A DNA stretch of 64,000 bases, from assembly GCF_002260525.1 (NCBI RefSeq), contig NZ_MRYI01000014.1, positions 62,001 through 126,000 of the forward strand, given 5' to 3'. The DNA is from Hahella sp. CCB-MM4 (GTDB taxonomy: Bacteria; Pseudomonadota; Gammaproteobacteria; Pseudomonadales; Oleiphilaceae). Shown here in pieces: positions 1 through 64,000 of the stretch (its first letter is position 1; every line of letters starts with the position of its first letter). A model generated the notes under the pieces. It searched no databases, was not told the DNA's origin, and was given only the letters and a program-made list of their open reading frames with translations. The translations under genes and the position numbers were made by a program.

Positions 1-162
1 TCTCGCAATCGCAACACCGGTGGCTCTGGTTTGGGGTTAAGTATTGTCAGGAATATTATTAAGGGACATGGAGGCGAAATTCGCCTGCGGAATCATCCCG
101 GAGGAGGCCTGGTGGTTGAGGTGACTCTGCCAATTACCGACAAGGCCCTGGCACTGGACTGA
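1..162 (+). CDS. Sensor histidine kinase, C-terminal fragment
   Basis: The window opens inside a gene read in frame 1, giving 53 residues and a TGA at 160-162. The fragment carries GSGLGLSIV followed by a KGHGGEI segment, which is the G2 box and last strand-helix of a HATPase_c (GHKL) domain of a two-component sensor kinase. Everything upstream (sensor, membrane segments, H-box, N-box) lies outside the window, so the signal it senses cannot be told. No response regulator follows on this side; the next gene is a periplasmic binding protein after about 110 bp. Confidence 0.8.
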   Translation, partial: SRNRNTGGSGLGLSIVRNIIKGHGGEIRLRNHPGGGLVVEVTLPITDKALALD

Positions 163-274
163 TCGTCCGGGCTGAACAAAACGACTGCCGAAGTCCATTA
201 TTGCCTGATTTTGCTATCCCCGTTAACAGAACGGCTATACTGAAAATAAAGCAGAAATCATTGGGTGCGAGTCA

Positions 275-1045
275 TTGCGGAACGGGCTTTCTGTTATCTC
301 AAAATGGTTGGCGGTTTTATCGCTTGCGATGAGCAGTCTGGCCTTTGGGGCTTCCAAATATCTTATCTCCGTCTACCCGGAGAATCCCCCTTTTCTATAT
401 AACGATAATGGCAAACCCGCTGGAATGTACCTGGATATTGTCCTGGCTGTATTTGGTGCCATGGATCAGCCGGTAGAGGTCCAAATACATCCATTCCGGC
501 GTGCGCTGCAGATGGCTTACGACGGTAAATCCATCGTGGCGGGGATCCTGAAAACTTCAGAAAGACTGAAGTACCTGGAATATTCAGACCCGATTTACCA
601 GGAGGACATGGTTGTATTCAGTGTTATGAACCACCCCAAATATTACCAGGTTGTTGAGGATATGAAGGGCAGAACCTTTGGGGTGATTCTGGGGTGGAGC
701 TATGGTGAGGTGGTTGACAAAGCGCGCGACTCCCTGCTGTTCAATACGGTTGACGGCACTTTGACGGCCAATATTCTTGCGACCGACCAAGGTACTGTCG
801 ATGGGTTTCTCCACTCCAGACTGTCCGGGCTCTATCAATTGCAGGTTTCGGGGATGTCGGACAGAATACGGGTGGTTTCTGATCCAATTTCCAAGGTGGG
901 TATCTTTATTGCCGCAAAGAAAGGCAAATATTCGGATATTCTGCACGACTTTAACGACACGCTTACCCTGCTGAAGGGCAATGGAACTCTGGACAAAATT
1001 ATTCAGCAATACTCAACCTTTCCTCTTTCTGATACAGCCCGCTGA
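275..1045 (+). CDS. Periplasmic solute-binding protein, SBP_bac_3 type, orphan
   Basis: A 256-residue protein with a signal peptide (basic start, hydrophobic stretch ending near SLAFGA, about residue 26). The body resembles family 3 extracellular solute-binding proteins: the YPENPPFLYNDNGKPAGMYL segment is the usual opening of amino-acid-binding or polar-compound-binding folds. The start is TTG; the next ATG (329) would remove most of the signal peptide, so TTG is preferred although its ribosome site is weak. No permease or ATPase of a polar amino-acid importer is adjacent, so it may be a lone receptor or serve a distant transporter. The ligand is unknown. Confidence 0.7.
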   Translation: MRNGLSVISKWLAVLSLAMSSLAFGASKYLISVYPENPPFLYNDNGKPAGMYLDIVLAVFGAMDQPVEVQIHPFRRALQMAYDGKSIVAGILKTSERLKYLEYSDPIYQEDMVVFSVMNHPKYYQVVEDMKGRTFGVILGWSYGEVVDKARDSLLFNTVDGTLTANILATDQGTVDGFLHSRLSGLYQLQVSGMSDRIRVVSDPISKVGIFIAAKKGKYSDILHDFNDTLTLLKGNGTLDKIIQQYSTFPLSDTAR

Positions 1046-1159
1046 TCGCCTTTTTTCAGTAAGTTGCAGAATTTTCAAACAAGCCCGGTGGGGTGAGACA
1101 AATCAATATCGTCGTCGTATGTATGTGCGAAATGGGAGTCAGATCCGGGAAGATTGCCC

Positions 1160-1245
1160 TGTAACGCCCGTCAAATGAGGGTGTAAGGTTTTGTTACATT
1201 AGGTTGCTCTATCTTACCCCGTTGGTGAAAAACTCTCCTTATACT
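1160..1245 (+). promoter_or_regulatory. Candidate activator site and promoter of the sugar ABC operon
   Basis: This is the informative part of the 306-bp gap 1046-1351. TGTAAC (1160-1165) and TGTAAG (1182-1187) are direct copies 22 bp apart, a spacing typical of AraC-family half-sites. GTTACA (1193-1198) mirrors the first copy. A -10-like TATACT lies at 1240-1245 with no good -35, as expected of an activator-dependent promoter. The AraC gene at 5918 is the obvious candidate regulator. This is inference from spacing only. The rest of the gap shows nothing definite. Confidence 0.3.
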
Positions 1246-1351
1246 AATTGTCAGCCTTTTCAGCAGGGCTTTCGCTTATCTCGGGTTTGACAGCGATCAG
1301 TGCTTGCTGACTGGCAAACCTGGTTAAAAAAAATAAACAGAAGGTTTGATC

Positions 1352-2611
1352 ATGAAAAATTTCAAAAAGTATCTGGCTCCAATCGTTCTCTCATGCGCCA
1401 CAGCTACAGCTACCAGCGTACAGGCTGGTGAAGTGGAAGTGCTCCACTGGTGGACTTCCGGCGGAGAGGCAGCATCGGTAGCCGTGCTTAAAGATCTGCT
1501 GGAAAAACAGGGTCACTCCTGGAAAGACTTCGCAGTAGCTGGTGGTGGCGGTGAAAGTGCCATGACCGTATTGAAGTCCCGCGCAGTATCCGGCAATCCT
1601 CCTGCTGCAGCTCAAATCAAAGGTCTTGATATCCAGGAATGGGCGGATCTGGGTCTGTTGACCAATCTTGATCCTGTCGCCAAGCAAGGCAATTGGGACA
1701 ACCTGCTTCCCAAAGTTGTTTCAGACGTTATGAAGTCTGACGGCCACTACGTCGCAGTTCCCGTCAATGTTCACCGTGTTAACTGGCTGTGGGCCAACCC
1801 TGAAGTTTTCAAGAAAGCCGGTGTTGGTATCCCGAATAGCTGGGAAGAATTCTCCACTGCGGCTGACGCAATCCAAAAAGCCGGTTTCATCCCTCTGGCA
1901 CATGGTGGCCAGGCATGGCAGGACGCAACTCTGTTTGAAGCTGTGGCCCTGGGCATGGGCGGTAGCGATTTCTACCGTAAGGCGTTCGTGACCCACGATA
2001 TGGACACTTTGAAGAGCCCGAAAATGGTCGATATCTTCAAAACCTTCAAAGGCCTGCGTAAGTACATTGACAAAGACTCTGCCGGTCGTGACTGGAACAT
2101 CGCTACCAACATGGTGATTAACGGTAAAGCTGCCATGCAGGTCATGGGTGACTGGGCGAAAGGTGAGTTCGTTGCTGCCGGCAAGAAAGCGGGTGTTGAC
2201 TTTGCCTGTCTGCCTGCACCAGGAACTTCTGGTCAATACACTTTCAACATCGACAGCTTTGCAATGTTCAAGCTGAACGATGCTGAAAACGCCAAAGCCC
2301 AGAATGCACTGGCGAAGACCATCATGGAACCTGCCTTCCAGGAAACATTCAACCTGAACAAAGGTTCGATTCCTGTACGCTCCGGCATGTCCCGCGAGAA
2401 GTTTGATTCCTGTGCCGATGCTTCCATGGACGCCTTCAACGCCGCAGCGGCTACCGGCGACCTGGTGCCCAGTATGGCTCACGGTATGTCCACAACATCT
2501 TACATCCAAGGTGCGATCTATGATGTTGTAACCAACTTCTTCAACGACGATTCCCTGTCTGCAGAAGACGCAGTCAATCGTCTGGCACAAGCTGTCAAAG
2601 CGGCCATGTAA
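1352..2611 (+). CDS. gtsA: Sugar ABC transporter, periplasmic binding protein (GtsA-like)
   Basis: A 419-residue family 1 solute-binding protein, with a signal peptide ending near SVQAG and an opening [16 protein letters not shown] typical of the Pseudomonas glucose/mannose receptor GtsA. It would capture a monosaccharide in the periplasm and hand it to the two permeases encoded next. ATG at 1352 has AGAAGG seven bases upstream and is chosen over an in-frame TTG six bases earlier. It is followed by a hairpin (2619-2641) and then the permease genes in the same direction, an arrangement that lets the receptor be made in excess. Family assignment is firm; the exact sugar (glucose, mannose or another) is inferred. 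Confidence 0.87.
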
Positions 2612-2618
2612 TAATAAC

Positions 2619-2650
2619 CGGCTCCAGGGCCTCTGGAGCCGTTTCCTTCT
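2619..2650 (+). terminator. Attenuating hairpin between gtsA and gtsB
   Basis: CGGCTCCAG (2619-2627) and CTGGAGCCG (2633-2641) form a perfect 9-bp stem with a 5-base loop, followed by the moderately T-rich TTTCCTTCT. It lies eight bases after the receptor stop codon. Such hairpins commonly reduce read-through into permease genes or protect the receptor mRNA 3' end. Confidence 0.65.
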
Positions 2651-2721
2651 GAAATCATGAATCTGACTACAGGGAGTCTTCTCTGTGGAATGGGCTATCT
2701 TTATATCTACTAGAGGTCACT

Positions 2722-3657
2722 ATGAGGGCGATAACGATGAGTGCTGAAGAGCCTCTGCAGGCAGCAAAGCAATCAGGTGGGTTGCTGCAGCGGATGGAGC
2801 ACTGGATACCCAAGATGGTGGTAGCACCAACATTCATTATGATGTTGGTCTTTATCTACGGATACATCATCTGGACCGGTGTTTTGTCTGCAACGAATTC
2901 CCGGTTCTTACCATCCTATAGCTTCGTTGGCGGACTCCAGTATGAAAAGCTGTTTGATAACCCTCGCTGGGAAACCGCCTACACGAATCTGGGGTTATTT
3001 GGTGGACTGTTTATTCTGATCTGCCTGATTATCGGCGTTATGATGGCCATTCTGCTGGATCAGAAGATTCGCCGGGAAGGTGTACTCAGAACCATCTACC
3101 TCTATCCCATGGCGCTATCTTTCATTGTGACCGGTACTGCCTGGAAGTGGATGTTGAACCCTGGACTTGGACTGGAAAAGCTGGTTCGGGATATGGGATT
3201 CGAAAACTTTTCTTTTGACTGGATTGTTGATCCTGATATGGCGATCTATACGCTGGTAATTGCTGCGGTATGGCAATCATCAGGTTTCGTCATGGCCATG
3301 TTCCTGGCTGGACTGAGAGGCATTGATAATTCGATCATCCAGGCGGCCCAGATGGACGGTGCCAGCATGCCCCGTATCTACTGGAGAATTATTGTCCCCA
3401 GTCTGCGCCCCGTATTTTTCAGCGCATTCATTATTCTTTCGCACATTGCCATCAAGAGTTTTGACCTGGTCATGGCGATGACCGGTGGCGGACCAGGTTA
3501 TGCAACTGACCTGCCGGCCACATTCATGTACGCGCACTCATTTACACGCAGTTCTATCGGTCTGGGAGCAGCCAGCGCCATGCTTATGTTGGGCGGTGTT
3601 CTGGCGATCTTGATTCCCTACCTGTATTCAGAGTTGAGAGGAACCCGCAATGGTTAA
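2722..3657 (+). CDS. gtsB: Sugar ABC transporter permease (GtsB-like, MalF family)
   Basis: A 311-residue inner-membrane permease with about six hydrophobic segments. The EAA loop is near residues 205-225 (AAQMDGASMPRIYWRIIVPSL), the contact site for the ATPase. It belongs to the MalF/UgpA-type sugar permease group. The start at 2722 follows AGAGGT; a second ATG five codons later is possible. The stop codon overlaps the next permease by 8 bp, so the two are probably translationally coupled and form a heterodimer. Confidence 0.88.
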   Translation: MRAITMSAEEPLQAAKQSGGLLQRMEHWIPKMVVAPTFIMMLVFIYGYIIWTGVLSATNSRFLPSYSFVGGLQYEKLFDNPRWETAYTNLGLFGGLFILICLIIGVMMAILLDQKIRREGVLRTIYLYPMALSFIVTGTAWKWMLNPGLGLEKLVRDMGFENFSFDWIVDPDMAIYTLVIAAVWQSSGFVMAMFLAGLRGIDNSIIQAAQMDGASMPRIYWRIIVPSLRPVFFSAFIILSHIAIKSFDLVMAMTGGGPGYATDLPATFMYAHSFTRSSIGLGAASAMLMLGGVLAILIPYLYSELRGTRNG

Positions 3658-4531
3658 TACACACATGGCCCAGCGTTCCTGGGGATTCTGGATTAATCGG
3701 GGCATTATTCATGCTCTGCTGATTGCCGCAGCCTTGTTTTATCTGTTGCCGCTGGTGGTGATGTTGTTGACATCGTTTAAGACAATGGGCGATATCCGTG
3801 CGGGTAACCTGATTTCCCTGCCAGCGGAGTTCGTCATTGAGCCCTGGATCAAAGCCTGGTCTTCCGCCTGTACCGGTGTGAAGTGTGAAGGTGTCGGCAG
3901 TTACTTTTTCAACTCAGTTCAAATCGTGGTGCCTGCTGTACTGATTTCGACAGCAGTCGGAGCCATCAACGGATATGTACTGACCAAGTGGCGCTTTCGT
4001 GGCAGTGAGTTGTTCTTCGGTCTGCTGTTGTTCGGATGTTTCATTCCATTCCAGGTTGTGCTGCTACCTATGGCACAGACTCTGGGTTGGCTGGGGCTGG
4101 CTAACACCACTGCCGGTCTGGTATTGGTTCATGTGGCCTACGGCGTAGCCTTTACCACGCTGTTTTTCCGTAACTTCTACGTCAATATCCCGAGTGAACT
4201 GGTCAAAGCTGCCCAGTTGGACGGGGCGGGCTTCTTCAGAATTTTCTGGCGAATTCTGTTGCCGATCTCGGGCCCGATTATTGTGGTGACTATCATCTGG
4301 CAGACGACTCAGATCTGGAATGACTTCCTGTTCGGCGTGGTATACGGCAGTGGTGACACCCAGCCTATTACCGTAGCGCTGAATAACCTGGTCAATACGT
4401 CTACCGGGATTAAGGAATACAACGTTCATATGGCGGCAGCGATTATTGCCGGTCTGCCTACGCTGCTGGTCTATGTCCTGGCAGGCAAGTATTTCGTTCG
4501 AGGGTTAACCGCCGGTTCGGTAAAAGGTTAA
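3650..4531 (+). CDS. gtsC: Sugar ABC transporter permease (GtsC-like, MalG family)
   Basis: A 293-residue permease with about six membrane segments and the EAA loop KAAQLDGAGFFRIFWRILLP near residues 185-205. It pairs with the preceding permease to form the translocation pore. An extra external segment with two cysteines (SACTGVKCEG, near residue 70-80) also occurs in many glucose/mannose-type permeases. The last codons, including the stop, are the first copy of a 20-bp tandem duplication (4513-4552); the second copy lies in the untranslated gap. ATG overlaps the upstream gene. Confidence 0.88.
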   Translation: MVNTHMAQRSWGFWINRGIIHALLIAAALFYLLPLVVMLLTSFKTMGDIRAGNLISLPAEFVIEPWIKAWSSACTGVKCEGVGSYFFNSVQIVVPAVLISTAVGAINGYVLTKWRFRGSELFFGLLLFGCFIPFQVVLLPMAQTLGWLGLANTTAGLVLVHVAYGVAFTTLFFRNFYVNIPSELVKAAQLDGAGFFRIFWRILLPISGPIIVVTIIWQTTQIWNDFLFGVVYGSGDTQPITVALNNLVNTSTGIKEYNVHMAAAIIAGLPTLLVYVLAGKYFVRGLTAGSVKG

Positions 4532-4552
4532 ACGGTTCGGCAAAAGGTTAAA
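4513..4552 (+). repeat. 20-bp tandem duplication across the gtsC stop codon
   Basis: CGGTTCGGTAAAAGGTTAAA at 4513-4532 is repeated at 4533-4552 with a single T-to-C change. The first copy encodes the last residues and stop of the permease; the second is non-coding. It looks like a recent slippage duplication with no effect on the protein. Confidence 0.9.
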
Positions 4553-4625
4553 GAGTTTTCCCTGAATTTTGATGATTATGCAGGGTCGTGCGTAAAGCGG
4601 CCCTGAATGAAGAGAGGTTAGCAAC

Positions 4626-5741
4626 ATGGCTGCGTTGGAAATTGATAATGTCCGCAAGGTTTTCGGCAGTAAGACAGAAGTTCTGAAGGGAATCAATATC
4701 AGCATCGAGAATGGTGAGTTCCTGATACTGGTCGGTCCTTCCGGATGCGGTAAGTCCACTTTGATGAATAGTATCGCAGGATTGGAAGACATCACTGACG
4801 GGCGCATTCTTATTGGCGGCAAAGATGTCTCCGGTAGCTCTCCGAAGGACCGTGATATTGCGATGGTCTTCCAAAGCTATGCTTTGTACCCCAGCATGAA
4901 TGTGCGGGATAACATCGCCTTTGGCCTGGAAATGCGTAAGGTTCCCAAGGAAGATCGCCTGAAAGAGGTGGATCGTGTTGCCAAGATGTTGCAGATAGAG
5001 CACTTGTTGGACCGCAAGCCGTCTCAGTTGTCCGGTGGCCAGCGTCAGCGTGTGGCAATGGGACGTGCTCTCGCACGTAAGCCGAAGATCTATTTGTTTG
5101 ACGAGCCCCTGAGTAACCTGGATGCCAAGCTAAGGGTTGAGATGCGGACCGAGATCAAGAAGCTGCATCAGAATCTGGGGACAACCATTGTCTACGTTAC
5201 CCACGACCAGATCGAGGCAATGACACTGGCTGACCGTATCGCGGTAATGAAAGACGGAATTGTGCAGCAGTTTGGTACTCCCCAGGAAATTTACGACGAA
5301 CCCGCCAACATTTTTGTTGCCGGTTTTATGGGATCTCCGGCAATGAACTTCATTCCGGCGCCTATTCAGAAAGAGCAGGATCAGCTGGTGGCTAAAGTGA
5401 CCACTGCCGATGGCCGTACCTACAGCCTGCCTTTAGGTCAGCGAGGAGCTGCCCTGAAAGATTATGAGGGGCGTCAGGTTATCCTGGGTGTTCGTCCTGA
5501 GCGGATCAGTGAAGTAAACATCACGGAAGTCGAGAGAGAAGACGTGGTGGTGGTCCGGGCGAAAACGGAAATTGTTGAGCCTACAGGTCCGGATACTCTG
5601 ATCCATATCGACCTCAACGGTGTAGAGGTGGGCTGCCGGGTGGCTCCAGACTCTGCAGTGAAAGCCGGAGAGGAGATGGACTTTATGGTGGACTTATCAA
5701 AAGCTGTCTTCTTCGACAGCGAAACAGAGGCCAGGATCTAG
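4626..5741 (+). CDS. gtsD: Sugar ABC transporter ATP-binding protein (GtsD/MalK/UgpC type)
   Basis: A 371-residue ATPase. Walker A is GPSGCGKST (37-45), the Q-loop is VFQSYALYP, the signature LSGGQ is near 135-139, Walker B is IYLFDEP, followed by NLDAKLR and the switch histidine in THDQ. Residues from about 240 on form the OB-fold regulatory domain of MalK-type ATPases. It powers the GtsBC pore. It follows the permease by 94 bp with an AGAGGTTAGCAAC ribosome site. A terminator at 5747 closes the transporter operon. Confidence 0.92.
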   Translation: MAALEIDNVRKVFGSKTEVLKGINISIENGEFLILVGPSGCGKSTLMNSIAGLEDITDGRILIGGKDVSGSSPKDRDIAMVFQSYALYPSMNVRDNIAFGLEMRKVPKEDRLKEVDRVAKMLQIEHLLDRKPSQLSGGQRQRVAMGRALARKPKIYLFDEPLSNLDAKLRVEMRTEIKKLHQNLGTTIVYVTHDQIEAMTLADRIAVMKDGIVQQFGTPQEIYDEPANIFVAGFMGSPAMNFIPAPIQKEQDQLVAKVTTADGRTYSLPLGQRGAALKDYEGRQVILGVRPERISEVNITEVEREDVVVVRAKTEIVEPTGPDTLIHIDLNGVEVGCRVAPDSAVKAGEEMDFMVDLSKAVFFDSETEARI

Positions 5742-5746
5742 CCTCG

Positions 5747-5783
5747 AAAACGGCGGCACGGTTTTCCGGTCGCCGTTTTTTTT
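5747..5783 (+). terminator. Rho-independent terminator after gtsD
   Basis: AAAACGGCG (5747-5755) pairs with CGCCGTTTT (5771-5779), with a 15-base loop that can pair further, and is followed by a run of T to 5783. It lies six bases after the ATPase stop codon and separates the transporter from the regulator gene. Confidence 0.85.
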
Positions 5784-5917
5784 AGATAACGGAATGCGAC
5801 CATCTGCCGGATATATTTCCCAGCCGCTTTGGCGGGGCTGTAGTTTTCTGGTCTGATAAGACAGAAATTTCTACTCCGGCAATCTCTAAAAATAAGAATA
5901 CTGGTCAGGAGCTGAAC

Positions 5918-6802
5918 GTGAAATTTGGTCAGATGTCGAGCTGTCCGGCTGTGGAGTTTCAGCCCGAGAGCGACACCAGACGGTGCTCGCTTGCGCTGAT
6001 TTCCTACGACAGTGCTCCAGAAGATATTCAGCATTATCCCGGTGTGGAAATGCTTTTCCCTTTACACGGAAGTATGCAGCTAGAGTATGCGGGCAAACAG
6101 ATGGCCGTAAAGCAGGGGGATTTAATTCTTTTATCCGGAATGCACCCCTACCGCTTTACCCAGGCGGAAGATGTTGATCTGTATTGTTTGCGTCTGTCTC
6201 TCATGGCGTTTTTCAACCTGAAGTTACCCTCCATCTATAAGACCGAAATTCTCCATGGGTATCCTCTGTTGTTGTCCCAGGATTATTACTGTAACGAATC
6301 TCTTTTACCAAGGTGGCAGTCAGAGCTGGGTCTGCAGGACCATGCTCTGGAGGAGTTGGTGCTCGACGAAGTCTGTCTGTTTCTGAGGCGTAAACTTGGT
6401 CCGAATCTTAAGGAATGCCACGGTTCCAGCGGTGGTCCTTGTCAGGCGTTGAATTCGCATGTGTTAAAGTCTCTGGAATATATACATCAGAATTACACCA
6501 GTCCTATAGGTGTCGCTGAGGTAGCGGATTCTGTCAGGCTGAACAAAAACTTTTTAATGGGGTTGTTCAAAAAGTCTTTGGGAACCACCATTCTGGAATA
6601 CATGACCGCCCGACGACTGAGCCAGGCTCAAAAATTATTGCTGAGTACTGATGAACAGGTCATACAGATTGCTTTTTCCTGTGGTTTTGGTTCGGTGACC
6701 CGATTTTATGAGGTCTTTAAACAATATTTTGGAATCTCTCCTCTGCAGTATCGCAAGCGGCACTTTTCCGGCCACTGGAGGGGGGCAGGGGATGATGATT
6801 AA
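5918..6802 (+). CDS. AraC-family transcriptional regulator
   Basis: A 294-residue protein. The N-terminal half looks like a cupin-type sugar-sensing domain (residues 20-130). The C-terminal AraC domain (about 190-285) has both helix-turn-helix units: SPIGVAEVADSVRLNKNFLM and the conserved second-half pattern IAFSCGFGSVTRFYEVFKQYFGISPLQYR. It starts at GTG 5918 with AGGAG six bases upstream. Lying between the sugar importer and a sugar epimerase, it most likely activates both in response to the imported sugar. The candidate 22-bp-spaced half-sites at 1160-1187 would fit this class. Confidence 0.85.
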   Translation: MKFGQMSSCPAVEFQPESDTRRCSLALISYDSAPEDIQHYPGVEMLFPLHGSMQLEYAGKQMAVKQGDLILLSGMHPYRFTQAEDVDLYCLRLSLMAFFNLKLPSIYKTEILHGYPLLLSQDYYCNESLLPRWQSELGLQDHALEELVLDEVCLFLRRKLGPNLKECHGSSGGPCQALNSHVLKSLEYIHQNYTSPIGVAEVADSVRLNKNFLMGLFKKSLGTTILEYMTARRLSQAQKLLLSTDEQVIQIAFSCGFGSVTRFYEVFKQYFGISPLQYRKRHFSGHWRGAGDDD

Positions 6803-6881
6803 ACCGCCCGGCTGATTTCTGATTCAGGATAGCACTGAAACCAGCCGTGGCTTAGATGGTTATCTAATGGGAGTTATGGAT

Positions 6882-8057
6882 ATGTATCGTAACGAGACGT
6901 TTCTCGTTAAGCATTGTCGGGAGATTCTTGAATTCTATCGGGATCGCTGCATTGACCCGGCAGGAGGATATTTTCAGAATTTTTTTGATAACGGTGAGGT
7001 GTTTGATCACGGAACAAAGCACTTGGTCAGCAGCACCCGCATGATGTTCAATTTTTACCGGGGATACTTCGAGTTCAGAGAGCAATGGATGCTGGAGCAT
7101 GCCCAACATGGCTTTGAATTCCTGAAAACTCGTCATCAACGACAGGACAGTAGGGGATTTGTCTGGACGTTGGAAGATAACGAGCCCGCAGATCTTACTC
7201 AGTATTGTTACGGCTATGCTTTTGTCATGCTGTCGTTGTCCGCTGCGGTTAAGGCCCGGGAACCCGGAGCGGCTGAATGGCTTGATGAAGTCTGGGAACT
7301 ATGGGAATCGGAATTCTGGTTAAGTGAGCAAGGGCTATATGCGGACGAAATCAGTGCGGATTGGTCTGAAGTGTCCGGGTATCGAGGGCAAAACGCCAAT
7401 ATGCATGCCTGTGAAGCCCTCCTGTTTTGTTATGAGGCAACCGGTCAAAACCGTTACCTGGACAGAGCCCGACAACTTGCTGAAATATTTACCGGTCAAT
7501 TGGTCTCAGACACGCAGGGGTTGATCTGGGAGCATTATCATCAGGATTTGAGTATCGATTGGGACTTCAATCGTGATGATCCCAAAAATCTCTATAAGCC
7601 CTGGGGCTTTCAGCCGGGCCATCAGACCGAATGGAGTAAACTGTTACTCATGCTGCACCGCCATGATGAAAACCCCGAGTGGCTGCAGCGAGCCCGTTTT
7701 CTGTTTGATAAAAGTATGGAGGTCGCCTGGGACCATGATTTCCAGGGCCTGTATTATGGCTTTGCTCCTGATGGGTCAATCTGCGATGACGACAAATACT
7801 TTTGGGTGCAGGCGGAGTCACTGGCAGCCGCTGCCATGCTTGCGCAGACTTCAGGCGATGACAATTACTGGCAGTCCTGTGAAAAGCTGTGGGAGTATTG
7901 TTGGAACCATTTCGTTGATCATACGCACGGAGCCTGGTTTAGGCTTCTGACTCGCAACAACCATTGTGTCAGTAATCGGAAAAGCGAGGCGGGTTCCAAG
8001 TGTGATTATCACAATCTGAATGCACTGTTCGAGGTCATTCAGGTGCTGAGGGCGTGA
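6882..8057 (+). CDS. AGE-family sugar epimerase/isomerase, probably D-mannose isomerase
   Basis: A 391-residue (alpha/alpha)6-barrel protein of the N-acylglucosamine 2-epimerase superfamily. Two histidines that in this family act as general acid/base are visible in GHQTEWSKLL (codon 7620) and CDYHNLNALFEV (codon 8010), at the spacing of the paired active-site histidines of YihS-type enzymes. Such enzymes interconvert mannose and fructose (YihS, mannose isomerase), epimerise cellobiose or mannobiose, or act on GlcNAc. ATG 6882 has GGGAG eight bases before it; ATGs at 6867 and 6876 are less well placed. The neighbouring importer and AraC gene favour a neutral monosaccharide such as mannose. No sugar kinase is adjacent. 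Confidence 0.8.
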   Translation: MYRNETFLVKHCREILEFYRDRCIDPAGGYFQNFFDNGEVFDHGTKHLVSSTRMMFNFYRGYFEFREQWMLEHAQHGFEFLKTRHQRQDSRGFVWTLEDNEPADLTQYCYGYAFVMLSLSAAVKAREPGAAEWLDEVWELWESEFWLSEQGLYADEISADWSEVSGYRGQNANMHACEALLFCYEATGQNRYLDRARQLAEIFTGQLVSDTQGLIWEHYHQDLSIDWDFNRDDPKNLYKPWGFQPGHQTEWSKLLLMLHRHDENPEWLQRARFLFDKSMEVAWDHDFQGLYYGFAPDGSICDDDKYFWVQAESLAAAAMLAQTSGDDNYWQSCEKLWEYCWNHFVDHTHGAWFRLLTRNNHCVSNRKSEAGSKCDYHNLNALFEVIQVLRA

Positions 8058-8245
8058 TTGGGAAAGATAATCTCCTCAGTTTAAAAATCATACAGTTACG
8101 TGTAGAGAAGGCAGAAGATTTCTACTTTTGTCTCCTCCTAAACGGTTTGACTACCCGGCAATAATTTCTATGCTTTAACCATGGATGCGATCTCAACCGA
8201 CCTCATTCGGAAACTCGGATCGTAACAATGTCATCGAGGTTAAAG

Positions 8246-9817
8246 ATGAGAAAGAATACACCGGTTACTCAGGTTAATAAGAATTACCCTGACAATATAC
8301 ATATCGTCTCAACAACTACGGACAAAGGTGTCATTACCTATGCAAATGATGACTTTGTCAGCGTCAGCGGATTCTCTCAGGAAGAGTTGATGGGGCAGGC
8401 GCACAATATTGTGCGCCACCCTGATATGCCTCCGGCGGCTTTCAAGGATTTGTGGGATACCCTAAAGCTCGGCAAACCTTGGATGGGAATCGTCAAAAAC
8501 CGCTGTAAAAACGGCGACCATTATTGGGTTGACGCCTTTGTCTCCAAATCAACAGGAGAGAGCGGCATTCAGTCTGTCAGGGTGAAACCGGATACCGGAC
8601 GGGTTGAGACGGCGGAAAAGATATATCAGAAACTGAACGCCGGACAGATGCCGGATGTCAAACTGGCCCCTCGCCATTGGTCATTGTATTTCAAAGTCAT
8701 GGCAGCGGTGCTGCTCACCATGCTACCGGTGGCTGTCAACCTGTTTGTCGGAAACGTCGGCACTACGGCGATGCTGGTATCCATGATCATTGGGCTGGTG
8801 TTGGGGGCAGGGGCGGGAGCCTGGATTAGCTCCCCATATCGGGCTGCCGCGGATAACTCCCGCAAGGTGTACGATAATCTGGTATCCCGGCTGATTTATG
8901 GCGGTAGAAATGATGAGCTGGGACAACTGGCAACCGTACATCACTTTCTGCAGAACAAACTGGAAACAGTGATCTGGCGCCTGCAGGATTCTGTACGACA
9001 ACTGGAAACTGTTGCGCAGCAGACCGCTTCATTGTCCACCGATTCTGAACAGCAGATTCGCAACCAACAGGTGGAAATAGAGCAGATTGCCACGGCAATG
9101 AATGAAATGTCTGCCACCATTGATGATGTTGCGAGAAATTCCAGTTCCGCTTCTGAGTCCATGCATGCGGTTGAAAAGCTCGTTGATGAAGGCTCGAAGA
9201 AGGTCAACGAAACCATCAGTTCGGTGGATCACCTGGTCAATCGCCTGACGGAAGCTTCAGGGAAAGTGGAGGAGGTCAGTTCGAAGAGTGAGAATATCTC
9301 CACGTTGGTAGAATCGATTCAAAATATTGCCGAACAGACCAACTTACTGGCTTTAAACGCGGCTATTGAAGCTGCCCGCGCCGGTGAGCAGGGGCGTGGT
9401 TTTGCGGTGGTGGCCGATGAGGTGCGCAACCTCGCCAGCAACACTGCCAAGACAACTGAGGAGATCCAGCAGGCGATTGAGTCTATTCGGTCGGATGTGA
9501 ATCACGCTGTGGCGATGATGAACCGTGCGAAGGAAATGTCGATAGACACTGTCGAATTGTCACGGGAGGCGGGAAGTTCATTAGAGTCTATTCTGGCAGC
9601 AACCCAGGAAACCACTTCATTGGTGACACAAATTGCTACCGCCGCTGAGCAGCAGAGCTCGGTGACCGAAGAGATCAATGGAAATATCCACCATATCAAT
9701 GATTCCGCGACTATCACGACGCAGAATGCGCAGCAAACCCATGCAGCGAACCAGAACTTGCTGGAAGAAGTCATACGCTTGCAGTCCGTTGCGAAACAAT
9801 TCAGCAGCCGCACCTAA
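8246..9817 (+). CDS. Methyl-accepting chemotaxis protein with PAS sensor (Aer-like)
   Basis: A 523-residue protein. A cytoplasmic N-terminal PAS domain (about 15-115) contains the run [20 protein letters not shown] and the NIVRHPDMP segment typical of Aer, the FAD-binding redox/energy receptor. Two closely spaced membrane helices (about 147-168 and 173-195) follow with almost no periplasmic loop. The C-terminus is a long coiled-coil signalling domain whose hairpin tip includes [20 protein letters not shown] (from 366). It would control CheA through CheW. ATG 8246 is chosen over 8228 because GAGG lies six bases before it and the protein then starts MRKNTPVTQ like Aer proteins. No che genes are nearby. 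Confidence 0.88.
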
Positions 9818-9834
9818 GGCTGCTGAATGATTTA
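9799..9834 (+). terminator. Hairpin overlapping the chemoreceptor stop codon
   Basis: ATTCAGCAGCC (9799-9809) and GGCTGCTGAAT (9818-9828) are perfect 11-bp arms separated by 8 bases; the TAA stop (9815-9817) lies in the loop. The downstream GATTTATCT is only moderately T-rich. It probably ends the chemoreceptor transcript. Confidence 0.6.
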
Positions 9835-9868
9835 TCTGAATCTGGCATTGGCAGCTATCGTCTAGTCG

Positions 9869-10690
9869 TTATCGTTTAACAGGCTTGGCATCCGGTGCCA
9901 GATAAGCATTACGGATTTCATCGATAGCCCCATTATTCAGAAGTCGGCGTAATGCTTTCGAGAACATTTCGGCGTGGGCACGGTAGGGAGATTTTTTTGA
10001 TATGGCAAAATATAAATCGACACTGTTGCCTGGCCGAAACTCTGCTTTTTCGACGACGTCATTATAGGGCGACTGCGCGATTTCATAATCTGCCTGACAA
10101 TCTGTTCCGATGATCGCTGCCAGTCGATCTCTTCCAAGCATATCAACCAGCTGCTTTTCGGTGCTGACATTGACCTTATGGATTTTCTGGTCGTGATCAA
10201 ATGTCTGAAAATACGCTGAGCCTGACACGATGCCGACATCGATCTGATAAAGATCCTGATAACTTCGAATACGCTGCCGTTCTCCTTTCCTTACATAAAA
10301 AACCGTTGAGCATCTATAATAGGGCGGCTTCAGATACTCCATATAAACCGCTCGCTCCGGCCGTAGCGCCAAGCCTCCCATGGCATCGACATTCCCATCT
10401 TCCATCATTTTCAGGCAACGAATCCACGGACAACGCACGTAGTCTATTTTCAGCTCCAGTGCGTCTGCCAGACGGGTCCACAAATCAAAGTCGATTCCGC
10501 TATAGCTTTCTTCATTGAGGATTCGAAATGGCGGCCAGGCATCAATGGCGACTCTGATTTCGGTTCTTGTGATCCCGGCCGCCTTTACTTCAGGGAGCCC
10601 TATATAGCTGATAGCTGCGACCATAGAACTCCAGGCGCTGAATGCCAGCAGCACTAATGATCTCATGCAATAAGACGAAACAGGTTTCAT
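9869..10690 (-). CDS. Periplasmic solute-binding protein, SBP_bac_3 type, orphan
   Basis: A 273-residue secreted protein of extracellular solute-binding family 3: signal peptide, then IRVAIDAWPPFRILNEESYSG, a variant of the family's ligand-pocket opening. It carries several cysteines (RCPWIRCLKMMEDG) unusual for this fold. ATG at 10690 is chosen because GGAGG stands directly upstream; a longer frame to 10729 lacks a site. No transporter gene is adjacent. It is the second lone SBP_bac_3 in the first 11 kb, here convergent with a chemoreceptor, but the receptor has no periplasmic domain to contact it. Confidence 0.7.
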   Translation of the reverse strand: MKPVSSYCMRSLVLLAFSAWSSMVAAISYIGLPEVKAAGITRTEIRVAIDAWPPFRILNEESYSGIDFDLWTRLADALELKIDYVRCPWIRCLKMMEDGNVDAMGGLALRPERAVYMEYLKPPYYRCSTVFYVRKGERQRIRSYQDLYQIDVGIVSGSAYFQTFDHDQKIHKVNVSTEKQLVDMLGRDRLAAIIGTDCQADYEIAQSPYNDVVEKAEFRPGNSVDLYFAISKKSPYRAHAEMFSKALRRLLNNGAIDEIRNAYLAPDAKPVKR

Positions 10691-10845
10691 TACAACCTCC
10701 AGGCGCAAAGGGCGAATGGAGACAACCATGAGGCGACTATCGGCCTGCTCGGTTTTTCCCGGGAACCATTTCAGTATAGTTGAGTCGGGAGTGTGCTACC
10801 GAAAAGAACGGCGGATTCGGAGCTGTTCAAACTCGCTCGGACAGG

Positions 10846-11349
10846 CTATAACAAGGGGGCTTTTTCTTTCAGCATCGTCGCCAGGTATTCCAATTGCTCT
10901 TTATCTGTCTGATCAAAGGCTGCTGGTAAGTCTGAATCGACATCCAGTACAGCAATCACCGCATTCTCTTTATTCAAGACCGGAACAACAATTTCGCTTT
11001 GAGTTGTCGAGGAGCAGGCGATATGGTCGGTGAACGTGTTAACGTCCTCCACCAACTGAGTTTCATGGGTGGTCGCTGCTGCTCCGCAAACACCTCGGTG
11101 AAAGGGGATTGTCAGGCAGCCGTGCCCGCCCTGGTAAGGGCCCGCTTTCATCAGAGCCGGTTCTACAACACGATAGAAGCCGGTCCAGTGAAAATAATCA
11201 AACCTCTGATGCAGCTCACAACATACGGTGGACAGAATTGTGATCCAATCCCGCTCTTCTGCGATGAGATGCTGAATAATCTTCAATGTTTCCTGATAAT
11301 GACGCCGTTTGTCCTGTGAGCTGGCGTCTCTGGGGAGAGGAGTAATCAC
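10846..11349 (-). CDS. msrC: Free methionine-(R)-sulfoxide reductase, GAF domain (fRMsr)
   Basis: A 167-residue single GAF-domain protein that reduces free methionine-R-sulfoxide in the cytoplasm. The family fingerprint is complete: GPYQGGHGC, IPFHRGVCG, a TQLVEDVN segment, DHIACSS and SEIVVPV. Three cysteines (78, 88 and 112 from this start) have the 10- and 24-residue spacing of the catalytic and resolving cysteines of E. coli YebR. GTG at 11349 has GAGG six bases upstream and is preferred to TTG at 11361. It stands alone, divergent from the small lipoprotein gene. Confidence 0.87.
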   Translation of the reverse strand: MITPLPRDASSQDKRRHYQETLKIIQHLIAEERDWITILSTVCCELHQRFDYFHWTGFYRVVEPALMKAGPYQGGHGCLTIPFHRGVCGAAATTHETQLVEDVNTFTDHIACSSTTQSEIVVPVLNKENAVIAVLDVDSDLPAAFDQTDKEQLEYLATMLKEKAPLL

Positions 11350-11451
11350 GAAGTACCTCAAGTTAAGTTGATAGGTGTGAAATGTTGACCGGGTCTGAAT
11401 GCTATTCTGTTGCTGATAGTCAGGCCGGATGAAAATATAGAGGAAAGTTTA

Positions 11452-11964
11452 GTGAAAAAAATCGTCTGTGTCGGAATGATTCTGATCAGCTCCTTTCTGA
11501 GCGGTTGTTTCTATTCTGCTGCCGTGGGGGTGGCAGATGTGGCCATTATTGAGAGAACCAAACAAAAGCATGCCTTTATTCATGCTATGGAAGACGGTTA
11601 TGCGCAGTATCAGCAGGATTGGGAAGGATCTGACTGCCCACGGAATGAATATGAGGTCAGTCCCAAGATTGTGGAGTTCGCCAAAAGCCGTCCGCCCTAT
11701 GGTCTGGATGCCGCCATCAAAATGTTGATGGAAATCTATAACGACACCACCCAGACTGATCAGGTGCGCTCTCATGCCCTTTATCACGTGGCAGTCGCTT
11801 ATATGAGACGCCGTGAGAGTAACTACGAGATTGCCGAAGAGTATCTGGAAACCATACGGGATAATTTCCCCGGTACTCACGACTGTGTCGTTGCCCGCCT
11901 GCTTCAGGAAATTGAAGAGCGGAAAGCGTTTCAGGGGAATTTCGAAGATCAAGAGGCCGGCTAA
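11452..11964 (+). CDS. Small lipoprotein, TPR-like helical protein of unknown function
   Basis: A 170-residue protein starting at GTG 11452 behind GAGGAAAG. The first 22 residues form a lipoprotein signal with lipobox LSGC, so it should be lipid-anchored at the periplasmic side. The mature part is helical; the HALYHVAVAYMRRRESNYEIAEEYLETI part (quoted ends only: HALYHVAVAY and EIAEEYLETI) resembles one or two Sel1/TPR repeats. I do not recognise the family. It is followed by a strong two-way terminator shared with purD. Confidence 0.6.
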   Translation: MKKIVCVGMILISSFLSGCFYSAAVGVADVAIIERTKQKHAFIHAMEDGYAQYQQDWEGSDCPRNEYEVSPKIVEFAKSRPPYGLDAAIKMLMEIYNDTTQTDQVRSHALYHVAVAYMRRRESNYEIAEEYLETIRDNFPGTHDCVVARLLQEIEERKAFQGNFEDQEAG

Positions 11965-11983
11965 AGTTCTGTCTGATCAACAA

Positions 11984-12014
11984 AAAACGGCAACCGTTAT
12001 GGTTGCCGTTTTAA
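11984..12014. terminator. Bidirectional terminator between the lipoprotein gene and purD
   Basis: AAAACGGCAACC and GGTTGCCGTTTT form a perfect stem around GTTAT, with A-runs on one side and T-runs on the other, so it can stop transcription from both converging genes. Confidence 0.9.
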
Positions 12015-12035
12015 AGGGAATTTTCGGAAGCCGTA

Positions 12036-13331
12036 TCAGCTCTTGTTAGCTTCTTCCCTTGCTACAGCTCGGTAACCGATATCCTTACGGAAAAACATGC
12101 CATCCCAGGATATGGTGCCGGCCAGTGCATAGGCGTTCCGCTGAGCTTCTGAGACAGTATCGCCCAGTGCCGTTGCACACAGAACCCGTCCACCGCTGGT
12201 GGTTACTTCACCATCAATCAGTTTGGTGCCAGCGTGAAACACTTTTCCAGGAAGCTCTGCAGCGTCCTTCAGACCACTGATAACGTTACCTTTGGCATAA
12301 GCGTCCGGATAGCCGCCTGCTGCGAGAACGACACCCAGAGAGGCTCTGGAGTCCCACTCAGAGGTCTCCTGATCCAACTCGCCACGTGTGGCTGCCTGAC
12401 AAAGCCGGACCAGGTCAGACTTCATTCTCAGCATGATCGGTTGAGTCTCCGGATCACCAAAACGGCAATTGTATTCAATGACTTTGGGGGTACCATCCTC
12501 AGCAATCATCAGACCGGCATACAGGAAGCCGGTATAGTCATTTCCTTCAGATGCCATACCTTGCACAGTGGGGTATATCACCTCGTCCATGATGCGCTGG
12601 TGAATCTCTTTTGTGACCACCGGAGCAGGTGAATAAGCGCCCATTCCGCCGGTGTTGGGGCCGGAGTCGCCGTCCCCCACTCGTTTATGGTCCTGGCTGG
12701 TTGCCATTGGCAAAACGTTCTTGCCGTCCACCATGACGATGAAGCTGGCTTCCTCTCCTTCCAGAAATTCTTCAACCACCACTCGATGCCCTGCATCGCC
12801 AAACTTATTGCCGGCGAGCATGTCCTTGATGGCATCTTCTGCCTGCTCAAGCGTCATGGCGACAATCACGCCTTTACCGGCGGCAAGTCCGTCGGCTTTG
12901 ACGACAATCGGAGCTCCCTGCTGACGTACATATTCCAGAGCGGGTTCGATGTCAGTGAAGTTCTCATAGGCCGCGGTCGGAATATTGTGGCGAGCCAGAA
13001 AGTCCTTGGTAAATGCCTTGGAGCCTTCCAGTTGAGCTGCACCTTTGCTGGGGCCGAAAATACACAGTTTTTCGGATTGAAAGCGGTCAACAATCCCGTC
13101 GACCAGTGGTGCTTCGGGGCCGACAATTGTCAGTTCCACCTGATTTTGTCTGGCAAAATCCACCAGGGCATCAAAATCAAGAACATCAATTGCGACGTTT
13201 TCCAGTTTGTCTTCCAGAGCCGTGCCCGCGTTACCCGGTGCAACGAAGACTTTGCTGACGTAGTCAGCCTGTGCAGCTTTCCAGGCCAGTGCGTGTTCAC
13301 GCCCGCCGCTGCCGATGACCAGAATATTCAT
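12036..13331 (-). CDS. purD: Phosphoribosylamine-glycine ligase (GARS)
   Basis: A 431-residue ATP-grasp enzyme joining glycine to 5-phosphoribosylamine in purine synthesis. It starts MNILVIGSGGREHALAWK, the family's signature N-terminus, contains VKADGLAAGKGV for ATP binding and the motif RFGDPETQPIML near residue 290. Length is normal. It lies 26 bp downstream of purH and is almost certainly co-transcribed with it. Confidence 0.97.
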   Translation of the reverse strand: MNILVIGSGGREHALAWKAAQADYVSKVFVAPGNAGTALEDKLENVAIDVLDFDALVDFARQNQVELTIVGPEAPLVDGIVDRFQSEKLCIFGPSKGAAQLEGSKAFTKDFLARHNIPTAAYENFTDIEPALEYVRQQGAPIVVKADGLAAGKGVIVAMTLEQAEDAIKDMLAGNKFGDAGHRVVVEEFLEGEEASFIVMVDGKNVLPMATSQDHKRVGDGDSGPNTGGMGAYSPAPVVTKEIHQRIMDEVIYPTVQGMASEGNDYTGFLYAGLMIAEDGTPKVIEYNCRFGDPETQPIMLRMKSDLVRLCQAATRGELDQETSEWDSRASLGVVLAAGGYPDAYAKGNVISGLKDAAELPGKVFHAGTKLIDGEVTTSGGRVLCATALGDTVSEAQRNAYALAGTISWDGMFFRKDIGYRAVAREEANKS

Positions 13332-13357
13332 TGTGAATCCTTAGCCTTGTTGGGCGC

Positions 13358-14935
13358 TTAGTGACGGAAGTGGCGCATGCCGGTAAATACCATGGCAATG
13401 CTGTGCTCATTCGCTGCATCGATCACTTCCTGGTCGCGCATGGAGCCGCCAGGTTGAATGATCGCGGTGATACCTGCCGCAGCTGCCGCATCGACACTGT
13501 CCCGGAATGGGAAAAATGCGTCGGATGCCATGACGGAGCCTTTGACTTCCAGATTTTCGTCTGCGGCTTTGATTCCGGCAATCTTGGCGCTGTATACCCG
13601 GCTCATTTGTCCGGCGCCGATCCCGATAGTGCGACCGTTCTTGGCATATACGATGGCATTTGACTTGACGAATTTGGCCACTTCCCAGGCAAACAGCAGA
13701 TCGTTCAGCTCTTGCTCAGTCGGCGCCCGCTCTGTCGCCATGGTCAGCGCGTCCATGTTCACCATTCCCAGGTCACGGTCCTGAACCAGCAACCCTCCGG
13801 TAACCCGCTTGTAGTCAAAGGCAGCCAGACGTTCACCGTCAAACTCGCCGCATTCCAGCAAGCGGACGTTGGGTTTGGCTGAGACAACCGCTTTGGCTGC
13901 CTGGGCGATCCGTGGTGCAATGATGACTTCCACGAACTGGCGATCAACGATTGCCTTGGCGGTCTCTTCATCCAGTTCCCGGTTGAAGGCAATGATGCCA
14001 CCAAATGCTGAGGTCGGGTCTGTCGCGAAGGCCAGGTCATAGGCCTGTTTCAGATCTGCCCCGATTGCCACTCCACAGGGGTTGGCATGCTTGACGATAA
14101 CACATGCAGGGTCAGCGAATGGTTTGACACACTCAAGTGCCGCATCAGTATCGGCGATGTTGTTATAGGAGAGTTCCTTGCCCTGCAATTGCGTTGAGGT
14201 CGACACGGAAGCCTCTGTGGCATTTTTCTCCACATAGAATGCAGCGGACTGATGTGGGTTTTCACCGTAGCGCAGATCCTGAACTTTGATGAACTGTTGG
14301 TTCAGGGTCCGGGGATAGGCTGTTTCCTCTGCCAGAACCTGCTTGCCCAGATAGTTGGCAATCGCGCCGTCATAGGCCGCAGTGTGCTCGAAAGCTTTGA
14401 CGGCCAGATCAAAACGGGTTGCGTGGCTCAACTGACCCTGGCTGCCGTTCAATTCCTCTACGATGCCGTTATAGTCTGAAGGATTGACGACAATGGCGAC
14501 ATCTTTATGGTTCTTGGCAGCGGAGCGCACCATGGTCGGACCTCCGATATCGATATTTTCAATCGCATCCGGCAATTGACAATCGGGTTTGGCTACCGTG
14601 GCTTCGAAGGGATAAAGGTTGACCACCACAAGGTCAATCGGGGCAATTCCATGTTCTGCCATGACCGCATCATCCTGACCGCGACGTCCCAGTATGCCGC
14701 CATGTACTTTGGGGTGAAGTGTTTTAACCCGGCCATCCATCATTTCCGGAAAACCGGTGTAATCGGATACTTCCCTTACTTCGATAGAGGCATCTTTCAG
14801 TAATTTGTATGTGCCACCGGTGGACAAAAGCTCGACCCCAAGGTCAGCCAGAGAGCGGGCGAATTCTACGATATTGGTTTTATCGGAAACGCTGAGTAGG
14901 GCGCGTTTGATTTTGACTGAGTCAGAACTGGTCAT
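13358..14935 (-). CDS. purH: Bifunctional AICAR formyltransferase / IMP cyclohydrolase
   Basis: A 525-residue fusion catalysing the last two steps to IMP. The N-terminal MGS-like cyclohydrolase domain (to about 200) begins [18 protein letters not shown]; the transformylase domain contains [12 protein letters not shown] with the catalytic Lys-His pair, and ends in [18 protein letters not shown]. Length is standard. It precedes purD and lies downstream of fis, separated from it by a terminator, so it probably has its own promoter in the 14936-15031 gap. Confidence 0.97.
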
Positions 14936-14957
14936 GGTCAGTGGGTCTCTCGTTTAA

Positions 14958-14985
14958 GCAAAAAGAGGGCTTTAAGCCCTCTCTT
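14958..14985 (-). terminator. Rho-independent terminator after fis
   Basis: Read on the minus strand, AGAGGGCTT, a short A-rich loop and AGCCCTCT form a near-perfect stem followed directly by TTTTT. It lies about 50 bp after the fis stop and ahead of purH. Confidence 0.85.
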
Positions 14986-15031
14986 GATTTAAATGAAAAT
15001 GATAAGTCTAGTCGACGATTACCTGTTTAGG

Positions 15032-15322
15032 TTAAAGCAAGCCGTACTGTTTCAACTTCTTGCGCAGGGTGCCGCGGTTAAGTCCCAGCAACACTGACGC
15101 CTTAGTCTGGTTGTTGCGGGTATACTTCAACACCTGCTCCAGCAGAGGAGCTTCGACTTCTGACAGCACCATGTTGTAGACATCTTTGACCGGTGCACCA
15201 TCCAGTTGGGTAAAGTAGTTTTCCAATGCCTGCTCAACGCTGTCACGGAGAGTCATAGTATCTGCGGTGGATTTATCAACCTGAAGTGGTGCTTCTGGCG
15301 TGGCAAAGGTCTCTGTAGTCAT
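15032..15322 (-). CDS. fis: DNA-binding protein Fis
   Basis: A 96-residue nucleoid and growth-phase regulator, close to the usual 98. The C-terminus [20 protein letters not shown] is the helix-turn-helix that bends DNA. The N-terminal part (residues 25-45) corresponds to the region used for Hin/Gin stimulation. Its start overlaps the end of dusB by 4 bp, the conserved dusB-fis operon, so its expression depends on the promoter in front of dusB, where the 20-bp repeat array lies. Confidence 0.95.
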
Positions 15323-16308
15323 GCTGCGATTTCCTCTCCTTTTATCGACAAACGCTCAAAGAAACTCTCAAGGGCATCTAATTGTGCCTGGGCGTCGTCT
15401 ATTCGGTTAAATTGCGATTTAAATTCTGCTCCGATACGGGCACTGTCGAGGTACCACCCAACATGTTTACGCGCGATTCTGGCGCCCTGCACAGGGCCAT
15501 AAAACGCGTGCAAATCACTGATGTGCCCGACCAATATGAGTCGAATCTCCTGATGAGACGGCTCCGGTAAAAACTGCTGCGTACGCAGGTAATGTTCGAT
15601 TTCCCGAAAAATCCAGGGGCGTCCTTGAGCTGCACGGCCCAGCATAATGCCGTCAGCCTGGGTGTAGTCCAGTACTTTTTTTGCCTGAAGCGGAGAGGTG
15701 ATATCACCATTGGCAATAACCGGAATTGAGATGCTTTGTTTGATCTCTGCAATGGTGTCATATTCTGCATGGCCAAAATATTTGCACTCTCTGGTGCGGC
15801 CATGAACGGCAAGTGATTGAATGCCGCAATCTTCTGCCATCTTTGCAATGGTTAAACCGTTGCGATTCTCCGGGCTCCAGCCAGTTCTGATTTTCAGGGT
15901 AACAGGCACATCAACAGCCTTTACCACAGCGGTCAAAATGTCCCTGACCAGGATTTCATCCCTTAACAAAGCCGATCCAGCGGCTTTATTACATACTTTC
16001 TTTGCAGGGCACCCCATATTGATATCGATGATCTGGGCACCATGCTGTTGATTGTAGCGAGCGGCAGCTGCCAGCATTTCGGGGTCTCCCCCGGCGATCT
16101 GTACCGCGATAGGGGCATCTTCACCTGAGTGGTCCATCCGCAATTTTGATTTGCGGGTGTTTCTCAGGTCCGGATTGGCCGCCATCATCTCCGAAACCGC
16201 AAGGCCTGCTCCCAACGAACGACACAGCTGTCGAAAAGGGCGATCCGTAACACCTGCCATAGGTGCGAGAATCAGATTGTTACGCAATGGGTAAGGTCCG
16301 ATTTGCAT
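15319..16308 (-). CDS. dusB: tRNA-dihydrouridine synthase B
   Basis: A 329-residue FMN TIM-barrel enzyme reducing uridine in the tRNA D-loop. It begins with [19 protein letters not shown], the conserved FMN-binding opening; the catalytic cysteine is in [10 protein letters not shown] (Cys100), and HGRTR follows further on. The C-terminal helical domain covers about 240-329. It is co-transcribed with fis (ATGA-type overlap). Confidence 0.96.
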
Positions 16309-16340
16309 GAGGTGTATTCGTTATTGGCCGCGGATCAGTT

Positions 16341-16514
16341 TTGTTTAGCTACTATCAAGTTCGTTCGGCTACTGCCGGTTTCGTTCAGCTACTATCTAGC
16401 TCGTTCGGCTACTATCAAATTTGTTTAGTTACTACCAAATTTGTTTAGTTACTACCAAATTCGTTTAGTTACTACCAAATTCGTTCAGCTACTTTCGTGT
16501 AGCGACTATAGAAG
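16341..16514. repeat. Array of nine 20-bp direct repeats upstream of dusB-fis
   Basis: Seven contiguous 20-bp units begin at 16341, 16361, 16381, 16401, 16421, 16441 and 16461. An eighth (16481) is cut to 14 bp and a ninth runs 16495-16514. Consensus on the plus strand: TCGTTYAGYTACTAYCAAAT. Units 5 and 6 are identical and unit 7 differs by one base; outer units diverge, mainly by transitions. There are no spacers, so this is not CRISPR, and the 20-bp period cannot keep a reading frame. The array is 33 bp upstream of the dusB start. Read on the minus strand, the ninth unit contains TATAGT (16505-16510), which could be a -10 placing the array in the dusB leader. Confidence 0.95.
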
Positions 16515-16605
16515 CTCAATGACGATAGGTGTTTAAAAAATGTTCGCCCTGATTAGGGGTGCCTATGATACTCAGATGACAGGGGGCGGAAAAGACTTGA
16601 AATTT

Positions 16606-16648
16606 AAAAAATAGAGTATTTTTTATCCCGTAAGGGTTAAATTTAACC
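16606..16648. repeat. AT-rich inverted repeats upstream of the array
   Basis: AAAAAATA (16606-16613) and TATTTTTT (16617-16624) form an 8-bp inverted repeat around GAG. GGTTAAATTTAACC (16635-16648) is a perfect 14-bp palindrome, a plausible site for a dimeric repressor or helix-turn-helix protein. The rest of the gap 16309-16709 outside the repeats holds nothing I can name, except TCGGCCCG / CGGGCCGA (16671-16692), a perfect 8-bp stem just after the DUF3426 stop codon. Confidence 0.6.
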
Positions 16649-16709
16649 AATACATTGTGGAGGAGTGTTCTCGGCCCGTTGATCCGGGCCGATCTGAAAC
16701 CGTCAGGTA

Positions 16710-18035
16710 TTACTTGCCGGTTTCATATGTGGCAATAAAATCGAGGGTGTAATTGACCGCTTCTTTGCCTGGATCGAGTATTTCCAAAGCAATATGCACC
16801 GGCACATTGGACGGCATGACTTTCATACCTTTGGCTTCTCCGGACAGGTATTCCTGCGGGGTAAATCGACGTTGTGCGATCACTGCATTATTGATATCGG
16901 AGAAGTTTAATGAAATATCCGGGAACGGCTGCTCAAAGGTGGCTTGATTAATGATGATGGCATCAATAATCAGCGCTTTGTTAACCAATGGGTGGCTACG
17001 GACAACCAGGTTCTGACTCTTGATTTTATCAATGTCGTACAAGGAGGGCAGGGTACATCCGAGGACGTCACAAGCCTTGGCGTATATAGGACGTAGCTGA
17101 TCATAGCGGGCCAGCTTGTCGAAATGAAACCAGGCCAATTGAAGTACCAGGAACACCAGCAGAGAAATAATCGACAGGGTCCAGAAAGCGGTTTTATACC
17201 AGTTGGAGCCCCCGCCTTCCCCTGCAATCGAGCGGACACTGATAGGGTCGGCCCTTAACGAATGGTAGGGGTTATCCCTTTCGGCACGAATCGATGAGGC
17301 CATCGGATCAGGCTGAGGCGGCGGACTGGAGGTCGTTTTCGGGCGTGGAGGCGGCGCCGGTGTAGGCTCGGAATAATCCGCTACTTCCAGGGCGGAGGCT
17401 GAAGGGGAGGACGGCTTGGACGGAGCCTTGCTTGGTGGTGCCGGTTTATCTGGTGCGGGTGATGGCGATGACGGCTTTTCGAGCTCGCGCAACATTTGCT
17501 CAGCCCAGCTTTCATCTGTCCCGGCAGGTTCCTCTTCTTCGGAGTCTCCTTCAAATTCGTAAGCTTTTTTCTCATCGGGCTTTTCCAGTTCACGAAAGCT
17601 GTCACTTAGTTCGCTTTCGTCAAGCAGTCCACCTGAGTAGCCTTCCTCTTCCTTATCCTCATCCGGGTCATCCTGGAACATCAATTCGTCATCGATATCG
17701 TCGCCGGCAGCAGTAAGGGCTTCTGTCAGCTCATCCAGGCTATCGTCGATTTCCGGAGTTTCAAAGTCTGTATCGGCGAATATGTTGTCACCGGAGACAA
17801 TGCTGGATGTGTTGTCTTTTTTTGCAACAGCAGGTTCTGGAGCCGCTTTTTTGGCTTGTGGTCTGGTAGCCTGTGAGCGGGGTGGCGGCGCAGCAGCGGT
17901 ATCTTCTGACATCAGATGTTCAGAGGCATTGAAAACTTTCATGCAGGCTCCGCACCGGACCTTTCCGTGGGCAGCCTGTAGTTGTGCATCGGAAACCCTG
18001 AAGCTGGCGGAACAATGTGGACAACGGGTTAACAA
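16710..18035 (-). CDS. Zinc-ribbon membrane protein with DUF3426
   Basis: A 441-residue protein. The N-terminus is an MJ0042-type zinc ribbon with CPHC (Cys5, Cys8) and CGAC (Cys28, Cys31). A long acidic, then Pro/Ser-rich low-complexity linker follows (about 45-260). One membrane helix (about 278-302, TLSIISLLVFLVLQLAW) leads to a DUF3426 domain. So the ribbon is probably cytoplasmic and the C-terminus periplasmic. It starts at TTG 18035 with GGAGG five bases upstream. It is regularly found between prmA and dusB in this bacterial group; function unknown. Confidence 0.85.
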   Translation of the reverse strand: MLTRCPHCSASFRVSDAQLQAAHGKVRCGACMKVFNASEHLMSEDTAAAPPPRSQATRPQAKKAAPEPAVAKKDNTSSIVSGDNIFADTDFETPEIDDSLDELTEALTAAGDDIDDELMFQDDPDEDKEEEGYSGGLLDESELSDSFRELEKPDEKKAYEFEGDSEEEEPAGTDESWAEQMLRELEKPSSPSPAPDKPAPPSKAPSKPSSPSASALEVADYSEPTPAPPPRPKTTSSPPPQPDPMASSIRAERDNPYHSLRADPISVRSIAGEGGGSNWYKTAFWTLSIISLLVFLVLQLAWFHFDKLARYDQLRPIYAKACDVLGCTLPSLYDIDKIKSQNLVVRSHPLVNKALIIDAIIINQATFEQPFPDISLNFSDINNAVIAQRRFTPQEYLSGEAKGMKVMPSNVPVHIALEILDPGKEAVNYTLDFIATYETGK

Positions 18036-18237
18036 TGAAGCCTCCGAAGATTAACTAGCAAATGACCAATTTCCACTTCCTGCCGACAGGTATAAGCCGG
18101 ATTTCAATTCAGACATCCAAATCAAGGTTCAGATGCATAGCTTTGAAGGCTGCTGCGTACTCGGTAGGAAAGAGCTGTTTAAACATGAATGAAAGACAGA
18201 ATTTTTGCAAGTATCTGATCTTTAATACTTGGTGACA

Positions 18238-18266
18238 GACGGGCATGTGTCAAACACATCCCCGTC
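18238..18266. repeat. Strong 13-bp inverted repeat downstream of prmA
   Basis: Arms GACGGGCATGTGT (18238-18250) and ACACATCCCCGTC (18254-18266) pair at 12 of 13 positions (only C18244/C18260 fails) around CAA. It lies about 60 bp after the prmA stop in the 291-bp gap before the DUF3426 gene. There is no T-run on the prmA strand, so it may be an operator or an mRNA-stabilising hairpin as much as a terminator. Confidence 0.7.
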
Positions 18267-18326
18267 AACTTTCATTTTTGCCACAATATTGTGCAGACAA
18301 CGTAAGCACCAGGAGTGGCAAATGAA

Positions 18327-19208
18327 TTAAATCCCGCTCTTGCGCTTGCCGCTGATGAGAACCCAGTCTTCCTTATATTGCGTGGGATCCAGATCGTAAA
18401 ACACTTCATAGGCGTCCCGGACGTCCTGCTCCTGTTCCCGCAGTATGCCGGATAACGCTAAAGATCCGTCAGCACGAGTCAAACCTGCCAGGGTGGGGGC
18501 AAGGGCGATGAGTGGATTAGCCAGAATGTTGGCAACGACGATATCGGCTGTTATTTCCGGAAGCTGGTCTGGAAGGTAAAGTGTCAGCCTGTCTTCCACG
18601 CCGTTACGCTCAGCATTGTCCAGGCTGGCATCAAGTGCCTGAGGATCGATGTCAGTGCCGACAGCACTGCTTGCACCGAGTAACAGACCTGCGATAGCCA
18701 GTACGCCGGAGCCGCAGCCAAAGTCGAGAAGCGCCTGGTTTTGCAGGTTCTGCCCGTCGAGCCATTCCAGGCATAGGGCAGTGGTGGGATGGGTGCCGGT
18801 GCCAAAGGCAAGACCCGGATCCAGCAGCAGATTCACCGCATTAGGGTCTTGTGGTGGCTGCCAGCTGGGACAGATCCAGAGTCTCTGCCCGAATTGCATG
18901 GGCTGGAAGTGGGTCATCCATTCCCGCTCCCAGTCACGGTCCTCAATGATTTCACAATGAATGGCGCTAACGGGTATCTGGTGCTGTTCAAGGTGTGATG
19001 TGACCAGTTGCCGATCAACTTCGGCGCTGAACAGGGCAACCACTTGGGTATTAGACCAAAGCGGCGTGGTGCCGAGATCCGGTTCAAGCACCGGATCATC
19101 ATGGGCATCCACCATGGTGATGGAAAGTGCCCCAAGATCTTCAAGGAGCCCCTCTATATATTCAGCAGTGTCATCACTTGCAGCAACAGTTACCTGTAGC
19201 CAGCTCAT
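18327..19208 (-). CDS. prmA: Ribosomal protein L11 methyltransferase
   Basis: A 293-residue SAM-dependent enzyme that trimethylates ribosomal protein L11. The N-terminal recognition domain covers residues 1-100. The catalytic domain has [20 protein letters not shown] for [17 protein letters not shown] before it, and ANILANPL (N-[IL]-L-[AY]-like active-site strand). It is one base downstream of accC, thus in the aroQ-accB-accC-prmA series. Confidence 0.96.
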
Positions 19209-19209
19209 G

Positions 19210-20550
19210 TTAATCCTTAAGTAATTTTTCCAGGTAGTGGATGGTGAAGTTCTGGCTTCTGAAGCCGGAATCTCTCACCAGGCGACGATGCAGGGGAATA
19301 TTGGTTTTGATTCCCTCTACCACCATTTCTTCGAGCGCATTATGCATACGTTCCATGGCGTTGTCGCGGTCAATTCCCCAGCAAATCACTTTTCCAATCA
19401 GTGAATCATAATAGGGCGGTACTGAATAACCGCTATAAAGGTGCGAATCCACTCGTACACCGTTGCCACCGGGAGCGTGAAAATGCTGGATAGTACCTGG
19501 GCTTGGAGTGAACTTCTGCGGGTCTTCCGCATTGATACGACATTCGACGGCGTGGCCGCGGAACAGAATGTCTTCCTGTTTGATCGAGAGAGGCATTCCG
19601 CTGGCAATACGCAGCTGTTCCTTGACGATATCAATGCCGGTGATCATTTCTGAAACAGGGTGTTCGACCTGTACACGGGTGTTCATTTCTATGAAATAGA
19701 ATTTGCCATCCTGATACAGGAATTCGAAGGTGCCCGCCCCACGATAGCCGATATCGATACACGCCTGGGTACAGGCTTCCAGTACTTTGGCTCGGGCTTC
19801 AGGATCAATACCCGGAGCCGGCGCTTCTTCTATGACCTTCTGGTGGCGACGCTGAAGTGAGCAGTCACGATCACCAAGGTGAATGGCATTTCCCTGGCCA
19901 TCAGCCAGTACCTGTACTTCCACATGGCGCGGCCGGTCGAGGAACTTCTCAAGATATACCGTGGGATCGCCGAAAGCCGCTTTGGCCTCACTTTGGGTCA
20001 CGTGGATAGAGTTAAGCAGAGCCGCTTCACTGTTAACCACCTGCATGCCACGGCCACCGCCGCCAGAGGCAGCTTTGATCAATACTGGATAGCCAATTTT
20101 ACGGGCGACCTCAATGGTGCGCTGGTTGTCTTCGGTAATCGGGCCGTCGGAGCCTGGGACTGTAGGGACCCCGGCCTTGCGCATGGCCTGTATGGCGGAG
20201 ACTTTGTTCCCCATCAGGCGAATGGTTTCGGGACGAGGACCGATAAATACAAAGCCGCTTTTCTCACACTGTTCTGCAAAATCGGCGTTTTCTGACAGGA
20301 AGCCGTATCCAGGGTGAATGCCTACAGTGTCGGTCACCTCGGCAGCAGAGATAATGGCGGGAATGTTCAGGTAGCTGTCAGTCGGGCTGTTCGGACCGAT
20401 ACACACGGATTCATCCGCCAGTCGAACGTGCATCAGATCACGATCGACACTTGAATGTACTGCAACGGTGCTGATGCCCAGCTCCTTGCAGGCACGCAAA
20501 ACCCGAAGAGCGATTTCGCCACGGTTTGCGATCAGTACTTTTTCCAACAT
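19210..20550 (-). CDS. accC: Acetyl-CoA carboxylase, biotin carboxylase subunit
   Basis: A 446-residue ATP-grasp enzyme that carboxylates biotin on AccB, the first step of malonyl-CoA and fatty acid synthesis. It opens with [20 protein letters not shown], has the glycine-rich ATP loop SGGGGRGM, and the catalytic region [15 protein letters not shown]. Length is standard (E. coli 449). It lies 131 bp after accB and abuts prmA. Confidence 0.97.
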
Positions 20551-20681
20551 GGTCGATGTACTCGTAAGAATTTCGTTTTCAATGGCTTTCTTCGGTAACT
20601 AAGAAGAGAAAGCCGTTTGTGCAGTGACAGGCTGGTCTGGTGTCAGAAGCCGGCCGTCACATACGGACGTGATGCTTAGAG

Positions 20682-21146
20682 TCAGACGATGGTGAACAGC
20701 GGCTGATCGAATTCCACCGGTTGGCCGTTTTCCACCAGGATAGCTTCCACGGTGCCGGATTTGTCCGCTTCGATCTGGTTCATCATTTTCATCGCTTCCA
20801 CGATGCACAGTACATCGCCGGCTTTTACCTGCTGGCCAACTTCTGCAAATGCAGGAGCCGTCGGTGAGGGTGAGCGATAGAAGGTTCCAACCATGGGAGA
20901 TTTAACGACATGTCCGTTCAGTGCCGGTTTGCTTGGTTCAGATGCGGCAGCGGCAGGCGCTGGTTCTGCAGGAGCTGCAGCTACAGGTCTGGCGGCTGCG
21001 GCAGGTGCGTTGACATAGATTGGATCGGCTGCAACCGAGGATTTGCGTGAAATGCGAACGGAATCATCGCCTTCCTTGATTTCGATTTCCGCAATATCCG
21101 ATTCTTCTAGGAGTTCTATCAGCTTTTTTACTTTACGAATATCCAT
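20682..21146 (-). CDS. accB: Biotin carboxyl carrier protein of acetyl-CoA carboxylase
   Basis: A 154-residue carrier. The N-terminal helix-rich segment (1-35) is followed by an Ala/Pro-rich hinge (40-75) and the biotinyl domain with [13 protein letters not shown], where Lys120 carries biotin. It shuttles carboxybiotin between AccC and the AccA-AccD transferase, which are not in this window. It follows aroQ by 17 bp. Confidence 0.97.
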
Positions 21147-21163
21147 AATTGGTGTCTCGATGG

Positions 21164-21604
21164 TTAAGGGTTAATTCTTGCAATGGCGGCTTGCAAAGCT
21201 AAATCATAACTCTGGCTGCCGAGTCCGCATATCACACCAATGGCGATATCGGAGAAATACGAATGGTGCCGAAAGGCTTCCCGTGCATGTACATTGGAAA
21301 GATGTACTTCAATAAACGGGATACTGACGCCGAGTAGCGCGTCACGGATGGCTACGCTTGTATGAGTAAACGCTGCCGGGTTAATGATGATAAAGTCGAC
21401 GCCTTCCCGCTTGGCTTCATGGATGCGGTCAATCAACTCATATTCTGCATTGCTTTGCAGAGTCAGCAGGTGATGCCCTTGAGCTTTGGCCATTTGGGCC
21501 AGACGCAGGTTGATGTCGTCCAGGGTTTCGGATCCATAGATGTCCGGTTCCCGGGTTCCCAAGAGGTTCAGGTTGGGGCCATGAATAACCAGGATGCTTG
21601 CCAT
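21164..21604 (-). CDS. aroQ: 3-Dehydroquinate dehydratase, type II
   Basis: A 146-residue dodecameric enzyme of the shikimate pathway. It has [17 protein letters not shown] with the catalytic Arg and Tyr, [17 protein letters not shown], and [17 protein letters not shown]. It heads the aroQ-accB-accC series, an arrangement common in Pseudomonas relatives. Its promoter should be in 21605-21795. The window also carries aroK and aroB at the far end. Confidence 0.96.
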
Positions 21605-21795
21605 TGCTCAATATCCTTAGGGCTTTTTTGGCTAATTATAGAAATGAATGATTTCAGCAAGTTTGCAGAAGTTTGACTCTTTTAATAGGGGTATTCAAGC
21701 AATTTGGCGGTGACTTTGGTCATACTTTGGTATATGGAGGATATGCTGTACAGGGCTAATCCCGGTGCTGTGGCAAGCTGAGCGGCCAAAGCCCC

Positions 21796-23436
21796 TCAGC
21801 TGTCACGATAAACGCGGACACAGTTTCTTCCACCGTGTTTGGCATCATATAGTGCCTTATCGGCTTTTTGCGCCAGAGATTGTTGAGTGTCCGACGGGGT
21901 ACATGAGGCGATGCCACAGCTGAACGTTGCCTTGAAATGTTCCAGGTCTGTCGGATGAGTCAATTCTGAAAACTTCTCCCGAATTTCGTTCATGATGTCC
22001 CGGGCATCAGATTCCGAGGTATTTGGAAGAATGACGGCAAATTCCTCTCCGCCATAGCGGCCGATATGATCGGATTTGCGCAGTCTCTGCTTCAGGAACA
22101 GCGAGATACTTTTCAATACACGGTCGCCTACCGGGTGGCCATAGCGGTCGTTGATTTTTTTGAAATAATCAATATCCATCATGGCGAAGCAAAGAGACGA
22201 GGCGTTTTGAGCTGCCTTTTCAATTTCAGTGGTGAGCAACTGCAGGGTATGAGTGTGGTTGAACAGGCCGGTCAGGCTATCTCTAATCATCAGAGCCAGC
22301 AATGAGCGCGCCCTGCGGCCCCGGTTGTGGATTGTAGCCACCAGATGGCGCGGCACGATCGGCTTGACCAAGAAGTCGTCCCCACCAAGGCTCATGGCAT
22401 GCAGCTGCTTATTGATATCGTCTTCAGCAGACAGGTAGATAATGGGAACACTGACAAACTGGTCTTGCTGGCGAATCACCTTGGCCAGCTCGGTGCCTGT
22501 GCAGCCGGGCATGTACATATCCATGATGATCAATTCCGGTGAAAACTCCTTGAGTCCCACCAATACCTGCATCGGGTCGGTAATGATTTTTGGAATGATG
22601 CCGGCTTTCTTCAGCGCACTCTCTATGAAGGCAGCCTGGGCTTTAGAGTCGTCTACAACCATTACCCGATAGGGCTGATGGCTGCTGGTTCGGGTAAAGG
22701 TTTCTACCTTTTCAATCAGTTGGGAGGCATCGAATTGGCCGGAGAAGAATTCCTCGCCTCCATTACGGGCGGCAATCAACCGGGTTTCGATGTCTCCTTC
22801 GTCAGCGCAGACGAAAAGAACGGGAATCGGGGTTTCGTGGTGGCCCTGTATCGTTTTGATCACTTCAAGCCCAGCTCTGGAAGCGTCGCCGAAGTCCACA
22901 TCAAGAATCAGTGTTTCAGGCTTGTTTTTCTGAGTTGCTGCAATCAGGGTTTCATGGTCATAGTAGCGTTCGCCACGAAAACCAAAGAACTGCATCTGCT
23001 GAATAATGCGATCAGCGAGCTGGTCATTGTTCAATGCAATGTAAATCGGCGCTTTGATATAGGTGCGTTGTGCATACATGCCAGGCTTGTCAGACTTGCG
23101 TTGAGTCAGGTTGGCCAATTCCAGTATGTGGGCTTCCAGGGCTTCGATCTCCGTGCTGATGGCACTGCTGCCCCGAATGTGGACTTTCTTGAGTTCCTGA
23201 TTGATGGCCTGAGCGATGCTTAAATGATCGGTCATATCAAAGCGGGCGGCATAGCGGCCCAGTTTAATGGTGGCACTCTGGAAATCTGTCAGCCATTGGG
23301 AGTCGTTCCAATGTCTTAGTTTTAGTTGTTGCCAGGCCTCCAGAACAACACGGGCCTGAGTGGTCACCCGGCCGGCAAAATGTTGTTTGAGCTTGTCCCT
23401 TTGGCTTTCGATGGTCATAAGTGTAGTGTGGCCCAT
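21796..23436 (-). CDS. Response regulator with diguanylate cyclase (REC-REC-GGDEF)
   Basis: A 546-residue cytoplasmic protein. A helical N-terminus (1-115) leads to a degenerate first receiver domain (about 130-245; LILDVDFGDASRAG keeps an Asp but the acidic pocket is poor). The second receiver (about 255-375) is complete: VMVVDDSKAQAAF, phospho-acceptor Asp in LIIMDMYMPG, and Lys in VKPI. The GGDEF domain has the active form RYGGEEFAVILP and DIDYFKKINDRYGH, so it should make c-di-GMP. A second possible start lies six codons in. Its partner kinase is not adjacent. It is divergent from a LapD-like c-di-GMP receptor gene. Confidence 0.9.
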   Translation of the reverse strand: MGHTTLMTIESQRDKLKQHFAGRVTTQARVVLEAWQQLKLRHWNDSQWLTDFQSATIKLGRYAARFDMTDHLSIAQAINQELKKVHIRGSSAISTEIEALEAHILELANLTQRKSDKPGMYAQRTYIKAPIYIALNNDQLADRIIQQMQFFGFRGERYYDHETLIAATQKNKPETLILDVDFGDASRAGLEVIKTIQGHHETPIPVLFVCADEGDIETRLIAARNGGEEFFSGQFDASQLIEKVETFTRTSSHQPYRVMVVDDSKAQAAFIESALKKAGIIPKIITDPMQVLVGLKEFSPELIIMDMYMPGCTGTELAKVIRQQDQFVSVPIIYLSAEDDINKQLHAMSLGGDDFLVKPIVPRHLVATIHNRGRRARSLLALMIRDSLTGLFNHTHTLQLLTTEIEKAAQNASSLCFAMMDIDYFKKINDRYGHPVGDRVLKSISLFLKQRLRKSDHIGRYGGEEFAVILPNTSESDARDIMNEIREKFSELTHPTDLEHFKATFSCGIASCTPSDTQQSLAQKADKALYDAKHGGRNCVRVYRDS

Positions 23437-23666
23437 ATCCGCTTTTTTTGTGAAGAGTCCTTTGATGACGGCGCCTGAATTGGGTTGCGAGCTGGAAGGA
23501 ATCTGTGATTGATCTACGCCCAGGCTCTTCTATTGTTATTCTTTCAACTAGATGAAGTATAGTAGTGGTTTTTCGGATCGGCATAGTGGGAAACTGTATA
23601 GCTCTGTAACTTATTGTTCGAGTGAGACTTTCGTCAGATTTTCAGAACGTGCGATGGGTGCACTGA

Positions 23667-25727
23667 TTGGTGGATAAGAATAAAGAGGATAACTTTCCCG
23701 TGAGTCAAAAGCCCCAGGAAATACAAGCTCCGTACAGTTTTAAAGGACTGCTTTTGGCTGTCGTCTATGGTGTCCTGTTGCTACTTTTATTGGGCGGCCT
23801 GCTACTGAACGTCCTGCAGAAACGTAACTATCTGCAGGATCAATTGGCTTCTCATGGCCAGGATTCTGCCACCTCCCTTGGCCTGTCCCTCTCAACCGTG
23901 GCGAAAGAGGGAGACTGGGTTGCCGCTTCTTCCATGATCGATGTGATATTTGATTCCGGTGCCTATTCGAATGTTCGGTTGCTGGACAGTCAGGGGCAGG
24001 TCGTTATCAACCGCAGTGCTGGGTTGCATCTGGAAGAGGTGCCGGATTGGTTTGTGGCGCTGTTGCCGCTGGATACGCCAATGGGGCAGTCGGATGTGAT
24101 ATCGGGCTGGCAGCGGGTCGGGACCCTTCAGGTCAGAAGTCATCCTGGCTTGGCCTACCGGGATCTCTGGTCCACGGTCAAGCAGCAGGGGGCGTTGTTT
24201 GCCGGGCTGGGCATTCTGGTATTTTTGTTACTGCATCTGCTGTTGAAACAACTGCTGCGGCCTCTGAAGAATCTTGAGTCTGTCGCAGACAAGATCGCCC
24301 ATCGACGATTTGATGTGGAGCTTCCGGTGCCCTCCACGAGAGAGATGCGAAGCGTGACGTTGGCGGTAAACACGATGGCGTCCTCTCTCCGCTCTATATT
24401 CGATGAGCAGATTCATACAATTGAAAGTTTGCGCAAGTCTGCCCTCCAGGACTCCGTGACCGGTCTAATAAATCGCGAGACATTTGATAAGCGGCTCCAG
24501 GCCAATCTCTCTGGTGAAGCTGGAGAAGGGGCAGGAGTGCTGTGGTTGCTGCAAATAAAGCATTTCGCTCAATTCAATGAGGTGCATGGGCGTGCGGCGG
24601 GAGACAGGCTCTTGACGGAAGTGGCTGAGATTCTTCGTGATGAGCTGGGGGCCGTCGTGGGGAGTTTTGTCGGTCGGCATGCCGGGTCCTCGTTTGCCGC
24701 ATTTATTCCAGGATGTGAAATGTCACACGCGGGAGAGATGGCTGACCATCTGCTCCTGCGTCTCAGTGCCCTGGAAGCATTTCAGGGAGATCAGGGATGT
24801 ATTACCGCGCTGGGGATGGCGCAGTGCCGGGATGGGGACCAGTTAACGAATCTGTTGTCTGCAGCAGATTTTGCTGTTCAGGAGGCCGCGCAATTGCCCA
24901 AGGGAGGCTGGTCCGCTAACGGGCGGGAGGCCGGTTCAGCTGCCGAAACCGCCAAGCCGGCTTCTTACTGGCATGATCTTCTGCGTGATTCTCTCGATAG
25001 AAAGGGCTTTGTGATGAACTTTCAGCCTGTGGTCGCGATAGGAAAGGCGGCTACTGCCCGGAGTGGAGATGACGGCTATCGGGTCGTCATGCAGCAAGTC
25101 CTGGCTAGGCTTCCAGATGCCCAGGGGCAACATGCGGCAGCTGAATTTGTGCCGATGTTGAACCGTTTCTCAATGACGTCTGAACTGGACTTGTACATGC
25201 TGGAGCAAGGCTTGCTTCGGTTGAGTCATCATCCGGAAGACAGTTCACTATGTATTTTATTATCTGTTCAGACTCTCAGCAGGGATGATCTGGCTGCAGC
25301 ACTGACCGCCTTATTGCACCAGTTCCCGCAAGAGGCCAAGCGCTTGTACCTTGAGTGCCCTGAATACGCATTACAAATTTGCTGGGCTGGTGTGGATGTT
25401 TTAATGCAGTTGCGGCAAAGATTTGGGTTTCGGCTGATAATCGGGCGTTTCGGCACCGCCGGTCTACCGTTCGGGTATTTGCGGGATCTTTCCGTGGATG
25501 CGATTAAGGTTGATCCCGGCTTGATAAAAAATATCGAACAAGATGATGGGCATCAGTTCTATTTGCGTTCCATCGTGCAGATTGCCCATTCTCAAAATAG
25601 TCAAGTGATTGCTGTGGGAGTTGAGCGTCAGGAGGAATGGGAATGTCTGGTAAATATCGGAGTAGATGGTGCAATGGGGTATCATATATGCCATCCTCAA
25701 TCTGAGCCTGTGCATTTCGGAGAGTAA
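23667..25727 (+). CDS. LapD-like membrane c-di-GMP receptor with degenerate GGDEF and EAL
   Basis: About 686 residues. Two membrane helices (about 26-49 and 170-192) bracket a periplasmic domain of the LapD/MoxY type; a HAMP-like linker follows. The GGDEF core is replaced by AGSSF (339-343), so no cyclase activity is expected. In the EAL domain the opening NFQPVVAIG is kept but the EAL triad is lost (YRVVMQQVLAR), while KVDPGLI and GVERQEEW remain, the pattern of a receptor that binds but does not cleave c-di-GMP. LapD controls the periplasmic protease LapG and thereby adhesin release; no lapG or large adhesin is here, so that role is inferred. The start is uncertain (TTG 23667, GTG 23670 or GTG 23700). 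Confidence 0.82.
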   Translation: MVDKNKEDNFPVSQKPQEIQAPYSFKGLLLAVVYGVLLLLLLGGLLLNVLQKRNYLQDQLASHGQDSATSLGLSLSTVAKEGDWVAASSMIDVIFDSGAYSNVRLLDSQGQVVINRSAGLHLEEVPDWFVALLPLDTPMGQSDVISGWQRVGTLQVRSHPGLAYRDLWSTVKQQGALFAGLGILVFLLLHLLLKQLLRPLKNLESVADKIAHRRFDVELPVPSTREMRSVTLAVNTMASSLRSIFDEQIHTIESLRKSALQDSVTGLINRETFDKRLQANLSGEAGEGAGVLWLLQIKHFAQFNEVHGRAAGDRLLTEVAEILRDELGAVVGSFVGRHAGSSFAAFIPGCEMSHAGEMADHLLLRLSALEAFQGDQGCITALGMAQCRDGDQLTNLLSAADFAVQEAAQLPKGGWSANGREAGSAAETAKPASYWHDLLRDSLDRKGFVMNFQPVVAIGKAATARSGDDGYRVVMQQVLARLPDAQGQHAAAEFVPMLNRFSMTSELDLYMLEQGLLRLSHHPEDSSLCILLSVQTLSRDDLAAALTALLHQFPQEAKRLYLECPEYALQICWAGVDVLMQLRQRFGFRLIIGRFGTAGLPFGYLRDLSVDAIKVDPGLIKNIEQDDGHQFYLRSIVQIAHSQNSQVIAVGVERQEEWECLVNIGVDGAMGYHICHPQSEPVHFGE

Positions 25728-25785
25728 GAGGGCAGCGCCCTGAGCCGTCAGGGTGATCAGGTGTGTATCAATACTGGAAAGGTTT

Positions 25786-26835
25786 ATGTGGCAATCAATA
25801 AAAGTGTTTTTTGTGGAGCGCTGGGAAGATCTGGAAGACTATCTCGGTGGTGGCCGGCTGTTGAAATTTATCGGCCTGTTGCTTTTGGTATACCTGTTGG
25901 TCGCTCTTTTAGTGGGCTGGTACTGGAGTCAGGAACCGGGACTGTTTGATGTTAATGAGGAAACAGAGCGCCAGGCGACCGAGCTACACACTAAGGCGGT
26001 GGTTGGTAGTCACACGACAGCAACCCTTATCGCGTTGATGGAAACCCTCCTGCAGAAAAACGGCGGGTATATCAGTAATGATGTATTCCCTCCTGGGTTG
26101 TGGTTGGACAATATCAGTAACTGGGAATTCGGTGTTCTGGTTCAGGCCAGGGATTTGAGCCGGGCACTGCGAAAAGACATTAGCCGTTCCCAGAGCCAGT
26201 CGGTGGAAGATAAGGATCTGACGATTGCCGAGCCGCAACTCCATTTTGACAGCGCTTCCTGGATGATTCCGTCAACTGAGGCTGAGTATAAAAGAGGCGT
26301 TGCTGCGCTCAAGCGCTATATGGTGCGTCTGGCTGATGAAGATAAAAATGACGGACAGTTTTATGCTCGCTCAGACAACTTGAGAAGCTGGTTAACTGAC
26401 GTGGAAACCCGGTTGGGAAGTTTGTCTCAACGTTTGAGTGAAAGCGTTGGCAAGCGTCAGTTTAACCTGGATCTGGCGGGTGATCCGGCAGCAACCCAAT
26501 CCAAACCCGGGTTGGAGGAACAGGAACTGAAGACTCCCTGGCTGAAAGTGGATGATGTATTTTATGAGGCCCGAGGTACTGCATGGGCACTCATTCACAT
26601 ACTCAAGGCCATTGAAGTGGATTTTGCGGAAGTTCTTCGTGATAAGAATGCACTGGTCAGTCTGAGGCAGATCATTATTGAACTGGAAGCGACCCAGGAA
26701 GCGGTGTGGAGCCCATTTATTCTGAATGGCAGTGGATTCGGGGTGCTGGCGAATCATTCATTAACCATGGCGTCCTATATATCCCGTGCCAACGCGGCGA
26801 TTATTGATTTGAGGAGTTTGCTGGCGCAGGGCTAG
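25786..26835 (+). CDS. DUF2333 family inner-membrane protein
   Basis: A 349-residue protein with a short cytoplasmic N-terminus, one hydrophobic segment (about 25-48, LLLLVYLLVALLVGWYW) and a large helical periplasmic part. The overall pattern, including WLDNISNWEFGVLVQARDL, matches DUF2333. No function is established. ATG 25786 follows GGAAAGG; an upstream GTG at 25753 is less likely. It is 58 bp after the LapD-like gene in the same direction and followed by a terminator, so the two may be one unit. Confidence 0.8.
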   Translation: MWQSIKVFFVERWEDLEDYLGGGRLLKFIGLLLLVYLLVALLVGWYWSQEPGLFDVNEETERQATELHTKAVVGSHTTATLIALMETLLQKNGGYISNDVFPPGLWLDNISNWEFGVLVQARDLSRALRKDISRSQSQSVEDKDLTIAEPQLHFDSASWMIPSTEAEYKRGVAALKRYMVRLADEDKNDGQFYARSDNLRSWLTDVETRLGSLSQRLSESVGKRQFNLDLAGDPAATQSKPGLEEQELKTPWLKVDDVFYEARGTAWALIHILKAIEVDFAEVLRDKNALVSLRQIIIELEATQEAVWSPFILNGSGFGVLANHSLTMASYISRANAAIIDLRSLLAQG

Positions 26836-26853
26836 CGGTAAAATAGGACGAGC

Positions 26854-26886
26854 AAAAAATAGCCGCATCTGCGGCTATTTTTTTAA
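26854..26886. terminator. Bidirectional terminator
   Basis: AAAAAATAGCCGCA (26855-26868) and TGCGGCTATTTTTT pair around TC, with A- and T-runs on the two sides. It serves the DUF2333 gene and the converging aldo/keto reductase gene. Confidence 0.9.
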
Positions 26887-26925
26887 CTTTTTTCTTTAGG
26901 GCGAATCTCTTTAAGCGAAAGCGGA

Positions 26926-27711
26926 CTATTGAGCCATGACCCGGTTTAGTGCATCGACATTGGCTTTCATGTGAAGAGGATTGATAGTGCCAACGATGGC
27001 GCTGGTGACGCCGGGGTGTGAGAAGACGAATCGGAAACTTTCTGTCAGGGGATCTTCTCCAGGTTTCAGGCACAGGTGGCCGCTTGCCAGGGCTTTTTTG
27101 ACCAGGACACCTTTGCCGTGGTCCCGGGCATAGTCAATGACTGCCCCTTCATCCTGTTCATTGATGTTGTAGGTCACCATCACTATGTCGCTATGCTGTA
27201 GCGAAGCAATGCCACCTTCCACGGTTTTTGTGGACATGCCCGTGGCCCTGATCTTCCCTTGTTGCCGAAGATCGTCCAGTGCTTCCAAAGTTCCTTTGCG
27301 GATGATGTCTAGGTCATTGCCGTCGGAATGGACCAGAACCATATCGATATAGTCTGTGTTCAGTCGCTTCAGGCTTCGCTCCACGCTATAGCGCACATGC
27401 TCGGGAGAAAAATCGAAACTGGACTGTCCCTGCTCAAACTCTTCACCCACTTTGCTGCAGATGATCCAGCGGTCCCGCTGTCCTTTTAGCAGAGTTCCGA
27501 GGCGCTCTTCGCTTGTGCCGTAAGCAGGGGCGGTATCGATCAGGTTCATGCCGAGATCGGCTGCAAGATCGATAATGGCCTTGGCATCCATATCGTTGGG
27601 AATTTCAAAGCCCTGTGGATACTTTACTCCCTGGTTACGTCCCAGTTTTACTGTGCCGAGCCCCAGACAGCTGACGCTCATGCCTGTATTTCCAAGCGGT
27701 CGGTAGATCAC
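26926..27711 (-). CDS. Aldo/keto reductase family protein
   Basis: A 261-residue TIM-barrel NADPH-dependent oxidoreductase. Visible are LGNTGMSVSCLGLGTVKLG, the catalytic Asp-Tyr region NLIDTAPAYGTSEERLG, the Lys in IICSKVG and the DMVLVHS strand with His. GTG 27711 is chosen: AGGAG lies eight bases upstream and the start overlaps the upstream stop as GTGA, which implies coupling to the FAD enzyme gene. A longer reading frame to 27729 lacks a site. Substrate unknown. Confidence 0.85.
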   Translation of the reverse strand: MIYRPLGNTGMSVSCLGLGTVKLGRNQGVKYPQGFEIPNDMDAKAIIDLAADLGMNLIDTAPAYGTSEERLGTLLKGQRDRWIICSKVGEEFEQGQSSFDFSPEHVRYSVERSLKRLNTDYIDMVLVHSDGNDLDIIRKGTLEALDDLRQQGKIRATGMSTKTVEGGIASLQHSDIVMVTYNINEQDEGAVIDYARDHGKGVLVKKALASGHLCLKPGEDPLTESFRFVFSHPGVTSAIVGTINPLHMKANVDALNRVMAQ

Positions 27712-28910
27712 GACAACAACTCCTGCCATACAGGCTTGCTGATTGGTGGGCGACTGAGGAACTTGAGCAGTTCGTAATTTGTTGCGAGCTCCGGGGTGAT
27801 GTTGTCCTGCTCCAGCTTTTCCAGAACCTCATCGACCAGATTGGGGGTCAAAGCCAGCTTGGTCGGCCAGCAGGTGATGACATTATCGTTCTGGTGAACG
27901 AAGGCAGAATCCGGTCTGAGCATAGCATTCTGCTGGGGCTCTGCCCGGTGGATCATGAAGCTGTCCCAGTGCGCCTCGCCAAGATCAACCCAGGGCAATA
28001 ATTCCTTGATCAGTGTTTTGGCCGACTCAAGTTGAGTCTGCTTGTCCAGCTCAACACCTGTTTCAGCCAGGTTGCCACCCAAATACCAGACGGGTTGCCC
28101 ATCGGCCATATAATGTGTGGTAATCGTGAGCAGGGGTTTGGAGCCTGAACCGATGCAGTGTGCGTAAATCGGATGGGGGTAGTGGTGCTTTACTACGACC
28201 ATGTGCAAGGGGCGTCGTTGCATGGCGGGGCCATGTAACTGTGCGCTATGCAATACACTTTCGTTGCCCTCACCGGCGGTGAGAATATAACGCTTGGCCT
28301 TGATTCGAACACGCTTGTTCTTCCCGAACAGCTGGAGGTCAGTAACACTGCCATTGTCCAGTTCCAGCGAGCTGTGTTGGGCACAATCATACTGATATAT
28401 CCCTTCATCAAAGGGGCTTATCAGGGCATTGATCACGCTGGGGACATCTACCACTATTTCATTAAGAGCGTAGAAGTTGCCGTGGAATGCCGGATTTTTA
28501 AAAGCCTCCGGACGCTGTTCAAACTCGTCAGTTTCCACTTTGCCCCTGACCGCTTTGCTGGCAAAGAATGACGTGAGTTTGGACATAAGCCTGTCCCTGG
28601 ACCACATATAGTGGTACTCGGACAACACTTTAGCAGAGCTGAGGTCCACGTCTCCCTCTCCATTCAGGCAGGCCCGCCAACGTGCTGGCATTTCTGAAAT
28701 GGCATTGGATGCATTGCTCAAAGCCCCGTGCAGGGCATATTTTGTGCCGCCATGGATGATGCCCTGGGAACGGACGGTTTGCCCGCCGCCCAGTGTCTGG
28801 CGTTCCAGCAGAACGGTACTGTAGCCGGCTGACCTGAGCCGGTAATTGAGCCAAAGCCCGGCAATGCCGCCGCCGATAATGACAATGTCGGTGTCGAGAG
28901 TTTCTGCCAT
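27708..28910 (-). CDS. FAD-dependent oxidoreductase, DAO family
   Basis: A 400-residue flavoprotein. The N-terminal dinucleotide fold is DIVIIGGGIAGLWLNYRLRS, followed by an acidic strand end LLERQ and SQGIIHGGTKYAL, typical of the D-amino-acid oxidase / glycerol-3-phosphate dehydrogenase superfamily. It probably oxidises an amine, amino acid or hydroxy acid, but the substrate cannot be read. It is coupled to the aldo/keto reductase by a 4-bp overlap and divergent from waaA. Confidence 0.85.
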   Translation of the reverse strand: MAETLDTDIVIIGGGIAGLWLNYRLRSAGYSTVLLERQTLGGGQTVRSQGIIHGGTKYALHGALSNASNAISEMPARWRACLNGEGDVDLSSAKVLSEYHYMWSRDRLMSKLTSFFASKAVRGKVETDEFEQRPEAFKNPAFHGNFYALNEIVVDVPSVINALISPFDEGIYQYDCAQHSSLELDNGSVTDLQLFGKNKRVRIKAKRYILTAGEGNESVLHSAQLHGPAMQRRPLHMVVVKHHYPHPIYAHCIGSGSKPLLTITTHYMADGQPVWYLGGNLAETGVELDKQTQLESAKTLIKELLPWVDLGEAHWDSFMIHRAEPQQNAMLRPDSAFVHQNDNVITCWPTKLALTPNLVDEVLEKLEQDNITPELATNYELLKFLSRPPISKPVWQELLS

Positions 28911-29108
28911 GGACTGGCCTCATGCTGACAAATCGGGCGCCATTATAGCGAGTCCGGCAAGTGAACCCAAACCAATCCCTGAAATTTCAGGTTGGCAATT
29001 TGTAATGTTTTCTGGCCCGGCCTGCGGAATGCTCAGGATAAACAGCTCATTAGGTAGTTATGCTACACTGCCCCGCTAATTGTTCAGGCGTTACCGGCAG
29101 ACCGTGGC

Positions 29109-30389
29109 ATGGCGAGATACCTCTATACTTTTATTTATTACCTGATTTTTCCTTTGGTGTTATTGCGTTTATGGTGGCGGGGCAAGAAAGCGCCTCAGTA
29201 TCGGCTCCGTTGGTTGGAACGCCTGGGAATATTTTCTTCGCCATCGGATACTCCCCCTACATTGTGGATACACTCTGTGTCGGTGGGAGAGACCATCGCC
29301 GCAGCCCCTCTTATTAAGTCGTTACAGGCCCGTTATCCACAGGTTCGGTTGGTGGTGACGACGATGACACCAACGGGATCTGAACGGGTCCGGTCCCTGT
29401 TTGGTGACACGGTTTTCCACGTCTATGCCCCTTATGATCTGCCAGGTTGCATTAAGCGCTTTTACCAGCGGCTTCGTCCGATGGCATTGATCGTGATGGA
29501 AACTGAGTTGTGGCCTAATTGGGTGCACTTTTGCAAGCGGAGGAACATACCGACCATTCTGGCGAATGGACGGTTATCTGAACGGTCAGCCAGGGGCTAT
29601 GAAAAAGTTCGCTGGTTGTCCGGTTCGATGTTCGAGGAAATTAGCTGGGTGGCCGCCCAGAATTCGCAGGATGCCGCTCGCTTCGCTCGTTTGGGAGTCA
29701 AAGATAAAAGTCTGACTGTCACCGGTAGTATCAAGTTTGATATCCAGATCACTGATGATATCAGGCGGGCCGGGAAACAGTTTCGGCAGCAGTGGGGAGA
29801 GATGAGGCCGGTGGTGATGGCAGGCAGTACCCATGAAGGCGAAGAAAGTCTATTACTTGAAGCCTTTCAAAAGATACGAACCCGTTACCCTGAAGCTTTG
29901 TTGATTATTGTTCCCCGTCATCCTGAGCGTTTTGAGTCTGTGGCCGGATTAATTGATCAGGCCGGATTGACCATGTCGCGTCGCAGCCTGAATGTGCCCT
30001 TTTCACCAGAGGTGCAGGTAGTGCTGGGGGACACGATGGGGGAGCAGATGAAGTTCTATGCGGCGGCTGACGTGGCCTTTGTGGGAGGAAGTCTGATTGA
30101 ACGAGGCGGTCACAACCCTCTGGAACCTGCTGCATTGGGGCTGCCTGTGCTAATGGGTCCCCACGTGTTCAATTTTCAGGATATATGTACCCGATTGGAA
30201 ACTGAGGGTGCGCTTGTAACGGTTAGTCAAACCTCTCTGCAGGAGGAAATAGAGAGTCTGTTGAAGAGCGAACAGTTGCGTCAGGAGCGGGGAGGGAAGG
30301 CCAGACAATTTGTCGAGTCCAATCAAGGTGCGCTTGAGCGTTTGGTATCAGGGATTTCTCAGCGTATAGACCCTAATGGGCGCTACTGA
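29109..30389 (+). CDS. waaA: 3-Deoxy-D-manno-octulosonic acid (Kdo) transferase
   Basis: A 426-residue inner-membrane-anchored glycosyltransferase (GT30) that adds Kdo to lipid A precursor. The N-terminus is a membrane anchor (YTFIYYLIFPLVLLRLWW). The catalytic base Glu61 is in HSVSVGETIAAAPLI, and the CMP-Kdo-binding half includes MAGSTHEGEE and GGSLIERGGHNPLEPAALG. It shows the cell has lipopolysaccharide. It stands alone, convergent with tolC with no clear terminator in the 35-bp gap. Confidence 0.96.
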   Translation: MARYLYTFIYYLIFPLVLLRLWWRGKKAPQYRLRWLERLGIFSSPSDTPPTLWIHSVSVGETIAAAPLIKSLQARYPQVRLVVTTMTPTGSERVRSLFGDTVFHVYAPYDLPGCIKRFYQRLRPMALIVMETELWPNWVHFCKRRNIPTILANGRLSERSARGYEKVRWLSGSMFEEISWVAAQNSQDAARFARLGVKDKSLTVTGSIKFDIQITDDIRRAGKQFRQQWGEMRPVVMAGSTHEGEESLLLEAFQKIRTRYPEALLIIVPRHPERFESVAGLIDQAGLTMSRRSLNVPFSPEVQVVLGDTMGEQMKFYAAADVAFVGGSLIERGGHNPLEPAALGLPVLMGPHVFNFQDICTRLETEGALVTVSQTSLQEEIESLLKSEQLRQERGGKARQFVESNQGALERLVSGISQRIDPNGRY

Positions 30390-30424
30390 GGTAGCACCCA
30401 AGGGCCAAAACTCGTCAGGAGACC

Positions 30425-31753
30425 TTAGTTAGCCACCTGAACTGGTGCGCCAAGCCATTTGTTGAGTTCTTCAATATCAGCCATTGAAAGCACACCGGCA
30501 GTCTGTTTGAAAGATAGCTGGTTGACGACAAAGTCATAGCGTGCGTTCGCATAGTTGGACAGTGATTCGAAGTAACGCCGCTCTGCATCCAGTACTTCAA
30601 CGATGTTTCTGGTGCCGACATCATATCCGGCCCGGGTAGCCTGCAGGGCGCTTTCATTGGAAACGATTTCCTGCTTGCGCGCCTGAATCGCTTCAATGTT
30701 AGTCTGCAATGTCCGGTAAAGGCTGCGTAATTGCAGACGGATATTGCGCTGGGTGGTGTTCAATGTTTCCTGAGCCTGCTCCAGTTGGTAGCGAGCCTGA
30801 CGAACTCCGGCCTGAGTGCCACCACCGGTATACAGCGGGACGGTCAGATTCAGGGCGATGCTGGCATCGGTGGAGTTATCATCTGCCGGAGACGGGCCGT
30901 TATAGTCGCTGTAGGCATAACTTGCCACGGCATTTAATGTCGGGTAATGGCCTGCCTTGCGGGCAGAAACATTGCTGTCCGCACTTTGAACGTTCCAACG
31001 GGTTGCCAGCAACTGTGGGTTATTTTCAAAGGCGATGGTTTCCCATTCATTGACAGAAGCTGGCGCGAGCATTGCAACAGGAAAGTCCGGACTCAGGATC
31101 TGGATGCGGTTGAAGTATTCGCCTGTAATCCGCTCGAGAGTTTCCAGCGCGACATCCAACTGACCCTGAGCATTAATCCGGGATACCTTGCCCGAATCAT
31201 AGGTCGCTTTGGATTCATGCACTTCAGTGATGGCGATCAGGCCAACTTCAAAACGTTCCTTGGCCTGTTCCCACTGTCGCTTGAAAGCTTCTTCCGCACG
31301 CTTGGCCGTGGTTAAGTCGTCCCAGGCTCTCAACACATCAAAATAAGCTTGTGCAGTACGAAGAATCAGAGACTGTTCCGCTGTCCGCAACTCTGCATCC
31401 GCCTGATTGCGGGAATATTCGCTGGCTTTATAGCTGTGGTAAGTATCAAACTTCAGGATTGGCTGGGTAAGACTCAGTTCCGCACCCTCCGTCAGGTAAC
31501 TGTCATCGGCACCGGCGTCTTTGTCCACATCATGGTGGGTGACACTACCGCCCAGCGCAACCTGCGGCAGCAAGCCAGAGCGGGAAATGGTGACATTTTC
31601 TGCTGAAGCGTTACGTGCGGCCAGGGCGGTTGCCAGTTCCGAGTCATATTCGGTGGCCTTTTTGTAGGCGCTGGAAAGATCGATGGCGTGCGCTGACAGT
31701 GAAAGGAATAGGGAACTGGCCACAAGTGGCAGTAAGCGAAAACGGAATGTCAT
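30425..31753 (-). CDS. tolC: Outer-membrane efflux channel TolC
   Basis: A 442-residue outer-membrane factor. The signal peptide ends SLSAHA, and the mature protein begins IDLSSAYKKATEYDSELATA, typical of the TolC subgroup. The two repeated halves of the OEP fold are visible, and the C-terminus shows RYFESLSNYANARYDFVVNQ. ATG 31753 with GAAGG upstream is chosen over an in-frame start at 31792. It forms the exit duct for tripartite efflux pumps and type I secretion. Its place next to thiC and nudF is conserved in relatives. Confidence 0.93.
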   Translation of the reverse strand: MTFRFRLLPLVASSLFLSLSAHAIDLSSAYKKATEYDSELATALAARNASAENVTISRSGLLPQVALGGSVTHHDVDKDAGADDSYLTEGAELSLTQPILKFDTYHSYKASEYSRNQADAELRTAEQSLILRTAQAYFDVLRAWDDLTTAKRAEEAFKRQWEQAKERFEVGLIAITEVHESKATYDSGKVSRINAQGQLDVALETLERITGEYFNRIQILSPDFPVAMLAPASVNEWETIAFENNPQLLATRWNVQSADSNVSARKAGHYPTLNAVASYAYSDYNGPSPADDNSTDASIALNLTVPLYTGGGTQAGVRQARYQLEQAQETLNTTQRNIRLQLRSLYRTLQTNIEAIQARKQEIVSNESALQATRAGYDVGTRNIVEVLDAERRYFESLSNYANARYDFVVNQLSFKQTAGVLSMADIEELNKWLGAPVQVAN

Positions 31754-32062
31754 GTGAATACCTTCGTTGAGTTCATCGACCGTTGGGTTCATCGACGAGC
31801 CTGATAGTCCGGCCGGGTCGTTGAAAATAATCCATTAGCTACCTGGCGCCCGATGGTGCCGGGTATATAAGTGGTGGTAATTCCACCATATTCAACCAGT
31901 GTAAAGTAGCGATGTTACGTTCAGCGGAAAATTGCCGGTTTCCGCTATGGGGCCGGAATCTGACAGATGGCGTTATCGGTAGTCGTTCCGGGCTGATTGT
32001 CGGTAACAGTTGACATTGAATGTCATCGTTTGAAAAGTAAAGGGTTTATTTGAGACCAATTG

Positions 32063-32172
32063 TCTTCACACTCTATCTATAACATTCTCTATAAAACCCT
32101 AACAACTTCTCTAAACAGTCTAGACATCTTCTCCTACTCGACTTTTCTCTTTCTCTACATAGCCCGGACGAT
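32063..32172. repeat. 22-bp phased TTCTCTA motif in the tolC-thiC gap
   Basis: TTCTCTA occurs at 32085, 32107 and 32151, and the near copy TTCTCCTA at 32129, so four copies are exactly 22 bp apart. The rest of each unit is not conserved. The tract is pyrimidine-rich on the plus strand. It sits within the 791-bp gap 31754-32544, where the promoters of tolC and thiC must lie. Apart from this and the riboswitch I can name nothing else in the gap. Confidence 0.6.
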
Positions 32173-32307
32173 GATCTGATCCTATGGCTACTTGTTAGAG
32201 GGTATTTCAAAGGAAATGCCTTCTTGCTGTTGACTGAGAAGTTCTGTTCAATGTGTTCACTGTTTACATGATGGACAATAATAACGCTTATCTCTACACT
32301 TTGGAAC

Positions 32308-32405
32308 ACTCTTGTCGGGGTGCTGATAATTTTATCGGCTGAGATCACCATAGGTGGGACCCGTTGACCTGATCCGGATAATACCGGCGTAGGGAGCAAA
32401 GTTTT
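32308..32405 (+). ncRNA. TPP riboswitch (THI element)
   Basis: The leader contains the conserved parts in order: GTCGGGGTGC, GGCTGAGATCA, GGGACCCGTTGACCTGATCC, GGATAATACCGGCGTAGGGA. These are the thi-box pyrimidine- and pyrophosphate-binding helices. It lies about 140 bp upstream of thiC and should lower thiC expression when thiamine pyrophosphate is plentiful. Confidence 0.95.
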
Positions 32406-32493
32406 ACTCTTCCATGCAGTGTCGGAAAACCAACCGCCGACCATCAGTTCACTCCGCATCAGTTAATCCGTGTAATCGGATAGTCAAAAATAA

Positions 32494-34407
<1,914 letters not shown>

Positions 34408-34422
34408 AGTACGCTGCCCGGC

Positions 34423-34454
34423 CTCCCGGATGATTCTTTGTGAACGTCCGGGAG
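34423..34454 (+). other. Stem-loop after thiC
   Basis: CTCCCGGA (34423-34430) and TCCGGGAG (34447-34454) form a perfect 8-bp stem with a 16-base loop, 16 bases after the thiC stop. There is no T-run, so termination is doubtful. Confidence 0.5.
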
Positions 34455-34557
34455 TCTGACAGAGCAAGTCTGTCATGATACCGTATACTGCAATGAGATA
34501 TATTCACGCAATCACCATGTTTACAAAGAACATGTTTACACGGAAAGAGGTACATGC

Positions 34558-35187
34558 ATGTCGGTAGAGGATGCAGCTTTCAGCAAGCAAAATGTCAAAA
34601 TTCTTGAGACTAAGGACAGCTATCGGGGGTTCTTCAAAATCAAGTCGTTGAAACTTCAGCACGCCCAATTTGCAGGAGGATGGGGGCCGGAACTTCAGCG
34701 GGAATTGTTTGTACGAGGTAGTGCGACTGTCATGCTGCCCTATGATCCGTGGCGGGACATGGTCGTGTTGTGTGAACAGTTTCGTATTGGTGCAATCGAA
34801 GACGCACAAAGCCCCTGGTTATTGGAATTGGTGGCAGGCATGGATGATCCCGGCGAATCTCCGGAGCAGGTTGCTATTCGTGAGGCGCAGGAAGAAGCCG
34901 GTCTGGAGGTGCTAGCCCTGAAGCAGATCTGTCAATACTATCCGTCACCAGGCGGAAGCTCTGAGTTTATACATTTGTATTGTGGTTTGGTTCATTCTGA
35001 CTCCGCCGGTGGCCTGCACGGGCTGGATGAAGAGGGAGAAGACATCAGGGTACATGTTTTGCCTAGATCGGATGCCTTTGCTCTGGTAACCCGCGGACGC
35101 ATCAATAATGCGGCCTCTATTATCGGTTTGCAGTGGCTGGAGATGAATTATCAATTCTTGCAGGAAGAGTGGCGGACCCAAGGGTAA
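34558..35187 (+). CDS. nudF: ADP-ribose pyrophosphatase (Nudix)
   Basis: A 209-residue Nudix hydrolase cleaving ADP-ribose to AMP and ribose 5-phosphate. The Nudix box GESPEQVAIREAQEEAGLEV has all catalytic acids. The N-terminal swap domain with YRGFFKIKSLKLQH and LFVRGSATVMLPYDP fits the NudF/YffH subgroup. ATG 34558 has AAGAGG seven bases upstream. It is first in the nudF-DUF1249-cpdA-yqiA series. Confidence 0.93.
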   Translation: MSVEDAAFSKQNVKILETKDSYRGFFKIKSLKLQHAQFAGGWGPELQRELFVRGSATVMLPYDPWRDMVVLCEQFRIGAIEDAQSPWLLELVAGMDDPGESPEQVAIREAQEEAGLEVLALKQICQYYPSPGGSSEFIHLYCGLVHSDSAGGLHGLDEEGEDIRVHVLPRSDAFALVTRGRINNAASIIGLQWLEMNYQFLQEEWRTQG

Positions 35188-35288
35188 TCGCGTAACGTAG
35201 TAAGGAAATGGACATCACCGGTTCCGGTTCCACAAGGGCGTTGGTCGTCAGATAAAGGGGCGGATAAAGGAATGTATCAAGGGAGGTA

Positions 35289-35762
35289 TTGATTCAATTG
35301 TTGCCAAGAGGTGAATGGGTGAAACAACGTTATGTCCCTGACATAGCAAAATTTGGTGCGATCTGTGAGTCGAACTATGTGCGGATAAATAAGTTGCTAT
35401 CCGACATGGATGAAGGCTCGGAGGTGATATACCAGTTGCACAACGATGGAATGTACCTGGGGGATATCCGGTTGCAGGTTCTGGAATCGAGTCGCTATAC
35501 CAATCTGATTATGCTCGAGCAGATCCAGGCGGCAGGGAAGTGGCTTAACAACCCCCAGCTGATTGTTCGTGTATATCATGATGCACGCATGGTGGAAGTC
35601 ATTAGTGCGGCCGATCACCCAAGGGTGGAGGCGGTTAATGATTATCCAAATCACAAGATGCATCTCCCGGATGAGAAGTTGCAACTTAACCAGTTTTTAT
35701 CCGAATGGTTGGGTTACTGTTTGAATCATGGTCATTCCAGCGTCCCGCTAAAAGGTTTCTGA
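35289..35762 (+). CDS. DUF1249 family protein
   Basis: About 157 residues, matching the conserved protein (E. coli YqiB type) always found between nudF and cpdA. It opens with KQRYVPDIAKFGAICESNY and carries a predicted alpha/beta fold, no membrane segment. Function unknown. The start is uncertain: TTG 35289 is very close to GGGAGG (35281), and TTG 35298 or GTG 35319 would also keep the conserved region. Confidence 0.85.
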   Translation: MIQLLPRGEWVKQRYVPDIAKFGAICESNYVRINKLLSDMDEGSEVIYQLHNDGMYLGDIRLQVLESSRYTNLIMLEQIQAAGKWLNNPQLIVRVYHDARMVEVISAADHPRVEAVNDYPNHKMHLPDEKLQLNQFLSEWLGYCLNHGHSSVPLKGF

Positions 35763-35960
35763 TTTCAAGTGCGACAGCCAAAAATGGCGCTGTTGTTCCC
35801 ACATTTCATTGTAAGCTGCTACTTTTCAAGCATTTTGTGAATGATTGACTGGAAAATAGTCGAATCTGCTTATATCGTTTATATCGTACCGATAATTCTT
35901 TAGTGAGTGTCTATCGATACGCCGTAAAGTTTTGACAGAAGGTAAACAGGACCGCATCGG

Positions 35961-36761
35961 GTGGCGAAGAAGCAACGCTGGTTAAACATTATTCAAGTGA
36001 CGGATTCCCATCTGCGCAAGGAAGTGGATGGCAAGCTGCTGGGTATGAATACCCGGGAAAGTCTTGATGCGGTGCTTGAATTGGTGGATTCCCATAAGGA
36101 GCAGCCTGATCTGGTTCTTGCAACAGGGGATCTGGCTCAGGACGGCAGTGCTGAGGCCTATCATTGTTTCGAGAAGAAAATGTCTCGATTCAAATGTCCC
36201 GTTGTATGGTTTTCCGGTAATCATGATGATCCGGAAGTCATGACCAGTTCGATCAGAAACTCTGAAGCCTTTGTGAAAGTCAAAATCATGGGGCAGTGGA
36301 AGCTGATCTTTCTGGATTCGTCTGTGCGCAACAAAGTATACGGTGAGTTGGCCGCCTCGGAGCTGGCTCTCTTAAAACAGGAGCTGGAAAAGGATCAGGA
36401 CAAGCATGTCGCTATCTGTTTTCATCATCATCCTGTTGCGATCGATTGCACATGGCTTGATACCATCGGGCTGAAGAACGCCGATGAGTTGTTTGCCATT
36501 ACGGATCAGCACTCTCATATAAAGCTGATACTCTGGGGGCATATTCACCAGGAATATGATCAGGTTCGTAACGGTGTCAGAATGCTGGCCACACCCTCCA
36601 CCTGTGTGCAGTTCAAACCGCTGAGCGAAGACTTCGCGGTGGATGACTTGGCTCCGGGTTACCGTTGGTTAAAGCTCGGTGTTGATGGAGCGATTGAAAC
36701 AGCGGTTGAGCGGGCTGACCACATCGAGTTTGTAGTGGATATGAGCAGTAAAGGATACTAG
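35961..36761 (+). CDS. cpdA: 3',5'-cyclic-AMP phosphodiesterase
   Basis: A 266-residue class III cyclic nucleotide phosphodiesterase with the two-metal site: IIQVTDSHL, ATGDLAQDGS, FSGNHDD, FHHHP and WGHIHQEY. It lowers cAMP, and so tunes CRP-type regulation. GTG is the start. It sits in the conserved nudF-DUF1249-cpdA-yqiA order. Confidence 0.94.
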   Translation: MAKKQRWLNIIQVTDSHLRKEVDGKLLGMNTRESLDAVLELVDSHKEQPDLVLATGDLAQDGSAEAYHCFEKKMSRFKCPVVWFSGNHDDPEVMTSSIRNSEAFVKVKIMGQWKLIFLDSSVRNKVYGELAASELALLKQELEKDQDKHVAICFHHHPVAIDCTWLDTIGLKNADELFAITDQHSHIKLILWGHIHQEYDQVRNGVRMLATPSTCVQFKPLSEDFAVDDLAPGYRWLKLGVDGAIETAVERADHIEFVVDMSSKGY

Positions 36762-36814
36762 GCTCGGTGTGAGGCGCGAATTCATCGCTGCTGTTTGACG
36801 ATACGGAAATACTA

Positions 36815-37405
36815 TTGGCTAACCCTTATCTTCTCTATCTACATGGCTTCAAAAGTTCACCTGCATCCATAAAAGCGAAAAAGTTGTATGACTGGGTACG
36901 TGATCAGCGTCCCGATTTGCACGTGGAAATCCCTGCACTGCCATTCTCTCCGAAAGAAACGATCCGCTATTTGGAAACTTCATACTTCCATTCCAGCACC
37001 AGGCCGGTAGGGATTATCGGAAGCTCTCTTGGTGGATACTACGCCAACTACCTCAGTCTGGAGCATCATGTTCCTGCCGCATTAATCAATCCTGCTGTAA
37101 AGCCATACCTGTTGCTGAATGATTACCTGGGGCAAAATGAGAATCTCTATACCGGTGAAGTGTTTGAAGTGATTCCAGCACACATGCAGGAACTGTTGTC
37201 GCTGGATCGGGCTCCCGAGTGTCGCCGGGATCAAATACTGACGCTGGTCCAAACCGGTGATGAAACCCTCAATTATCATGAAGCCGTAGAAAAGTATGGG
37301 AGTCATCCCATGTGGATTATTCCCGGAGGCAGCCATGAATTTGATGGCTTCGTTGAGGTGCTTCCGGCGATAGTGAGTCATCTGGAAGGATTTCACCGAC
37401 CCTGA
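36815..37405 (+). CDS. yqiA: YqiA-type alpha/beta-hydrolase (esterase)
   Basis: A 196-residue small esterase. It shows [16 protein letters not shown] for the oxyanion region, the nucleophile elbow [13 protein letters not shown], an acidic loop near TGDETL, and GGSHEFDGF with the catalytic His. TTG start with ACGGAA upstream. In enterobacteria parE follows; here parE is absent and gcvH comes next. Confidence 0.92.
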
Positions 37406-37551
37406 AGCAATTTGCAGGCGACTCGGGGCAGGGAGAAATTCTGCTACACTTTTCTACGAGGCAATCCAAGGTAACACAGCCTCTTGATAATAGACTCCAG
37501 ATCATAGATAGTTCCCGCAATAATGACTTATCCAGTGAGAAGGGTTTAAAA

Positions 37552-37944
37552 ATGAGCAATATTCCAGGCGAACTGAAATATACTTCCACCCATGAATGGG
37601 TGCGGTTGGAAGAGGATGGTACCGTCACAATCGGTGTAACCGATCATGCACAGGATCTGTTAGGTGATGTGGTATTTGTTGAGCTTCCTGAAGTCGGTTC
37701 TAACCTTGCTGCGGCAGAAGAGGCCGGTGTGGTTGAGTCTGTAAAGGCGGCTTCTGACATTTATGCTCCTATTGCCGGGGAAGTGGTCGAGATCAATGAC
37801 GCGCTACAAGAGACTCCGGAGCTAGTGAATAGCGATCCATACAACGACGGGTGGTTTTTCAGGCTCAAGGTTGAAGATAAGTCTGAATTGGATGGGCTTA
37901 TGTCCTCGGTAGAATATAAGGCTCAATGTGACGCCGAAGACTGA
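37552..37944 (+). CDS. gcvH: Glycine cleavage system H protein
   Basis: A 130-residue lipoyl carrier that shuttles the aminomethyl group between GcvP, GcvT and Lpd. The lipoyl lysine is Lys65 in [15 protein letters not shown], preceded by [20 protein letters not shown]. Length is standard. It is solitary: no gcvT, gcvP or lpd is adjacent, so the partners must be elsewhere or it serves as a lipoate-relay protein. Its own promoter probably lies in 37406-37551. Confidence 0.96.
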
Positions 37945-37976
37945 AGGCTTTTATACCGGAACTTGGTGACGAATTG

Positions 37977-38003
37977 GATGAGGGGTGGCTTCCACCCTTC
38001 ATC
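37977..38003. terminator. Hairpin between gcvH and the HDOD gene
   Basis: GATGAGGGGTGG and CCACCCTTCATC pair at 11 of 12 positions plus one G-T around CTT. It touches the stop codon of the converging HDOD gene. No T-run follows on either strand, so termination is inferred from position. Confidence 0.45.
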
Positions 38004-38874
38004 AGGGCTGATAGACGTTGATGCCCATCTCCGCAAAACTATCTCGCATGTCGTTCACATCGTATTGTGACAAACCCAGAAACTCCAGCACATCATTCTG
38101 TACTCTCAGCCATTCATAGTCCGTGTCCTGGTTCCCTATGACGTGAAAGCTGCCGCATATGTGCTCAGCCGTTTTCAGAATCGCCAGCAGGGTCTTTTTC
38201 TCTGGATTACGGCCATCCTTGTTTTCAAACACACTCTCTGCGGAATGATGTTCGGCGATTGATTCACAGATGTGGCGTGGAAGATTCCAGGACTTTGCTG
38301 TGTAGTAACCCACAACTGAGTGATTTGTATTGTAATGAAGGTTCTCAGTCTCTGTGATGCGCTTATCCGGCTGAGCATAAGCTTCTTCCAGTACGGCCAT
38401 GTAATCTCTGAATCGGGACAGCATCAGTGGAATGCCGCAGTTGTGAAACAGCCCAAGCATATATGCCTCGTCAGGAGAGTGATAACCCACTTTTTTGGCA
38501 ATATTGGCGGCAATGCTGGAAATGTCGTTAGCGGTATCCCAAAAACGGGTAAGCTCGACAATGGTTTCGTCCGTCATTTCTCCCTTGATGGATATGCCGT
38601 TGATGATGTTGACGACACTGGTAATGCCCAGCAAAGAAACGGCCTGGGCAATAGATGTGATCTTATTGGAAAGGCCGAACAATGGAGAATTGACGAATTT
38701 GAGTATGGTCCCTGACAGGCCGACATCTTGGCTGATTAGTGTGGCTATCTGTCCAATGTCTGGGTCGGGCATGATCTGTTCGATCTGAATATCCACCAGA
38801 ATTTGTGGTTGCGGTGGAATCTTTATGCCCTGAAGGATGTGCTTGATCTGCTCTTCGGTAAGTTCGGTCGCCAT
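38002..38874 (-). CDS. HDOD domain protein
   Basis: A 290-residue protein with an HDOD (metal-free HD-related) domain over about residues 15-215: IKIPPQPQILVDIQIEQIMPDP is in the expected place, followed by FVNSPLFGLSNKITSIAQAV. HDOD proteins relay signals in motility, chemotaxis and c-di-GMP circuits. It has no linked output domain; the C-terminal 70 residues are unassigned. It is monocistronic. Confidence 0.88.
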   Translation of the reverse strand: MATELTEEQIKHILQGIKIPPQPQILVDIQIEQIMPDPDIGQIATLISQDVGLSGTILKFVNSPLFGLSNKITSIAQAVSLLGITSVVNIINGISIKGEMTDETIVELTRFWDTANDISSIAANIAKKVGYHSPDEAYMLGLFHNCGIPLMLSRFRDYMAVLEEAYAQPDKRITETENLHYNTNHSVVGYYTAKSWNLPRHICESIAEHHSAESVFENKDGRNPEKKTLLAILKTAEHICGSFHVIGNQDTDYEWLRVQNDVLEFLGLSQYDVNDMRDSFAEMGINVYQP

Positions 38875-39022
38875 ACTGCACTACTTGCCAATTATCCTCT
38901 GAGATAGGTCGATATCACTGCAAGCCCCCGCTACTGAGGACGTTTCACTGCTATCAGCAAGGCCGCTGCGCTACAACCCGGTCTATCTTTGATTGTAGAC
39001 TATTTGACCGAGGCTGGTAGCG

Positions 39023-40174
39023 TCAGCTGGATATCTCCGAAAAGCGGATGATCAGTTTCTCTCTTAACGACAGGGCCAGGGCTTCACAACTTTGGATTTG
39101 CTCTTGTTGTTTGGTATCAGTAGGAGAGAGAGCTATCAGGCATTCCCTCAGTTCAGAGACCTCCTGTTCAACAGGCGCGGTGTTATTTTTCCACAGAGTC
39201 AGACTGCTGGTCAGACCGTCTACCCGGCCTTGCCAGAAGTGGGCGGAATCCTCTGCATACACCATGTGCTCTTGGTAATGCCAGCCAGGTTCTCCTTCCA
39301 GCGGCGTCAGTTCCGCGAGTATCAGTCTGTCAATGATGCGCATGACTTGTTCCAGCTGGGGGTGCTGCTCATTTCGCTTGGTTGGAGTGTCGCTGGGCAA
39401 AAAAGCATTCAGGGGGCTTTTCTGGTGCCACAAAGCTTTGAGTTGGGTCAGATAGCTGACCAGATCTGTGGATAACGTGTCGACCAGTTCAAGCCGTCTT
39501 TGCATAACCTGCATGGCGTCCTCGCTGGCAGTGGTGGCCGGCTGGGGGGCATCACTATTCAGGTCGGCAGACAGGCCTGATTTTGACCAAAGCATGAATT
39601 CCAAGGGGTGCATGCCATAAGTCAGAAATAATGGATCTGCAAACAGATGCTTCTCTTCCAGAAGAGCATGGCTGATCGGCAGGTCCAGTGCGTGAACGAG
39701 TCCACTGGCCGGGTATCCTTCTACAGTATCCAGATACCCCGGCAATAAGGGAGTTTGATCCAGAATAGAACGGTATTGAAATGATGAGTTATTCGGATGC
39801 TGCTTAAGGAGTTCTGCAGGACTATCCAAGACATACAGTGACCATAACGCCTGCAGTGATCGGTGGCTGGCCAGCCAGAGCTCACGGGATTTCTGCAGTG
39901 TCTCGAAGGAATGGTTTTTCCTGAGGTTCGTGGTGCTGGCGTGTAATGCCACGGCATCATTCAGTGCCTGCTGGTGCAACTGCTCGGAGAGAGTTGAGAC
40001 CCTGGAAAGCTTCTCCTGTTTTTCTGGAGAGGGTTCACTTGCCGGGACACCGGTGGACTCTACCTCCGGTTTCTGCCCAGAGGGCTTTGATGGCACCTGA
40101 GCATCTTTTCGGTCTGAGCAGGCCGTTGCCAGAACGGATAAAGAGAGTACAACAAGAAAAGCTCTCAGTGGCAT
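39023..40174 (-). CDS. Imelysin-like (M75) periplasmic lipoprotein
   Basis: A 383-residue lipoprotein (lipobox LATAC, Cys19) with a Pro/Ser-rich tether and an imelysin/IrpA-type helical domain. The motif GMHPLEFMLW matches the conserved GxHxxE signature of the family. Members are linked to iron uptake in many bacteria, with peptidase activity doubtful. No iron-transport gene or di-haem peroxidase-like partner is adjacent, which is unusual. It sits just downstream of the HAD gene on the same strand (13 bp), so they may be co-transcribed. Confidence 0.75.
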   Translation of the reverse strand: MPLRAFLVVLSLSVLATACSDRKDAQVPSKPSGQKPEVESTGVPASEPSPEKQEKLSRVSTLSEQLHQQALNDAVALHASTTNLRKNHSFETLQKSRELWLASHRSLQALWSLYVLDSPAELLKQHPNNSSFQYRSILDQTPLLPGYLDTVEGYPASGLVHALDLPISHALLEEKHLFADPLFLTYGMHPLEFMLWSKSGLSADLNSDAPQPATTASEDAMQVMQRRLELVDTLSTDLVSYLTQLKALWHQKSPLNAFLPSDTPTKRNEQHPQLEQVMRIIDRLILAELTPLEGEPGWHYQEHMVYAEDSAHFWQGRVDGLTSSLTLWKNNTAPVEQEVSELRECLIALSPTDTKQQEQIQSCEALALSLREKLIIRFSEISS

Positions 40175-40187
40175 AGGGGTCTCCGGC

Positions 40188-40841
40188 TTATCTCAAGCTC
40201 ATGGTCGGCCAGTTATTTCTTTCCGCATATTCAAGTAGCTGCCTGTCCCCATCTACAACGATGGGATTGCCAACTTTATCCAGCAAAGGAATGTCATTGT
40301 GGCTGTCGCTGTAAAAATAAGCGTCAGATAGGTCGAAAGGACGTTGCTGTAGCCACTGGCCCAACCGTGTAACTTTACCTTCCTGGTAGCTTGGAGTGCC
40401 TTCCACTTCGCCTGTATACGCACCGTCTCTCATTTCCAGCTCAGTGGCTATCAGGTCATCCACTCCCAATAGTTCGGCAATTGGTTCAGTCACAAACCGG
40501 TTGGTCGCCGTAATGATCAGGAGAAAGTCTCCCTGATCACGGTGCTTTTGCAATAGATTGGTAGCCTTTGGCAACATCATCGGGCTGATGGCATCGCGAA
40601 TAAACTGTTCTCTCCAGTCATGCAACTGCGGTAGGGGATGGCAGGTGAGTGGACGGGTTGCAAAGCGAATATAGGAAAATATATCCAACTCACCTCGCAG
40701 ATAATCTTCATAAAACTGGTCGTTGGTGGCTTTGTGTTCATCTTTGTCTACCACGCCAAGTTTGATCAGGAAATCACCCCAGGTATGGTCACTGTCACCA
40801 GCTATTAGAGTGTTATCAAGGTCAAAGATTGCTAAAGCCAA
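40188..40841 (-). CDS. HAD-IB family phosphatase (SerB-like)
   Basis: A 217-residue HAD hydrolase: DLDNTLIAGDS (motif I), TATNRF (motif II), Lys in YQEGKV (motif III) and YSDSHNDIPLL (motif IV). The helical cap between 20 and 90 places it in subfamily IB with phosphoserine and histidinol-phosphate phosphatases. The start is TTG with AAGGAG seven bases upstream. It is divergent from rppH, a neighbourhood conserved in Pseudomonas relatives. Substrate unknown. Confidence 0.9.
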   Translation of the reverse strand: MALAIFDLDNTLIAGDSDHTWGDFLIKLGVVDKDEHKATNDQFYEDYLRGELDIFSYIRFATRPLTCHPLPQLHDWREQFIRDAISPMMLPKATNLLQKHRDQGDFLLIITATNRFVTEPIAELLGVDDLIATELEMRDGAYTGEVEGTPSYQEGKVTRLGQWLQQRPFDLSDAYFYSDSHNDIPLLDKVGNPIVVDGDRQLLEYAERNNWPTMSLR

Positions 40842-41002
40842 AGCCAGACTCCTTCAGAAAAAGCTGAATTGTACATGATGAGTGGCTGACGGACCTATTT
40901 TTCGTTCTCAATTCAGGCCTTAAATATCAACGGAATCCAAGAGGGTTTGAATAAAGTCAGCAAGTTATGGAACAATGCTTTGACTGTAGAAGGAAAAGAA
41001 GT

Positions 41003-41494
41003 GTGATCGATTCTGAAGGTTATCGGCCCAATGTCGGCATAATTTTATGTAATGAGCGCAATCAAGTGTTCTGGGCTCGACGGATTGGGCAGGATTCCTG
41101 GCAGTTTCCCCAGGGGGGGATCAAGCGGGATGAATCGCCGGAGGATGCTCTATATCGTGAGTTGAAAGAAGAAGTTGGTCTGCCTCCGGAATCAGTCAGA
41201 ATTGTCGCTGGAACCCGGGGCTGGTTGCGCTACCGGCTGCCTAAGAAAATGATTCGACACGATTCGCATCCAATATGTGTAGGCCAGAAACAGAAATGGT
41301 TCATGCTCAAGCTTCTGGCAGAAGACAGTGCTATTTGTATGGATGATTGTGACCAGCCTGAATTTGATGGCTGGCGCTGGGTAAGCTACTGGTATCCGCT
41401 GGGGCAGGTTGTGTCTTTTAAGCGGGAAGTCTACCGGCGTGCCATGAAAGAGTTTGCTCCTGTGCTATTTAAGAGAAGTCCGGGGCTGGATTGA
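41003..41494 (+). CDS. rppH: RNA pyrophosphohydrolase
   Basis: A 163-residue Nudix enzyme that removes pyrophosphate from mRNA 5' ends and so triggers RNase E decay. It has [14 protein letters not shown], then [20 protein letters not shown] and the Nudix box through [16 protein letters not shown] 41003 behind AAGGAAAAGAA gives the standard N-terminus; a frame from 40967 would add 12 atypical residues. It precedes ptsP by a 329-bp structured leader. Confidence 0.95.
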
Positions 41495-41617
41495 ACCATG
41501 CGTTCCAAGAGCTGCTATTCTTTAGTAGCTGTCATGTTTTGCGTGGGTTACCCTGTCCACGGTAGGGTGGTTAAAAAATGATGGAAATTAGACATTTATC
41601 CGTCAATATATAACTAC

Positions 41618-41707
41618 CAGACGAATACATTCGCAGGTGCCGGTAGCCCTGCGGAATATAACCAGACGAATATATCCGCAGATGCTGATAGTCTTGCGGA
41701 ACATAAC
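41618..41707 (+). repeat. Two 45-bp tandem units in the ptsP leader
   Basis: Units at 41618-41662 and 41663-41707 differ at eight positions, all transitions. Each contains T-Y-CGCA, 14 bases, then TGCGGA: a 6-bp hairpin; unit 2 pairs perfectly and unit 1 keeps it with a G-U pair. They lie in the gap 41495-41823. Also there: AGCTGCTA/TAGTAGCT (41510-41530), a stem after the rppH stop, and ATGGCCGG (41712-41719) with CCGGCCAT (41760-41767). The frame 41579-41830 has no stop between its ends but no usable start codon, so I do not call a gene. Confidence 0.85.
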
Positions 41708-41823
41708 AATAATGGCCGGGCTTATCCGGAAAACAACATCCTTGTGGTGAATGGATTTGCCGGCCATAACTCCGCCAATGTGGTTGTCTCAGGACGACTG
41801 ATATACAGATATACAGGTAGGCC

Positions 41824-44103
41824 ATGCTGAGTGTACTGCGAAGTATTGTACAAGAGGTCAATGCCGCTCCCGACCTTGGGGTAGCGTTAGAGCTTATTGT
41901 CGAGCGTGTACATGAGGCGATGAACACCGAAGTATGTTCAATTTATCTGCTTGATCCTGAATCCAATCGTTACATCCTGATGGCCACCAAAGGCCTGAAT
42001 CCCGGAGCTATAGGTAAAGTAAAGCTCGGCCATTCTGAAGGTCTTGTCGGACTTGTGGGGGTTCGTGAGGAGCCTCTGAACCTGCACAATGCGCCTGCTC
42101 ACCCCCGCTATCGGTATTTCCCTGAAACCGGAGAGGAAAAATACAAATCTTTCCTTGGTGTGCCGATTATCCACCACAGAAAAGTACTCGGTGTCCTGGT
42201 GGTTCAGCAGCGGGCCAGTCGGCTGTTCGATGAGGGGGAAGAGGCTTTTCTCGTCACTATCTCCGCCCAGTTGGCGGCAATCATCGCTCATGGCGAGGCA
42301 ACAGATATCATATCGGGCCTGGATTTTACCGGGCAGAAAGCCAAGGACATCTGTTTTAAAGGCGTGGCAGGATCTGCGGGGGTCGCGATAGGCTCCTGCG
42401 TTGTCTTTTATCCTCATGCTGACCTTAATTCCGTACCTGACAAAGAATGTACAGATATTGATGAAGAGATCGCTTTCTTCGAATCCGCTGTTGAATCTGT
42501 CAGGCAGGACATTAGAGACGTGGGTGCCAGACTGGCCAGTCAGCTGCGGCCGGAAGAGCAGGCTTTGTTTGATGTTTATCTGGGGATGTTGGACGACACC
42601 GCACTCAGTGGTGAGGTGAAGAACATCATTCACAAGGGGCTTTGGGCGCAGGGAGCCTTAAGAGAGGTTGTACAGGAGTATGTACGCCACTTTGAAAGTA
42701 TCAATGATCCGTATCTTCGTGAGCGGGCTGTAGACATCAAGGATCTTGGTCAGCGAGTGCTTGCATATCTGCAAAAGCCTGATTGTGGAGAGCAAAAGGA
42801 ATTTCCGCCTGAAACGATTCTGGTAAGTGAAGAGTTGACCCCCTCAATGTTGGGAGAGGTGCCTAAAGAAAATCTAAAGGCACTGGTTTCCGTTTTGGGT
42901 TCAGGAAACTCTCATGTGGCGATTCTTGCCAGAGCGATGGGGCTTCCCTGTGTCATGGGCGTGGTGGACATGCCTATCGGCAAACTGGATGGCCGTCAGG
43001 TGATAGTCGACGGTTATAAAGGCGAGGTTTACAGTCATCTATCTCCGGAATTGCTGAGTTCCTACTCCGTATTGGTGGAGGAAGAAGAGCAGATTTCCAA
43101 GGGCTTTGATGAGCTCAGGGATCTACCCTGTGTTACAACCGATGGCCACCATATTTCCATGTGGGTCAATACCGGTTTGATGACGGATGTCATGCGCTCC
43201 CTGAATCATGGAGCGGAAGGTGTCGGTTTATACCGGACAGAAGTTCCTTTCATGATCAATGACCGCTTTCCCAGTGAGATGGAGCAGCGGGACTGCTACA
43301 GGGAGCAGCTGGAAGCATTTGCCCCTTCTATGGTCACCATGAGAACGCTGGACATTGGTGGTGATAAGTCACTGACGTATTTCCCCATCAAGGAAGAGAA
43401 TCCATTTCTTGGATGGCGCGGGATTCGGGTAACGCTGGACCACCCGGAAATTTTTCTGGTTCAGGTACGGGCCATGCTCAAGGCCAGTGAGGGTCTGGAT
43501 AACCTCCGGATCATGCTGCCTATGATCTCCAATATCTCGGAGGTTGAGGAAGCGCTTCATCTGATATACCGGGTTTACCACGAAGTTCGGGAAGAAGGGG
43601 TGGACGTCAAGATGCCTCCGGTAGGGGTCATGATCGAAGTGCCCAGTGCCGTCTTTCAGGTCAAGGAGATCTCTGAGCGGGTTGACTTTGTCAGTGTGGG
43701 AAGTAACGACTTAACCCAATATATGCTGGCAGTAGACCGTAACAATCCCCGTGTGGCGAGCCTCTATCATTCATTTCATCCCGCGGTGCTGCAGGCTCTG
43801 TATAAAATTGTTTGTGATGCCCATGCCGCCGGCAAGCAGGCGAGTATCTGTGGTGAGTTGGCGGGCGACCCTGGTGGTGCCATTCTGTTGACGGCGATGG
43901 GATACGATGTCCTGTCAATGAATGCGGTCAATCTGCCAAAGGTTAAGCAGGTGTTACGTTCCGTTTCCCTGAGATGGGCTGAAGACGTGCTCAGACGCCT
44001 GCTGAACATGGATAGTCCGCAAGTGGTTAAGAGCTCCCTTGAGCTGGCGCTCAAAGAAATAGGGTTTGAGCATTTTGGCCGGCCTTTCCGGCATACAGCT
44101 TGA
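41824..44103 (+). CDS. ptsP: Phosphoenolpyruvate-protein phosphotransferase PtsP (EI-Ntr)
   Basis: A 759-residue enzyme of the nitrogen PTS. The N-terminal GAF domain (about 17-160) binds glutamine/2-oxoglutarate in relatives. The phospho-histidine domain has GSGNSHVAILARAMGLPCVM with His364, and the PEP-binding barrel includes GVGLYRTEVPFM and ASICGELAGDP. It phosphorylates NPr (PtsO), which is not in this window. It follows rppH; the intervening leader is unusually structured. Confidence 0.96.
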   Translation: MLSVLRSIVQEVNAAPDLGVALELIVERVHEAMNTEVCSIYLLDPESNRYILMATKGLNPGAIGKVKLGHSEGLVGLVGVREEPLNLHNAPAHPRYRYFPETGEEKYKSFLGVPIIHHRKVLGVLVVQQRASRLFDEGEEAFLVTISAQLAAIIAHGEATDIISGLDFTGQKAKDICFKGVAGSAGVAIGSCVVFYPHADLNSVPDKECTDIDEEIAFFESAVESVRQDIRDVGARLASQLRPEEQALFDVYLGMLDDTALSGEVKNIIHKGLWAQGALREVVQEYVRHFESINDPYLRERAVDIKDLGQRVLAYLQKPDCGEQKEFPPETILVSEELTPSMLGEVPKENLKALVSVLGSGNSHVAILARAMGLPCVMGVVDMPIGKLDGRQVIVDGYKGEVYSHLSPELLSSYSVLVEEEEQISKGFDELRDLPCVTTDGHHISMWVNTGLMTDVMRSLNHGAEGVGLYRTEVPFMINDRFPSEMEQRDCYREQLEAFAPSMVTMRTLDIGGDKSLTYFPIKEENPFLGWRGIRVTLDHPEIFLVQVRAMLKASEGLDNLRIMLPMISNISEVEEALHLIYRVYHEVREEGVDVKMPPVGVMIEVPSAVFQVKEISERVDFVSVGSNDLTQYMLAVDRNNPRVASLYHSFHPAVLQALYKIVCDAHAAGKQASICGELAGDPGGAILLTAMGYDVLSMNAVNLPKVKQVLRSVSLRWAEDVLRRLLNMDSPQVVKSSLELALKEIGFEHFGRPFRHTA

Positions 44104-44353
44104 TCATGGCAACCAAGCCTGAATAGGTAGGTTCTCCAGTTTTAATTCCTTTCTTTAGTATGATTATTCTAATCAGCTCTGATAGCTTTTGTGACGAGTG
44201 TCGAGAGATTTGACCAATTTGTGGCAGGATTCGCCAAGTATTTCTCGTGTAGACATTATACTTTAAGCAGTTTAGTCAACGCGTATCAGTGGCTAAACAT
44301 TACATAGTCACAGTCTCTATCAGACTTTGTCAGTAGCTTAAACGGAACCTTTT

Positions 44354-45610
44354 ATGGCGGAAAACCGCAAAGATAATAAGACTTCACCGAAGGTTGGCCT
44401 GGTGCTTGGCGGCGGCGGGGCGCTCGGTGGAATATATGAAATCGGGGCGTTACGTGCGCTGGATGAAGCGCTGGAAGGTATCGATTTCAATGATCTGTAT
44501 GTCTATGTCGGCGTAAGTGCAGGAGCCTTTGTGGCTGCCAATCTGGCCAATCAGATGACGACGGCCCAAATGTGCCGGATATTCGTGAAGAATGAAGCGG
44601 ATGTGCACCCGTTTCACCCTGAGGTGTTTTACCGGCCGGCAGTCAGGGAATATTTAAAGCGGGCGGTATCTGTCCCGGGTTTGTTGCTGGAAGCGTGCGC
44701 AAAATTTGTGGAGAACCCCAGGGATCAGAGCTTTGTTGAGGCGATGACCATTCTGGCGCAGGCAGTTCCCTCCGGTTTGTTTGATAATGAAGGTCTGCAT
44801 GAATATCTGGAACGTTCATTCAGCCTACTCGGCAGAACAAATGATTTCCGCAAGCTCAGCCGTCGTCTGTATTTGATTGCCGCCGATGTGGAAAGTAGTG
44901 AGACGGTAAGGTTTGGAGCGCCGGGATTCGACCACGTGCCTATTTCCAAAGCGGTACAGGCCAGTGTTGCCGCCCCGGCAGTGTATACGCCGGTGGAAAT
45001 TGATGGGCGTTACTATGCTGACGGTACGTTGAGGAAAGGGATTCACGCTTCGGTGGCGCTGGAAGATGGTGCTGACTTGATTCTGGCAATTAACCCGGTC
45101 GTGCCGATTGATGTGCAAGCTGCCGTGGAGGCGGGAACGATGGAGCCGGGAGCTCTGTTGAACCGGGGGATGCCCAATATTGTGGCGCAGACGTACCGCA
45201 CCATGGTGTATTCGAGAATGCGTGCCGGCATGGCAATGTACGATAAGGAATACCCCGAGGCTGTGATCAGTCTGTTCGAGCCCACTCGGGATGATGCCAA
45301 GCTATTCTTTTCCAATGTGTTTAGCTTTCAGTCGCGAAGAATTGTGTGTGAGCACGCATATCAAATGACCCGGCAGGATTTGCTGAATCGCTATGAAGAA
45401 CTGACCGAGCAATTAGCGCCGTTCAATATCTCTGTGCGCAAGGATATTCTTGAAGACGAACAGAGAACGATCAGTACCAGTTTATATGGAGAGATGCTGC
45501 CGCTGTATGTTGCCAATGAACGTCGGCGCAGTGGTGGTTATCTGAATCGACTTGGTGCAGGTATGGAGGGTGTTGCAGATTTTCTGCATAGCGCCAGGAA
45601 GATTATTTAA
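44354..45610 (+). CDS. Patatin-like phospholipase
   Basis: A 418-residue serine lipase-like protein. The oxyanion loop LVLGGGGALGG (18-26) lies before the nucleophile elbow GVSAG (Ser55), and the dyad Asp223 is in YYADGT. There is no signal peptide or transmembrane span, so it is probably cytoplasmic or membrane-associated. The middle (70-140) is a helical insertion; the C-terminus after 300 is unassigned. The 250-bp gap before it shows no clear promoter. A strong terminator follows. Confidence 0.87.
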   Translation: MAENRKDNKTSPKVGLVLGGGGALGGIYEIGALRALDEALEGIDFNDLYVYVGVSAGAFVAANLANQMTTAQMCRIFVKNEADVHPFHPEVFYRPAVREYLKRAVSVPGLLLEACAKFVENPRDQSFVEAMTILAQAVPSGLFDNEGLHEYLERSFSLLGRTNDFRKLSRRLYLIAADVESSETVRFGAPGFDHVPISKAVQASVAAPAVYTPVEIDGRYYADGTLRKGIHASVALEDGADLILAINPVVPIDVQAAVEAGTMEPGALLNRGMPNIVAQTYRTMVYSRMRAGMAMYDKEYPEAVISLFEPTRDDAKLFFSNVFSFQSRRIVCEHAYQMTRQDLLNRYEELTEQLAPFNISVRKDILEDEQRTISTSLYGEMLPLYVANERRRSGGYLNRLGAGMEGVADFLHSARKII

Positions 45611-45667
45611 TTCTCATCAAGGCTTTAACAGGAGAGGGTGATGAGAATAGTGAAGGTTCAGTTTTGG

Positions 45668-45720
45668 CCCTTCGTCCGATTCCCCCTCCTATCAAACCCC
45701 ATTTGGACGAAGGGTTTTTT
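45668..45720 (+). terminator. Rho-independent terminator after the patatin gene
   Basis: CCCTTCGTCC (45668-45677) and GGACGAAGGG (45705-45714) are perfect 10-bp arms around a 27-base loop, followed by TTTTTT (45715-45720). Confidence 0.85.
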
Positions 45721-45740
45721 ATTGCTTGGGTTCGCGGGTA

Positions 45741-46094
45741 TCAGTCGCGGCTCCCATTGATGGAAGCAAGCTTGTTGAGGTAGGTTTGCCAGTAACGGTC
45801 TTTGTGCTGACAGAGATCAAGTAGGTATTCCCAGGAGTAAAGTCCGCTGTCATGGCCGTCACTGAAGGTGATTTTCAGTGCATAGTTCCCGACTGCTTCC
45901 ACGTTTTCGATGCCGACCAGTCTTTTGCCCGTCGGCAACTGACCTCCCTGTCCTCCATGTCCGCGGACTTCCGCGCTTGGTGAATTGACCCTGAGATACT
46001 CTGCATCAAGCGTCTCATGCAGCCCTGAAGCATAGGTTAGCTCCAGTGTTCGGGACTTTTGATGCAATTGAATCTGCGTTGGGATGCAACTCAT
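45741..46094 (-). CDS. DUF971 (GBBH-like N-terminal domain) protein
   Basis: A 117-residue single-domain protein of DUF971, also seen as the N-terminal domain of gamma-butyrobetaine hydroxylase. It shows LRVNSPSAEVRGHG, VGIENVEAVGNYALKITFSDG and the closing YSWEYLLDLC. Members are connected with iron-sulfur or iron homeostasis in some bacteria; the role is unproven. It follows hslU by 33 bp, a conserved adjacency. Confidence 0.9.
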   Translation of the reverse strand: MSCIPTQIQLHQKSRTLELTYASGLHETLDAEYLRVNSPSAEVRGHGGQGGQLPTGKRLVGIENVEAVGNYALKITFSDGHDSGLYSWEYLLDLCQHKDRYWQTYLNKLASINGSRD

Positions 46095-46127
46095 ATTGGT
46101 GGTTTACTCCTGAGTGCTTGATTATGT

Positions 46128-47459
46128 CTACAGAATATAGCGGCTTAAGTCTTCGTCTTCGGAAAGCTCGCCAAGAGTCTTATCCACATACTCCGGCGTG
46201 ATCTCAAAGTGCTCGCGAATCTGATCTCCCGCACTATAAGAGACTTCCTCCAAGAGTTTTTCCATGACGGTATGTAGACGTCTGGCACCGATATTTTCGG
46301 TCTTTTCATTCACTTTCCAGGCAATCTCGGCAATACGGGTGATCGCTCCCGGAGCAAACGAAATATTGACTGATTCAGTCGCCATCAATGCAGTGTACTG
46401 TTCAGTCAGGGATGCATTAGGCTCTGTCAGAATTCGTTCGAAGTCTTCGGGGGTCAGTGCGTCAAGCTCAACCCGAATTGGCAGGCGTCCCTGGAGCTCC
46501 GGTATCAGGTCTGAAGGCTTGGATAAATGAAATGCGCCGGAAGCAATAAACAGGATATGGTCGGTGCGGATCATGCCGAACTTGGTGCTGACGGTACAGC
46601 CTTCGATCAATGGCAGAAGATCTCTTTGCACGCCTTCCCGGGAGACATCCGCAGATCCTGTTTCAGAGCGCTTTGCCACTTTGTCGATTTCGTCTATGAA
46701 GACAATGCCGTTCTGTTCAACTAATGAGAGGGCGCGTTGCTTGAGCTCCTCTTCATTGATCAGTTTTGCGGCTTCTTCATCTTTTACCTTTTTCATGGCG
46801 TCGGCTACTTTCATGCGTTTGGTACGCTTGCGGTCGCCAGAAATGTTGGAAAACATGTTTTGCAGCTGGCTGGTCATTTCCTCCATTCCGGGAGGTGCCA
46901 TGATTTCAACGCCAACAGGGGTGGCCTTGATTTCGATGTCGATTTCCTTATCGTCGAGTACACCCTCGCGCAGCTTTTTACGGAAAACCTGACGAGCAGT
47001 GGATTCCTGATCTGCTGGTGTGTCCTCTGAGCCGAATGAGCGGGCCGGAGGGAGCAGTACATCTAGGATTCTGTCTTCCGCGGCATCAAGTGCCTTGTTT
47101 TCCACTTTGGCGATTTCTTTTTCGCGAAGCATTTTAATCGCCATATCCGCCAGGTCCCGGATAATGGATTCTACGTCGCGTCCCACATAGCCCACTTCTG
47201 TGAACTTGGTGGCCTCAACCTTGATGAAGGGGGCGTCTGCCAATTTTGCGAGGCGTCGTGCAATCTCAGTTTTACCGACACCTGTAGGGCCGATCATTAG
47301 AATATTCTTCGGAGTAACTTCTTCCCGCAGTCCTTCGTCAATCTGCATTCTTCGCCAGCGGTTTCTGAGTGCGATGGCGACGGCACGCTTTGCCGAGTTT
47401 TGACCAATGATGTGTCGATCGAGTTCTTGAACTATTTCGCGAGGTGTCATGCCTGACAT
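46128..47459 (-). CDS. hslU: HslU ATPase, unfoldase of the HslUV protease
   Basis: A 443-residue AAA+ ATPase that unfolds proteins into HslV. Walker A is GPTGVGKT (57-64), Walker B is IVFIDEIDK, and the I-domain lies between about 110 and 240. The C-terminal tail [10 protein letters not shown] is the HslV-docking peptide. It is 29 bp downstream of hslV. Confidence 0.97.
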
Positions 47460-47488
47460 TATCTAGGACCTTCTAAAATTCGTTGGTA

Positions 47489-48019
47489 TTACTGAGTGCC
47501 GCCGATTTCTTCAAGTGTGCGATGCTGGTTGGTGTAAACGCAAATATCCCCAGCAATCTCCAGGCTTTTTTCAACAATTTCGCGGGCATCCAGGTCAGTG
47601 TTCTCTAGTAGCGCCCGGGCTGCCGCCTGGGCATAAGGGCCGCCGGAACCGATCGCAATAAGGCTTTGTTCCGGTTCTATTACGTCGCCGTTACCGGTAA
47701 TGATCAGTGAGGCTTTCTCGTCTGCTACGGCCAGCAAGGCTTCGAGTCTCCGGAGAGCTCTGTCAGTTCGCCAGTCTTTGGCCAGTTCTACGGCCGCTCG
47801 AACGAGATTTCCCTGGTGTTTTTCCAGCTGGGCCTCAAAGCGTTCGAATAACGTAAATGCGTCTGCGGTGCCGCCGGCAAAACCCGCGATGACTTTGTCA
47901 TGATACAGACGTCTGACTTTACGTGCGTTGCCTTTCATGACTGTATTGCCAAGGGATACCTGGCCGTCGCCTCCCATGGCGACGTGGCCGTCTCTACGAA
48001 CGGATACGATGGTTGTCAT
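47489..48019 (-). CDS. hslV: HslV peptidase, ATP-dependent protease proteolytic subunit
   Basis: A 176-residue proteasome-beta-like peptidase. The N-terminus is [20 protein letters not shown]; removal of Met exposes the catalytic Thr. The subunit forms a dodecamer that docks on HslU. It is preceded by a sigma-32-like promoter (48086-48113), separate from the upstream SPOR gene. Confidence 0.97.
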
Positions 48020-48085
48020 TCCTTACTCCAGGTAAAGTGAATGAGATAAAAAGCAGAAGGCGGAACCCTCGCAACAGAGAAGACA

Positions 48086-48113
48086 ATATGGAGCCACTTT
48101 GATGGAATTCAAG
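48086..48113 (-). promoter_or_regulatory. Sigma-32-type heat-shock promoter of hslVU
   Basis: On the minus strand CTTGAA (48113-48108) is followed after 14 bp by CTCCATAT (48093-48086), close to the consensus CTTGAA-N13/15-CCCCATnT. It sits about 67 bp upstream of the hslV start, just after the SPOR gene stop. hslVU is heat-shock induced in E. coli. Confidence 0.7.
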
Positions 48114-48118
48114 TAAGC

Positions 48119-48667
48119 CTATTCCCCTTCTGTTTTCAGGGTTTTTACCAGGGGCTGGATATTGATGGCGACCAGCTTATCAACAGCGCTGTTCATTTTT
48201 GAGCGGGACGAGAATGGTCCCACCTGGACCCGGTACCAGATGCTGTCCTCGCTCGCCTGAAATTTTTCCACCTGGGCCTTAAGCCCTTGAAATCCGATCA
48301 TCGCACGTTGCCTTTCTGCATCGTCAAAAGCTCTGAATGAGCCGGTTTGCAGCATATAGGCGACATTCTCCGGAAGTTTTTTCGGGGTGTACTCTTCAAC
48401 TTTCGGGGCCACGACTTTGGTTTCGGGCAGCATGTCATAAAACTTAAAGCGCTGATCGTTCTTGTCAGTGTCTTCGCTTTTGGCGGGGGCTGTATTAGTC
48501 GGCGGCTGTTGAGAAGCTGTGTCAGCAGGTAGCTCTACATTCCGGGTTTCAGGAACTGACTTCAAATAGTAAAGAAAATAAAGGAATAGCGCTGCGAGGG
48601 CGAGATTGAAGGCCCAGACCCAGCCGGGAACTTTTTTTTGTGTTGAAGTTGAAGATTTCTTGGCCAT
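48119..48667 (-). CDS. ftsN: SPOR domain cell-division protein (FtsN-like)
   Basis: A 182-residue membrane protein: short basic cytoplasmic tail, one transmembrane helix (about 17-37), a Thr/Pro-rich periplasmic linker and a C-terminal SPOR domain (about 105-178, from YMLQTGSFRAFDDAERQRA). SPOR domains bind denuded septal peptidoglycan. Its place between argS and hslV matches ftsN in relatives, though it is much shorter than E. coli FtsN (319 aa). Confidence 0.85.
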   Translation of the reverse strand: MAKKSSTSTQKKVPGWVWAFNLALAALFLYFLYYLKSVPETRNVELPADTASQQPPTNTAPAKSEDTDKNDQRFKFYDMLPETKVVAPKVEEYTPKKLPENVAYMLQTGSFRAFDDAERQRAMIGFQGLKAQVEKFQASEDSIWYRVQVGPFSSRSKMNSAVDKLVAINIQPLVKTLKTEGE

Positions 48668-48807
48668 GATGGGAGTCTGGCAATATCAGCTTTAAAAATT
48701 ATGACGTCATCAGCAGCTGATCAGGATGCGGGGCAGAGAACTGCACTGCCGCAACCTGATACAGGCTGCAGGGATTTTGTTTACTTATGGTGCCGGCTCA
48801 CCAGGTC

Positions 48808-50565
48808 TTACATGTGAGTCGGCGCAGATACGCCGAGTAGGCCCAGCCCATTACTCAGTATCTGCCGCACGGCCATGCTCAATGTCAGACGGGCATCACG
48901 CAATCTGGCATCATCCTCCAGAACCTTATGGGAGTTGTAGTAACCATGAAAGTTGGAGGCCAGCTCCCGTAAGTAGTGAGTCAGCGCGTGAGGTTCCAGG
49001 TTGACCGCTGAGTTGTGAACGACCTCTGGATACTGGTTCAATTGTGCAACCAGATCTTTTTCCGCTTCATGCTCCAGCATGGAAAGGGCTTCAAGTCCTT
49101 TCTGTTTATCCCAGTCAAGGTTCATGTCGTTCAGTTTGCGTAACACGCTGCAAATACGGGCGTGCGCATATTGAACGTAATAGACTGGGTTGTCCTTGCT
49201 CTCGGACTTGGCCAGCTCCAGATCAAAATCCATATGCTGTTCAGATTTACGTGTAACGTAAACAAACCGTGCGGCGTCATTGCCGACTTCACTGCGAAGC
49301 TCTCGCAGCGTAACAAACTCACCGCTACGGGTGGACATCTGTACGCGCTCTTTGCCGCGATAGAGAATGGCAAACTGTACAAGTTTGATGTCCAGCTTGT
49401 CTTTGTTCAGCCCCAGTGCTTCCAGTGCTGCTTTAACCCGGGCAATGTAGCCGTGATGATCTGCGCCCCAGATATTGATTACCCGATCGAAACCACGCTC
49501 AAATTTATTCAGGTGATAGGCGATGTCAGAAGCAAAATAGGTGGCGTCACCATTATCCCGTTTGACGACCCGGTCTTTATCGTCTCCGAAATCGGTGGAG
49601 CGGAACCAGATGGCGCCGTCTTTCTCATACAGGTGACCGGAGGCATCCAGCTTGGCGAGAGCTTTCTCGATGTCTTCACTAAGGGACTTTTCAGAAAACC
49701 ACTGGTTATAGTGGACCCCGAATTCACCTAGATCGTCTTTGATGTCGTCAAGAATGCTGTTGAGTCCCGCATTGAAAACCTTGAGATAGTCAGCTTCTCC
49801 CAAAAGTTCACGGCATTTGAGAATTAAGGCGTCAATGTGTTCCTCTTTATCTCCGCCCTGAGGTTCGTCTACAGGAATATCCTTGAAGACTTCTGAAGCC
49901 GGGTGCTTGAATGCTTCGTCGAACTGTTCAGTCAGATTGGCTGCAATATCCTTTACATAGGCACCTTTGTAGCCATTGCTTGGAAATGCGAAGCTTTCCC
50001 CGTGACTTTCCAGATAGCGCAACCAGACACTGGCCGCAAGAATGTTCATTTGCCGACCAGCATCGTTGACATAGTACTCGCTGTGGACGCTGTACCCGAC
50101 AGCTTTGAGCAGCTCTGCAATGGTTGCGCCGTAGGCGGCTCCGCGGCCATGGCCTACATGAAGGGGGCCGGTCGGGTTGGCTGAAACAAACTCGACCTGA
50201 ATACGCTTTTTCTGGCCAAAATTGCTGCGCCCGAAGCTGTCTTCCGCGGCGAGAATGCTGCCAATAACTTCAAACTGGCTGGAAGCATTCAGAAAGAAGT
50301 TGATAAACCCCGGTCCGGCGATTTGTACGTCCACGATGTGATGCGAGGATGGCAATCTGGAAATGATCGACTCCGCCAACTGTCGCGGTGGCATTTTTAC
50401 CTGTTTGGCCAGGGTCAGGGCGATGTTGGTGGCCAGGTCTCCGTGGCTTTTGTCACGGGAGTTTTCCACCAGGATGGATTCCGGTATCTGGTCTTCGGTC
50501 AGAGTACCTTCGTGGCTTAGGTTGTAAAGCGCGGTGCGAAGCAGCGATGCGATAGTTTGCTTCAT
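48808..50565 (-). CDS. argS: Arginyl-tRNA synthetase
   Basis: A 585-residue class I synthetase. The HIGH motif is present as [13 protein letters not shown]. The N-terminal Add-1 domain (1-110) and the C-terminal anticodon domain ending [10 protein letters not shown]-type ([13 protein letters not shown]) are intact. Like most arginine enzymes it lacks a standard KMSKS; the equivalent region includes [10 protein letters not shown]. It is upstream of ftsN and downstream of priA on the same strand. Confidence 0.97.
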
Positions 50566-50894
50566 TCTATATAAATCCGATTAACTTCTCTGAAAGTTCG
50601 TTTGTAAGTTCGGTGTCAATGAATTCTGACTCTTGGAGCCGTTGCAGCACTTTCATCGACCCATTGAAAATAGGCCCTGAATGTTAACCGCGTATGTCGA
50701 TCAACTGACATTACGGCCCGTGATTGAGATGGCGCAACCATGGAGATAGCGTGCGGCAACAATGAAACCTCAATTACCAGGGAGTGACCTGTCTAAAAAT
50801 GATACAGGTGCTTAAACCGCGTGATTATCCTATACCTCGACGGGGTCCGCAACCGATAGCTCCAGTTGCCTATGTTATTAAAGGGTAATAGTTG
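50566..50894. other. Gap between argS and priA
   Basis: 329 bp without a supported gene. It must hold the argS promoter. CCTGT and ACAGG form a weak inverted repeat near 50789-50809 with an A-rich loop. I see no other structure or repeat of note. Confidence 0.4.
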
Positions 50895-53129
50895 CTAGAG
50901 GGTGTCAATAGGGTCCACGTCGAGCAGCCAGCGAAACTTGCTGGAGAGTTTGGGTTTTTGGCTTTCCATCAGGTGAAGCCAGTGTTTCAGAAACTTCCTT
51001 AATGAGGGTTTCTCCGGTGAAAACAACCAGATGAGCCCATGAAACCGGTTTTGCTTTTTTTGTATCAAGGACGGAAACGGACCGTGTATTGAGGGTAATG
51101 AGTGTTGGGTTGCCTCAAGTAGATCCCTCATTTGCCAAAGCGAATTGAGTGTATCCTCAAGAGTTGCGGCTTCTCCCCTGATGAGTGCCATGGAATGAAC
51201 CGGAGGGAAATGCCCCTGTCGTCGCATCTCCATCTCGCTGGTATAGATGCCCTGGTAGTCATGCTGGCGTATTAGCTGAAGGAGGGGGTGGTCAGGGAAT
51301 TGTGTCTGAATAAATACCCGGCCGGCTTTTTCCCGGCGTCCGGCACGTCCGGCTACCTGAATTAGGAGTTGGGCGGTCTTTTCAGCACCTCTGAAATCAC
51401 TGCTGAATAGTCCCCCATCAGCATTTAGCACTGCAACAGTCGTGAGGTTGGGAAAATCATGTCCCTTTGCCAGCATTTGTGTGCCGACGATCAGACAGGG
51501 GGCTCCATCCCGGATGGGGGTAAGCTTTTGCTCAAGAGCACCTTTATTCTGGATCGCATCTCGATCAATTCGTATAACCGGGTAGTCTGGAAATTGCTGC
51601 TCGAGAAACTCTTCAGTCCGCTCTGTGCCGGCCCCTATAGGTTTAAGATTGGCTGACTCACACTTTGGGCACTTGGGGGGAAGGCGATACTGCTTTTCGC
51701 AATGGTGGCATTTCAACAAATTCTGGCGTCGATGATAGGTCAGCCTTACGTCGCAGGATTGGCACTCGGCTATCCATCCGCAATCCACACACATGATGAC
51801 AGGAGCAAAGCCTCTGCGGTTGATGAAGATCATAACCTGCTCGCCCGCTGAAATGGTTGATTTGATTTCCTGTAGCAAGGGCGGGGATATGCCACCTTCA
51901 AGAGGGCGACTTTTCACATCTATTAAGTAGACTTTGGGAAGTGGAGTTGCTGAGATTCGTGATGAAAGTCTGATATGCCGGTATCTGCCATCAGCAACAT
52001 TATTCATTGACTCGAATGAAGGGGTGGCGCTACCAAGGATTACCGGGCAACGACTTTGCTGTCCTCTGATAATGGCCAGGTCCCGCGCATGATAGCGTGC
52101 ATTATCCTGTTGCTTAAACGAGGAGTCGTGCTCTTCGTCAACAATGATGCCGCACAGGTTTTTAAAGGGAAGCAAAATGCCTGAGCGGGTGGCCACGACG
52201 ACATGGGTGTTTCCTTCTTTGACCTGCATCCAAGTCAGCAGGCGCTCGCTTTCGTTTAGTCCGCTGTGGTAACAGGTAACATTACCCCCAAATCTTGCCC
52301 TGAATCGACGTAATGTTTGAGGGGTGAGGGCTATCTCGGGAACCAGCACGAGAATCTGGCCGGATGGAAGTGTATTTAAGCGGTTTTCTATCCACTCCAG
52401 GTAGACTTCAGTTTTGCCACTGCCTGTTATGCCCTCGAGTAGGGTTGGAGAGGGGGTGTGCCCGTTATCTTCAAGCTCCTGCAGGGCCAGTTGCTGTTCA
52501 TCGCTAAGCCGGGGCTTGTTGGTGTTGTCTCTTTGGGGTGGCGAAAAGTGGCGAACCTGAGTCGAGCCAATCAGCCCTTTTTCCTGGAGTGAGCGTAGTT
52601 GTGCTGAGGTATATCCCTGGCTGATGATGTCCTTTTGTTCCATGCCGGAGGTCGACTGTAATAGCAGTTCCAACAAGAGTTTTTGCTTGCTCCCCCTGGG
52701 TCTTTTCGCTTCAGCTGATTTAGTGCTGGCGTGCCAGATCGTTGTACTTACTGATGCTTCCAGTTGCACCCAGGTGCGCTGTTGACGCATGAGTGGAGGC
52801 AGGGCGTTCAACAGAACTTCCCCTATAGGAGCGTGATAATAGTCGCTGATCCATCGGCACAGGCTTAACACCGGGTTTGGAATTGTATTGTCTGGATCAA
52901 GAATCTTCTCGATGGGGCGGAGCCTGTCATGAGATACCTGCGGGGCTTCATGAGTTCCCAGGATGACGCCTGTCAGCAGTCTGCGCCCTACAGGGACTAC
53001 GCATCTTTTGCCGGCGTTGTATTGCGCACGATCCGGTGCGGACGGCGATGGAAGGTAGTCAAACGTTTTTCTCAGGGGGACGGGGACGGCAACGGAGACA
53101 ACAAATTGGTTTGACATTCTGGAATGCAA
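50895..53129 (-). CDS. priA: Primosomal replication-restart helicase PriA
   Basis: A 744-residue superfamily 2 helicase. The N-terminal 3'-DNA-binding domain (1-105) leads to Walker A GITGSGKTEVY and Walker B IIVDEEHDSSFKQ. The zinc region has eight cysteines in CVDCGWIAECQSC and CHHCEKQYRLPPKCPKC. It reloads the replisome at stalled forks. The start is uncertain between codons 1 and 5 (MSNQFVV). It is divergent from rpmE. Confidence 0.96.
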   Translation of the reverse strand: MHSRMSNQFVVSVAVPVPLRKTFDYLPSPSAPDRAQYNAGKRCVVPVGRRLLTGVILGTHEAPQVSHDRLRPIEKILDPDNTIPNPVLSLCRWISDYYHAPIGEVLLNALPPLMRQQRTWVQLEASVSTTIWHASTKSAEAKRPRGSKQKLLLELLLQSTSGMEQKDIISQGYTSAQLRSLQEKGLIGSTQVRHFSPPQRDNTNKPRLSDEQQLALQELEDNGHTPSPTLLEGITGSGKTEVYLEWIENRLNTLPSGQILVLVPEIALTPQTLRRFRARFGGNVTCYHSGLNESERLLTWMQVKEGNTHVVVATRSGILLPFKNLCGIIVDEEHDSSFKQQDNARYHARDLAIIRGQQSRCPVILGSATPSFESMNNVADGRYRHIRLSSRISATPLPKVYLIDVKSRPLEGGISPPLLQEIKSTISAGEQVMIFINRRGFAPVIMCVDCGWIAECQSCDVRLTYHRRQNLLKCHHCEKQYRLPPKCPKCESANLKPIGAGTERTEEFLEQQFPDYPVIRIDRDAIQNKGALEQKLTPIRDGAPCLIVGTQMLAKGHDFPNLTTVAVLNADGGLFSSDFRGAEKTAQLLIQVAGRAGRREKAGRVFIQTQFPDHPLLQLIRQHDYQGIYTSEMEMRRQGHFPPVHSMALIRGEAATLEDTLNSLWQMRDLLEATQHSLPSIHGPFPSLIQKKQNRFHGLIWLFSPEKPSLRKFLKHWLHLMESQKPKLSSKFRWLLDVDPIDTL

Positions 53130-53216
53130 GGTGGCCTGGGTAGTGAGTACGGTTAAGCGCCTGGCAGAAACTTTCTGGGGTTGACGCGAAATTTATTTTA
53201 ATGCTTGCAGCAGGGC

Positions 53217-53244
53217 TTGTGATATTCTGGTTTTCTGGTATGAT
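53217..53244 (+). promoter_or_regulatory. Probable sigma-70 promoter of rpmE
   Basis: TTGTGA (53217-53222), a 16-bp spacer and TATGAT (53239-53244). It lies about 100 bp upstream of the rpmE start in the divergent priA-rpmE gap. Confidence 0.5.
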
Positions 53245-53351
53245 CACGCGTCCTTTTTACCGGCAGATGATCAGTTGCGTAAGTTTGCCCCTTTATGCGG
53301 TGCCCGGCAAGTAAAGTTGATCGGGTAGCGGCAGATTCAGCGAGGTATGAT

Positions 53352-53570
53352 ATGAAACAAGGTATTCACCCAGAATACAAAGAAATTACAGCAACTTGCA
53401 GTTGCGGTAACCAGATTAAGACTAAGTCTACGCTGTGTGAAGATCTTCACGTCGACGTATGCTCTGCTTGTCACCCATTTTACACTGGGAAGCAGAAGGT
53501 ATTGGATACCGGTGGTCGTATTGATCGCTTCAACAAGCGTTTCGGCGGTCGCATTGGTCGTCCAAGCTAA
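53352..53570 (+). CDS. rpmE: Ribosomal protein bL31
   Basis: A 72-residue protein of the large subunit, starting [20 protein letters not shown]. Cysteines 16, 18, 37 and 40 (CSC and CSAC) mark it as the zinc-binding C+ form, the type replaced by a C- paralog during zinc limitation. ATG 53352 gives the standard length; a frame from 53295 would add 19 unrelated residues. A strong terminator follows. Confidence 0.97.
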
Positions 53571-53587
53571 GCTTGAAAAGAATTTCG

Positions 53588-53618
53588 AAAAAAGCCCGCA
53601 TTGCGGGCTTTTTTTTGC
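53588..53618 (+). terminator. Rho-independent terminator after rpmE
   Basis: AAAAAAGCCCGC (53588-53599) and GCGGGCTTTTTTTT pair around ATT, ending in a T8 run at 53616. Confidence 0.92.
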
Positions 53619-53705
53619 TTTGTCTTGCGGCAAGTCAAGCATCGGCCATGGTGTGATGGGAGACTTATGCTGTTTTGTGAGGGGCGGGGCGAGTGAGTAT
53701 TTCAC

Positions 53706-53735
53706 TTGAGCACATAAAGTAAACAAGTAATAATG
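53706..53735 (+). promoter_or_regulatory. Candidate promoter of the malic enzyme gene
   Basis: TTGAGC (53706-53711) and TAATAAT (from 53728) are separated by 16-17 bp, about 100 bp upstream of the start codon. Match to consensus is fair. Confidence 0.35.
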
Positions 53736-53833
53736 TGGACCCCCGGATTTAGGGCCTATGGAGTAGGTTGTCTGGGTCGGAGCAACTGCCCGAGTCGACA
53801 GCCTTTCCAAATAAAGAGAGTAGGAAAAAAGCA

Positions 53834-55105
53834 ATGTCAGAAGATTTGAAAACAGCTGCGCTTGAGTATCACGCTAACCCACGCCCAGGAAAGCTGAGTG
53901 TGGAAATCACCAAACCCACAGCAACTTCACGAGACCTGTCGTTGGCCTATAGTCCAGGTGTTGCAGAGCCATGCCGTGAAATCGCTAAAGACCAGAATCT
54001 TGCATACAAATATACTAATAAAGGCAATCTGGTAGCCGTAATTTCAGACGGTACTGCTATTCTGGGACTTGGTAATCTGGGTCCTTTGGCCAGTAAGCCT
54101 GTAATGGAAGGTAAAGGTGTTCTGTTCAAGAGGTTTGCCGGTATCGACGTATTTGACGTTGAGGTTAAGGCGGAAAGCCCGCAGGCATTTATCGATACAG
54201 TTGCCCGTATTGCTGATACCTTTGGTGGTATTAACCTGGAGGACATCAAAGCGCCGGAATGCTTCGAAATAGAGCGTGTCCTGATTGAGCAGTGCGATAT
54301 CCCTGTGTTTCATGATGATCAGCATGGTACTGCGATTGTTACGGCGGCAGGTATGTTGAATGCGTTGGAGCTGCAGGGTAAGTCCATTGAGAGTGCCAAA
54401 ATTGTATGTCTTGGAGCCGGTGCAGCCGCAGTGGCCTGTATGAAGCTGCTTATCAGCTGCGGTGCCAAGTCTGAGAATATCTACATGCTCGACCGTAAGG
54501 GTGTTATTCACTCTGGGCGTGATGATCTGAATCAGTACAAGGCGATGTTTGCTGTTGATACAGACAAACGCACCCTGGCTGATGCCTGTGATGGAGCCGA
54601 TGTATTTGTTGGCTTGTCTGGACCGGACTTGCTGTCAGCGGAAATGCTGGCCAGCATGGCGCCGAACCCTGTTGTGTTCGCCTGTTCAAACCCTGATCCG
54701 GAAATTAAGCCGGAAGTGGCGTTGGCAACTCGCGATGACCTGATCATGGCAACCGGTCGCTCAGATTACCCTAATCAGGTAAATAATGTGCTTGGTTTCC
54801 CATTTATTTTCCGTGGAGCGTTGGACGTTCGTGCCAAGGTTATTAACGAGGAAATGAAGGTGGCTGCCGTTGAGGCGATACGCGAGTTGGCCAAGAAGCC
54901 GGTTCCTCAGGATGTGATTGATGCCTATGGCGGCGAAAGCTTCAAGTTTGGTCGGAATTATATTATTCCCAAGCCAATGGATAAGCGCCTGTTGACCGAA
55001 GTTTGTGCTGCGGTAGCCAAGGCGGCGGTTGATACAGGTGTTGCCCGGATGCCATATCCTGAGCACTACCCGTTAAACTCCATTGACGATATCAAAGTCG
55101 TATAA
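53834..55105 (+). CDS. maeB: NAD(P)-dependent malic enzyme
   Basis: A 423-residue malate dehydrogenase (oxaloacetate-decarboxylating) making pyruvate. It has [18 protein letters not shown], the Asp-rich metal region [11 protein letters not shown] and the nucleotide loop [15 protein letters not shown]. It is the short form: the C-terminal phosphotransacetylase-like domain of E. coli MaeB is absent, as in the Pseudomonas enzyme. ATG 53834 has AGGA eight bases upstream; a frame from 53768 is rejected because its extra residues do not fit the family. Confidence 0.94.
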
Positions 55106-55121
55106 TCTAATTTGATCGCCC

Positions 55122-55153
55122 AAAAAAAACCGCATCATTGATGCGGTTTTTTT
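55122..55153. terminator. Bidirectional terminator between maeB and ponA
   Basis: AAAACCGCATCA and TGATGCGGTTTT pair closely, with an A8 run before and T7 after. It serves both converging genes. Confidence 0.92.
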
Positions 55154-55158
55154 GTGTC

Positions 55159-57588
55159 CTAAAAAATGATTTCCGGTGGTGGAGCGTCCGACTGTGGCGG
55201 AATTTCATCTGTTGAGTCTTCTACTATTTTTAGCGTAGGAGCACTTTCTTCTGTGAATATCTCGAATATGGCATTCTCTTGTCCTGGTGTGGCGCGCTCG
55301 CCGGTATCTGGATCTATTTTTACTGTAACTATGCCTGGAGGCTGCTTCATGGGAGCCTCTGGCATGTCTTCCAGTGCAGTCCTCATGTAGTCAATCCAGA
55401 TAGGGAGCGCAGCTCTGCTTCCATATTCTCGGCGGCCGAGGGTGTCTGGCTGGTCGAAGCCAACCCAGACTGTTGTCTCAATATTGCCGTTATATCCGGA
55501 GAACCAAGCATCCACCTGATCATTGGTGGTTCCAGTTTTGCCTGAGAGGTCGTTTCTGCCAAGCACGCGAGCTTTGGTGCCGGTGCCCTGTCGGATAACA
55601 TCCTGCAGTATGCTGTTAAGGATATAAACTGAGCGGGGGTCCGCTATCAGGGGGGCTATTTTGGGTTGCTGCGTGGCTGCATCGTCCAGCGGGGTTGGCT
55701 CATCCTGGTTAGTTGTGGATGCTGACGCGGTTTGCATGCAATCGCGACAGGCTATTTCTGGATCAGCGCTAAAAACGACCTGTCCTTCATGGTCGATGAT
55801 CTTGCTGATCAGATAAGGTTTAACCCGATGTCCTCCGTTGGCGAGAGCAGCATAGCCTGAGGCAATCTCCAGTGGGGTGAACGCTGCTGAGCCCAGGGCG
55901 ATGGACAAGTCTTTGGGGATGCGGCGGCTATCGAATCCCACCTGTTCTACGCCGTTAACAATATTGTTAATCCCGATCTTCTGAACCAGGCGAATGGATA
56001 CCAGGTTTCGTGACAGATATAGGGCTCTACGCAGTCTGGTCGGGCCATAGAACTTTCCAGAGGAGTTCTGTGGGCGCCATGAGGCTTCCAGTTGTGAGTC
56101 CTCAAAAACGACGGGGGCATCATTGATGATTGTGGATGCGGTGGCTCCGTTTTCAAGGGCTGATAGATACACAAATGGTTTGAAGTTGGAGCCCGGTTGT
56201 CTGCGAGCCTGGGTGGCTCGGTTGAACTTGCTCAAATAGAAGTCGAAGCCGCCTACCAGGGCGAGGATTGCGCCATCTTCAGGAGTGAGGGAAACCAGTG
56301 CGCCTTGTACATCCGGCATTTGAGCCATTTTGTAGCCTTCGTCATCCAGGCTGATGTATACGATGTCTCCAAGTTCGGCGACTTCGCTGGCGTTTTTGGG
56401 GCGTTGGCCCTGGCTGTTGACGTCGTAGAACGGATTGGACCACCGTAGGCCTTCCCACTGAATCTCAACGATATTGTTATCTTTGGTGGTGACAAAAAGC
56501 GACTTGTCCTCAATTTTTGATACGACGCCGGGATACAAGCCTTTTGCAGAGGGTAAGTCTTCCAACTGCTTGAGAGTGGTTTCCATGTCCTCAAGAGCTG
56601 CTTCACCGGGCCTGGCTACGGGGCCTTTGTATCCATGGCGTCGGCTGTAGTCCAGAATGCCTTTCTTAAGCGCGGCGTCGGCGGTGTTCTGTAGTTTGCT
56701 GTCGATGGTGAGAACGACTTGCAGGCCGTCGGTATAGGCATCAACGCCATATGAGTCAACAATCTCCTGACGTGCCATCTCTGCGATATAAGGTGCTTCA
56801 ACCTCGGGTTGGGTGCCGTGGTAATTGGCTGTAATTGGCGTGCTCTTTGCAAATTGATGGTCATTCTGGCTGATCATGTTCAGCTCGAGCATGCGGTCCA
56901 GTATCCAGTTGCGCCGAATGAGGGCTCTGTCTGGAGATGCCAGTGGGTTATAGCGTGAGGGTGCTTTGGGAAGCCCCGCGATCATGGCGCTTTCAGCTAG
57001 CGTCAGCTCTCTAATGGATTTGCCATAGTACACATTGGCGGCTGCCTCTACTCCATATGCCCTATTCCCCAGGTAGATCTTATTAAGGTAGAGTTCGAGG
57101 ATTTCGTCCTTTTCCAACTCTTGCTCTATTTTTAGGGCAAGGAGTATTTCGTTGAATTTTCTGGAAAAGGTGCGTTCCTGGCTGAGGAAGAAGTTCTTCG
57201 CAACCTGCATGGTGATGGTGCTGCCACCGGATTGGATGCTGCCGGTGCTGACGAGTTGTACCGATGCTCGAACCAGTCCCTTTATATCCACGCCGCCATG
57301 CTCATAGAAGCGACTGTCTTCCGCTGCCATGAATGCGTTTAGCAGATTTTTTGGGGCATCTTGGATGTTGATGGGGGAGCGGCGCTTCTCGCCAAATTCG
57401 GCGACCAGGCGCTGGTCTCGGGTATAGATACGTAAAGGAGTTTGTAACTGTACGGTACGAAGTTGTTCAACTTCGGGAAGATGGGGTGACAAGACAAGGT
57501 AAAAACTCGTTGCAACGAGTAAGCCACCGGCAATACCAACTACAAAACTCCAACAAAAAAACCGTAACAGTCTCACAAAATTTCGCAT
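55159..57588 (-). CDS. mrcA: Penicillin-binding protein 1A
   Basis: An 809-residue bifunctional peptidoglycan synthase. One N-terminal membrane helix (about 10-33), then the GT51 glycosyltransferase with catalytic Glu90 in MAAEDSRFYEHGG. The OB-like insertion covers about 300-420. The transpeptidase has the nucleophile Ser467 in PGSNFKPF, and KTGTTNDQ. It is divergent from pilM, the usual ponA-pilMNOPQ arrangement of pseudomonads. Confidence 0.96.
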   Translation of the reverse strand: MRNFVRLLRFFCWSFVVGIAGGLLVATSFYLVLSPHLPEVEQLRTVQLQTPLRIYTRDQRLVAEFGEKRRSPINIQDAPKNLLNAFMAAEDSRFYEHGGVDIKGLVRASVQLVSTGSIQSGGSTITMQVAKNFFLSQERTFSRKFNEILLALKIEQELEKDEILELYLNKIYLGNRAYGVEAAANVYYGKSIRELTLAESAMIAGLPKAPSRYNPLASPDRALIRRNWILDRMLELNMISQNDHQFAKSTPITANYHGTQPEVEAPYIAEMARQEIVDSYGVDAYTDGLQVVLTIDSKLQNTADAALKKGILDYSRRHGYKGPVARPGEAALEDMETTLKQLEDLPSAKGLYPGVVSKIEDKSLFVTTKDNNIVEIQWEGLRWSNPFYDVNSQGQRPKNASEVAELGDIVYISLDDEGYKMAQMPDVQGALVSLTPEDGAILALVGGFDFYLSKFNRATQARRQPGSNFKPFVYLSALENGATASTIINDAPVVFEDSQLEASWRPQNSSGKFYGPTRLRRALYLSRNLVSIRLVQKIGINNIVNGVEQVGFDSRRIPKDLSIALGSAAFTPLEIASGYAALANGGHRVKPYLISKIIDHEGQVVFSADPEIACRDCMQTASASTTNQDEPTPLDDAATQQPKIAPLIADPRSVYILNSILQDVIRQGTGTKARVLGRNDLSGKTGTTNDQVDAWFSGYNGNIETTVWVGFDQPDTLGRREYGSRAALPIWIDYMRTALEDMPEAPMKQPPGIVTVKIDPDTGERATPGQENAIFEIFTEESAPTLKIVEDSTDEIPPQSDAPPPEIIF

Positions 57589-57755
57589 GTTTTTCCTGAC
57601 ATCTTTTGAATCTATGTCTATTATTTAAGAAATCTCTTTAGGTTTGACGAGCAACAACAATTATACGCTTTTTATTGGCTTGGTTTTAGTAATCTTTAAT
57701 TGTTGTCTATGCTTGTTTAAGCAAAGTTCTGTTAACTATGTAGCAGCATCATTGA

Positions 57756-58831
<1,076 letters not shown>

Positions 58832-58832
<1 letters not shown>

Positions 58833-59401
58833 TGGCAAAGATTAACCTTCGTCCGTGGCGTGAGGAGCTGCGAGCTGAGCGGCAGAAGCAATTCATAACC
58901 GTTTTAGCTGGTTTTCTGATTATCAGTGCAGGGCTTGGATTTTTGTGGCACCAGACTGTCGTCAATAATATTGACTATCAGGAACAGCGGAATAACTTCA
59001 TTAAGAATGAAATTGCCCAGCTGAATAAGCAAATAAAGGAAATTCAGCAGTTGAAGAAGCGGCGGGATGAGCTGTTAGAGCGTATGCGGGTAATTCAGGA
59101 TCTACAGGGTAAAAGACCTATTATTGTTCGTCAGTTTGATGAGCTCGTCAGGGTTATGCCTGATGGGGTTTACCTAACGTCCTTATCTAAGTCGGCGGAC
59201 AGCCTTGCGCTCCAGGGCGTGGGAGAGTCTAACAGCAGAATATCAAATCTCATGCGCAATCTAGATGAGTCTGACTGGTATAAAGAGCCAAATTTAAGTT
59301 CTGTTAAAGCCCTCTCTGGCGATGAGACAAAGAGTGCATTCGTAATGAGTGTGAAGCAGGAAACGCCAGGTAGCGAAGACAAGAAGAAGGGAGGTGCGTG
59401 A
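58832..59401 (+). CDS. pilN: Type IV pilus assembly protein PilN
   Basis: A 189-residue bitopic inner-membrane protein. The cytoplasmic start MAKINLRPWREELR contains the conserved INLLPWRE-like motif that binds PilM. One membrane helix (about 22-42), then a coiled coil (50-85) and the periplasmic fold. It overlaps the pilM stop as TAATG, hence tight coupling. Confidence 0.95.
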
Positions 59402-59402
59402 T

Positions 59403-60014
59403 ATGAGCTTTGCGGACTCTCTTGAGGGGATGAAAAACTTTGATATCAACGATCTTGACTTTAATAACGCAGGATCGTGGCCGGCACCTGTTAAGGCAAT
59501 ATGCTGCATTCTTCTAATAGCATTGGTGTTGGGGGCAGTATATTGGTTTGATATCAAAGATTTGGATGCAACTCTGGCAACTAGGGCCCAGGAAGAAAAA
59601 GACCTGAAAAGTCAATTCGAGGTTAAGGCTGGTCAAGTTGCGAATCTAGATGAATACAAGGCTCAGATGGTTGAGATGGAGAAAACCTTCGGTGCGTTGT
59701 TGCGGCAGCTGCCAAGTGATACTGAAGTGCCTGGTTTGCTCGAGGATATATCGACCGTTGGATCGTTGAGCGGATTGGAGCTCTCTTCAATAGATTTGCA
59801 GAAGGAAGTGTCCAAGGAATTTTACATTGAATTGCCTATCAAAATTAGCCTGAAGGGAACCTATCACGACATTGCTGCTTTCATCAGTGGTGTTGCTGGC
59901 TTGCCGAGGATTGTTACCCTGCATAACTTCACAATCAAGAAAGACCAGGGTGAGGTTCTGTCGATGAATATTGAGGCAAAAACCTATCGATACAACGGTA
60001 GTGGAGCTAATTGA
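59403..60014 (+). CDS. pilO: Type IV pilus assembly protein PilO
   Basis: A 203-residue bitopic protein: cytoplasmic tail, one membrane helix (about 30-48), a coiled coil (52-95) and a ferredoxin-like periplasmic domain. It pairs with PilN. ATG 59403 lies eight bases after GGGAGG and one base past the pilN stop; GTG at 59394 would overlap that stop and is less likely. Confidence 0.94.
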   Translation: MSFADSLEGMKNFDINDLDFNNAGSWPAPVKAICCILLIALVLGAVYWFDIKDLDATLATRAQEEKDLKSQFEVKAGQVANLDEYKAQMVEMEKTFGALLRQLPSDTEVPGLLEDISTVGSLSGLELSSIDLQKEVSKEFYIELPIKISLKGTYHDIAAFISGVAGLPRIVTLHNFTIKKDQGEVLSMNIEAKTYRYNGSGAN

Positions 60015-60556
60015 TGTTTAGGATAACTCTAACGATTTTGCTGACAGTTCTGTTGTCACAACTTACGGGATGCTCCACCGGTTCAGGGTTTGAGGACTTG
60101 GAAGCATATGTAAAGGAAGTGAAGGCTCGCCCGAAAAAAAGGATTGAACCTTTGCCCGAATTTAAGGCATACGAAGCGTTTTCGTACAGCGCTGCAAATC
60201 GAAGGTCTCCGTTTACGGCGCCACAGACAATACAGCTTGCTTCATTGGAGCAGCAGCCAAAAAGTAATGTGAAGCCAGACTTTAATCGTCCTCAGGAGCT
60301 TTTGGAATCGTTTGCTATTGGTAGTATGGCAATGGTGGGGACCATTGTTAAGCAGGATGAATCTACCCTCTATGGTCTGGTTAGTGACGGAGAAGGGGGG
60401 ATTCACCGCGTGAGAGTCGGCAACTATATGGGCAAGAACCATGGCAAGGTGGTTAAGGTGACTGAGTCTCAGATTGAACTAATTGAAATTGTCTCAGACG
60501 GACAGGGAGGCTGGTTTGAGCGTCCCCGTACCATGGGATTGAAGGAAGTAAACTGA
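60014..60556 (+). CDS. pilP: Type IV pilus lipoprotein PilP
   Basis: A 180-residue lipoprotein with lipobox LTGC (after ILLTVLLSQ). A disordered segment with RRSPFTAP leads to the beta-sandwich domain that includes GTIVKQDESTLYGLVSDGEG and binds PilQ N-domains. It links the PilNO dimer to the secretin. It overlaps the pilO stop as TGATG. Confidence 0.94.
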   Translation: MFRITLTILLTVLLSQLTGCSTGSGFEDLEAYVKEVKARPKKRIEPLPEFKAYEAFSYSAANRRSPFTAPQTIQLASLEQQPKSNVKPDFNRPQELLESFAIGSMAMVGTIVKQDESTLYGLVSDGEGGIHRVRVGNYMGKNHGKVVKVTESQIELIEIVSDGQGGWFERPRTMGLKEVN

Positions 60557-60600
60557 TGATGGTGAATCGAGTGCCCGGTGAGAGTTATTTGGAGAAAACA

Positions 60601-62688
60601 ATGAAAGCGCTTATGAGTAAGATATGGTTCACTCTCGTACTATCTATGATGTGTGGAGTGTCACATGCAGTTAATCTCACGGCCATAGATTTTGCTGCGC
60701 TTCCTGGTGATCGCACTGAGATTAAATTGAAGTTTGATAGCACGCCCCCTGAGCCAAATGGATATTCCATTGAGCAGCCCGCGCGTATCGCGCTTGATTT
60801 TGCTGGCGTGACAAGTAGCCTTTCTGAAAAGTACCATCAGATTTCCAAAGGCAACACCCAAAGCGTTACTGTGCTCGAAGCAGGAGGGCGTACAAGGGTT
60901 ATCATGAATTTGGTTGAGCTGGTTCCGTACGCCACAGCGGTTCAGGGAAATACTGTTGTTGTGGAATTGGGAAGCTCAAAGATCACTTCTTCATCGACTG
61001 CGTCACCTTCTTCCTCTGTGGTTTCTTCCAGCACTAGCTCGGAATTGGCAGTGACAAATATTGATTTTCGCCGCGGTGAATCCGGTGATGGTCGTGTAAT
61101 GATTGACTTTTCAAATGATAAGGTCAGCGTTGATATGGCCGAGGAAGCGGGGAATATCAAGCTTAGGTTTGGGAAAACCCGCCTTCCTAAGGAGTTGCAG
61201 CGTAGCCTTGATGTTATAGATTTCGCTACACCAGTGCAGTATATCGATGCTTATACTGAAGAAGGCGATGCTGTCGTAATGATTAAGCCCCAAGGGGAGT
61301 TTGATTATTTGGCATACCAGGCAGATAACAGGTTTACCTTGACTGTTGAGCCACTGACTGCAGATGAGGCCGAACAGCGTCAAAAAGACAAGTTTCCTTA
61401 CACTGGTGAGAAGCTGTCTCTGAACTTTCAGGATATCGAAGTTCGTTCCGTGTTGCAGTTGATTGCTGATTTTACTGGTTTGAATCTGGTTGCTAGTGAC
61501 ACTGTTGGCGGTAGAATTACACTCAGGTTGCAAAATGTCCCCTGGGATCAGGCGCTTGAGTTAGTGCTAAAAACGAAAGGTTTGGATCAGCGTAAAATCG
61601 GCAACGTTCTTCTTGTTGCGCCCGCAGAAGAAATTGCGGCGCGTGAGAAGCTTGAATTGGAAGCATCCAAACAGGTTAAAGAGCTGGCCCCAGTTAGACT
61701 TGAGGTTATTCAAATTAACTATGCGAAAGCCAAGGATATCGTTGATTTGCTTAAATCAGATAAGGAGCTGATATCTACGAGAGGGTTTATTTCTTCTGAT
61801 GAACGCACCAATACGATCAGCATTCGTGAGACAGTTGATAAAATTTCTGAAGTTCGCAGGCTGATTGGTACTTGGGATGTTCCTGTTAGTCAGGTATTGA
61901 TCGAGGCTCGGATTGTCAGGGCTCGCACAGACGCTGTTGATGATCTGGGGATTACCTGGGGTGGAAGTAGGTTCAAGAGTAATGGGTCTGGTGATTGGAT
62001 TATTGGTGGTGGCTCAACCTCAAATACCGAGGCATTTAACGGGATTAACGAGTTTGTTCGTGATCCAACGGGCGATCTGCCGACGGTGGCAACTTTTCCT
62101 GATGCTCTCGCCGTAGATCTGGGTGTCACCAGAACCAATGCGTCGTCAATCGCTATTGGTTTTCAGCGCGGCTTCAATGTATTGCAGCTTGAGTTGTCTG
62201 CATTTGAATCTGACGGCAAAGGTGAGGTAATTGCTCAGCCGAAGATTGTTACTGCTGACAGACAAACTGCTCGAATTGAATCCGGTGAAGAAATCCCTTA
62301 TCAGGAAGCTTCCTCCAGTGGTGCGACTTCGGTGTCCTTTAAGAAGGCTGTATTGGCTCTTGAAGTGACTCCCCAAATTACACCTGATGACAAAATCATC
62401 ATGGATCTGGTTGTGAATCAGGATAGTCGTGGCACAACTACTGCTGGTATTCCAAGTGTGGATACGAATGAAATCACCACGCAGGTTTTGGTGGGTAATG
62501 GTGAAACTATTGTGCTGGGTGGAATATTTACTTCCGAGCAGTCTACCACGGTAACGAAAACTCCGTTCCTTGGTGATATTCCTTATCTTGGCCGTCTCTT
62601 CACGAAGACCGAAGAGTCGGATGAACGCTCCGAATTGTTGGTGTTCATTACTCCAAAACTTATCACCAACGGTCTGATCGAAAACTAA
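60601..62688 (+). CDS. pilQ: Type IV pilus secretin PilQ
   Basis: A 695-residue outer-membrane secretin. Signal peptide ends GVSHA; two AMIN domains (about 25-110 and 150-245) are joined by a Ser-rich linker. N0/N1 domains follow (NFQDIEVRSVLQLIADFTGL, KELISTRGFISSDERTNTI), then the secretin pore with VLIEARIVRAR, GSGEEIPYQE-like IESGEEIPYQE and GETIVLGGIF. ATG 60601 has GGAG six bases upstream; earlier ATGs (60556, 60559) overlap the pilP stop but would spoil the signal peptide. A terminator follows. Confidence 0.95.
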   Translation: MKALMSKIWFTLVLSMMCGVSHAVNLTAIDFAALPGDRTEIKLKFDSTPPEPNGYSIEQPARIALDFAGVTSSLSEKYHQISKGNTQSVTVLEAGGRTRVIMNLVELVPYATAVQGNTVVVELGSSKITSSSTASPSSSVVSSSTSSELAVTNIDFRRGESGDGRVMIDFSNDKVSVDMAEEAGNIKLRFGKTRLPKELQRSLDVIDFATPVQYIDAYTEEGDAVVMIKPQGEFDYLAYQADNRFTLTVEPLTADEAEQRQKDKFPYTGEKLSLNFQDIEVRSVLQLIADFTGLNLVASDTVGGRITLRLQNVPWDQALELVLKTKGLDQRKIGNVLLVAPAEEIAAREKLELEASKQVKELAPVRLEVIQINYAKAKDIVDLLKSDKELISTRGFISSDERTNTISIRETVDKISEVRRLIGTWDVPVSQVLIEARIVRARTDAVDDLGITWGGSRFKSNGSGDWIIGGGSTSNTEAFNGINEFVRDPTGDLPTVATFPDALAVDLGVTRTNASSIAIGFQRGFNVLQLELSAFESDGKGEVIAQPKIVTADRQTARIESGEEIPYQEASSSGATSVSFKKAVLALEVTPQITPDDKIIMDLVVNQDSRGTTTAGIPSVDTNEITTQVLVGNGETIVLGGIFTSEQSTTVTKTPFLGDIPYLGRLFTKTEESDERSELLVFITPKLITNGLIEN

Positions 62689-62705
62689 TTCGATCAAAAC
62701 TGTAC

Positions 62706-62733
62706 AGAAAGCCACCTTCGGGTGGCTTTTTGC
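62706..62733 (+). terminator. Rho-independent terminator after pilQ
   Basis: AAAGCCACC and GGTGGCTTTTT close on a TTCG tetraloop (62707-62731), 20 bases after the pilQ stop. It separates the pilus genes from aroK. Confidence 0.9.
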
Positions 62734-62807
62734 GTTATGGACAGTACTAGAGCCTTATGGCTTTCTCATGCTATGCTCCGCTGCGCTTAAGCGATGGTTG
62801 ACAAGGC

Positions 62808-63365
62808 ATGCAAGACTTCAAACATAATGTTGTTCTGGTGGGTCCCATGGGGACCGGTAAGACCACAATCGGCAAGCTTCTGGCAAAGGAACTGCACTTT
62901 GAGTTCAAGGACTCCGATCGTGAGATAGAGGAGCGCTCTGGCGCGGATATTCCCTGGATATTTGATGTCGAAGGGGAGCAAGGGTTCCGGGCGCGAGAAA
63001 GAATGGTGATTGAGGAGCTCTCAAACGAACCGGAAATCGTTGTCGCAACCGGCGGCGGCGCTGTGGGGAGTGAGGAGAATCAGTACCATCTAAGTGCCAA
63101 GGGCTTTGTCGTATATCTGCATACCTCTGTTGAGCAGCAGTACCAGAGGACGCGAAAGGACCGTAAAAGGCCGCTTCTGCAGAATAGTGATCCGATGAAA
63201 GTTCTGCAAAATCTGATGGCTGTTCGTGAGCCGATCTATCGCTCTATGGCAGACTATGTTATTAGTACAGATCAAAAGCGGCCAAGGACTGTGGTCAGAG
63301 AAATTATAAAGGCGCTGCAGGCTTCTCCAGTCTGGATGCCTTCTTCATCTCCTAAGGTTGAATAA
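62808..63365 (+). CDS. aroK: Shikimate kinase
   Basis: A 185-residue kinase making shikimate 3-phosphate. The P-loop is [11 protein letters not shown] (T where most have S), the shikimate site includes [16 protein letters not shown] and TGGGAV, and the lid is RKDRKRPLL. Length is usual. It precedes aroB by 2 bp; the pilQ-aroK-aroB order is widely conserved. Confidence 0.96.
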
Positions 63366-63367
63366 TT

Positions 63368-64000
63368 GTGGAAACTCTTAATGTCGATTTAGGGGAGCGT
63401 AGCTACCCCATCTACATCGGTGGTGATGTTCTGGCTCGAAAGGACTGCTTGATCAGGCACATTTCCGGCCGGCAGGTCATGATTGTGACAAATGAAACTG
63501 TAGCGCCGTTGTATCTCGAGAAAGTCCGGCAGTTGCTGGATGGTTTCGATGTGGATGTCACTGTTCTGCCTGATGGCGAAGAGTATAAGAATATGGAGTC
63601 TCTGGCTTCGATATTTGATCACCTTATCGGTCAGAGGCATAACCGGACGACAACCTTGATCGCTCTGGGTGGCGGTGTTATCGGTGATATGACGGGGTTT
63701 GCCGCAGCGTCTTATCAGCGCGGTGTTAATTTTATCCAGATACCAACGACGCTCTTGTCGCAGGTAGACTCGTCAGTCGGGGGTAAGACGGGAATCAATC
63801 ATCCTCAGGGCAAGAATATGATCGGCGCATTCTATCAGCCGAAAGCCGTTCTTATCGATACTTCGACTTTGCAAACTCTTCCGGAGAGTGAGTTTTCTGC
63901 CGGCCTTGCGGAAGTCATCAAGTATGGCCTGATTAAAGATGTCGGGTTCCTTGAGTGGCTGGAGTCAAACCTGGATGATTTGATGGCTCTGGACGCAGAA
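63368..64000 (+). CDS. aroB: 3-Dehydroquinate synthase, N-terminal part (runs off the window)
   Basis: A frame open to the window end gives 211 residues starting at GTG 63368. It shows [10 protein letters not shown], the NAD site [19 protein letters not shown], and [20 protein letters not shown] with metal and substrate ligands, then [12 protein letters not shown]. It closes DAHP to dehydroquinate; the C-terminal 150 residues lie outside. Coupled to aroK. Confidence 0.96.

Follow-up and report, generated by a model that had tools for sequence, protein, structure and literature searches.

Hahella sp. CCB-MM4 has an array of 20-bp direct repeats in front of its dusB and fis genes. Is this array a control element of a master regulator, or is it a minisatellite that arose in this lineage? 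I analysed the window, i.e., the whole stretch of 64,000 nucleotides to which all unprefixed coordinates refer. Its minus strand carries, in this order, a biotin carboxylase gene, prmA, a DUF3426/zinc-ribbon gene, dusB, fis, purH, and purD (Pfam naming). On this strand, dusB (Dus, PF01207) lies at 15319 to 16308 and fis (HTH_8, PF02954) at 15032 to 15322, with an overlap of 4 bases. The array region is chromosomal and syntenic with that of the sister species (G002). In the literature searched, no paper combining Hahella, tandem repeats, and fis was found.

Eight contiguous units occupy positions 16334 to 16493 of the minus strand. They follow one another in strict 20-bp register on the dusB sense strand (16493 to 16474, 16473 to 16454, and so on down to 16353 to 16334), and 10 of the 20 columns are invariant over the eight units (AGTA-C--AAC-A----G). 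A clipped ninth core of 14 nt, AGTCGCTACACGAA, was read by eye at 16494 to 16507 on the same strand. It is spaced 14 bp from unit 1 and matches the core AGTARCYRAACRAA at 12 of the 14 positions (by eye). Thus, the nine copies counted in an earlier note on this DNA were counted correctly, as eight in-register units plus the clipped core. The repeats indeed reach up to the ninth core (16507), while the end given there, 16514, is a few bases too far. Tandem Repeats Finder (TRF) reported a period of 20, 7.6 copies, 80% matches, no indels, and a score of 148; the best score reached in each of 30 dinucleotide-shuffled 64-kb windows was between 31 and 56. These are head-to-tail units in several copies, above chance, and within the size range of minisatellites (roughly 10 to 100 bp). 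Between neighbouring units, 24 differences are transitions and 5 are transversions, in agreement with the previous remark that the substitutions are mostly transitions. In contrast, the idea that proteins bound to the units would line one face of the DNA does not hold. By calculation, with 10.5 bp per helical turn, two full turns exceed a 20-bp step by about 34 degrees, so that eight copies drift by about 240 degrees around the helix.

Where does the array lie relative to the promoter? The upstream sequences of 31 family loci were compared, namely the best-scoring 30 of the 61 genomes matched plus the locus of Hahella sp. HN01 (L012). They represent 30 distinct upstream sequences, and G004 (L009) is identical to HN01 over 930 bases around the dusB start. 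From an alignment, a -10 box (TATCAT) was predicted at 16565 to 16570 on the minus strand. The nominal start, placed 7 nt past this box, would be 16558. The box is followed by a discriminator-like stretch, AGGCACCC (16557 to 16564, minus strand), recognized by the alignment and a pattern search, in which six of the eight residues are G or C. In the 31 loci of the best 30 plus HN01, the corresponding 8 nt contain four to six G or C residues. A loose -10 pattern (GTAT-AT box), composed after the alignment had been seen, occurs upstream of dusB in all 31 of these best-scoring loci, versus a mean of 1.05 in 100 mononucleotide shuffles. Outside the 31 family loci, it matches 36 of 79 loci. A stricter promoter pattern (GTATNAT plus GC[GA]CC) is found in 20 of 110 loci and in 14 of the 31. 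A sigma-70 consensus scan did not pick out the predicted dusB promoter, and its two hits in the region were at the level of shuffles.

Two Fis-like sites, called with the Fis motif, flank the predicted start on the minus strand. One is centred at about -63 (16614 to 16628) and the other at about +21 (16531 to 16545). Of the 31 family loci (best 30 of 61 plus HN01), 30 have the upstream site between -62 and -67 and the remaining one has it at -54, versus a mean of 0.04 and a maximum of 1 in local shuffles. The downstream site, at +18 to +26, was found in 18 of the same best-scoring 31 (shuffles, mean 0.10 and maximum 1). This conserved layout points to a conserved Fis autoregulation, as judged from sequence comparison. 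The AT-rich tract described in the earlier note would then be the upstream region of the predicted dusB promoter. The perfect 14-bp palindrome that it had placed upstream, GGTTAAATTTAACC, is present at 16635 to 16648. The palindrome is imperfect in the sister species, and the window has nine places with a perfect 14-bp palindrome.

According to the passages of PMC3865300 on the fis promoter of Escherichia coli and Salmonella, the sequence between the -10 box and the start is GC-rich, and Fis sites lie on either side of the start. The layout predicted here resembles it in both respects. On the other hand, those passages mention no tandem array, and in Hahella sp. CCB-MM4 the array is added downstream of this layout. 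Counted from a start at 16558, position +52 or so marks the beginning of the clipped core, and the eight units follow from about +66. Since the array begins about 50 to 65 nt downstream of the predicted start, it would be transcribed as leader RNA if this start is correct. Stop codons in all six frames of a 392-nt stretch rule out a leader peptide that would cross the array.

Is the array common in the genus? Seven Hahella genomes were sampled, including that of the window. The array is absent at dusB from all six others, including the sister species, whose DusB is 93% identical; its presence is thus lineage-specific in this comparison between species. The earlier note had named such an absence in sister species, together with unchanged fis expression, as a refutation, and the absence itself was found. 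The dusB spacer, measured between the flanking alignments, comes to 188 bp in this genome and 55 bp in the sister. By TRF, the remaining 109 of 110 loci have nothing comparable in front of dusB (500 bp each, 242 bp in one locus). Some of these loci have unrelated small repeats before dusB, for example one of 11 bp in 4.1 copies adjoining the start (L029) and one of 20 bp in 2.2 copies, which is G-rich (L065). The consensus was searched for in this genome and in its relatives, as suggested previously. The degenerate core has seven exact matches in this genome, all of them within the array, in which unit 5 has one mismatch to it. Five of the six genus relatives have none, and the single match in G005 lies inside a 208-codon open frame and is regarded as a chance hit. 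When 261 bases around the array served as the nucleotide query, the search returned the array itself and three weak matches of 15 to 21 bp (E values 1.5 to 5.3), one of which overlaps the array; these, too, are regarded as chance hits. One of the weak matches outside the array lies in this genome and spans 19 to 20 bp at an E value of 2.8. Thus, the unit is specific to this locus and not a dispersed element. The leader of the sister species was considered as the source of the unit, but the TTGAT/CTGAT matches seen by eye are too short to claim it.

These results bear on the two comparisons made in the earlier note, plasmid iterons and multi-site operators. As plasmid-type iterons or the relic of a mobile element, the array would have direct repeats of a fitting size as the sole point in its favour. 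The locus sits among prmA, the DUF3426 gene, dusB, fis, purH, and purD in a chromosomal setting syntenic with the sister species, a Pfam scan of the seven neighbouring proteins found no replication initiator, and the core was not found elsewhere; I hardly consider this origin credible. As a multi-site operator, each unit would bind a DNA-binding protein at AGTA-C--AAC-A that represses or blocks dusB-fis transcription. The regular 20-bp period and the 10 invariant columns would fit such sites. However, so many invariant columns are not exceptional (P 0.12), the sites drift around the helix as calculated above, and the Fis motif has no match inside the array. The site is neither kept at the dusB promoter of the relatives nor, apart from the weak match at E 2.8, seen elsewhere in the genome, as would be expected of a site common to other promoters. 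Since the predicted promoter and its Fis-like sites are located upstream of the array, which is absent from the six other genus genomes and has no exact core match elsewhere in this genome, neither comparison is supported, and an operator seems very improbable.

A network of repeats shared by many loci was also considered. In the part of PMC4679880 that describes the TAACTGA heptamers of Beggiatoaceae, direct repeats lie near start codons, as they do here, and some units of the dusB array contain TAACTAA or TAGCTGA. In Beggiatoaceae, however, one heptamer is reported there to be common to many loci, whereas TAACTRA pairs are not enriched here. They gave 8 hits in this genome, two of them in the array, versus 12 for a reversed control pattern, and 9 versus 9 in G012, which belongs to another genus. 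The network was dropped because the pairs are not above the reversed control.

Are there similar arrays at other loci of this genome? A non-random sample of 884 kb was searched. The window is part of this sample, most of which comes from the initial 660 kb of contig C1 and from the complete contig C45. TRF found 67 arrays with a period of 15 to 25 bp, 21 of them with at least three copies. Judged by ORF length, a simple rule used in place of annotation, 44 are intergenic (45.4 per 100 kb of spacer) and 23 lie in ORFs (2.9 per 100 kb). The units listed are mutually different. The array before dusB has the top score among those of 15 to 25 bp in the sample and is thus an outlier in size, which counts against an ordinary minisatellite. 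After exclusion of three at stretch edges, the intergenic arrays fall into 8 convergent, 26 tandem, and 7 divergent spacers. Relative to the spacer bases, convergent spacers are over-represented and divergent ones under-represented (P 0.045). Promoters are not expected in convergent spacers, and the excess there is as expected of tolerated DNA.

The sister species has 18 arrays of this size in 792 kb, of which 6 are intergenic. The rate ratio between the two genomes is 3.3 (P about 1e-6, with non-random samples). In G001, 400 kb contain 5 such arrays, none of them intergenic, so that the genome studied here is about six times denser. In G012, 29 arrays, 19 of them intergenic, were found in 400 kb; richness in arrays is therefore not unique to this genome. 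CRISPR-like arrays with the repeat GTCGCCTCCCAYGCGGAGGCGTGGATTGAAAC (TRF output) were seen in L151 of G001, and the ORF rule miscounts them as lying in ORFs. As possible causes of the richness, Ku (PF02735) had a match in none of eight genomes, and the MutS domain PF05188 had one in all eight. Thus, neither explains the difference in density.

On contig C45, 19 arrays of any period were found, and 10 of these have no aligned counterpart on the contig of the sister species. Of the other nine, three are spanned by alignments, one lies in a gap of equal length, and five, at four sites including that of dusB, are in places where this genome is 69 to 133 bp longer than the sister. A perfect 9-bp repeat, TCTTAGCGA, is present in 9.1 copies in a spacer of the same contig (L138:16751-16832, G000 C45:56751-56832), and the alignment with the sister has a gap of equal length there. 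At 41616 to 41707 of the window, an ORF contains two copies of a 45-bp repeat, in a place where this genome exceeds the sister by 117 bp between flanking alignments.

Since the relatives examined lack the array and the sampled part of this genome is rich in unrelated arrays of similar size, the array in the dusB-fis leader is very probably a lineage-specific minisatellite. Among the options listed in the earlier note, a neutral minisatellite is thus the one that the data favour. The array may have begun with the tandem duplication, probably through replication slippage, of some 20 bp in a weakly constrained part of the dusB-fis leader. It may then have grown to eight or nine copies, which later diverged by point mutations. 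On its upstream side are the conserved promoter and Fis-like sites, on its downstream side the dusB start, and it would thus form part of the leader RNA. Bacterial minisatellites and variable-number tandem repeats (VNTRs) resemble it in having head-to-tail spacer units of about 20 bp that are lineage-specific, diverged in sequence, and accompanied by many unrelated arrays in the same genome. According to the relevant lines of PMC2884548, such small tandem repeats are in common use for strain typing. VNTR loci vary in copy number between strains, whereas the array before dusB was compared between species, with one genome for each. Its units are only about 80% alike, and hence it may be old and now stable.

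Does the leader array tune dusB-fis? It may have been born by slippage as a leader VNTR whose copy number alters the length of the leader, the stability of the mRNA, or the start of translation, and thereby the level of Fis. The array lies inside the predicted transcript, and the leader would be about 250 nt long, versus 116 nt in the sister species. As a precedent, the title of PMC12817950 states that a phase-variable copy number of tandem repeats affects adaptation in another bacterium. However, the other 30 family loci manage with leaders of 30 to 136 nt without such an array. The array RNA folds better than its dinucleotide shuffles (z -3.68, 0 of 200 as good), and so does the whole leader to a lesser degree (z -1.97, 9 of 200), but the array is not clearly better than arrays whose columns were permuted identically in all units (z -1.09, 40 of 300 folding at least as well). 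Thus, repetition itself can beat dinucleotide shuffles. An Rfam search of positions 15000 to 18100 with E values up to 1 gave a sole match, inside dusB, at E 0.91 and with 20.9 bits, where the cut-off is 55. Of the RNA leader proposed in the earlier note, transcription stands if the predicted start is right, and the fold surpasses dinucleotide shuffles but not clearly the column-permuted arrays. Tuning by a leader VNTR is therefore unlikely. A bolder version, in which the array is a copy-number rheostat for Fis amid a genome-wide burst of 15 to 25 bp duplications and slippage yields heritable variants of the Fis level, is improbable.

The minisatellite would be nearly neutral, and there are weak signs that it has been under some constraint or has gone through a particular history of mutation. 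Changes in columns 1 to 13 amount to 7 events, versus 11 in columns 14 to 20 (P 0.026, with a post hoc split and the ninth copy left out). Transitions exceed transversions by 24 to 5 in this array, versus 134 to 87 in 50 other gapless arrays of this genome (the counts in this comparison are not independent). It is possible that the array exerts a mild effect on dusB-fis expression.

The array before dusB-fis thus carries a caution. Repeats placed in front of a master regulator resemble a control element, yet the conserved promoter lies upstream of them and close relatives do without them. In the samples taken, this genome has an approximately three-fold excess of 15 to 25 bp arrays over its sister species, and the two may serve as a genome pair for studying the birth of bacterial minisatellites.
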